Shown in pieces: positions 1 through 33,087 of a stretch of 33,087 bases of DNA; the stretch's first letter is position 1, and every line of letters begins with the position of its first letter. The notes under the pieces were generated by a model, which was given only the letters and a program-made list of their open reading frames with translations, did no database searches and had not been told where the DNA came from. Location: the NCBI GenBank assembly GCA_022774755.1, contig JALFLK010000003.1:1-33087 (forward strand), written 5' to 3'. This stretch comes from a bacterium. Its GTDB lineage: Bacteria; Bacillota; Clostridia; Oscillospirales; Acutalibacteraceae. Both the position numbers and the translations under genes were made by a program.

Positions 1-142
1 TTTGCACATCTTGCTTGCATCTTTTCCGTCAGCCTGCCCAAAAAATCCTCGTAATGCGTCAGCATTACTGCGGTTTGTTTGTGCAACCTGACAAAAAATC
101 TGACGGCGCAATATGCACAAACGATTTAATCAGTGTTTCCCT
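1..142. repeat. MITE-like inverted-repeat element, copy 1 (left end outside window)
   Basis: This stretch matches 15542-15683 with a single base difference over 142 bases, so it is a dispersed repeat rather than a gene. The right end reads CAGTGTTTCCCT, the inverse of the left terminus seen in copy 2. An inner stem (GTAATGC/GCATTAC around a GTCA loop) and an outer CCGTCAG/CTGACGG pair make the core palindromic. No reading frame of note is present. The near identity of two copies 15 kb apart implies recent movement or gene conversion. The left terminus lies outside the window. Confidence 0.85.
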
Positions 143-207
143 GGGAGTTATTACGGCATTTACACAATCAATTCTTATACTTAACAAATCTTAAATGGGT
201 ATAAAAG

Positions 208-245
208 ACCGCTCCCGTGTTTTGGGAGCGGTTATTGTTTTTGTG
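208..245. terminator. Intrinsic terminator, probably bidirectional
   Basis: A perfect 9-bp stem (ACCGCTCCC / GGGAGCGGT) encloses a 7-base loop. It is followed on the plus strand by TATTGTTTTT and on the minus strand by CTTTTA. It lies about 140 bp past the stop of the anti-sigma gene, so it probably ends that minus-strand operon and anything entering on the plus strand from outside the window. Confidence 0.75.
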
Positions 246-247
246 TA

Positions 248-302
248 TGATTTTGGTTTGATTTTGGCTTAGTTTTGGATTGTTTTTGCCTTGATTTTGC
301 TT
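248..302. repeat. Degenerate 11-bp tandem repeat, five units
   Basis: Five consecutive 11-base units follow the model TGATTTTGGNT (units begin at 248, 259, 270, 281 and 292). They start a few bases after the terminator and form part of the 143-381 gap, which holds no gene. The rest of that gap (303-381) is AT-rich with nothing I can name. Confidence 0.7.
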
Positions 303-381
303 GCCTGACATTTTTCGCATTATTGTAACGGATTTAAGGCTTTACACATTATAATATAAATAAATATACGAAACATTTGCG

Positions 382-1272
382 TTATTTATTTATTCGGTGT
401 TGTTTTCCCTGTCCGTTGCCGGAGCCGTTTTGATCGCTGTGTCGGGAGCTTGCGTCGGCGTCAGAGGTTTGGGAGCATTGGTCAGAGTTGCTGACGGCGT
501 TGTTGCAGGCGGTGCTGTTGCTGTTGTTATCGGAACAGTCGCTGTCGGAGCAAATGCCGGAGTTTTTTCCGTACTGATTTCCGCCGTTGACGATTTGCTG
601 TGTATCTTCTCCCAAAAGCTGTCTGATTTCTTTCATTGTCATACTCCGCACATCGTCCACCGTGATTTCGGGATTTGCTTCTTTAAGCTTCAGGTACTCA
701 CGGTACTTTCCAAGGGAGATTTGCTCCTGCTTTGCTGTTTTTGCCTGTTGTTTGTCGGCAAAATTACATTCTCCCTGACGATTGCATTGCTCCAAAGATG
801 AGTTCAGGCACTCTTCCATATTTCGATATTTCTCGTTGCTGTCAGCCGAAACGGTAACGCTGACAAAATCGTCGGGGCTTACATAATCTCCCAGAGCCTG
901 ACTGTTCAGAAGATTTACCACCGCTTCGTCATATTTAAGATTTTTAAGCTCCACGGATTCTATAATCTCCTGTGATTTATCATCGTAGGCGGTGGCAGAA
1001 ACCACCCTGTCAAAGCAATTCACCGAAAGCTCAACCGAGGGGTTAATGTCAACGCTTACGGCGGCGACGGGGATTGAATAGGCAAAGCCGAACCCTGCGG
1101 CGGCGAACACCGCAATCAGAGTGCATACGGAGGAAACGGCAAATCTCATTACAGGCGTTTTATGCTTTTTTCCGTAAATGTTTTCAGCCAAAAATTCCTT
1201 TGTGCTGTTTTTTATCTGACGGGTACAGAGGATATTTTCAAATTCATTTTTAATGCTGTTATTCAAATTCAT
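382..1272 (-). CDS. RsgI-type transmembrane anti-sigma factor
   Basis: Probable membrane anti-sigma factor that holds the ECF sigma factor encoded just upstream. Residues 1-40 would be cytoplasmic, about 42-64 form one membrane span, and 73-100 carry the RsgI signature: a V-x-V-D-I-N-P-S segment, then FDRVVSATAYDDKS. In RsgI proteins studied in Bacillus and Clostridium this juxtamembrane domain cuts itself between Asn and Pro; here these are Asn77-Pro78. The outer part contains a Lys/Glu-rich segment and ends in a low-complexity Asn/Ser/Asp/Gly tail with several Cys. I chose the ATG at 1272, which follows GGGCGGTG and overlaps the sigma stop by 14 bp, over an ATG at 1308 that would lie deep inside the sigma gene. 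The overlap suggests translational coupling. It lacks the carbohydrate-binding modules of cellulosome RsgI proteins, so the signal is unknown. Confidence 0.8.
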   Translation of the reverse strand: MNLNNSIKNEFENILCTRQIKNSTKEFLAENIYGKKHKTPVMRFAVSSVCTLIAVFAAAGFGFAYSIPVAAVSVDINPSVELSVNCFDRVVSATAYDDKSQEIIESVELKNLKYDEAVVNLLNSQALGDYVSPDDFVSVTVSADSNEKYRNMEECLNSSLEQCNRQGECNFADKQQAKTAKQEQISLGKYREYLKLKEANPEITVDDVRSMTMKEIRQLLGEDTQQIVNGGNQYGKNSGICSDSDCSDNNSNSTACNNAVSNSDQCSQTSDADASSRHSDQNGSGNGQGKQHRINK

Positions 1273-1741
1273 CACCGCCCAGTTTTTCTTTAAGTATGTT
1301 TTTTCCACGGCTTAAAAGGGTATAGACAGTGTTTACATTTTTGCCCAGAATTTTGCCGATTTCCGCCGCTGTGTACTGCTCGTAATAAAAAAGATAAATT
1401 GCATTTTTGTATTTTTCCGGCAAGGTAAGCACCGCTTCAAGCACTTCGCTGTATGTTTCCTGCTGAGCGTCCTCAAAATCTTTGATTTCTTCAAGAGGGA
1501 CAACCCGACTGCGGAAAAAACTCTTTTTCAAATCCTTGCAGGCGTTTACCGTTACACGAATAAGCCACGCCTTTTCGTGTTCTTCGCTTTCAAATTCCTT
1601 CGGATATGTAACATATTTCAAAAATACATTCTGAAAAATATCCTCTGAGTCGGCGTGATTCTTTAAATGAAGCAGACAAATTCTGTAAACAGTATCAGCA
1701 TATTTTTCTATTGCCCGATTTGTTTCCTGTTGGCTCCGCAA
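1259..1741 (-). CDS. ECF-type RNA polymerase sigma factor
   Basis: A 160-residue sigma-70 family protein with only regions 2 and 4, as in extracytoplasmic-function factors. Region 2 (about 10-75) contains ADSEDIFQNVFLKY, the core-binding helix, and AWLIRVTVNACKDL. Region 4 (about 100-155) contains LPEKYKNAIYLFYYEQY followed by the helix-turn-helix AAEIGKILGKNVNTVYTLLSR. It has no SigI-type C-terminal domain although its partner is RsgI-like. The start is a TTG at 1741 preceded by GGCGGTG; no nearer ATG has a better site. It is the middle gene of a minus-strand operon, 47 bp after the exported-protein gene and overlapping the anti-sigma gene. Its target promoters cannot be read from this window: the operon's own promoter looks like sigma-A. 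Confidence 0.88.
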   Translation of the reverse strand: MRSQQETNRAIEKYADTVYRICLLHLKNHADSEDIFQNVFLKYVTYPKEFESEEHEKAWLIRVTVNACKDLKKSFFRSRVVPLEEIKDFEDAQQETYSEVLEAVLTLPEKYKNAIYLFYYEQYTAAEIGKILGKNVNTVYTLLSRGKNILKEKLGGDEFE

Positions 1742-1788
1742 AAAATCACCGCCTTACGCTTTTGTTTTAGTATGTCTTGATATGAAAA

Positions 1789-2340
1789 TTAACGGTTTTT
1801 ACCGCAGTTTCCGCCGGAGCATTTACCGTTTTTTTCGCCTGTGCCGTCCATAGGACGAACACCGTCATTGGGACAGTTTTCTCTGTTTGTGCACTCACCG
1901 CCGTTGCGGTTGCAGTTGTTAAGACACCCACCGCAGTTGCCGCTGCCTAAACACTCACCGCTGTTTGGACAACTGTCGGTTTCGCCGCATCTGTATCTGT
2001 TTTGAACAGCCGTATCGGCAAAATTTTCTTCCCGAACCTCCGGTAAGGTTTCTGAATCTTTCACATTTCCTGTCTGATTTCCGTTTCCCGATTCCGAATT
2101 CTGCCCTGCACGGTTTTTCATTCCCGTTCCGTCCTCGGGGGTTTCGCCGTTATAAAGGCATTGCTCGGGATCTGCCTGCTTTTCTGTAACAATGGAACAC
2201 TGTCGGACTTGGTCTGCAACAGTGCAAACTTGGCTTGTTTCTTCTTTTAGCGCCTGACCGTTTCCGCTTGATGCAAATGCTGTGGTTCCTCCGGCGGCGA
2301 TTGTTGCCAGTGCAATGGCTGAGATGATAAATTTTTTCAT
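1789..2340 (-). CDS. Exported Cys-rich protein of unknown function
   Basis: A 183-residue secreted protein I do not recognise. Residues 1-24 are a clear signal peptide (MKKFIISAIALATIAAGGTTAFAS, basic start, hydrophobic core, AFA-S cleavage site). The mature part is polar and Gly/Asn/Glu-rich. Its C-terminal half has about ten Cys in short spacings (CGETDSC, GNCGGC, NNC, ENC, KCSGGNC), suggesting disulfides or metal binding. A DGTGxKN motif occurs twice. The ATG at 2340 is chosen over an upstream ATG because GGAGG lies 10 bases before it and the signal peptide begins exactly there. It is the first gene of the operon with the ECF sigma and anti-sigma, so it may be the sensor ligand or a periplasm-side partner of the anti-sigma, whose outer region is also rich in Cys and Asn. 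That link is inference. Confidence 0.75.
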   Translation of the reverse strand: MKKFIISAIALATIAAGGTTAFASSGNGQALKEETSQVCTVADQVRQCSIVTEKQADPEQCLYNGETPEDGTGMKNRAGQNSESGNGNQTGNVKDSETLPEVREENFADTAVQNRYRCGETDSCPNSGECLGSGNCGGCLNNCNRNGGECTNRENCPNDGVRPMDGTGEKNGKCSGGNCGKNR

Positions 2341-2423
2341 TTTTGTGACCTCCGTAAAATAATAGTAGGTATCAGCCTCTATAAACAATACGAAGCAAAA
2401 CTCAAAATCCTTTCATTTTTTTC

Positions 2424-2452
2424 AGTATATCATAGGAAATTTTTTCATTCAA
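2424..2452 (-). promoter_or_regulatory. Sigma-A promoter of the ECF/anti-sigma operon
   Basis: On the minus strand TTGAAT and TATACT are separated by 17 bp, with a TG one base before the -10 (extended -10). Transcription would start about 80 bases before the ATG of the exported-protein gene. Because it looks like a housekeeping promoter, the operon need not be fully autoregulated. Confidence 0.75.
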
Positions 2453-2513
2453 CGCCGAAATGTGGGCCGGAACGGCTTTTTAAGAAAATTGTTGTAAAAA
2501 TCGAAGCGTTTTG

Positions 2514-2542
2514 TTGAAAAACAACAGCTAATATGGTATATT
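2514..2542 (+). promoter_or_regulatory. Sigma-A promoter of the membrane glycosyltransferase gene
   Basis: TTGAAA and TATATT with a 17-bp spacer. The predicted transcription start falls near 2549, which rules out the GTG at 2549 as start codon and supports the GTG at 2576. It is divergent from the ECF operon promoter, about 60 bp away. Confidence 0.75.
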
Positions 2543-2575
2543 TATTTCGTGCAAATAGGGAAAGGAGCTATTAGC

Positions 2576-4030
2576 GTGACAAAGATTGAATCAAAAATTA
2601 TTGATGTAATCCGCAATAACGCTGTTGTAATATTTCTGTGTGCAGTAACCTTTTGCGGAATAGTAATGAGAATATTCGGTCTGAAATTCCAAAGCGGAGA
2701 TTTTCAGAGCTTTCTCAATCCCTGGTGGCAGCAAATCAGTGCAGGGGGCTTGCAAGGGCTTGCCCATCAGGTAGGTAACTACAACGTTCCGTATCAGATT
2801 ATTACATATCTGCTGACTTTTTTGCCCTACGGTGCGCTGTATTCCTATAAGCTTTTATCCATAATATTTGATTTCTTTTTGGCTTTGGCTGCGGCGCTGT
2901 GCGTGCTTTCTTTCTGTAAAAGCAACAAAAAGATAAAGGCGTCGCTTACATATGCGATTGTGTTTTGCCTGATAACGGTAGTGCTTAACTCGGCGTTTTG
3001 GGCGCAGTGCGATTCAATATATGTAACGTTTATTTTATTTTCATTTTATTTTCTGCAAAAAGACAAAAGTATTCCGTCCTTTATCTTCCTGGGCATAGCC
3101 TTTGCCTTTAAGCTTCAAACGGTGTTTATTCTGCCTGTTTATCTGTATTATTACTTTACAACACGCAAGTTTTCCATACTTAACTTTTTCTTTATTCCTT
3201 TGGTAGATTTCGTAATGTGCCTGCCTGCGGTGCTGTTGGGCAGACCTTTGAGTGATATTCTTACTATATATCTGGAGCAGACAGATTACGGCAAGCTCCT
3301 GCAATTTAATTGCCCTAATCTTTACGCAATAATCTGCGACGGCGCAAACACCTATTACTACACATATCTTAAAAACTTCTCAATATTTTTAACCTTTGCC
3401 ATTTTAGGCGCAGGCTTGGTAATGGTTATTTACAGAAGAGTGAATATGAAAAACACCGAAAATTTCCTGCTTAGCGCAATCTGGACGGTGTTTACCTGTA
3501 TTATGTTCCTGTCCTCAATGCACGAAAGATACGGTTATCTTCTGGACATTCTTGCAATTATCTATGCAATTACAATGTGCAAAAAAATATGGCTTCCGAT
3601 TGCGTGTACTCTTGTAAGCCTCAGGGGATATTCTTTTTATTTGTTCGGATATGAGGTACTCGATTTAAGAACCACGGCGGTTATCTATTTTACGGTTTAT
3701 GTGATTTTTACATATCAGTTTTTCAGAGATGTTATTAAAAACGGAGAAAAACTGCACGAAGATTACGGCAAAGTCACGGTTACGGCAGGTTCGGCAATCG
3801 GGGAAAGCCTTGACTCAGAGCCGTCGGGCGCTGTGACGGACAGCTCAAATGCCGGTTATACCCAAGAGGGTGAGATTATTCCGGAGAATACTTTGGAACA
3901 GGCGGATATTGAAAATACTTATTCTGAGGATACGCCGGAACAGGCTGATATTGAAAATGCTTATTCTGAGGATACTTTAGTACAGGCTGATATTGAAAAT
4001 ACTCGTTCTGATGATATGCCTGAACATTAA
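2576..4030 (+). CDS. Polytopic GT-C type glycosyltransferase (Gpi18/DUF2029-like)
   Basis: A 484-residue membrane protein with roughly ten hydrophobic spans. The first extracytoplasmic loop contains SGDFQSFLNPWWQQI, where the Asp is placed as in the catalytic loop of GT-C polyprenyl-phosphate-sugar transferases. An NSAFWAQCDSIY motif near residue 142 and an MHERYGY motif at 315-321 are typical of the Gpi18/COG5542 mannosyltransferase-related family. It probably moves a sugar from a lipid carrier onto a cell-surface acceptor; donor and acceptor cannot be told. The start is the GTG at 2576, 8 bases after AAAGGAG. The cytoplasmic C-terminus (437-484) is an acidic tail of 14-residue repeats. It is transcribed alone and ends in a strong terminator. 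Confidence 0.72.
   Translation: MTKIESKIIDVIRNNAVVIFLCAVTFCGIVMRIFGLKFQSGDFQSFLNPWWQQISAGGLQGLAHQVGNYNVPYQIITYLLTFLPYGALYSYKLLSIIFDFFLALAAALCVLSFCKSNKKIKASLTYAIVFCLITVVLNSAFWAQCDSIYVTFILFSFYFLQKDKSIPSFIFLGIAFAFKLQTVFILPVYLYYYFTTRKFSILNFFFIPLVDFVMCLPAVLLGRPLSDILTIYLEQTDYGKLLQFNCPNLYAIICDGANTYYYTYLKNFSIFLTFAILGAGLVMVIYRRVNMKNTENFLLSAIWTVFTCIMFLSSMHERYGYLLDILAIIYAITMCKKIWLPIACTLVSLRGYSFYLFGYEVLDLRTTAVIYFTVYVIFTYQFFRDVIKNGEKLHEDYGKVTVTAGSAIGESLDSEPSGAVTDSSNAGYTQEGEIIPENTLEQADIENTYSEDTPEQADIENAYSEDTLVQADIENTRSDDMPEH
3884..4027 (+). repeat. In-frame 42-bp tandem repeat, about 3.4 units
   Basis: The 3' end of the glycosyltransferase gene is a tandem repeat of 14 codons, model EDTxEQADIENxYS. The units are diverged but in frame and run to the stop codon. 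It makes an acidic, Asp/Glu-rich tail after the last membrane span. Confidence 0.85.
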
Positions 4031-4052
4031 GCCGATAAAAAAATAAATAACA

Positions 4053-4101
4053 AAAAATTAAGCAGGTTTTTGCGAAAAAATGCAAAGACCTGCTTGTTTT
4101 A
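4053..4101. terminator. Strong bidirectional terminator between convergent operons
   Basis: A 14-bp stem with one wobble pair (AAGCAGGTTTTTGC / GCAAAGACCTGCTT) is followed by GTTTTA on the plus strand and by AATTTTTTG on the minus strand. It serves the glycosyltransferase gene and the aromatic cluster, which converge here. Confidence 0.85.
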
Positions 4102-4165
4102 TTGAGTGTATAAATTCTTAAATTATTATTTAATTTATTATTGAGTATATAAATTCTTAATTATT
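4101..4165. repeat. Two-unit direct repeat, period 39 bp
   Basis: ATTGAGTGTATAAATTCTTA at 4101 recurs at 4140 with one base change, and the similarity extends to about 26 bases. The copies lie between the terminator and the end of pheA. Confidence 0.75.
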
Positions 4166-4174
4166 GCGGAAAGC

Positions 4175-5302
4175 TCAAAGCTCCGTGTAGTTTCCGAAGA
4201 AGGAGAAATCGGGCAGTTCCTCCGACAAAGCGCACAGCAGATTAAGTACGTTTTCACTTCTGACATTGCCTGTAAAGTCAAGATAAAACAGGTACTCAAA
4301 GCCGTCGGAAAGCATAGGACGTGACTCAATTTTTGTAAGGTTAAGTCCAAGAGAGTTAAATCTGCACAATACGCTGTAAAGTGAGCCGGTAACGTGAGGC
4401 AAGCCAAAGCACAGGCTGATTTTGTCTGCGTTTTCGGGAATATACAGCTTTTTGGAAATAACAATAAAGCGTGTTGTGTTGCCCTTGCTGTCCTGCAAAT
4501 GGTTGTCAAGAACCTTTAAGCCGTATTCCTCGGCGGCCTTGTATGAGCAAATTGCCGCCACATTAAGCCGTTTTTCCTTTGCAACATCACGGGCGGCAAC
4601 GGCTGTGTTTGAGCAGGGCGTGGAATCAAAATTATGCTTTGCAATATAATTTGAACATTGTGAAAGTGACTGGGGATGTGACCAAACCCTTTCAATATCC
4701 GAAAGCTCCGACTGTTTAAGACCGCCCAGACAGTAATCAATGGGCAAATCCAGCGCACCTACAATATAAAAGCGGTGCTTTAAAATAAGGTCATAAACCG
4801 TGGCAACAGAGCCTGCGTTTGAATTTTCCACAGGGAGAACACCGCAGCTTACTTCGCCCTTGTCAACGGCGTCAAACACATCGCCGAAGGTTTTGTAGTT
4901 GGTGGGAATCCCCTTGGGGAAAAGCCTTAACACGGCTTCGTGACCGTTTGCGCCTTTAATTCCCTGGTAGGCTACCTTTATATTTTCCGTTTCCATTTGT
5001 GGAGAAGCGTTGAGAATGTTCTCTCTGAGTGCCTTTCCGCTGCCCATAATCGTGTGCTGTAAAGCTCTGGAAAGCTCCATAATATTTGAATACAAAAGCC
5101 GTGCAAAGGTGCCGTATTCTCCGCCCATATTTTCCACCTTGTCAAGCACCTGATTTTCTCTGCTTTGGTTTAAAACAGGGATTGAGTTAGCCTTTTTGTA
5201 TTCTCCCACAGCCTTTGCGCAGTCCATACGCTGTTTAAAAAGCTCAATAAGCTGTTTGTCAATGGAGTCTATTTCCTGTCTGATTTGGTTTAAATCTTTC
5301 AT
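4175..5302 (-). CDS. pheA: Bifunctional chorismate mutase / prephenate dehydratase (P-protein)
   Basis: Converts chorismate to prephenate and then to phenylpyruvate, the committed steps to phenylalanine. Residues 1-85 are an AroQ-type chorismate mutase (IRQEIDSIDKQLIELFKQRM). About 108-285 are the dehydratase domain, starting VAYQGIKGANGHEAV and including the catalytic GNTTRF segment. About 295-370 are an ACT domain with the phenylalanine-binding motifs GSLYSVL and ESRP, so feedback inhibition by Phe is expected. The 375-residue length is normal for the fusion. The ATG at 5302 follows GGGTGATTAT, a weak site. It is the last gene of the aromatic cluster, 15 bp after aroC. Confidence 0.95.
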   Translation of the reverse strand: MKDLNQIRQEIDSIDKQLIELFKQRMDCAKAVGEYKKANSIPVLNQSRENQVLDKVENMGGEYGTFARLLYSNIMELSRALQHTIMGSGKALRENILNASPQMETENIKVAYQGIKGANGHEAVLRLFPKGIPTNYKTFGDVFDAVDKGEVSCGVLPVENSNAGSVATVYDLILKHRFYIVGALDLPIDYCLGGLKQSELSDIERVWSHPQSLSQCSNYIAKHNFDSTPCSNTAVAARDVAKEKRLNVAAICSYKAAEEYGLKVLDNHLQDSKGNTTRFIVISKKLYIPENADKISLCFGLPHVTGSLYSVLCRFNSLGLNLTKIESRPMLSDGFEYLFYLDFTGNVRSENVLNLLCALSEELPDFSFFGNYTEL

Positions 5303-5317
5303 ATAATCACCCGAATA

Positions 5318-6385
5318 TTATAAGTTCATAAGCGCAACGGCGGTGCAAGCCTCAATTACCGAAACTGCTCTGGGAACAATGCAGGGGTCGTGTCTGCCCT
5401 GTACCGAAAGCTTTGCATTGCACTTTTTTTGCAGGTCAACGGTGTCCTGTTCCTTTGCAATAGAGGGAGTGGGCTTAATGCACGCCCTGAAAACAACGGG
5501 CATTGCGTTTGTAATTCCGCCCAGGATTCCTCCGCAGTTGTTTGTTTTTGTAACAACCCTTCCGTCTGAATATTCAAAGGGGTCGTTGCTCTGACTTCCC
5601 CGCATTTGGGCAAGACCGAAGCCCTTGCCGAATTCAATTCCCTTAACTGCAGGAACGCCGAAAATTGCAGAAGCAATAAGTCCCTCAACTCCGCCGAACA
5701 TTGGTCCGCCCAAGCCTGCCGGCAAGCCGATTACGGCACATTCAACAATACCGCCTACGCTGTCAAGGTCAAGCCTTGCTTCTTCAACGGCGTTTCGCAT
5801 TTTTTCTTCAACGGATTTATCGATAAGAGGGAATTTTTCCGAGGAAAGCCTGTCAATAAGCTGACTGTCGATGTTTACAGGGTCAAAGCTTTTGTCCCTG
5901 ATTCCTGCAATTTCAGATATATGACCGCCGATTTTTATACCCTTTTCCTCAAGAATCTGCCTGCAAATACCGCCTGCAAAAACCAAGGGAGCAGTAAGCC
6001 TGCCTGAAAAGTGACCGCCGCCGCTTATATCGTTAAAGCCATTGTACTTTACAAAGGCTGTGTAGTCGCTGTGACCGGGACGGGGACAGGTCATTAAATT
6101 TGCGTAGTCGCCGCTTCTTGTGTTGGTGTTTTTAATAACTGCGCACAAGGGAGCGCCTGTGGTAACGCCGTTCAAAACCCCCGACATAATTTTCGGCAGG
6201 TCGCTTTCTTTTCTGGGAGTAGAGGTTAAGTCACCTCCCGGTGCACGCCTGCCTACCTGAACAAGGAGCCTTTCCCTATCTATTTTAAAGCCCGACGGCA
6301 ATCCGTCAATAACAACGCCGATTCCGTTGCCGTGGCTCTCTCCGAAAACCGAAATTTTAACCTTTTCACCCCAAGTCGATGACAT
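5318..6385 (-). CDS. aroC: Chorismate synthase
   Basis: Makes chorismate from 5-enolpyruvylshikimate-3-phosphate, using reduced FMN. The 355-residue product has the family's diagnostic segments: FGESHGNGIGVVIDG near the start, GRRAPGGDL with the TSTPRKESD segment, RPGHSDYTAF, SGGGHFSGRLTAP, and MRGSQSNDPF. The true start is the ATG at 6385, with GGAGG nine bases upstream; an ATG 33 bases earlier has no such site. It overlaps the 3' end of aroA by 20 bp, so translation is probably coupled. Confidence 0.96.
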   Translation of the reverse strand: MSSTWGEKVKISVFGESHGNGIGVVIDGLPSGFKIDRERLLVQVGRRAPGGDLTSTPRKESDLPKIMSGVLNGVTTGAPLCAVIKNTNTRSGDYANLMTCPRPGHSDYTAFVKYNGFNDISGGGHFSGRLTAPLVFAGGICRQILEEKGIKIGGHISEIAGIRDKSFDPVNIDSQLIDRLSSEKFPLIDKSVEEKMRNAVEEARLDLDSVGGIVECAVIGLPAGLGGPMFGGVEGLIASAIFGVPAVKGIEFGKGFGLAQMRGSQSNDPFEYSDGRVVTKTNNCGGILGGITNAMPVVFRACIKPTPSIAKEQDTVDLQKKCNAKLSVQGRHDPCIVPRAVSVIEACTAVALMNL

Positions 6386-7673
6386 TTGCCTTGCCTCCAA
6401 TACTGATGTAATCTTCAAAAAAGTTCGGGTAGCTTTTGTTTATGCTCATAGCATAGGTACATTCTATTTTGCCCTCAAGCTTTGATGCGCAGGCGGCGGC
6501 GGACATTACGATTCTGTGGTCGTTATATCCGTTTACAAGCCCTGATTTAAGGCTTTTTACGCCTGTTATTTCAAGTCCGTCGGCTGTTTCTCTGACCTTT
6601 CCGCCTAAAGCGTTAAGCATTTCTGCGGTGGCTTTCAGCCTGTCACATTCCTTAATCCTCAGCCTTTCGGCGTTTATAATTCTTGTTGTACCCTCTGCAA
6701 AAGAGGCGCATACCGCCAGCACGGGCACAAGGTCGGGAATTTGGGACGCGTCAATGGTTATCGCTTTCATAGGTGCGCTTTCAACGGTAACATAATCTTT
6801 TTGCCAGTCAACTCTTGCGCCGAATTTTGATATAAGCTCTGCGATTTTTTTATCGCCCTGAACGGAGTTTTTCTTGACGCCTTTAACGGTAACAGAGCCG
6901 TTTACGGCACCGCTTACCATAAAAAATGCGGCGTGGGACCAGTCGCCGTCGGTAACATAGCTGCAGGGAGTGTAACGCTGACCGCCCTTTATGTGCCAGC
7001 CGCAGTCGGTGGTTTCAATATCAACGCCGAACCGGGACATAGTGTAGATTGTCATATTTATGTAGCTCAGACTCTGGATAGGGGAGGTCAGCACAATGTC
7101 GCTGTCCTTTTCAAGCAAGGGCAGGGCAAACAAAAGCCCCGTAATAAACTGTGAGCTTACATTTCCGGGAACTTCAAATTTTCCGCTTTGGAGCCTGCCG
7201 GAAATCTCCAGAGGGAGTCCGCCCTCTGTTTTACATTCAACGCCTGCTTTCGGCAGAGCTTCGGTGAAAACTCCGATAGGTCTTTGAGGCAAAAGTCCGT
7301 GACCGACAAATTTTGCATTAACTCCGCCCAAAGCCGCAAGGGGAATAAAAAATCTCAGGGTGCTTCCGCTTTCTCCGCAGTCAAGCAGAGCCTCTTTTTT
7401 ACTGAATAAGTCCGTGCCGTCAACGGTAAGGGTATTGCCCTGTATTTCGGCCTTTGCGCCTAAGGCTTTGATACAGCCTATGGTAGCCTTAATGTCGTTT
7501 GACAGCGCAACAGGGGACAGGGTGCATTTTCCTTTGGAAAGTGCGGCGCAGATTATGGCTCTGTGAACATCGCTTTTTGAGGGCGGAACAGTAACTTCTC
7601 CCTTTGGAGTAAAGGGCGTGTATATAACATGGGGTAAATCTAAGCTTTCGCTTGTAATGTTATTAGGTGACAT
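6366..7673 (-). CDS. aroA: 3-phosphoshikimate 1-carboxyvinyltransferase (EPSP synthase)
   Basis: Joins PEP to shikimate-3-phosphate. The 435-residue protein has two mirrored domains with the substrate motifs PPSKSDVHRA near residue 30, CGESGSTLRF, IKECDRLKA and YNDHRIVM. In the CGESGSTLRF loop the Gly and Thr/Arg that shape the PEP site are kept but the loop differs from the E. coli NAGTAMRP form, as is common in Clostridia. The ATG at 7673 has AAGGAG seven bases upstream. It sits between aroB (53-bp gap) and aroC (overlapping). Confidence 0.95.
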   Translation of the reverse strand: MSPNNITSESLDLPHVIYTPFTPKGEVTVPPSKSDVHRAIICAALSKGKCTLSPVALSNDIKATIGCIKALGAKAEIQGNTLTVDGTDLFSKKEALLDCGESGSTLRFFIPLAALGGVNAKFVGHGLLPQRPIGVFTEALPKAGVECKTEGGLPLEISGRLQSGKFEVPGNVSSQFITGLLFALPLLEKDSDIVLTSPIQSLSYINMTIYTMSRFGVDIETTDCGWHIKGGQRYTPCSYVTDGDWSHAAFFMVSGAVNGSVTVKGVKKNSVQGDKKIAELISKFGARVDWQKDYVTVESAPMKAITIDASQIPDLVPVLAVCASFAEGTTRIINAERLRIKECDRLKATAEMLNALGGKVRETADGLEITGVKSLKSGLVNGYNDHRIVMSAAACASKLEGKIECTYAMSINKSYPNFFEDYISIGGKANVIDLG

Positions 7674-7693
7674 AATTATCTCCTTACGAAGTC

Positions 7694-7734
7694 GCTCTGT
7701 TATTCTGAAATAGCGAAATTGCTCTGTTATTCTG
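7694..7734. repeat. 14-bp direct repeat at the aroB stop codon
   Basis: GCTCTGTTATTCTG occurs at 7694 and 7721. The second copy contains the aroB stop codon on the minus strand, so the spacer before aroA looks like a local duplication of the gene's last bases. Confidence 0.7.
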
Positions 7735-8776
7735 CAATAAAATCAGCCAGCGTATCAACGGGGATTTTCTTTGTAAAGCTGTCGCCGATGCTGTTAAGCA
7801 AAACAAGGGTAATGCAGTCACCGCTTGTTTTTTTGTCGGAGCGTGCGGCGTCTGCAATTTGGGAATAACCCTTATTGCCCGAAACAGGCAGGTTGTATTT
7901 TTTGCAGAGAGCCTCAATTCTTTCGGCTGTACCCTTGGGAGTGATTCCTGCTTTCTCAGAGGCTTTGGTAATCATAACCATTCCTGCGGCAACGCCCTGT
8001 CCGTGGGACAAGGTGCTGAAATTGTTCAGCTTTTCAAGGGCGTGACCGATTGTGTGGCCGAAGTTCAGCAGGGCTCTTTCACCCTTGTCCAGCTCGTCAC
8101 GGCTTACAACATTACGCTTTATAGAAACACAGTTGTAGATTATATCGTCAATTATGTCCATTGCGTTATTGCTTTCGAGTGTTTCAAAAAGTTCTTTATC
8201 TTTAATACAGCCGTACTTAATAACCTCGCCCATACCGTCGTCAATGTAGAGAGGGGGCAGAGTGCTGAGGGTGTTGCTGTCAATAAGCACAAGAATCGGC
8301 TGCCAAAATGCGCCTACCAGATTTTTGCCCGAGTGAATGTCAACGCCTGTTTTACCGCCTACGGAGCTGTCAACCTGAGATAAAAGGGAGGTGGGAATCT
8401 GCACAAAGTCAATTCCTCTTAGATACGAAGCGGCGGCAAAGCCTGCCATATCGCCGGTAACGCCGCCGCCTAAGGCAACTATCAGGTCGCTCCTTGTGAT
8501 TCTGCTTTCTGCAAGAAAATCGTACATTTGGGCAACGGTGGAGAGCTTTTTTGACTTTTCTCCTGCCTCAAAGGTAAAGGAAAAAACCTTAAAGCCTGCC
8601 TTTTCACAGGATTTTACAACCGTGTCTCCGTAAATGGGGAAAACATTTGTGTCGGAAATAACGGCAATCCTCTCGGCTTTTGAAACCTTTGCGATTTCTT
8701 CACCGCAGTTTGGGATTATTCCCTTTTCAATCAATATATCGTAGGGTCTGCCTGTGTTTACTCTAAGTGATTTCAT
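7727..8776 (-). CDS. aroB: 3-dehydroquinate synthase
   Basis: Turns DAHP into 3-dehydroquinate, the second step of the shikimate pathway, using NAD and a divalent metal. The 349-residue length is normal. Visible motifs are the glycine-rich ALGGGVTGDMAGFAAASYLRG segment split over the NAD site, DSSVGGKTGVD for substrate binding, and the metal ligands in GEVIKYG, LLNFGHTIGHALE and LSHGQGVAAGM. The ATG overlaps the tyrA stop as ATGA, a classic coupling arrangement. Confidence 0.96.
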   Translation of the reverse strand: MKSLRVNTGRPYDILIEKGIIPNCGEEIAKVSKAERIAVISDTNVFPIYGDTVVKSCEKAGFKVFSFTFEAGEKSKKLSTVAQMYDFLAESRITRSDLIVALGGGVTGDMAGFAAASYLRGIDFVQIPTSLLSQVDSSVGGKTGVDIHSGKNLVGAFWQPILVLIDSNTLSTLPPLYIDDGMGEVIKYGCIKDKELFETLESNNAMDIIDDIIYNCVSIKRNVVSRDELDKGERALLNFGHTIGHALEKLNNFSTLSHGQGVAAGMVMITKASEKAGITPKGTAERIEALCKKYNLPVSGNKGYSQIADAARSDKKTSGDCITLVLLNSIGDSFTKKIPVDTLADFIAE

Positions 8777-9603
8777 TCTCCCAGCGCCTCCTTGACCTTG
8801 TGACCTTTTTCAAGCAAAGCCTTAAGCTCTTCACGGTCTTTTCTGTTAATTGCGTCCTTAATCAGATTTATATTGTCAATCAGTATGTCAAGCTCCGTCA
8901 TCAGGGGCTCTCTGTTCTCCAAAAACAGCTCGCTCCAAAGCTCCGAGTTAATGTTTGCAACTCTCGAAACATCACGGTAGCTTCCTGCGGAAAAGCCCTT
9001 GTGATTGGGACAGCTGGGACTTGAAACATATGCGCAGGCAAGCACATGGGGAAGCTGAGAGGTAAAGGCAATCATTCTGTCGTGTTCTTCGGGGGTTGTT
9101 ATCTTTATTTGACCGAAGCCTATCTCCAGCGCAACGCCCGATACCAGCTTAACGCTCTCTTCGTCAGCTTTGCAGGGTGTGATAATGTAGCTTGCGCCCT
9201 TGTAAAGGTCAGGGTCGCTGACATCAAAGCCGTTTTTTTCCTTGCCTGCCATAGGGTGACTGCCTACAAAGCTAAAGCCGTATTCCTCGGCAAGTGCGGT
9301 CATTTTGGGGCAAATCTCCCTTTTTATACCCGAAGCGTCCGTAACCACGGCGCCTTTTTTTATAAATTTACCGTACTTTTCAACAAATGAGACTGCGGCG
9401 GCAGGGTAAAGGCAAAGTATAACCAAATCAGCCTTTGCAAGGCTTTCTTCACTGCCTGCCTCGTCAATAGCCCCCTGTTCAAGAGCTTTTGCAAGGGTTT
9501 CCTTTGTTCTGTTAAGTCCGATTACATAGTGATTTGTGTATTTTTTTAAGGCTTTGGCAAAGCTTCCGCCGATAATGCCCAAGCCAACAACAGCGATATT
9601 CAT
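8773..9603 (-). CDS. tyrA: Prephenate dehydrogenase
   Basis: Oxidises prephenate to 4-hydroxyphenylpyruvate for tyrosine. The 276-residue protein begins with a Rossmann NAD site, VGLGIIGGSFAKAL, and has the GSHPMAGKE segment that holds the catalytic His. Its all-helical C-terminal part includes LPHVLACAY and GSYRDVSRVA. There is no C-terminal ACT domain, so tyrosine feedback would act elsewhere, for example on the first enzyme. It lies between the DAHP synthase gene (113-bp gap) and aroB (4-bp overlap). The start has AGGAAG upstream. Confidence 0.94.
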   Translation of the reverse strand: MNIAVVGLGIIGGSFAKALKKYTNHYVIGLNRTKETLAKALEQGAIDEAGSEESLAKADLVILCLYPAAAVSFVEKYGKFIKKGAVVTDASGIKREICPKMTALAEEYGFSFVGSHPMAGKEKNGFDVSDPDLYKGASYIITPCKADEESVKLVSGVALEIGFGQIKITTPEEHDRMIAFTSQLPHVLACAYVSSPSCPNHKGFSAGSYRDVSRVANINSELWSELFLENREPLMTELDILIDNINLIKDAINRKDREELKALLEKGHKVKEALGE

Positions 9604-9630
9604 ACATCTGCTTCCTTTGATAATTCTTTC

Positions 9631-9686
9631 ACAAACAAAACATTAAAAACAAACATAATGTTAAACACAAATATTGCATTAAAACC
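9631..9686. repeat. Degenerate 18-bp tandem repeat, three units
   Basis: Units of the form ACAAACAAAACATTAAAA begin at 9631, 9649 and 9667. They lie in the 113-bp gap between the DAHP synthase gene and tyrA, with no terminator-like stem beside them. Confidence 0.5.
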
Positions 9687-9716
9687 GAAAACATCGGCGT
9701 TTACAGGCTCGATATT

Positions 9717-10736
9717 TTAATCATCTTCACGGGATAATGCGTCCTTAAGCTTAAACAGCTTTTTGGCAACCTTATCAAACTGAGCCGGAGTCAGGGACTG
9801 TGCGCCGTCGGATAAAGCGTGGGCAGGGTCGTTGTGAACCTCAATAATAAGACCGTCTGCGCCGGCGGCAACCGCCGCCATAGCCAAAGGCTCAACAAGC
9901 CAGGCCTTGCCCGAGGCGTGACTGGGGTCAACCACAACAGGCAGGTGAGAAAGGGACTTAACTATGGGAATGGCCGAAACATCAAGGGTGTTCCTTGTAA
10001 AGTTTTCGTATGTTCTTATGCCTCTTTCGCACAAAATGACGTTGTTGTTTCCGCCTGCCATAATGTACTCGGCGCTCATAAGCCACTCCTCTATTGTAGC
10101 GGAAAGACCCCTTTTAAGGAGAATCGGCTTGTTTGTTTTGCCAAGCTCCTTTAAAAGCTCAAAGTTCTGCATATTCCTTGCGCCGACCTGAATAATATCG
10201 ACGCTTTCAAACATATCAATGTGGGATTCCTTCATTATTTCGGTAACAATGGGAAGTCCCGTTGCTTTTCTTGCCTCTTTAAGCAGGTCAAGTCCCTCGG
10301 CTTTTAATCCCTGGAACGAGTAGGGCGAGGTTCTGGGCTTAAATGCACCGCCTCTTAAAATACTTGCGCCCGAGTCTTTAACGCTTTTTGCAATTCCCAC
10401 AATCTGTTCTTCTGATTCAACAGAGCAGGGACCGGCCATAATCTGCAAACTGCCGTCGCCGATTTTAACGCCGTTTGCAAGCTCGATAACCGTGTTGTCG
10501 GGGTGGAATTTTCTGTTTGCTTTTTTGTAGGGCTCCTGAACTCTCTTGACGCTTTCAACAAAATCCTGAGCGTCTATATAGTCAATATCAATGGCGGTTG
10601 TGTCGCCGATAAGTCCCAAAACCGTTGAATGAACGCCGTTCCAGGTGTTTACCTTTACATTATAATTATCCTTGAGCAGTCGGCAGAATTCGTCTGTTTT
10701 TTGCTGTGAACAATCAGGCTTTAATACAATAATCAT
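9717..10736 (-). CDS. aroF: 3-deoxy-7-phosphoheptulonate synthase, type I-beta with N-terminal regulatory domain
   Basis: First enzyme of the shikimate pathway, joining PEP and erythrose-4-phosphate. Residues 1-75 are a ferredoxin-like domain, as in the Thermotoga and related enzymes, where it binds Tyr or Phe for feedback control. The barrel follows: MAGPCSVES (metal Cys104), LRGGAFKPRTSPYSFQG, the IQVGARNMQNFELL segment, LLKRG, CERGIRTYEN and VVDPSHASGK. The 339-residue length fits this class. The ATG has GGAGG eight bases upstream. Its own promoter at 10828-10856 makes it the likely head of aroF-tyrA-aroB-aroA-aroC-pheA. The symbol follows common Bacillota usage; aroG would also be defensible. 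Confidence 0.95.
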   Translation of the reverse strand: MIIVLKPDCSQQKTDEFCRLLKDNYNVKVNTWNGVHSTVLGLIGDTTAIDIDYIDAQDFVESVKRVQEPYKKANRKFHPDNTVIELANGVKIGDGSLQIMAGPCSVESEEQIVGIAKSVKDSGASILRGGAFKPRTSPYSFQGLKAEGLDLLKEARKATGLPIVTEIMKESHIDMFESVDIIQVGARNMQNFELLKELGKTNKPILLKRGLSATIEEWLMSAEYIMAGGNNNVILCERGIRTYENFTRNTLDVSAIPIVKSLSHLPVVVDPSHASGKAWLVEPLAMAAVAAGADGLIIEVHNDPAHALSDGAQSLTPAQFDKVAKKLFKLKDALSREDD

Positions 10737-10755
10737 ATTATTTCCTCCGTAAATT

Positions 10756-10785
10756 CGGGGATTGTTTTCAGATTAAAACACCCCG
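10756..10785 (-). promoter_or_regulatory. Hairpin in the DAHP synthase mRNA leader
   Basis: On the minus strand CGGGG and CCCCG enclose an inner TGTTTT/AAAACA pairing, giving an 11-bp stem with a small bulge. It ends nine bases before the GGAGG. There is no U-tract after it, so it is not an intrinsic terminator. It could affect ribosome access or mRNA stability. Confidence 0.5.
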
Positions 10786-10827
10786 TGCTTTGGTTTAATA
10801 TTTTTGGTTTAAGTAAGATTATGGACT

Positions 10828-10856
10828 ATTTTATCACTTTAAAGCGTAAAAATCAA
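10828..10856 (-). promoter_or_regulatory. Sigma-A promoter of the DAHP synthase-led aromatic operon
   Basis: Minus-strand TTGATT and TAAAAT with a 17-bp spacer and an extended -10 TG. The mRNA leader would be about 85 bases and would include the 10756-10785 hairpin. The DNA just upstream (10859-10920) has a two-unit repeat led by TTTTATACATT. Confidence 0.75.
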
Positions 10857-10964
10857 TAGTTTTATACATTTGAAATTTTTATCTTGGTATTTTATACATT
10901 CGCTTTAATTTTTATGTTTTAATTCTTAAATTGTTTTTCGCCTGAGCAGAGGCTTTTCGGCTTT

Positions 10965-11519
10965 TCAGAGGACTTTTGTGCTGTGATTGACCTCTTTTGC
11001 CTTTGATTTACCCCGCTTAAGTCCCATTGTGAATATAATCAGCTCGGCGACTGCGTTAGGCTTAGACGATGCGTCGGCAATTACCGATGCGCTGTCAAGG
11101 TAAAGGGGAACACGCTTATCATAAAGCTCCTTCATTGCCTGCTCTTTGTCTGGTCTTTGCAAAAGGGGACGGGTTGTATCGTTTTTCAGCCTTTTTGCAA
11201 TAACATCAAGGGGAACGCTTAAATAAAGCACCGTTGCGTTCTGCCTGATAATGTCGCTGTTGCGCTTATAGGTCAGCGCACCTCCGCCTGTAGCCACAAT
11301 TAAGTCCTCTTTTTGAGAAAGCTCGGCGCAGACGCTGTGCTCCAAATCCCGAAAGTAATCCTCGCCGTGAAGGGCAAAAATTTCGGAGACGGTCATATTT
11401 TCCTTTTTTTCAATATATTTATCCATATCAACAAACTCTCTGCCTGTTTTTTTGGCGAGAATTCTGCCCACGGTGGTTTTTCCGCAGCCCATAAAACCGC
11501 ATAAAAAAATACTTTTCAT
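10965..11519 (-). CDS. aroK: Shikimate kinase
   Basis: Phosphorylates shikimate at the 3-hydroxyl with ATP. The 184-residue protein has the P-loop GFMGCGKTT (8-16), VDMDKYIE with the substrate Asp, YFRDLE, the ATGGGALTY loop and the DTTRPLL lid segment. The last 15 residues are Lys-rich and extend a little past the usual end. The ATG overlaps the aroE stop by one base (TAATG), so it is coupled to aroE. After it come 228 bp with the promoter for the rest of the cluster. Confidence 0.95.
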   Translation of the reverse strand: MKSIFLCGFMGCGKTTVGRILAKKTGREFVDMDKYIEKKENMTVSEIFALHGEDYFRDLEHSVCAELSQKEDLIVATGGGALTYKRNSDIIRQNATVLYLSVPLDVIAKRLKNDTTRPLLQRPDKEQAMKELYDKRVPLYLDSASVIADASSKPNAVAELIIFTMGLKRGKSKAKEVNHSTKVL

Positions 11520-12361
11520 TACCTGTTTTCAAGCTCCTTTGAGGCGTCAATACAGATTTTTTCAATATCCCTGACGTCATATTTGCTGTTATCCCATTTT
11601 TCGTGAGCAACCACTGCCTGCCATACAAGCATAGACATTCCCCCGACTGCGTTGCTTCCGTTAGCCTTGGCTTTTTTAATCAGCTGTGTTTCAAGCGGAT
11701 TGTAAACAGCGTCGAATACAGAGGCGCATTTTGCAATTACTTTATCATCAACAGGCTGACTTTCTGTTTTTGGGAACATACCGATAGGCGTGGCGTTAAT
11801 AAGCAAATCAATATCTCCCGAAAGCTGAGGGATAAGGCAGTATTCTGCTTTGGAATCAGGCAAAGCGGATTTAATCTCATGGCATAATTTTACTGCGATT
11901 TCCCTGTCCTCCTGCCTTATTGCAAAAAGCACCGGGATTTTTTTAAGTGCAACCTCGTACGCCATAGTTCTGGCAACTCCTCCGCAGCCTAAAATCACAA
12001 CTCTTCCGCCGATTGCTATGCCTGCCGATTCCAGTGCCTTTAAAAAGCCGTCGGGGTCTGTGGTGTAGCCCTTTGCCGTGCCGTTATGTATGGCTACGGT
12101 GTTTACGCTTCCGTACATTTTTGCTTTTTCGTCAATTTCGTCAATAAGCGGTATTATATTCTGCTTGTGGGGAATAGTGATGTTAAAGCCGTCCAGCTTT
12201 TTAAGAGTAGTTTCGTATTCCCTTTCAAGGTTTTCCGGGGGAATGTCAAACACTCCGTACCGGGCGTCAATGCCCGAAAGCTCAAAGAGCCTTTTATGAA
12301 TAAAGGGCGACATTGTATGTCCTATGGGGTGACCGATTACTGCAAATTTTTTACTGCTCAT
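11519..12361 (-). CDS. aroE: Shikimate dehydrogenase
   Basis: Reduces 3-dehydroshikimate to shikimate with NADPH. Motifs are IGHPIGHTMSPFIH for substrate binding, FNITIPHK with the catalytic Lys, the glycine-rich LGCGGVARTMAYE cofactor loop, and INATPIGM. The start is taken as the ATG at 12361: AAGGAG lies seven bases before it, whereas it would be only one base from the in-frame ATG at 12367. It is the first gene of the minus-strand aromatic cluster and diverges from acpP. Confidence 0.94.
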   Translation of the reverse strand: MSSKKFAVIGHPIGHTMSPFIHKRLFELSGIDARYGVFDIPPENLEREYETTLKKLDGFNITIPHKQNIIPLIDEIDEKAKMYGSVNTVAIHNGTAKGYTTDPDGFLKALESAGIAIGGRVVILGCGGVARTMAYEVALKKIPVLFAIRQEDREIAVKLCHEIKSALPDSKAEYCLIPQLSGDIDLLINATPIGMFPKTESQPVDDKVIAKCASVFDAVYNPLETQLIKKAKANGSNAVGGMSMLVWQAVVAHEKWDNSKYDVRDIEKICIDASKELENR

Positions 12362-12415
12362 AACCATTCTCCTTAAATTTTTTTGAGAAAAAATATAAAA
12401 TTTTTGAAATAAATA

Positions 12416-12444
12416 TTGACAAAGTAAAGAATAACTAATAATAT
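12416..12444 (+). promoter_or_regulatory. Near-consensus sigma-A promoter upstream of acpP
   Basis: TTGACA and TAATAT with a 17-bp spacer. It would give a leader of about 110 bases before acpP. The -35 region also forms TTGTCA on the minus strand 55 bp from aroE, so divergent promoters may overlap here. A second TATAAT at 12523 has no good -35. Confidence 0.7.
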
Positions 12445-12509
12445 GATTTAGTAAAGAACCGACGGCTCAGCGCCGAGGACTTCTTAACCAAACCATTGTA
12501 TCATAAAAA

Positions 12510-12537
12510 GTACTGTTTTGTCTATAATAATCAGTAC
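12510..12537 (+). promoter_or_regulatory. Operator-like inverted repeat before acpP
   Basis: GTACTG at 12510 and CAGTAC at 12532 form an inverted repeat whose spacer contains the TATAAT at 12523-12528. Such placement is typical of a repressor site. I cannot name the regulator. Confidence 0.4.
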
Positions 12538-12562
12538 ACTAAAACTTTTAGGAGGAAATAAA

Positions 12563-12790
12563 ATGGTATTAGAAAAGGTAAAAGCCATTTTGGCTGAACA
12601 GTTTGACGTTGAGGAAGATAAGATTACTGCGGATACAGATTTGCAGGAAGACTTAGGCGCAGATTCTCTTGACGTTGTAGATTTACTTATGTCAATCGAG
12701 GACGAATTTGAGATTGAGATTCCCGACGACGAAATCGAAAACATCAAGACAGTTGGTGCTCTCGTTTCTTATATTGAGGCAAATTCCTGA
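12563..12790 (+). CDS. acpP: Acyl carrier protein
   Basis: Carries growing acyl chains on a phosphopantetheine arm during fatty acid synthesis. The 75-residue acidic protein has the attachment motif LGADSLDVVDL with Ser35, and the helix-2 to helix-3 acidic stretch EDEFEIEIPDDE. The ATG at 12563 is preceded by TAGGAGG; an upstream GTG-type extension to 12518 lies in the promoter region and is rejected. It stands alone, with its own promoter and terminator, away from other fab genes. Confidence 0.95.
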   Translation: MVLEKVKAILAEQFDVEEDKITADTDLQEDLGADSLDVVDLLMSIEDEFEIEIPDDEIENIKTVGALVSYIEANS

Positions 12791-12819
12791 TTAAATAACG
12801 GAATAAATTAAATCATTTG

Positions 12820-12852
12820 CAGGCGGAGTTTTGGCTCTGCCTGTATTTTTTT
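12820..12852 (+). terminator. Terminator of acpP
   Basis: A 9-bp stem with one wobble (CAGGCGGAG / CTCTGCCTG) and a 6-base loop is followed by TATTTTTTT. Confidence 0.9.
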
Positions 12853-12862
12853 GCATAATTAC

Positions 12863-12891
12863 TTGAAAAACACCGCCGTTATCTGTATAAT
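12863..12891 (+). promoter_or_regulatory. Sigma-A promoter of proS
   Basis: TTGAAA and a perfect TATAAT with a 17-bp spacer. The leader is about 30 bases, too short for a T-box. Confidence 0.85.
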
Positions 12892-12928
12892 GGAAATGTT
12901 ATGATTTATTACTATTGGAGGAATTACA

Positions 12929-14365
12929 ATGGCAGATAAAAAAATGGTTGAAGCTATTACAAGCCGTGACGAGGACTTTGCAAAATGGTACACGGATATT
13001 GTAAAAAAAGCAGAGCTTGTGGACTATTCCGGCGTTAAGGGCTGTATGGTTATAAGACCCTACGGCTACGCTATCTGGGAGAATATTCAGGCTGACTTGG
13101 ACAGAAGATTTAAAGAAACAGGCCACGAAAATGTATATATGCCAATGTTTATCCCCGAAAGCCTGCTCCAAAAGGAAAAAGACCATGTTGAGGGCTTTGC
13201 CCCCGAGTGCGCATGGGTAACAATAGGCGGAAGCGAAAAATTAAACGAGCGCCTCTGCGTTCGCCCAACCTCCGAAACCCTCTTTTGCGAGCATTATCAG
13301 AAGATTATAAATACATACAGAGATTTACCGAAGCTTTACAATCAGTGGTGCAGTGTTGTAAGATGGGAAAAAACCACAAGACCCTTTTTGAGAACATCGG
13401 AGTTTTTGTGGCAGGAGGGTCACACTATGCACGAAACTCAGCAGGAGGCAGGGGAGGAAACCCTGCGAATGCTCAATGTTTATGCTGATTTTTACAAGGA
13501 GACCCTTGCAATTCCTGCGGTAATCGGCAGAAAAACGGAAAAAGAAAAGTTCGCCGGTGCAATGGCAACATACACAATCGAGCCTATGATGCACAACGGC
13601 GTTGCATTGCAGGGCGGTACCTCACACTACTTCGGCGACGGCTTTGCAAAGAGCTTTGACATTAAGTTTACCGGCAGAGATAACAAACAGCATTATCCTC
13701 ACCAGACCTCCTGGGGCGTTTCAACAAGAATGATAGGCGCTATCATTATGGTTCACGGCGACGACGACGGACTCGTTCTTCCTCCTAAGGTTGCGCCTGT
13801 TCAGGTTGCGATTATTCCTATTGCACAGCATAAAGAGGGTGTTTTGGACAAGGCCTTCGAGCTTGCCGATGTGCTTAAAAAGAATTACAGAGTTAAGGTT
13901 GACGACAGCGACCACGCTCCCGGCTGGAAGTTCAGCCAGTACGAGATGAAGGGCGTTCCCCTGAGAGTTGAGATAGGCCCCAAGGATATCGAAAAGGGAC
14001 AGTGCGTTGTTGTGCGCAGAGATACAAGAGAAAAGATATTTACTCCTATTGAAAATCTCTCTGCACAGATTGAAAAGAGCCTTCAGGATATTCACGACGC
14101 AATGTACGAAAAGGCGCTTAAAAATATGCAGGAAAAAACATATACCGCAAGAAATTACGACGAGTTTATTGATATAGCCAAAAACAAGCCCGGCTTTATT
14201 AAGGCTATGTGGTGCGGCGACTCCGCCTGTGAGGACAAGCTAAAGGATGTTACCGGCGGAGTAAAGAGCAGATGTATTCCCTTTGAGGAGGAGCATATTG
14301 CCGACACCTGCGTATGCTGCGGAAAGCCTGCAAAGCACCAGGTTTACTGGGGCAAACAGTATTGA
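12929..14365 (+). CDS. proS: Prolyl-tRNA synthetase, archaeal/eukaryotic-like short type
   Basis: Charges tRNA-Pro. At 478 residues, without the editing insertion of bacterial-type enzymes, it belongs to the short class common in Clostridia. Class II motifs are visible: [11 protein letters not shown], then [36 protein letters not shown], and the C-terminal [20 protein letters not shown] anticodon-binding part. The extreme C-terminus has a zinc-like Cys set (CGDSACEDK then CVCCGK) and ends in a Tyr, as in this class. GGAGG precedes the ATG by eight bases. It lacks its own clear terminator before metA. Confidence 0.95.
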
Positions 14366-14386
14366 TTTACGGTATAAAATCATTTT

Positions 14387-14395
14387 TGTTATAAT
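14387..14395 (+). promoter_or_regulatory. Extended -10 promoter of metA
   Basis: TGTTATAAT gives a full extended -10; the -35 candidate TTTACG at 18 bp is weak. The leader to the metA ATG is about 45 bases, with no SAM or T-box riboswitch fold that I can see. Confidence 0.6.
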
Positions 14396-14446
14396 ACGCC
14401 CGAAATACGGGAATAATTTTTATGTGAATTTAAGGGTGGTGAGATT

Positions 14447-15385
14447 ATGCCCATAAAAGTTCAGAGGGACTTGCCTGCAATTAAGGTTCTGGAGTCGGAG
14501 AATATTTTTGTTATGCCCGACGACAGGGCGGCAACACAGGACATCAGACCGCTGAAGATAGTGATTCTTAACCTGATGCCAAATAAGGTTGAAACCGAAA
14601 CACAGCTTCTGCGAATGTTGGGCAACAGCCCCTTGCAGGTGGATATTGAGCTTTTGCAGATGGCTTCTCACGTATCTAAAAACGTTTCTCAACAGCATCT
14701 GACAACCTTTTACAAAACCTTTGACGAGATAAAAAATCAGCGTTTTGACGGAATGATAATCACCGGCGCCCCTGTTGAACAGCTTGAGTTTGAACAGGTT
14801 GACTACTGGGAAGAGCTTACAAGGGTTATGGAGTGGTCAAAGAAGAACGTCTATTCAACCTTCCACATCTGCTGGGGGGCTCAGGCAGGGCTTTACTACC
14901 ATTACGGCGTCCCAAAGCGTCAGCTCAGCGAAAAGCTTTCGGGAGTGTATAACCACAAGCTTTTAGCTCCTTATCATCCGCTTTTAAGGGGCTTTGACGA
15001 TTATTTTCTTTTGCCTCACTCCCGTTTTACTGATGTGGCAAGAGAAGATATTGAAAAGTGTGATGAGCTGGAAATTTTAGCCGTGTCGGAGCTTGCAGGC
15101 GTTGCAATAGTTGCAAGCCGTGACGGAAGACAGGTTTTTGTAACCGGACACGCCGAGTACGACAGAAATACCCTTGCAAAGGAATTTTTCCGTGACAGAT
15201 ACAAGGGGTTAAATCCTCAGATTCCCTATAATTATTTCAGAAACAACGACCCTGCCGGCAATCCGCCTATGGTCTGGCGGAGCAGTGCCAATTTGCTTTA
15301 CACCAACTGGCTGAACTATTTTGTATATCAGAAGACCCCCTATAATCTTGAGGAGCTTAAGGAAATGTACGGAATTTATGAGTGA
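14447..15385 (+). CDS. metAA: Homoserine O-acetyltransferase (MetA family)
   Basis: Activates homoserine for methionine synthesis. The 312-residue protein has the MetA triad residues at their standard places: Cys142 in HICWGAQ, His235 and Glu237 in TGHAEYD. Residue 111, in [10 protein letters not shown], is Glu. In characterised members Glu at this place selects acetyl-CoA and Gly selects succinyl-CoA, so this is most likely an acetyltransferase despite the older succinyltransferase name. GGTGGTGAG precedes the ATG. It has its own promoter and a strong terminator. Confidence 0.93.
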
Positions 15386-15389
15386 TTAT

Positions 15390-15426
15390 TCACCCGAAGA
15401 GGAGCTGCCTTTTCGGGTGATTTTTT
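15390..15426 (+). terminator. Terminator of metA
   Basis: A 9-bp stem (TCACCCGAA / TTCGGGTGA) with a 13-base loop is followed by TTTTTT. Confidence 0.85.
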
Positions 15427-15507
15427 CGGGTGATTTTGTTTAAAATATCAGCGTCGATTTGGGCAATAATCACAATGTGTTTATGGATATAATAAATAAG
15501 TATAACT

Positions 15508-15683
15508 AAGGAAACACTGAATAAATCACATCATAAGATTGTTTGCACATCTTGCTTGCATCTTTTCCGTCAGCCTGACCAAAAAATCCTCGTAATGCGT
15601 CAGCATTACTGCGGTTTGTTTGTGCAACCTGACAAAAAATCTGACGGCGCAATATGCACAAACGATTTAATCAGTGTTTCCCT
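15508..15683. repeat. MITE-like inverted-repeat element, copy 2 (complete, 176 bp)
   Basis: The termini AAGGAAACACTGAATAAATC and, inverted, AGGGAAACACTGATTAAATC show it is a complete element. A possible 4-bp target duplication AACT lies at 15504-15507 and 15684-15687. The core can fold: CCGTCAG/CTGACGG outside, GTAATGC/GCATTAC inside. There is no transposase gene, so it would be moved in trans. It fills the gap between the metA terminator and the ligase promoter; the rest of that gap is AT-rich, and ATAAGTATAACT occurs on both sides of the element (15496 and 15695). Confidence 0.85.
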
Positions 15684-15713
15684 AACTATAATGGATAAGT
15701 ATAACTGACTTTG

Positions 15714-15742
15714 TTGAAAAATGCCGAAACTTCTGTTATAAT
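15714..15742 (+). promoter_or_regulatory. Sigma-A promoter of the ligase pair
   Basis: TTGAAA and TATAAT with a 17-bp spacer and an extended -10 TG. It begins 30 bp after repeat copy 2. Confidence 0.85.
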
Positions 15743-15781
15743 TTACAAAATGCAAATGATTACTGAAATTTGGAGGATGTT

Positions 15782-17023
15782 ATGAAAGATTATACGGAAT
15801 ATAACCTGAATTTTATGACAGAATACTTTGAAAAAGGCTGTAAAAATTCAAAGGACAGAAAAATCGGTATTGAAGTTGAAAATTTTTTGATTGAAAAAGA
15901 TACAAAGGAGCCTGTTTCTTTCTACGGCGACGGCGGTGTGGAGCAATTACTTGAAAGCTTATCCGAAAATTTTGAGTCCGAACACAGAGAAAACGGCAGA
16001 CTTTTGGGCTTAAGCGGAAAGGATTATTCACTTACCGTTGAACCCGGCGGACAGCTTGAGATTAGTATGATTCCCAAAAAATCTATTGAAGAAATCGAAA
16101 AAACATACAGGGAATTTTTAAACCTGATTTTACCCTTGCTTGAGAAAGAAAACTGCCTCCTTGTAAACTGCGGTTATCATCCGTCCTTTAAGTGCGGTGA
16201 TATTCCTCTTATCCCCAAAAACAGATACAGGGTTATGGACGATTATTTTAATGAGTTAGGCACCTGCGGGATGAATATGATGAGAGGCAGTGCCTCGGTT
16301 CAGGTGAATATAGACTACTGTTCCCCCCGGGACTTTAAAAGAAAATACAAGCTTGCAAATCTGCTTGCGCCTGTGATTTATCTTATCTGTGACAACAGCC
16401 CCGTTTTTGAGGGAGAGGAAAATCATAAGAATTGCGTTCGTGCAGGTGTATGGAGAAGCTTAGATAAAAAACGCTGTGCCTTGCCTGTTAAAAAAAGCTT
16501 TGATGATTTCGGCTTCAGAGAGTATGCCGAGTTTGTTTACAATTCGGTGCCGTTGTTTGACAGAGAAGAAAAAATCACATCATATACTATGACAAACCGT
16601 GAGTTTTATAAGGACGCACCCATAACAAAAGCCGATGTTGAGCATATGATTTCTATGGTTTTTCCCGATGTCAGGCTGAAAACCTACCTTGAACTGCGAA
16701 TGGCGGACAGTATGGAGCTTGAATATGCGCTTAGCTATGCATCTTTGGTGAAATCGCTGTTTTCCGATGACGATGCAATAGACCGTGGGCTGGGCGTTTT
16801 TGATTCTGAAAATCCCGACGATATAAACAACGCTGTTGATGCGGTGATGAAAAACGGCTTTGACGCCCAAATATACGGCAAGAGCGTTAAAACTATCATA
16901 AAGGAATTGTTCGGCATTGCAGAAGAAAAAGCCTCGGAGTCGGAGAAAAAATACCTTGCAGTTCTTGAAAATCTTGCTCTGCAATCTAAAAATCTGCGTA
17001 TGGTAAAAATCGGGAAACACTGA
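15782..17023 (+). CDS. Glutamate-cysteine ligase, plant/EgtA type (GCS2 family)
   Basis: Predicted to join glutamate by its side-chain carboxyl to cysteine, giving gamma-glutamylcysteine. The 413-residue protein has the GCS2 landmarks: GIEVENFL (29-36), LTVEPGGQLEIS (84-95), MMRGSASVQVNIDY followed by LLAPVIYLICDNSPVFEG, and YLELRMADSM near the C-terminus, each matching plant GSH1 motifs. The ATG at 15782 follows GGAGG by five bases; an upstream TTG is rejected. It is the first gene of a two-gene plus-strand unit. The last three codons (Gly-Lys-His) and the stop lie inside repeat copy 3, so the original C-terminus was probably replaced. The family also makes other gamma-glutamyl amides, so the substrate is likely rather than proven. 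Confidence 0.85.
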   Translation: MKDYTEYNLNFMTEYFEKGCKNSKDRKIGIEVENFLIEKDTKEPVSFYGDGGVEQLLESLSENFESEHRENGRLLGLSGKDYSLTVEPGGQLEISMIPKKSIEEIEKTYREFLNLILPLLEKENCLLVNCGYHPSFKCGDIPLIPKNRYRVMDDYFNELGTCGMNMMRGSASVQVNIDYCSPRDFKRKYKLANLLAPVIYLICDNSPVFEGEENHKNCVRAGVWRSLDKKRCALPVKKSFDDFGFREYAEFVYNSVPLFDREEKITSYTMTNREFYKDAPITKADVEHMISMVFPDVRLKTYLELRMADSMELEYALSYASLVKSLFSDDDAIDRGLGVFDSENPDDINNAVDAVMKNGFDAQIYGKSVKTIIKELFGIAEEKASESEKKYLAVLENLALQSKNLRMVKIGKH

Positions 17024-17130
17024 ATAAGTCACGCTGAGAGCTGTTTGCACATTTCGCCCGGCATTTTCCGCCGGTTGCCGAAAAAATCTGACGGCGCAAT
17101 ATGCACAAACGATTTAATCAGTATTTCACT
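17011..17130. repeat. MITE-like element, copy 3 (120 bp, internally different)
   Basis: The outer parts match copies 1 and 2: CGGGAAACACTGAATAAGTC at the left and GACGGCGCAATATGCACAAA at the right, ending CAGTATTTCACT. The middle is shorter and different (GCCCGGCATTTTCCGCCGG). It lies in the same orientation as copy 2, overlaps the stop codon of the ligase gene and ends 24 bp before the next ATG. A target duplication is not clear. Confidence 0.8.
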
Positions 17131-17153
17131 TAAATACAAGAAGGGTTTATTTA

Positions 17154-18482
17154 ATGAAAACATTTGACCGTGAATACGAAAAAACAGTCAGAGATAATTT
17201 TGAGGAATGTCAAAAGTCCTACAAGGCGCAAAGGGAGTATATTTTAAATTCCACAGCTCAGTATCACGGGGTTTTTGTAAAGACCCTGTGTATTCCGAAG
17301 ATATTTTCAAAAGAACAATGGGAGAGATTAAAATATATTGCGGAATTTACCCATAAAATTCTTGAAAAAACCATAAGACGCTATAAAAAGGACGAAAATT
17401 TCAGAGAAAAATTCGGCTTTGACAAAGAGCTTGAACAGCTTATTTTGCAGGAATCATATATAGATTCCCTGCTTCCCGTTGAAAGGGTTGACATTTTCTT
17501 TAACGAAGAAACAGGGGATTTTAAATTCTGCGAAATTAACACCGACGGCACCAGCGCAATGAACGAGGACAGGGAGCTTAATCTCGCCCTTAAAAAGACA
17601 TATGCCTTCGGCGAGTTTGCAAAGGCGCACAAAACGGGCAGTTTTGAGCTTTTTGACTCTTTTGTCAGGGAGTTTATGGATATATACGGCTCATATAAGT
17701 TTAAACGACCAAATCCGAGAGTTGCCATTGTTGATTTCCTTGATTTAGGCACATCAAACGAGTTTGAGCAGTTCAGACTTGCCTTTGAAAGAGCAGGGGT
17801 CAGTGCGGAAATCTGCGATATACGAAAGCTTGAATACAAAGACGGCGTGCTGTATTCGGAAAAGGGAAACAGAATCGACGCAATATACCGCCGTGCGGTT
17901 ACCTGCGACATTATGAACAACATTGATTCAATCCCCGATTTTATTAAGGCAGTAAAAAATCACGGCGTCTGCCTTATAGGTCCTTTGAGCACCCAGATTG
18001 TCCATTCAAAGGTGTTTTTTCAGGTGGTTTCCGACGAAAATAACCTGACCTACCTTGACAGCGACGAAATTGAGTTTGTAAAAAAGCATTTTCCCAAAAC
18101 CTATCGGCTCAAAGAAGATAATCCCCTGATTGACCTTAAGTCCATACTTGCAAATAAAGATAAATGGATAGTCAAACCTGTGGACTCCTACGGCTCAAGG
18201 GGTGTTTTTGCAGGAGTTGAGTGCAGTGACGGGGAGTGGAGTGAAAAACTAACCAAAGCCTTAGATGACGGAGAGCATATTATACAGGAATTCTGCAAGC
18301 CTTACGAAACTGTTAATATTGACTTTTCACAGGAAAATCCCCGATTTGAAAATTACAGCAATCTGTCGGGACTTTTTGTGTATAACGGTAAATTTGCAGG
18401 CGTGTATTCAAGGGTTTCAAAAACAGAGATTATCTCTACCCGTTACAGCGAAATCGCCCTTGCCACCATTACGGCAGAGTAA
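17154..18482 (+). CDS. ATP-grasp ligase of glutathionylspermidine-synthase type
   Basis: A 442-residue ATP-dependent carboxylate-amine ligase related to the C-terminal half of glutathionylspermidine synthase, a circularly permuted ATP-grasp fold. Seen in the sequence: EINTDGTSAMNEDREL (127-142), where acidic residues would bind Mg; a central domain AIVDFLDLGTSNEFEQFRLA; IDAIYRRAVTCDI (241-253); and the ATP-lid loop KPVDSYGSRG (341-350) followed by HIIQEFCKPYE. It is neither GshB nor a GshF C-terminal domain. It follows the glutamate-cysteine ligase after 130 bp, nearly all of it repeat copy 3, and shares its terminator. The likely job is to add an amine (glycine, another amino acid or a polyamine) to the carboxyl of gamma-glutamylcysteine. 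AAGAAGGG lies 11 bases upstream of the ATG. Confidence 0.78.
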   Translation: MKTFDREYEKTVRDNFEECQKSYKAQREYILNSTAQYHGVFVKTLCIPKIFSKEQWERLKYIAEFTHKILEKTIRRYKKDENFREKFGFDKELEQLILQESYIDSLLPVERVDIFFNEETGDFKFCEINTDGTSAMNEDRELNLALKKTYAFGEFAKAHKTGSFELFDSFVREFMDIYGSYKFKRPNPRVAIVDFLDLGTSNEFEQFRLAFERAGVSAEICDIRKLEYKDGVLYSEKGNRIDAIYRRAVTCDIMNNIDSIPDFIKAVKNHGVCLIGPLSTQIVHSKVFFQVVSDENNLTYLDSDEIEFVKKHFPKTYRLKEDNPLIDLKSILANKDKWIVKPVDSYGSRGVFAGVECSDGEWSEKLTKALDDGEHIIQEFCKPYETVNIDFSQENPRFENYSNLSGLFVYNGKFAGVYSRVSKTEIISTRYSEIALATITAE

Positions 18483-18595
18483 AAAACCGGATAAAATAAA
18501 ACTGAGTTAAAAACCGAAAAAAACAAAGCCTAATAAAGCAAAGCCACAATAAAACAAAACTAAATAAAGCCGTTTTAAATAGGCTTAGTTAAATT
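18483..18595. other. AT-rich gap with degenerate repeats
   Basis: After the ATP-grasp stop the DNA is a run of related short blocks (AACAAAGCCTAATAAAGC, AAAGCCACAATAAAAC, AAAACTAAATAAAGCC), about 16-18 bp each, without an open frame. No gene is visible between 18483 and 18791 except the 12-codon frame listed separately. Confidence 0.45.
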
Positions 18596-18634
18596 AAAAA
18601 CCGATGACCTGAACAATGGGGGTCATCGGTTTTC
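18596..18634. terminator. Bidirectional terminator, ligase pair and sigF operon
   Basis: A perfect 13-bp stem, AAAACCGATGACC / GGTCATCGGTTTT, with an 11-base loop. It is followed by TTTTC on the plus strand and TTTTTAATTT on the minus strand, so it serves both converging units. Confidence 0.9.
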
Positions 18635-18642
18635 TTGCAGGC

Positions 18643-18671
18643 TTAACCCTGCAAATCAGACGCAGTATAAT
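18643..18671 (+). promoter_or_regulatory. Candidate promoter in the sigF 3' gap
   Basis: TTAACC and a perfect TATAAT with a 17-bp spacer. The -10 lies within the palindrome GCAGTATAATACTGC. It would drive transcription toward sigF from its 3' side, through a 12-codon frame. Confidence 0.45.
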
Positions 18672-18694
18672 ACTGCAAAGAGGAGATATAAGAA

Positions 18695-18733
18695 ATGTAT
18701 GTTGGCTATTCTGACTGTACGGTCAGCCTTTGA
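18695..18733 (+). CDS. Possible 12-residue peptide or leader frame
   Basis: ATG at 18695 opens MYVGYSDCTVSL and stops at TGA. It is preceded by AGAGGAG at a good distance and by the promoter candidate at 18643-18671. The end of the frame forms one arm of a hairpin (GTACGGTCA / TGACCATAC). It may be a real small peptide, a leader, or chance; the ribosome binding site is the main support. Confidence 0.25.
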   Translation: MYVGYSDCTVSL

Positions 18734-18791
18734 CCATACGGAAGAAATTTTTTCTAAGCGAGAGTGATTTTTGATGTATGGCAGATTTTTG

Positions 18792-19451
18792 CTATACGGT
18801 CAGCTTCTGACGGATTGCAGTTAAGATTTTCTTTTCTCTGCGGCTGACCTGCACCTGGGTCATTCCAAGCTCCTTTGCAGTCTGGGACTGGGTTTTTTGC
18901 TTGTAATACCGAAGAATAATCAGGCTTTTGTCCTTGCTTTCAAGTTGATTTACCGCCTGAGCAAGTGACATTTTTTCCGTCAGCTTTTCTTCTCCCGAGT
19001 CCACGGGAATATCAAGAAAGCTGTCGCTGTCTTCATCTTTTTCAGAGGTCAGGGAGAGGGGAAACTGACAGCAGTTTAAAGCGTCAACAGCTTTTTCCGC
19101 AGAGCAGTTCAGCTTTTGGGCGAGGGTGCTTACGGGTATGTCACAGCCGTTTTCACGCATATATTCGTCGCAGACTTTTTTTGCTTTCAGCGAAAGCTCT
19201 TTAAGGCTTCGGCTTACCTTGACCGTTCCCGAATCTCTGAAAAGCTGTTTGATTTCTCCCAGAATAACAGGAACGGCATAGGTGGAAAACTGAAGATTTC
19301 GGCTTGAATCAAAGTTTTTTCCCGCCTTTACAAGTCCCAGACAGCCTGCGGAGAACAAATCCTCGTATTCTATTCCTCGATTTTTAAACCGCTTACAGCA
19401 GGCGTGAACAAGGCCGATGTTTTCTTCGATTAAAACTCCTTTTTTGCTCAT
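18792..19451 (-). CDS. sigF: Sporulation sigma factor F, forespore-specific
   Basis: Directs early forespore transcription. The 219-residue product has region 2 (RGIEYEDLFSAGCLGLVKA, NLQFSTYAVPVILGEIKQLFRD), the SRSLKEL segment, region 3, and region 4 ending in QSQTAKELGMTQVQVSRREKKIL. It follows spoIIAA and spoIIAB, which identifies it as SigF rather than SigG. Compared with B. subtilis SigF it lacks about 35 N-terminal residues. The ATG at 19451 has no clear Shine-Dalgarno; a 13-bp duplication (CGAAAAAGATAAA, then CGAAAAAGATGAG) links the spoIIAB stop and this start. The 3' end repeats part of the downstream gap (GCTGACCGTA). Confidence 0.93.
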   Translation of the reverse strand: MSKKGVLIEENIGLVHACCKRFKNRGIEYEDLFSAGCLGLVKAGKNFDSSRNLQFSTYAVPVILGEIKQLFRDSGTVKVSRSLKELSLKAKKVCDEYMRENGCDIPVSTLAQKLNCSAEKAVDALNCCQFPLSLTSEKDEDSDSFLDIPVDSGEEKLTEKMSLAQAVNQLESKDKSLIILRYYKQKTQSQTAKELGMTQVQVSRREKKILTAIRQKLTV

Positions 19452-19460
19452 CTTTTTCGT

Positions 19461-19898
19461 TTATCTTTTTCGTGGAATAATGGTTTTTTCCATTGTGACC
19501 GTTGTGCCCTTGCCCGGGGCGGAGCTTACCTTAACCTTGTCCATAAAGCTCTGCATTACGGCAAAGCCCAGACCTGCCCGTTCTTCCTCGGGAGCAGTGG
19601 TAAACAGCGGTTCCATAGCCTTTTCTATGTCTTCAATACCGCATCCACGGTCACGGATTTTTAAAATAACCTTGTTTTTGTCGGTGATTTTTCCGTTTAT
19701 GTAAATTGTTCCGTCCTCCATTTTGTAGCCGTGAACTATGGAGTTTGTTACAGCCTCGGACACGGCGGTTTTTATGTCCGCCAGCTCGTTAATGGTCGGG
19801 TCAAGATTCAGCACAAATGCCGAAACAACGCTTCGGGCAAAGCTTTCGTTAATGCTTTTGCTTGCAAAACTTATGTTCATTTCGTTTACGATTTTCAT
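19461..19898 (-). CDS. spoIIAB: Anti-sigma F factor, serine kinase
   Basis: Binds and inhibits SigF and phosphorylates SpoIIAA. The 145-residue GHKL-type protein shows AVSEAVTNSIVHGY (N box), KIRDRGCGIEDIEKAMEPLFTT (G1 box) and ERAGLGFAVMQSFMDKV (G2 box). It overlaps spoIIAA by 4 bp and is followed by sigF after nine bases, the standard operon order. Confidence 0.96.
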   Translation of the reverse strand: MKIVNEMNISFASKSINESFARSVVSAFVLNLDPTINELADIKTAVSEAVTNSIVHGYKMEDGTIYINGKITDKNKVILKIRDRGCGIEDIEKAMEPLFTTAPEEERAGLGFAVMQSFMDKVKVSSAPGKGTTVTMEKTIIPRKR

Positions 19899-20197
19899 TT
19901 TAATACCCCCAATGCGCCTACCCCTGAAAGAGCGATGATTTTCTCCAGCCGTTTCGGTACGTTTACCACCCTGAGGTTTCCGCCCAAAAGGCTCATAGTG
20001 CGGTATCTGCCCATAATTAAGCCGATGCCGGAGCTGTCCATAAAGCTCACCTTAGAAAAGTCAAGGGTCAGGGTTTTCGGGTGCAGGCTTTCTGCTTGTC
20101 CGTCAATCTGACTCCTTATGGAGCCTGCATTGTTATGGTCGATTTCTCCCGACAAAAAAACAGTTATTACATTTTTATCGTATTCAGTTTTTATCAT
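19895..20197 (-). CDS. spoIIAA: Anti-sigma F factor antagonist
   Basis: Frees SigF from SpoIIAB when dephosphorylated. The 100-residue STAS-domain protein carries the MDSSGIGLIMGRY motif; the second Ser (Ser56) corresponds to the phosphorylated residue. First gene of the spoIIA operon. The site before the ATG (GGGATG) is weak. No convincing sigma-H promoter is visible; the upstream DNA is a repeat block (20215-20276) and the folC terminator. Confidence 0.95.
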   Translation of the reverse strand: MIKTEYDKNVITVFLSGEIDHNNAGSIRSQIDGQAESLHPKTLTLDFSKVSFMDSSGIGLIMGRYRTMSLLGGNLRVVNVPKRLEKIIALSGVGALGVLK

Positions 20198-20214
20198 TTT
20201 AACATCCCGCTTTA

Positions 20215-20276
20215 CAAAAAATGTCCGAAAAAATATCCGCTAAAATGACCGCAAAAACGGCCGTAAAAAATGTCCA
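20215..20276. repeat. Degenerate 11-14 bp repeat upstream of spoIIAA
   Basis: Five blocks of the form AAAAAATGTCCG follow one another (AAAAAATGTCCG, AAAAAATATCCGC, AAAATGACCGC, AAAAACGGCCG, AAAAAATGTCC). The array fills the DNA between the folC terminator stem and the spoIIAA ribosome binding site. Confidence 0.55.
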
Positions 20277-20299
20277 TACTTATTATATTAAGTATGGAC
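20264..20299 (-). terminator. Terminator of the trmN-rsmI-folC operon
   Basis: A perfect 11-bp stem (GTCCATACTTA / TAAGTATGGAC) with a 6-base loop is followed on the minus strand by ATTTTTT. It isolates folC from the spoIIA operon. Confidence 0.85.
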
Positions 20300-20333
20300 T
20301 GCAAAATTTGTATTATTCACTTGTCGTAAAAAT

Positions 20334-21623
20334 TTATTTATTAAGCTTATTAAGAATATATGGTCGTATCTCACTGCAAAGGTACAGAGAACCGCATATT
20401 ACAAGGCAAAGTCCGTCTTTTTGCGCCTTTTCATAGGCGTAGTCAAAGGCTGAAACAGGACTGCCGACGGCTTTCACATTTTTAAAATGCCCCTTACATT
20501 CCTGTGCAAGCTCCTCTGCTTTCAGACTTCTGGGGTTTTCAACATCAACGCAGATAACCTCGGTAAAGGTGTTTTCAAGCAATTCTATGGAAGAAACGCT
20601 GTCCTTGTCACTCATCATTCCCATAATGCAGATTTTATCGCTGTGGGGAACAAGGGTGCAAAGAGAGTCTGCAAGCGCCTTTATTCCGTTGGGGTTGTGA
20701 GCGCCGTCAAGAATTACAAGGGGGGATTTCCCCATAACCTCCAGCCTTGCAGGATTTTTTGCGGATTTAAAGCCTTTTACAATGCTCCCCTTTGAAATTT
20801 CAAGAATACCGCCTCGGTTCAGGGCGTCTATTGCCGAAAGGACGGTTTTTGCGTTTTCAATCTGATGTATTCCCGCAAGAGGCAGACGGAGCTTTTCGCC
20901 CTTGTATTCAAAAACGGATTCTTCTATGGTTGTTTTTATGATTTTAACGGTGACATCTTCGCTTTTGTAAAGGGGAACGCCCTTGGCTTTGGCGGTATCT
21001 TCAATAACGCTCATTGCCTTAAAATCCTGCTTTGAGGTTACGGCGACGCTGTTTTCTTTAATAATACCGCATTTTTGCTCTGCGATTTTTTCAAGGGTAC
21101 CGCCCAAAACTGCGGTGTGGTCAATTCCCACTGTTGTAATAATACTGCAAAGGGGCGGTTTAATTACATTTGTGCAGTCAAGCAGACCGCCCATACCCGT
21201 TTCAAGAACTACCACATCGCACTTTTTAAGGCTGTGAATGTAAAATTCAACAGCCATAATGTATTCAAATTCGGTGATTATGCAGTCCTGCTCACGGAGC
21301 TTTTCAACAAGGGGAAAGGTTTTTTCTACCGCCTCTGCCAGGTCGCTTTGGGAAATCATCTCTCCGTTAATCTGTATTCTCTCTCTGAAATCCGTAATAT
21401 ACGGAGAAATAAAAAGCCCTGTTTTGTATCCCTCACAAATAAGCACCGAGGACAAAAGCTGACACACCGAGCCTTTACCGTTTGTTCCGGCAACGTGTAT
21501 GAATTTAAGCTTATCCTGGGGATTGCCCATAAGGCTCAGGAGCTTTTTTATTCTGTCGAGCCCCGGGCGTGAGCCGAAGCTGAGCAGTGAATGAATTTTT
21601 TTGATTGCGTTTTCATAAGTCAT
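20334..21623 (-). CDS. folC: Folylpolyglutamate synthase / dihydrofolate synthase
   Basis: Adds glutamate to dihydropteroate and folates. The 429-residue Mur-ligase-like protein has the ATP loop HVAGTNGKGSVCQLL (near 44-58), FISPYITDFRERIQING, ETGMGGLLDCTN, the GIDHTAVLGGTLEKIAEQK segment with the carbamylated-Lys region, and the C-terminal LDGAHNPNGIKAL. Its start overlaps rsmI by 4 bp. It is the last gene of a three-gene operon. Confidence 0.94.
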   Translation of the reverse strand: MTYENAIKKIHSLLSFGSRPGLDRIKKLLSLMGNPQDKLKFIHVAGTNGKGSVCQLLSSVLICEGYKTGLFISPYITDFRERIQINGEMISQSDLAEAVEKTFPLVEKLREQDCIITEFEYIMAVEFYIHSLKKCDVVVLETGMGGLLDCTNVIKPPLCSIITTVGIDHTAVLGGTLEKIAEQKCGIIKENSVAVTSKQDFKAMSVIEDTAKAKGVPLYKSEDVTVKIIKTTIEESVFEYKGEKLRLPLAGIHQIENAKTVLSAIDALNRGGILEISKGSIVKGFKSAKNPARLEVMGKSPLVILDGAHNPNGIKALADSLCTLVPHSDKICIMGMMSDKDSVSSIELLENTFTEVICVDVENPRSLKAEELAQECKGHFKNVKAVGSPVSAFDYAYEKAQKDGLCLVICGSLYLCSEIRPYILNKLNK

Positions 21624-22450
21624 TTTATCATATTCCTGTAAATATCATTTTTCTTTAAGCCTGTTATTTCCGAGGCTTCTTTTGCCGAGTCTGTTGCTTT
21701 CATTCCCTTTTCCATAAGCTCTTTTGCAAGGGCGACGGCGTCTTCAAGAGTATATCCGCCTGCCGGTGTTTCCTGCTGTTTACAGCCCTCAAGCACCAAA
21801 ACGATTTCTCCCTTTATGCTGCCGTCAGAGAGATTCTCTGCGGCATAGGCAGTGGTAGTGGGAATAACCTCCTCGTGGATTTTGGTTATTTCTCTTACAA
21901 CAGTCAGCTTTCTGTCGCCGAAAAATCCGTATAAGTCCTTTAAGGTGGAGGGCAGTTTGTGGGGAGCCTCGTAAAAAATCATTGTTCGTTTTTCGTTTTT
22001 CAGGCTTTCCAAATGCTCCTTACGGCTTTTTTTGTTTACGCTCAAAAAGCCTTCAAAGGTGAATCTGCCTGTTTCAAGTCCCGACACGGCTATTGCGGAG
22101 ATAAGGGCGCTGGGGCCGGGAACAACGGCGGTTTCTATGCGCTTTTCACGGCAGAGCTTTACCAAATCTTCGCCGGGGTCGGAAATACAGGGCATACCTG
22201 CGTCGGTAACTATTGCACAGCTTTCGCCCTGCAAAATTCTCTGACATATTATTTCGCCCCGTTCACGCTTATTATGCTCAAAGTAGCTTATCATAGGCTT
22301 TTTAATGCCGAAATGATTTAGCAGCTTCAGGGTTACTCTTGTGTCCTCGGCGGCAATAAAATCCACCGAGCCCAGGGTTTCAACGGCTCTTGGGGACAAA
22401 TCCCCCAGATTGCCTATGGGTGTTCCCACTACATATAAAATTCCGCTCAT
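21620..22450 (-). CDS. rsmI: 16S rRNA (cytidine-1402-2'-O)-methyltransferase
   Basis: Methylates the ribose of C1402 in the ribosomal P site, using SAM. The 276-residue tetrapyrrole-methylase-fold protein has LYVVGTPIGNLGDLSPRA, AEDTRVTLKLLNHFGI, VTDAGMPCISDPG, VVPGPSALISAIAVSG and the IFYEAPHKLPSTL segment. A C-terminal helical region (TDSAKEASEITGLKKNDIY) is typical of Bacillota RsmI. It overlaps both neighbours by 4 bp. Confidence 0.95.
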   Translation of the reverse strand: MSGILYVVGTPIGNLGDLSPRAVETLGSVDFIAAEDTRVTLKLLNHFGIKKPMISYFEHNKRERGEIICQRILQGESCAIVTDAGMPCISDPGEDLVKLCREKRIETAVVPGPSALISAIAVSGLETGRFTFEGFLSVNKKSRKEHLESLKNEKRTMIFYEAPHKLPSTLKDLYGFFGDRKLTVVREITKIHEEVIPTTTAYAAENLSDGSIKGEIVLVLEGCKQQETPAGGYTLEDAVALAKELMEKGMKATDSAKEASEITGLKKNDIYRNMIK

Positions 22451-23220
22451 TTATTTATCTCCTGTTTTGCAGAATCAGTATCGCCTGTTTTGTAGCATCC
22501 GTATATTCTGCGCATTTCTTCGGAAAAATCGCCCTTGTCATCCTCGATAAAAAGCACGGGCATCGTCTGTAAAAAACCTCTGTTTCCGCCTCTGCGACCT
22601 TCAATCAAAAACAGCTTAGGCTCCTTGTTCTGCCTTTGCTGAACAAATCTCAGCCGCTTGGGCTCAAGGTGATATTTGCGCATTGTTTCAATTACATCGC
22701 TGAGCCTTTCGGGACGCTGGCACATACAAAATCTTCCGCCGAACTGCAAAAGCCGTGAGGCACAGCTTACTATGTCCTCAAGTGTGCAGGATTCTTCGTG
22801 GCGGGCAAGCATTTTTTCCTTGTCGGGGTTTACAATTCCGCTTCCGCTGAGCTTGTAGGGAGGGTTTGAAACCACCAAATCGTAGTAGCCGTACCTTAGC
22901 TTACTGCGGAGATTGCGCAAATCTCCATGGACGGGGTGAATGTACTTGCCGAGGCCGTTAATCAGCACCGAACGCTTTATCATATCGTAGGCGTCGTCCT
23001 GAATTTCCACAGCAGTAACATTGAGATTTTTGCCCATTTCCCTTGCCCAGATAAGGGGGATAGTACCGCACCCTGTGCCCAACTCCACCGATTTGTCGTG
23101 CTTTTTCGGCATAGCAAAGTCGGCAAGCAATATGGTATCGGTGGAAAAATGGTGTTTATCGCTGACGATTACCTTAATATTTTTGCCCAAAGGCTCATAA
23201 TGTTCGTTATCCTTAAGCAT
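22447..23220 (-). CDS. tRNA1(Val) A37 N6-methyltransferase-like protein (TrmN6/YfiC family)
   Basis: A 257-residue SAM-dependent methyltransferase. ELGTGCGTIPLIWA is the SAM loop and VSNPPYKLSGSG the NPPY motif for methylation of an amino nitrogen. HHFSTDTILLADF at the N-terminus is typical of the YabB/TrmN6 group (COG4123). The E. coli member modifies A37 of tRNA-Val; the target in Bacillota is less certain. It is first in the operon with rsmI and folC; the pairing with rsmI is common in Bacillota. GGAG precedes the ATG. Confidence 0.87.
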   Translation of the reverse strand: MLKDNEHYEPLGKNIKVIVSDKHHFSTDTILLADFAMPKKHDKSVELGTGCGTIPLIWAREMGKNLNVTAVEIQDDAYDMIKRSVLINGLGKYIHPVHGDLRNLRSKLRYGYYDLVVSNPPYKLSGSGIVNPDKEKMLARHEESCTLEDIVSCASRLLQFGGRFCMCQRPERLSDVIETMRKYHLEPKRLRFVQQRQNKEPKLFLIEGRRGGNRGFLQTMPVLFIEDDKGDFSEEMRRIYGCYKTGDTDSAKQEINK

Positions 23221-23313
23221 TTTATACTCCAGACTGATACTGATTTACAGCTCTGTATCTCTTTGTATCTTCTTATATACCGTGATTTATGGGTTTGTTC
23301 TGCATTAACTTAC

Positions 23314-23342
23314 ATTTTACTATATTTTGTTAAATCGGTAAA
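23314..23342 (-). promoter_or_regulatory. Promoter of the trmN6-like/rsmI/folC operon
   Basis: Minus-strand TTTACC and TAAAAT with a 17-bp spacer, about 95 bases before the ATG. Confidence 0.55.
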
Positions 23343-23346
23343 GGGA

Positions 23347-23440
23347 AAATATTTATACATCAAAAACAAAAATACCTATACACAAACACAAAAGTATTTA
23401 TATACAAAAAACATAAATATTTATACACGAAATACACGAA
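23347..23440. repeat. Degenerate tandem repeat of about 23 bp, four units
   Basis: Four blocks led by ATATTTATACATC, ATACCTATACAC, GTATTTATATAC and ATATTTATACAC, each followed by an A/C-rich half (AAAAACAAAA type). The array lies between the ferredoxin terminator and the promoter of the next operon. Confidence 0.7.
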
Positions 23441-23470
23441 AAAAACGGCAAGGTGCAAAAACCTTGCCGT
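23438..23470 (-). terminator. Terminator of the ferredoxin gene
   Basis: A perfect 10-bp stem (ACGGCAAGGT / ACCTTGCCGT) with a 6-base loop; on the minus strand it is followed by TTTTTTT. Confidence 0.93.
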
Positions 23471-23484
23471 CTAAGTATTGTTGA

Positions 23485-23655
23485 TTATTCAGCCTGAGGA
23501 GCTCCTACAGGGCAAACATCAGCACAAGAACCGCAATCAGCGCAAGCGTCTGCGTCAATTACATACTTGCCGTCACCCTCAGAAATTGCATTACAAGGGC
23601 ACTCAGCCTCACAAGCACCGCACTGGATGCAATCGTCACTAATTACATATGCCAT
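23485..23655 (-). CDS. 2[4Fe-4S] ferredoxin
   Basis: A 56-residue clostridial-type ferredoxin, a small electron carrier. Two cluster motifs are complete: CIQCGACEAECP and CADCGSCADVCP. The start MAYVISDDC is chosen because GGAGG lies nine bases upstream of the ATG at 23655; an upstream start at 23685 would include the binding site. It has its own promoter and terminator, as expected for a highly expressed carrier. Confidence 0.96.
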   Translation of the reverse strand: MAYVISDDCIQCGACEAECPCNAISEGDGKYVIDADACADCGSCADVCPVGAPQAE

Positions 23656-23683
23656 AGTACACACCTCCTTTTCTCTAAGGTAC

Positions 23684-23711
23684 ATTGTAACACATATTTG
23701 ATAAAATGCAA
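23684..23711 (-). promoter_or_regulatory. Promoter of the ferredoxin gene
   Basis: Minus-strand TACAAT with an extended -10 TG; TTGCAT at 16 bp is a modest -35. Confidence 0.6.
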
Positions 23712-23767
23712 TTATTTTAACAAAAAAAGTTTAAAAATGTTATGGAAGAAAAATTACCTTTAATTTA

Positions 23768-24634
23768 TCACTCAAGGCCTTTAAGCTCTTCAAGCTCTTT
23801 TTTGTTTACCTTAATGTAGCCGTCCTTAAGCAGTTTTACCTCTTTAACCTTGTAGCTTGTGGGGGCGGCGTCCTCGGGGGTGTTGTTGAGCTTAACCTTT
23901 AAAGTGCCTGCAATAAGGTTGTTTTCCACAACAAGTCCCCTGCCGTCGGGGGTGTTGACAATAGCTCCCACCTTGGGGGTGTGTTTAAGCAAATCGCTGT
24001 AAGCCTCCTGCTCATATTTTAAACAGCACATAAGTCTTCCGCAGGTGCCGGATATTTTAACGGGGGATAGGGAAAGTCCCTGTTCCTTTGCCATTTTAAT
24101 CGAAACCGGCTGAAACTCTCCCAAAAAGCTGTTGCAGCAAAAGGGCTTTCCGCATATTCCCAGTCCGCCCAGCATTTTTGCCTCGTCACGGACTCCGATT
24201 TGCCTAAGCTCGATTCTGGTTCTGAAAATTGACGCCAAATCCTTAACAAGCTCACGGAAATCCACCCTGCCGTCGGCGGTAAAGTAGAAAAGGATCTTGC
24301 TGTTGTCAAAGGTGTATTCAACATTAACAAGCTTCATTTTAAGTCCGTTGTCGGCGATTTTCTGCTCGCAGATTTTAAAGGCTTTTTTCTCACGCAGTTT
24401 GTTTTCTTCAAGGTGATTAAGGTCGTCGGGGGTTGCAATTCTGATAAGCGGTTTTAACGGCGACGAAAGGCTGTCGTCGTCAACCTGCTTGTTTTCAAGA
24501 GCCACAGTACCGCACTCTATTCCCCTTGCGGTTTCTACAATGACCATATCTCCTATGCTCAGATTATGTTCACCGGGAGCAAAGTAATAAACCTTGCCCA
24601 CATCTTTAAATCTAACTCCGATTACTTCTGCCAT
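23768..24634 (-). CDS. ricT: RicT (YaaT), PSP1-domain iron-sulfur protein
   Basis: Part of the RicA-RicF-RicT complex of Bacillus, which speeds the Spo0A phosphorelay and helps RNase Y mature mRNAs. The 288-residue protein has the PSP1 core (KVYYFAPGEHNLSIGDMVIVET) and the Cys pairs that hold iron-sulfur clusters, GLGICGKPFCCNSFL and SGTCGRLMCCLKYEQ. The ATG at 24634 is used because GGAGG lies six bases before it and homologues begin MAEVIGVRF. It overlaps the holB end by 13 bp, the usual Bacillota order. RicA and RicF are not in the window. Confidence 0.93.
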   Translation of the reverse strand: MAEVIGVRFKDVGKVYYFAPGEHNLSIGDMVIVETARGIECGTVALENKQVDDDSLSSPLKPLIRIATPDDLNHLEENKLREKKAFKICEQKIADNGLKMKLVNVEYTFDNSKILFYFTADGRVDFRELVKDLASIFRTRIELRQIGVRDEAKMLGGLGICGKPFCCNSFLGEFQPVSIKMAKEQGLSLSPVKISGTCGRLMCCLKYEQEAYSDLLKHTPKVGAIVNTPDGRGLVVENNLIAGTLKVKLNNTPEDAAPTSYKVKEVKLLKDGYIKVNKKELEELKGLE

Positions 24635-25509
24635 GAAATCCTCCTGTATTCTCCGCAAAGCCAAGTGGCAAGCAGATTTAAGTTTACATTTTGATTTATT
24701 TTAACAATCGCCTGTTCTGTTAATTCTATCAGCTTTATAAGCCGTGATTTTGTAAGCCGTTTGGCAAGGGCTTTTGCAAGCTCGCCGTCTAAAATCGGTT
24801 TTCCTCCCGAATAAAACGCAAGTCCGTCCCGTATTATCAGCGACACAAGGGGGAGCACCTCTAAAGCGGAGTCCCTTTGGGTCAGACAACTTGACCCGAA
24901 CAAAAGCTTAATTTCCGACGGGTCAATAATTCCCCGAACAATCAGCCGTGCGTTTTCCAAGGCTTCCTCGGTGTATTCTTCTCCGCCCGGAATGTTGAAA
25001 ACCGTTGCCCTTGATAAAATCGTAGGGAGCAAAGCCTTGCAGTTTTCGGTTGTTAATATAAAAATTACATTTTTCGGCGGTTCTTCCAGAGTTTTCAACA
25101 GCGTATTCTGTGGGATTACCCCAAGCTTGCTGTCTGCGTCTGAAAAAACATACACCTTGTTTGGGGCAGAATTTGCCTTTGTGTAGGCGTTTTCGTTGAT
25201 TTTTCTGATTTCATCAACGCTGTAGCTGCCGGTTTTTCCGCTTCCCTGAGCAAAATACACATCGCCGTGATTTTTATGTCCGGCATTTATGCACGCCTTG
25301 CACTTTCCGCAGGGCTTGTTTTCGCTTTCACCGCAAACCGCCCACATCGACAAAAGCAAAACCGCCTGTTCACGCTTTTCTCTGCTTCCGCCGTTGATTA
25401 TTATTGCGTGGGGAAGACGGCTGCAGTTTTCGAGAACGGATAATTGTTCTTTTAAAGAATCATCAATTTTAAAATCAAGAAAATTTATAATTATCCCTCC
25501 CGAAAGCAT
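24622..25509 (-). CDS. holB: DNA polymerase III delta' subunit
   Basis: Clamp-loader subunit. The 295-residue protein has RLPHAIIINGG near the start, the zinc module C-x7-CGKCKAC, KVYVFSDADSK, the NTLLKTLEEPPKNVIFIL segment and LLPTILSRATVF, which replaces the classic SRC motif with SRA. No true Walker A is present, as in many delta' subunits. The start is uncertain: the ATG at 25509 has no ribosome binding site, while GGGAGG lies inside the frame at codons 4-5. See the finding on this. It sits between the phosphoesterase gene and ricT. Confidence 0.9.
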   Translation of the reverse strand: MLSGGIIINFLDFKIDDSLKEQLSVLENCSRLPHAIIINGGSREKREQAVLLLSMWAVCGESENKPCGKCKACINAGHKNHGDVYFAQGSGKTGSYSVDEIRKINENAYTKANSAPNKVYVFSDADSKLGVIPQNTLLKTLEEPPKNVIFILTTENCKALLPTILSRATVFNIPGGEEYTEEALENARLIVRGIIDPSEIKLLFGSSCLTQRDSALEVLPLVSLIIRDGLAFYSGGKPILDGELAKALAKRLTKSRLIKLIELTEQAIVKINQNVNLNLLATWLCGEYRRISWQK

Positions 25510-25548
25510 ATTTTAGCACAAACTTTTGCAAAATTCCATATTTTTAGT

Positions 25549-26016
25549 TTACTTTACCTTGAGAATATTTGTAATAATCCCCTTTGGAGTTATGTCTATA
25601 TATCCGAAGGTTGCGTTGTACCCGTGACAGCTTCCGGGGTTTAAAAAGTGCGTTCCCTCGTGAAATTCCTCAAGAGGAATGTGAGTGTGACCGAAGCACA
25701 CTATGTCTGCGCCCTTTTCCTTTGCGGCATAAAAAATGTTTGAATAGGTAAGCTTAACATTATACAGGTGGCCGTGGGTTATAAAAATTTTTTTGCCCTC
25801 TATGGTTATTTCTTCCGTTGCAGGCAAATCACTGCACCAGTCGCAGTTGCCCCTGACGGCGTACACAGCTTTTTCGGGGTAATATTCCCTTAGCTTTTCC
25901 GCCTGACCCTCTCCGTCGCCGCAGTGTATTATAACCTCTGCCTTTCTCTGCATTTCAACAGCCTTTTGCAGAGAATAAAAATCTCCGTGAGTGTCGGATA
26001 TTACAAGAATTCTCAT
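25549..26016 (-). CDS. YfcE/MJ0936-family metallophosphoesterase
   Basis: A 155-residue calcineurin-like phosphoesterase. All metal-binding motifs are present in order: SDTHGD (7-12), HCGDGEG, VRGNCDW, THGHLYN and FGHTH. The family cleaves phosphodiesters in vitro; its cell substrate is generally unknown. AGAGG precedes the ATG. It lies 40 bp before holB on the same strand and may be the first gene of that unit. It diverges from the three small plus-strand genes. Confidence 0.9.
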   Translation of the reverse strand: MRILVISDTHGDFYSLQKAVEMQRKAEVIIHCGDGEGQAEKLREYYPEKAVYAVRGNCDWCSDLPATEEITIEGKKIFITHGHLYNVKLTYSNIFYAAKEKGADIVCFGHTHIPLEEFHEGTHFLNPGSCHGYNATFGYIDITPKGIITNILKVK

Positions 26017-26072
26017 ACAAACCTCTCATACATTTTAAATTCCCCGCATAAGATAAAGCGAGGTGGATTATT

Positions 26073-26321
26073 ATGAACAACAATAACGGTAATCAGGAAC
26101 AAATAAACAGAATTATTGAAAACTTAACAAAAAAAATAAATTCCGATTCAGCCGATTCTGCGCCTTCTCAAAGCGATGTTGACAGCATATTAAAAGGGCT
26201 TGACCAAAAGCAGTCAGATAAAATAAAAAGCATACTTAACGACCCGGAGGCAACAAGGCAGATACTCAGCTCTCCCCAGGCTCAGGCGATTATAAAAAAA
26301 TTCGGCGGAAAAAAAGGTTAA
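26073..26321 (+). CDS. Small acidic/polar protein of unknown function
   Basis: An 82-residue protein I do not recognise. It is hydrophilic, has no signal peptide, is predicted to be helical, and is rich in Asn, Ser, Gln and Lys. Its C-terminal half, ILNDPEATRQILSSPQAQ, resembles MSDPEAVEQIRSLG at the start of the next protein, suggesting shared ancestry or a shared binding motif. GAGGTGG lies six bases before the ATG. It is the first of three tightly packed genes; the gap to the next is three bases. Confidence 0.72.
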   Translation: MNNNNGNQEQINRIIENLTKKINSDSADSAPSQSDVDSILKGLDQKQSDKIKSILNDPEATRQILSSPQAQAIIKKFGGKKG

Positions 26322-26324
26322 GCT

Positions 26325-26714
26325 ATGGACGATTTGCAAAGCAAAATAAGCCAAATAATGTCTGACCCGGAGGCGGTAGAGCAAATCCGAAGCCTTGGGA
26401 ATATGCTGGGTTTGTCGCAAAACAGCCAAAACACGGCGGTAAGTCCGCCGAAGACCTCTCCGCCCTCTACGCCCATTTCCGAAAACAGGGCGCAAAATCA
26501 GCAGTTGTCTGCATTAAACGGAGATACCCTCTCGGGCATAGCAAAAATGATGCCCGTTTTAAGCTCAATGAAGCAGGAGGACGAGGCAACAAGACTGCTC
26601 AGCGCATTAAGGCCGTTTTTAAGCGAGGAAAAACAGAAAAAGCTTGATGAAGCAAAAAAAATGCTCCGTTTTCTCAAGGTTTTGCCGCTTTTGAAAAACG
26701 GCGGTTTGTTTTAG
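26325..26714 (+). CDS. Conserved-looking hypothetical protein
   Basis: A 129-residue cytoplasmic protein of unknown function. The N-terminus (ISQIMSDPEAVEQIRSLG) is followed by a Ser/Pro/Asn-rich linker (37-65). A C-terminal helical domain is basic and amphipathic: EATRLLSALRPFLSEEKQKKLDEAKKML, ending LPLLKNGGLF (shown here in parts: EATRLLSALRPFLSEEKQ and KKLDEAKKML). Proteins with this kind of tail occur as hypotheticals in sporulating Clostridia, as I recall, but I cannot name a family. Start ATG has a weak AAAGG upstream and probably depends on coupling to the previous gene. Confidence 0.75.
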   Translation: MDDLQSKISQIMSDPEAVEQIRSLGNMLGLSQNSQNTAVSPPKTSPPSTPISENRAQNQQLSALNGDTLSGIAKMMPVLSSMKQEDEATRLLSALRPFLSEEKQKKLDEAKKMLRFLKVLPLLKNGGLF

Positions 26715-26723
26715 GAGGCAGTC

Positions 26724-27056
26724 ATGGCAATTTTAGACCCTATGCAGCAAGAGGCAATGAGGCGTGTTCAGGCGATGCAGTCAAGAGTTCCGCCGAAAAA
26801 TTCTGCGGACGCTTCGCCCAATTCCCATAACCGCAGAGCCCCTGTGCGGGAAGAAAATACCGAAAATTCACATCAGCAGGCAAAGGAACGTGAGCAAAGC
26901 CGGATTAAGGAGATTGCGTCACAGCAAAGCTCAAATCCCCTTGAAATTGTGTTCCATAATAAAGAGCAGAACATAATACTTATGCTTATTTTACTGCTTG
27001 CAAGCGACAATGCAGACCCGGGGCTTTTGCTTGCCCTTATTTATCTGCTGATATAG
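26724..27056 (+). CDS. Small protein with hydrophobic C-terminal hairpin
   Basis: A 110-residue protein of unknown function. Residues 1-75 are polar and Gln/Asn/Arg-rich. The last 30 are strongly hydrophobic in two short stretches separated by a charged turn (ILMLILLLAS, SDNADPG, LLLALIYLLI), which could form a membrane hairpin or amphipathic anchor. GGAGG overlaps the previous stop codon and sits six bases before the ATG. As the third gene of the unit it may anchor the two soluble partners at a membrane; this is inference. Confidence 0.72.
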   Translation: MAILDPMQQEAMRRVQAMQSRVPPKNSADASPNSHNRRAPVREENTENSHQQAKEREQSRIKEIASQQSSNPLEIVFHNKEQNIILMLILLLASDNADPGLLLALIYLLI

Positions 27057-27060
27057 AATC

Positions 27061-27176
27061 TGCGTACAGGTTAATTTTTAAATCGTGCGGAATAGGTTTT
27101 AATGGTGCAGAATAGGTTTAATCGTACAGATTAGGTTTATTCGTGCAGATTGGGTTTATTCGTGCAGGTTAGGTTT
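27061..27176. repeat. 19-20 bp tandem repeat, six units
   Basis: Units of the form ATTCGTGCAGATTAGGTTT begin at 27061 (most diverged), 27081, 27101, 27120, 27139 and 27158. The array starts right after the stop of the third small gene and ends before the proA end. Confidence 0.88.
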
Positions 27177-27204
27177 CAATATTCAAAATAAGTTCTGCCG
27201 GACG

Positions 27205-27236
27205 GCGGTCAGTTTCTAACCTGACCGCTGCCTTTT
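27205..27236 (+). terminator. Probable terminator overlapping the proA stop
   Basis: An 8-bp perfect stem (GCGGTCAG / CTGACCGC) contains the proA stop codon. On the plus strand TGCC and then TTTT follow, so it may end the small-gene unit; on the minus strand no U-tract follows directly. Confidence 0.5.
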
Positions 27237-28456
27237 ATTATAAACTTGGTGCTTGTCAGCTCGTTTACGCCCATAGGACCTCTTGCGTGGAGCTTCTGGG
27301 TGGAAATTCCGATTTCTGCGCCCAAGCCGAATTCTCCGCCGTCGGTAAATCTTGTAGAGGCGTTTACATAAACCGCCGCAGAATCAACGGAGCTTGTAAA
27401 TTTGTTTGCGCTGTTGTAGTCCTTTGTAACAATACATTCGCTGTGACCGCTGCTGTACTTTGCAATATGTGCGATTGCGCCGTCAATAGAGTCCACAACC
27501 TTGCAGGCGAGAATATAGTCCAGAAATTCGGTTTCGTAGTCGTCGTCTGTTGCAGGAGTTACGCTGTCGCCTAAAATTTCTCTTGTTCTGTCACAGCCTC
27601 TTATTTCAACATTCTTTTTGTCCAACTCTTTTTTGATTGCCGGCAAAGCTTTTTCGGCGATATTTTTGTGGACAAGTATTGTTTCAATGGCGTTGCACAC
27701 AGAGGGGCGTGAGGTTTTTGCGTTGTAGATTATGTCAGCCGCCATCTGAATGTCGGCGCTTTCGTCAACATACACGTGGCAGTTGCCTACGCCTGTTTCA
27801 ATAACAGGCACCTTAGCCTGTTCCACAACAGCCCTGATAAGTCCTGCACCGCCTCTGGGAATAAGAACGTCAAGATAATCGCTCAGGTTCATAAGCTCCA
27901 CAGAGCTCTGACGGGAGGTATCCTCAATAAGCTGAATTGAATCAATGGGCAGACCTGCGCTTTCAACGGCTGTCCGCATAATCTCTGCGATTGCCTTGTT
28001 TGAGTTAATGGCTTCTTTACCGCCTCTTAAAATTACGGCGTTGCCTGCCTTAAGGCACAAAGCGGCGGCGTCGGCGGTAACATTGGGGCGAGCCTCATAG
28101 ATTATTCCGATTACGCCCAGAGGTACCTTGACCTTTGTAATCTCCATACCGTTGTCGGTTGTGTATCCGCTGACCACGGTGCCAACAGGGTCGTTTATTA
28201 AGGCTACCTTGCGCACGCCCTCGGCCATTGATTTTATTCTGTCGCTTCCCAGTTTGAGTCTGTCCAAAAGCGACGGGGTAAGGCCTGCGGCTTTTCCGTT
28301 TTCCAAATCTATGTCGTTAGCTTTTACAATTTTGTCGGTGTTATCAATAAGTGCGTCGGCAACAGCGTTCAGCGCCTTGTTTTTTATTGCTCCTGCCGTG
28401 GCAAGCACACGGGAGGCGTCCTTTGCTTTTTTGCCCATATTTTCTATAACAGTCAC
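27209..28456 (-). CDS. proA: Gamma-glutamyl phosphate reductase
   Basis: Second step of proline synthesis, reducing glutamyl-5-phosphate with NADPH. The 415-residue aldehyde-dehydrogenase-fold protein has GVIGIIYEARPNVTADAAALC, LRGGKEAINSN, LIPRGGAGLI, the catalytic Cys in SRPSVCNAIET, and a C-terminal GLGAEIGISTQKLHARGP. The start is a GTG at 28456 with a weak AAAGGG site; the next ATG, seven codons in, has none. It follows proB by 54 bp. Those bases and the proB stop form a degenerate 8-9 bp repeat. Confidence 0.94.
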   Translation of the reverse strand: MTVIENMGKKAKDASRVLATAGAIKNKALNAVADALIDNTDKIVKANDIDLENGKAAGLTPSLLDRLKLGSDRIKSMAEGVRKVALINDPVGTVVSGYTTDNGMEITKVKVPLGVIGIIYEARPNVTADAAALCLKAGNAVILRGGKEAINSNKAIAEIMRTAVESAGLPIDSIQLIEDTSRQSSVELMNLSDYLDVLIPRGGAGLIRAVVEQAKVPVIETGVGNCHVYVDESADIQMAADIIYNAKTSRPSVCNAIETILVHKNIAEKALPAIKKELDKKNVEIRGCDRTREILGDSVTPATDDDYETEFLDYILACKVVDSIDGAIAHIAKYSSGHSECIVTKDYNSANKFTSSVDSAAVYVNASTRFTDGGEFGLGAEIGISTQKLHARGPMGVNELTSTKFIIKGSGQVRN

Positions 28457-28486
28457 AGTAATCAGCCCTTTACAAATAAAATTTTG

Positions 28487-28521
28487 TTAATGCTTAAATT
28501 GCTTAACGCTTTAATTGCTTT
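28487..28521. repeat. Degenerate 8-9 bp repeat at the proB end
   Basis: AATGCTTA, AATTGCTTA, ACGCTTTA and ATTGCTTT follow one another. On the minus strand they contain the proB stop codon and run into the gap before proA. Confidence 0.5.
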
Positions 28522-29302
28522 TTTTGCCCTTAAACAGCGTGCCTTTGTTGATACCGTCGCATATGTAGTAAAGAACAGAGGGGTTCTCTCCGTTTACAAC
28601 GTAGCAGTCGATTCCCGCTTCGTTTACATATGAGGCGGCGGCAAGCTTTGTAATCATACCGCCGGTGCCTCTGTTAGAGCCGGAACCCTTTGCCATTGAG
28701 AGAATATTATCGTCAATTTTTTCAACAACCTCAATTTTCTCGGCTTCGGGGTGGGTTTTCGGGTTTTTATCGTAAAGACCGTCGATGTCGGTGAGGATAA
28801 TCAGCTTGTCGGCGGAAATCAGCTTTGCAACTATTGCAGAAAGCATATCGTTGTCGCCGATGTTCTGACCCTCCAATTCGTCGATGGCAACGGTGTCGTT
28901 TTCGTTGATAATGGGGATAATATCCATATCCAGCAGAGTGTCGATAGCGTTAATAACGTTCTGCCGCTTCTGCTTTGTCTGAACGGCGTATTTTGTCAGC
29001 AGAATCTGGGCAACCGTGTGGTTGTATTCGCCGAACAGCTTGTCGTACATAAACATAAGCTCGCACTGACCCACAGCCGCCATAGCCTGCTTTTCTTTTG
29101 TTTTGACGGGACGCTGTTTAAGCCCCGTTTTGCCTACGCCGATGCCGATGGCTCCCGAGGAAACAAGGAGTATTTTTTTGCCTTGATTCTGCAAATCCGC
29201 CAGCACCTTGCACAGCTTTTCAATGCGCCTGTAATTTATTTTTCCGTTTTCGTATGTCAGAGTGGAGGTGCCCACCTTGACAACTACCTTGTTATCTGCC
29301 AT
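28511..29302 (-). CDS. proB: Glutamate 5-kinase, short form
   Basis: First step of proline synthesis. The 263-residue amino-acid-kinase protein shows VVKVGTSTLTYENG, LVSSGAIGIGVGK, IPIINENDTVAIDE, LTDIDGLYDKNP and GTGGMITKLAAA. It ends after the kinase domain and lacks the C-terminal PUA domain of the longer form (about 370 residues), as in several Clostridia. The ATG has a weak site (AAGTGAT). It is first in the proBA operon. Confidence 0.95.
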   Translation of the reverse strand: MADNKVVVKVGTSTLTYENGKINYRRIEKLCKVLADLQNQGKKILLVSSGAIGIGVGKTGLKQRPVKTKEKQAMAAVGQCELMFMYDKLFGEYNHTVAQILLTKYAVQTKQKRQNVINAIDTLLDMDIIPIINENDTVAIDELEGQNIGDNDMLSAIVAKLISADKLIILTDIDGLYDKNPKTHPEAEKIEVVEKIDDNILSMAKGSGSNRGTGGMITKLAAASYVNEAGIDCYVVNGENPSVLYYICDGINKGTLFKGKKSN

Positions 29303-29311
29303 TATATCACT

Positions 29312-29374
29312 TCATTCCGAAAAATATTCCAAATAATTATACCATATTCCGGACAAAAAGGGAATAGCGGAATA
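29312..29374 (-). promoter_or_regulatory. proBA promoter with repeated ATATTCC sites
   Basis: TATAAT with an extended -10 TG lies at 29336-29344 on the minus strand; the -35 (TTCCCT) is poor. ATTCC or ATATTCC occurs at 29314, 29324 and 29344 and the inverse GGAATA at 29361 and 29369, so five copies of one half-site surround the promoter. They may be operators. Confidence 0.5.
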
Positions 29375-29623
29375 CAATAAAATCGGCAAAATACAGTTTA
29401 TGGGGAATATGGGCGTAAAATAAGAGGATAATTTAGCTTTACAAAACAAGCAATTACGGTTTGCATAGGCATATTTTTTCGCTACTTTGCGTAGCAAACC
29501 GCATTTTTGGCGGTTGTATTCTGAAATATCGCTATACACTAACCCGTTAAGATAATACTTATATAGCTATTTATTTATATATCTATTTTAAAACAAAATA
29601 TAAAAAAGTACAGAAAAAATTAA
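29375..29623. other. Gene-free gap upstream of proBA
   Basis: No credible gene is visible. At 29457-29514 three stems compete: CGGTTTGC/GCAAACCG, GCTAC/GTAGC and ACCGC/GCGGT. From 29530 to 29623 the DNA is very AT-rich (TATATAGCTATTTATTTATA). A 75-codon minus-strand frame here has no ribosome binding site and runs into the proBA promoter. Confidence 0.5.
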
Positions 29624-29657
29624 AGAGCCAACTTTATATTTCTATAAAATTGACTCT
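29624..29657 (-). terminator. Terminator-like hairpin
   Basis: On the minus strand AGAGTCAA and TTGGCTCT pair with one mismatch and enclose a TTTATA/TATAAA inner stem; TTTAATTTTTT follows. It may back up the tRNA terminator. Confidence 0.45.
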
Positions 29658-29787
29658 GCTGTAACAATATTAAATTCTATAATAGGGGAAAGGTTTAAAG
29701 TTGATTTTCGAGGGTTCGAATCTCCAAAACTGCCGAAACAGGCAAAACACATCTACGGTTTTGCAACTAAAAATCACGGGCGATACA

Positions 29788-29820
29788 ACAAAAAAAGCCC
29801 GATAAAATCGGACTTTTTTG
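29788..29820 (-). terminator. Terminator of the tRNA operon
   Basis: A 7-bp stem with one wobble (GTCCGAT / ATCGGGC), extended by A/T pairs, is followed on the minus strand by TTTTTTT. The plus strand also has a T-run, so it can act both ways. Confidence 0.85.
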
Positions 29821-29848
29821 CGGTTACATCTTTTTTGCATAACCATTA

Positions 29849-29934
29849 TGGTGGGAGAAGGTGGATTCGAACCACCGAAGGCATAGCCAGCAGATTTACA
29901 GTCTGTCCCCTTTGGCCACTCGGGAATTCTCCCA
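29849..29934 (-). tRNA. tRNA-Tyr (GTA)
   Basis: The minus strand folds as a long-variable-arm tRNA. The acceptor is TGGGAGA/TCTCCCA and the anticodon loop CTGTAAA reads GTA. The variable arm follows, then the T-arm GGTGG-TTCGAAT-CCACC. The 3' CCA is encoded. Confidence 0.93.
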
Positions 29935-29942
29935 TATGTAAA

Positions 29943-29964
29943 GCCTGCTGTGCTCACAGCAGAC
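29943..29964 (-). other. Hairpin between the two tRNAs
   Basis: GCTGTG and CACAGC, extended by CT/AG pairs, form a stem between tRNA-Thr and tRNA-Tyr. It lacks a U-tract and is probably a processing spacer. Confidence 0.5.
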
Positions 29965-29970
29965 TTCTTT

Positions 29971-30046
29971 TGGAGCTGGTGGACGGACTTGAACCCCCGA
30001 CCTGCTGATTACAAATCAGCTGCTCTACCAACTGAGCTACACCAGC
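29971..30046 (-). tRNA. tRNA-Thr (TGT)
   Basis: The acceptor is GCTGGTG/CACCAGC, the D-arm GCTCAGTTGGTAGAGC, and the anticodon loop TTTGTAA with TGT. The T-arm is GGGGGTTCAAGTCC and CCA is encoded. It is transcribed before tRNA-Tyr. Confidence 0.95.
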
Positions 30047-30065
30047 GAATTCCTGACGCTCACTT

Positions 30066-30094
30066 AATATACCATAACATAAATCATTTGTCAA
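30066..30094 (-). promoter_or_regulatory. Promoter of the tRNA-Thr/Tyr operon
   Basis: Consensus TTGACA, a 17-bp spacer, an extended -10 TG, then TATATT, about 20 bases before the mature tRNA-Thr. Confidence 0.88.
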
Positions 30095-30155
30095 CACTTT
30101 TTTACAGTAAAAACTATTTTTTTGATGTGAATTTAAAACAATAGCCTCTTTTGTG

Positions 30156-30189
30156 TTGATTTTCACTGTTGTATATAGTATCATATAAT
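30156..30189 (+). promoter_or_regulatory. Promoter upstream of the trkA::trkH remnant
   Basis: TTGATT is followed at 17 bp by TATCAT, which overlaps TATAAT at 30184-30189. The former trkA promoter therefore appears intact. Confidence 0.55.
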
Positions 30190-30244
30190 GAGTTTAATCT
30201 GAACATTATCAACCTTTAATGATTGTTTTATACGAGGCGTTGCT

Positions 30245-30658
30245 ATGAATATTGTAATTGTAGGATGCGGCAAGGTGGGGGCTACCATTGCAAAACAGCT
30301 TGACGCAGAAGGTCACGACATTGTGGTTATTGATAAAGACCCCGGTCCTATTGTAGCAAAGTCAATGCCTAAAATCCGCAACTATGCGGCGTTTCTGTAT
30401 ATTATCTATATCGGGATTTTTGCCCTGAGTATGATAATTGTCGCTGCGGATAATTTTGATTTTACGACTACATTCACAAGCGTCGCCGCAACCCTTAACA
30501 ACACGGGCCCCGGCTTAGGCGATGTGGGCACGGTGGGTAATTATTCCGCATTTTCTCCCATATCAAAGCTTGTTTTGAGCTTTGATATGCTTGCAGGAAG
30601 GCTTGAGCTTTTTCCGCTTTTGATTTTATTTTCACCCTCTGCATGGAAGAAAAGCTGA
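30245..30658 (+). pseudogene. In-frame fusion of trkA 5' end to trkH 3' end (deletion remnant)
   Basis: The 137-residue frame joins two potassium-uptake genes. Residues 1-34 are the start of TrkA, the NAD-binding regulatory subunit (MNIVIVGCGKVGATIAKQL, then the HDIVVIDKDP strand). From about residue 42 on the sequence is the C-terminal end of TrkH, the membrane channel subunit: a membrane span (FLYIIYIGIFALSMIIVA), SVAATLNNTGPGLGDVG, and the final FDMLAGRLELFPLLILFSP helix. A deletion starting in trkA and ending in trkH would produce this. The promoter and the GAGGC site before the ATG are kept, so the chimera may be expressed, but it lacks most of both proteins. A 14-bp repeat array follows immediately. 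I rate normal K+ transport as very unlikely. Confidence 0.82.
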
Positions 30659-30661
30659 CGC

Positions 30662-30831
30662 TGTCCGTAAAGTCTTATTCGGCAAATTCCGTTCGGCAAA
30701 TTCCGTTCGGAAAGTCTTATTCGGCAAATGCAGTCCGGCAAATGTTGCCCGATAAATTCTGCTCGGTAAATCCCATTCGGTAAATACAATTCGGCAATTT
30801 TTATCCGGCGAGTTCTGTTCGGATGAGGTAA
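30662..30831. repeat. 14-bp tandem repeat, eleven units plus a degenerate one
   Basis: Model TTCGGCAAATNNNN. Units begin every 14 bases from 30678 to 30818; units 1 and 2 are identical (TTCGGCAAATTCCG) and later ones drift. A related 16-base block precedes them at 30662. The array joins the trk remnant to the ABC-F gene and ends beside its ribosome binding site. There are no constant spacers, so it is not CRISPR. Confidence 0.93.
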
Positions 30832-30865
30832 TTTGATTTTTATTTTTTCGGAAAGGAAGATAGTC

Positions 30866-32779
30866 TTGTCCATACTGTCTGTTCACAATTTAAGAATGGA
30901 TTTTGTTGAGCGGAATCTTTTTGATGATGTTACCTTTGACATTGAAAAAGGCGACAAAATCGGCTTTATCGGGGCTAACGGCGTGGGCAAAACTACACTT
31001 TTCAGAATTATCAACGGCGAGCTTGCCCCAACCGGCGGCGATGTTTACACCTCCAAGGATACAGTGATTGGTTATATGGAACAGCACGCCTGCAAAAATC
31101 CTGAAAGAAGCGTTTATGATGAGCTTTTGTCTGTTTTCCGCTTTTTGCAGGAATACGAAAGGGAGCTTAAAGCCTTAGAGATAAAAATCAGTCAGATAAA
31201 CTCTGCCGGCAGGGATTCTTCGGAGCTTGACAGCCTTGTGATGCGGCAGTCCTTTTTGCTTGAAGAATATCAGAAAAGCGGAGGGCTTACCTACCAAAGC
31301 CGTACACGCTCTGCGCTTTCGGGCTTGGGCTTTAAAGAAAGCGAGTTTAATATGCCCACAGGCAGATTAAGCGGAGGTCAGCGTTCAAAGCTGAGCCTTG
31401 CAAAGCTTCTGCTTTCAAAGGCAAATATGCTGCTGCTTGACGAGCCTACAAACCATCTGGATATTCCGTCGGTCAACTGGCTGGAGGGATTTATCAAGGA
31501 GTTCAAAGGCTCTATGCTTATCATCAGCCACGACAGGTATTTTCTCGACAGCGTTACAAACCGCACCGTTGAGCTTGAACACTGCAAGCTGAGAGCCTAC
31601 AAGGGTAATTACTCGGAATTTATTAAGAAAAAGGAAGCCTATGAGGACTCCCTTAAAAATAAATATGAAAATGATTTAAAAGAAATTAAGCGCATTGAGG
31701 GCATTGTTGAACAGCAGAAACGCTGGGGCAGAGAGCGAAACTTCATCACCGCCGCCAGCAAGCAGAAAGAGGCTGACAGAATAAAGGAACAGCTTGTTGC
31801 GCCCGAAAGCGAGCTTGAAAGCATCCGTATGCACTTTGAAATCCGCAGAGAAACAGGCGACGATGTGCTTGTCTGCCGGGATTTAAGCAAATCTTTCGGC
31901 GAAAAGCACCTTTTTGACAATGTGAACATCCACATAAAAAAGGGCGAGAGGGTATTTATCGTGGGCGCAAACGGATGCGGAAAGACCACGCTTTTTAATA
32001 TCCTCACCTGCAAAATCGCCCCCGACAGGGGAGAGGTGCGCTTGGGCGCAAATGTTGATTTGGGATATTTTGACCAGATGCAGAATAATCTTGATTTGGA
32101 GAAAACCGCCATTGACGAGGTTTGGGATTCGTTCCCCAATTTAACCCGGACTCAAATCAGAACGGCGTTGGGTTCGTTTTTGTTTAAAGGAGACCGTGTG
32201 TTTAAGCCCCTTAAAAATATGAGCGGAGGAGAGAGGGCGAGGGTGGCTTTGCTTAAGCTTATGCTTGACGGAAGCAACTTTTTGCTTTTGGACGAGCCCA
32301 CCAATCATCTTGACGCCTCATCAAGGGAACAGCTTGAAAAAACTCTTAAAGAATACAAGGGAACTATGCTTGTTATCAGCCACGACAGGTATTTTATCAA
32401 TAAGCTTGCCCACAGGATTCTTGTTATGGAGCCTGACGGGCTGAAAGAATATATAGGAAATTACGATAACTACTTGGAAAAAACCAAAAATTGTGTTATT
32501 ATAAGTGACAGCCCCTCCGAAGAAAAGGAGTCAAAGGGCAAAAATGACTATATGCTCCAAAAGCAGAGGCAGTCTGAGGAGCGCAAAAGAAAGACTCAGC
32601 TTGCAAAAACCGAAAGGCTTATTGAAGAGCTTGAAGCAGAAATTGAGGTAACCAATCAAACGCTTACAAGCGATGAGGTGACCTCTGACTACGAAAAGCT
32701 GGTGGAGCTTACCCAAAAGCTGGAAAATCTCAACGCTCGGCTTGAACAGGCTTACGACCTGTGGGGAGAGCTTTCTTAA
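30866..32779 (+). CDS. ABC-F family ATPase
   Basis: A 637-residue soluble protein with two ABC domains and no membrane spans; ABC-F proteins act on ribosomes in translation or antibiotic protection. Domain 1 has GANGVGKTT, the signature RLSGGQRSKLSLAKLLL and MLLLDEPTNHLD. The inter-domain linker (about 245-320) is Lys/Glu-rich and helical, with KRWGRERNF. Domain 2 has GANGCGKTT, MSGGERARVALLKLML and FLLLDEPTNHLD. The C-terminus (about 560-637) is a charged coiled coil. The start is a TTG at 30866, six bases after AAGGAAGA, because the family's conserved start (ILSVHNLRMDF) begins there. The subtype is not certain; the length and coiled coil are closest to the Uup/YkpA-like housekeeping groups, and nothing marks it as a resistance determinant. 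Confidence 0.92.
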   Translation: MSILSVHNLRMDFVERNLFDDVTFDIEKGDKIGFIGANGVGKTTLFRIINGELAPTGGDVYTSKDTVIGYMEQHACKNPERSVYDELLSVFRFLQEYERELKALEIKISQINSAGRDSSELDSLVMRQSFLLEEYQKSGGLTYQSRTRSALSGLGFKESEFNMPTGRLSGGQRSKLSLAKLLLSKANMLLLDEPTNHLDIPSVNWLEGFIKEFKGSMLIISHDRYFLDSVTNRTVELEHCKLRAYKGNYSEFIKKKEAYEDSLKNKYENDLKEIKRIEGIVEQQKRWGRERNFITAASKQKEADRIKEQLVAPESELESIRMHFEIRRETGDDVLVCRDLSKSFGEKHLFDNVNIHIKKGERVFIVGANGCGKTTLFNILTCKIAPDRGEVRLGANVDLGYFDQMQNNLDLEKTAIDEVWDSFPNLTRTQIRTALGSFLFKGDRVFKPLKNMSGGERARVALLKLMLDGSNFLLLDEPTNHLDASSREQLEKTLKEYKGTMLVISHDRYFINKLAHRILVMEPDGLKEYIGNYDNYLEKTKNCVIISDSPSEEKESKGKNDYMLQKQRQSEERKRKTQLAKTERLIEELEAEIEVTNQTLTSDEVTSDYEKLVELTQKLENLNARLEQAYDLWGELS

Positions 32780-32832
32780 TAAGGCGTGGGGCATATCAGG
32801 CACAAAAGTGCAATAAGAAAAGTTTAATAAAA

Positions 32833-32909
32833 CCGCCTGTGGCGCAGCTGGATAACGCAACAGATTCCGATTCTGGAGAACGGGGGTTCAAATCCCTTCA
32901 GGCGGGCCA
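32833..32909 (+). tRNA. tRNA-Arg (CCG)
   Basis: The acceptor CCGCCTG/CAGGCGG is perfect. The anticodon loop TTCCGAT gives CCG, the T-arm is GGGGG-TTCAAAT-CCCTT with two wobbles, and GCCA is the encoded 3' end. It lies 53 bp after the ABC-F stop without an evident terminator between, so it may be co-transcribed. Confidence 0.93.
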
Positions 32910-32914
32910 ATAAA

Positions 32915-32944
32915 AATAAGCAGTGCGTAATTGCACTGCTTATT
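32915..32944. terminator. Hairpin after tRNA-Arg
   Basis: A perfect 12-bp stem (AATAAGCAGTGC / GCACTGCTTATT) with a 6-base loop. On the plus strand no T-run follows; on the minus strand TTTTATT follows. It is a terminator or processing stem. Confidence 0.55.
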
Positions 32945-33022
32945 CTGCATTATAGAAAATTGCACGGTTGCGCTCGGGCATAAAAGGATGTTTTCAGCAA
33001 AAGCTGTCTGCACGAATTGCGT

Positions 33023-33043
33023 GTCGAGGTACTCGACTTTTTT
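33023..33043 (+). terminator. Intrinsic terminator
   Basis: GTCGAG, loop GTA, CTCGAC, then TTTTTT. It lies about 115 bp past tRNA-Arg. The DNA between (32945-33022) holds no gene that I can support, but could be a short RNA. Confidence 0.65.
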
Positions 33044-33087
33044 GAAAATTACAAAACGCTCCCGGGCAGACTGCACTGCTCAGGGGC

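Follow-up and report, generated by a model that had tools for sequence, protein, structure and literature searches.

Eukaryotic synthetases of the glutathione synthetase fold use glycine or beta-alanine as the acceptor amino acid, beta-alanine being that of the soybean homoglutathione synthetase, and of the natural solutions glycine is the most common. The Tyr-x-Arg of the glutathione synthetase S-loop holds the gamma-glutamyl carboxylate. Strict anaerobes of the class Clostridia are usually omitted from the map of glutathione makers. According to one survey gshA-gshB occur in eukaryotes, proteobacteria and cyanobacteria and in a single actinobacterium (PMC6282198). YgiC and YjfC, which are peptide-spermidine ligases by annotation, are cited as spermidine users in a further paper, in which Cp1B takes various L-amino acids (PMC12568646). 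Among open-licence full texts no published description was found of the gene pair that is the subject of this analysis, in which a glutamate-cysteine ligase gene (GCS) precedes a gene for an ATP-grasp ligase.

The gene pair and its setting

The window, i.e. the whole stretch of 33,087 nucleotides that was analysed, carries on its forward strand a plant-type (GCS2) glutamate-cysteine ligase gene at 15782..17023 (413 aa) and, following it, the gene of a circularly permuted ATP-grasp ligase at 17154..18482 (442 aa). Both reading frames are complete and the ligase contains both motifs named in an earlier note on this DNA (one of them KPVDSYGSRG), so that the gene content described there was confirmed. 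The GCS gene starts with ATG at 15782, with GGAGG close 5', and ends with the stop codon at 17021-17023; an alternative TTG start at 15770 is given by the list of open reading frames. The GCS protein belongs to the Pfam family GCS2 (PF04107), with 101 bits as compared to a cut-off of 21, while its best NCBIfam model, the plant-type glutamate-cysteine ligase equivalog TIGR01436, gave 219.2 bits (E 7e-65), below the cut-off of 463.15, and the EgtA model gave 121 bits with a cut-off of 371. Because both of the latter scores fall under their cut-offs, the protein is, as judged by these models, a subfamily apart from plant GCL and EgtA. A profile of 21 GCS relatives matched plant GCL structures (E 7.7e-76), and 29 checked residues were identical in 21 of 21 rows of an alignment that took in 20 of the 21 ligase-adjacent GCS genes. 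The predicted product is gamma-glutamylcysteine.

The ligase scores just below the Pfam thresholds, at 26.7 bits for GSP_synth (PF03738 version 19, gathering score 29.3), 24.7 bits of 32 for CP_ATPgrasp_2 and 20.5 of 23.1 for CP_ATPgrasp_1, and PF03738.20 is listed in a precomputed table for a 99% identical protein and many relatives. No NCBIfam model was over its cut-off, no amidase domain was found with Pfam, the ligase was not among the matches of the GshB family PF02955 up to E 1, the Pfam family of eukaryotic glutathione synthetase gave no match, and in a single-sequence search of the PDB similarity to the eukaryotic enzyme was undetectable. In databases such proteins are entered either under the glutathionylspermidine synthase family or as circularly permuted ATP-grasp proteins. 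Some relatives of about 514-523 aa (P0139, P0141, P0142, P0146, P0147 and others) also bear a PF05979 (DUF896) domain.

The structure model of the ligase (pLDDT 93.7) was compared with ATP-grasp families, as the earlier note had proposed, and the best Foldseek matches were eukaryotic glutathione and homoglutathione synthetases, that of soybean included; the predicted fold aligns with the eukaryotic type over 412-420 of 442 residues and also matches GspS, YgiC and YjfC, while Cp1B is a relative by both sequence and fold. Catalytic residues were compared via profile alignments, not coordinates (the ligase alignment took in 52 of the 120 proteins listed and covered 31 of the 36 loci; by hhalign, Gss alone gave Prob 22.9, YgiC and YjfC alone Prob 0.03 and the three combined 92.0). 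Y245-R246-R247 is invariant in 84 of 84 alignment rows and in 240 of 240 relatives listed, and in the profile alignment Y245-R247 falls opposite the S-loop Tyr-x-Arg of glutathione synthetase, in place of which GspS, YgiC and YjfC have W-K-T or F-K-L. From its sequence and modelled fold the protein is predicted to be a gamma-glutamylcysteine:amine ligase of glutathione-synthetase type.

The two genes are separated by 130 bases, most of which represent a shortened copy (17013..17130, forward strand) of a genome-wide repeat that also provides the final codons and the stop of the GCS gene. A full copy of about 176 bases lies 5' of the GCS gene at 15510..15685 on the same strand and has 43 matches in the genome; the repeat is spread through the genome with near-identical full copies, and many of its copies are found where contigs end, one of them at the very start of the window's contig (C10:1-142). 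Elsewhere the genes are often much closer, with a 4-base overlap or a distance of up to about 80 bases in many genomes, so that the wide spacing in the window is probably a later insertion. Two relatives without an adjacent GCS gene, both of the window's genus, where the ligase is directly 3' of metA (L001 and L003, genomes G003 and G009), had raised the idea that the GCS gene newly arrived between two repeat copies. This idea is disfavoured since distant genomes show the adjacency and the repeat copy runs into the GCS stop codon, which would rather argue for an old pair into which the repeat was inserted later, the GCS gene having been lost in those two relatives.

A promoter-like site 5' of the GCS gene (15714..15742, forward strand; TTGAAA-17-TATAAT, the second hexamer being preceded by TG, 11/12) is a consensus match, as are all 12 such sites found against 8.0 expected, and a consensus scan of the forward strand found no terminator-like site between the two genes. 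The metA gene is parted from the pair by a terminator-like hairpin (15390..15420, forward strand; 13 pairs, then a T run). In the earlier note metA had been taken to add a sulfur context, which is limited to close relatives, metA adjoining the ligase in 3 of 36 related loci (L001-L003); it was dropped as a general partner of the ligase and is a local neighbour.

Pairing of the two genes across the Clostridia

The distribution of the ligase is patchy. Of 391 genomes sampled across the class Clostridia 29 (about 7%) contain it, two weak matches (G161 and G259; E 1e-10 to 4e-20, frames of 844-865 aa) having been dropped from 31, and in the window's genus 3 of 36 genomes searched possess it, its own genome counted. 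Plant-type GCS2, assigned to 31 genomes (43 matches less 12 weak ones with E 7e-5 to 8e-14), is present in 26 of the 29 ligase genomes and by coordinates lies directly 5' of the ligase in 25 of these 26; in G209 the two genes are on separate contigs, while G205, counted among the 25, encodes GCS2 and ligase fused as one 864-aa protein. Among 36 loci collected by peptide patterns the GCS gene stands beside the ligase gene in 21, at one of which (L022) it lies behind the ligase. The pair is a conserved unit, a point that the earlier note had proposed to check by a survey of co-occurrence. Over 40 pairs, including near-identical ones (e.g. L008/L009) and one genome twice (L034, L190), GCS and ligase distances had a correlation of 0.914, reached in 0 of 5000 permutations, to which shared species descent contributes.

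All three sampled ligase genomes without GCS2 (G397, G433 and G446) harbour a PF04262 (GshA-type) ligase, as compared to 27 of the 357 genomes that have neither the ligase nor plant-type GCS2 (p 5e-4, kinship ignored; of 31 PF04262 matches one below the cut-off, in G365, was left out), and in several genomes the GshA-type ligase sits in a cluster of its own. A gamma-glutamylcysteine maker of either type was present in 29 of 29 ligase genomes as compared to 32 of 362 ligase-less ones, kinship being ignored here also; when the 12 weak GCS2 matches are kept, the number of ligase-less genomes with a GCL-like match rises to 44 of 362, the ligase genomes staying at 29 of 29. Nothing points more strongly to a need of the ligase for gamma-glutamylcysteine, very probably its donor, than this replacement of GCS2 by a GshA-type enzyme in ligase genomes. 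The earlier note's view that the second protein acts on this dipeptide is probably right, given this exchange and the gene fusion.

For the 15 pattern-found loci without an adjacent GCS gene, PF04262 was present in nine genomes (G059, G061, G076, G082, G084, G086, G089, G090 and G091), G077 has GCS2 elsewhere, G078 and G079 have weak GCS2-like matches only, and neither GCS2 nor PF04262 was found in G060, G075 and G081, which may be incomplete. Five of the 36 related-locus genomes are accordingly without a clear gamma-glutamylcysteine maker, and five sampled genomes (G124, G156, G208, G254 and G442) have plant-type GCS2 and no ligase. These genomes, together with the annotation of YgiC and YjfC as peptide-spermidine ligases, would suit a ligase that modifies some other peptide or metabolite and keeps company with the GCS through shared regulation or within a longer pathway, a role we regard as distinctly unlikely in view of the GCS2-ligase fusion, the adjacency in 25 of 26 genomes and the swap of GCS2 for GshA.

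No third recurrent pathway gene was seen among the neighbours of the pair that were checked, these including an ABC exporter (L034 and L036), a subtilase, tRNA and DNA enzymes, an antibiotic-biosynthesis monooxygenase (ABM) and DUF2007. In the two Ezakiella loci L034 and L036 the genes 3' of the pair encode an ABC ATPase and a protein of 1175-1231 aa, in L034 a permease of FtsX type, and may form an export unit. The ABM gene, of 99 aa, is just 5' of the pair in L178 and, by size and place, in L181, and just 5' of the ligase alone in L184. A BMP-type ABC importer follows GCS2 without ligase in L172 and L173 (G156 and G208); in L187 (G317, of the same family and with the ligase present) genes alike in size and order lie 3' of the pair, the importer being recognised there by gene order only.

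A second cluster was also observed (L168:3491-7749, L163:4444-7885, L165 and L170:3213-6712), comprising a stand-alone GshA-type ligase and a weakly GCS2-like protein of 459-472 aa. An extra protein of 257-286 aa is present in L163, L168 and L170; those of L163 and L168 are class-II glutamine amidotransferases with a distant likeness to EgtC. In L160 the GshA-type and GCS2-like parts form one 887-aa protein. This cluster possibly specifies a further thiol or ergothioneine-like pathway.

Acceptor and product of the ligase

The A-loop of GGVAAG type, which closes on glycine, is missing from the ligase sequence, and because of this the acceptor is unreadable from sequence. If gamma-glutamylcysteine is the donor, the acceptor is probably glycine. 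The missing A-loop implies that the ligase has not kept the glycine site known from other synthetases, which, with the soybean beta-alanine enzyme among the best fold matches and the acceptance of various L-amino acids by Cp1B (PMC12568646), would be consistent with coupling to another amino acid such as beta-alanine, serine or glutamate to yield a new or homoglutathione-like thiol; we consider this unlikely, as the neighbouring genes indicate no particular amino acid and glycine is the most common choice in nature.

The family name glutathionylspermidine synthase would instead suggest a polyamine or diamine amide of gamma-glutamylcysteine or glutathione, and because acidic residues 194, 197 and 203 of the ligase lie near the GspS spermidine site, amines are possible acceptors. 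Such an amide is nonetheless very unlikely to be the product, since 16 of the 29 ligase genomes, the window's included, have no strong match to SpeE or NspC, the two spermidine routes considered, SpeE shows no enrichment among them (12 of the 29 have a strong match, while 216 of the 391 sampled genomes are over the cut-off) and no amidase domain was found on the ligase. Strong NspC matches occur in four of the 29, one of these without SpeE, with G141 counted at 406.5 bits against a cut-off of 409; ten ligase genomes gave NspC matches of E 1e-5 to 1e-15 that were set aside as probably lysA-like decarboxylases. The polyamine that the earlier note had allowed as third part is weakened by these missing routes, and a spermidine conjugate is kept as a rival, not as the leading reading.

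The reading we favour, on balance and with modest confidence, is a two-step route through gamma-glutamylcysteine to glutathione. The GCS would join glutamate and cysteine to gamma-glutamylcysteine, and the ligase would then activate the cysteine carboxyl of this dipeptide with ATP and couple it to an amine; with glycine, the likeliest amine, glutathione would result, the two enzymes thereby forming a thiol pathway. This explanation rests on the observed genes, the class-wide pairing, one natural fusion, the GCS2-GshA exchange, the fold and the invariant ATP-grasp residues. The predicted product is glutathione, or an analogue if another small amino acid replaces glycine, plain glutathione being the simplest. 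Of the earlier reading, the conserved unit and the probable gamma-glutamylcysteine ligase stand, while the non-glutathione product is unproven, the best fold matches being eukaryotic glutathione and homoglutathione synthetases. That Clostridia make a low-molecular-weight thiol other than glutathione is a doubtful though conceivable outcome; it would be an amide of gamma-glutamylcysteine, and this ligase without an A-loop, named as a glutathionylspermidine synthase (29 of 391 genomes), would determine its third part.

If the glutathione route is correct, a complete gamma-glutamylcysteine-based thiol pathway would exist in 29 of the 391 species sampled from the class, missed by annotation because its last enzyme carries a polyamine name, and glutathione synthetase activity would have a further bacterial origin.

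Comparison with the closest known systems

The usual finishing enzymes, which the earlier note names, were not found in the window's genome, with no match to PF02955 (GshB) or to PF04262 (GshA/GshF). A search of 36 genomes gave PF02955 scores above the cut-off in 4 (61 bits in G124, 23-37 bits in G232, G360 and G156), and G124 combines GCS2 with a GshB match and has no ligase. The window ligase, which likely replaces the usual glutathione synthetases, would share with GshB the reaction that is predicted for it. In GshF both steps are on a single chain, as in the fusion at L076/L182; that fusion, however, joins GCS2 to a window-type ligase rather than PF04262 to a GshF-type ATP-grasp. At the window there are two separate genes in place of the GshF architecture of PF04262 fused to ATP-grasp, and several ligase-less genomes have PF04262 in frames about as long as GshF (765-790 aa). 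The GCS, for its part, resembles plant GCL in matching TIGR01436 and, by profile, plant structures, yet falls under the cut-offs of both TIGR01436 and the EgtA model.

GspS (PF03738), YgiC and YjfC differ from the window ligase, which has the Tyr-x-Arg S-loop, a GCS partner and no amidase domain, and in whose genomes the spermidine routes are often missing. The eukaryotic glutathione and homoglutathione synthetases have a glycine A-loop that the window ligase is without, and single-sequence or Pfam comparison does not link the two, but fold, EINT-type metal motif, S-loop Tyr-x-Arg and two ATP lysines are shared. As a bacterial glutathione synthetase the ligase would stand apart from GshB and from the C-terminal half of GshF and would be nearer in fold to the eukaryotic enzyme, and likely a known type of reaction in a ligase family previously unassigned to it.
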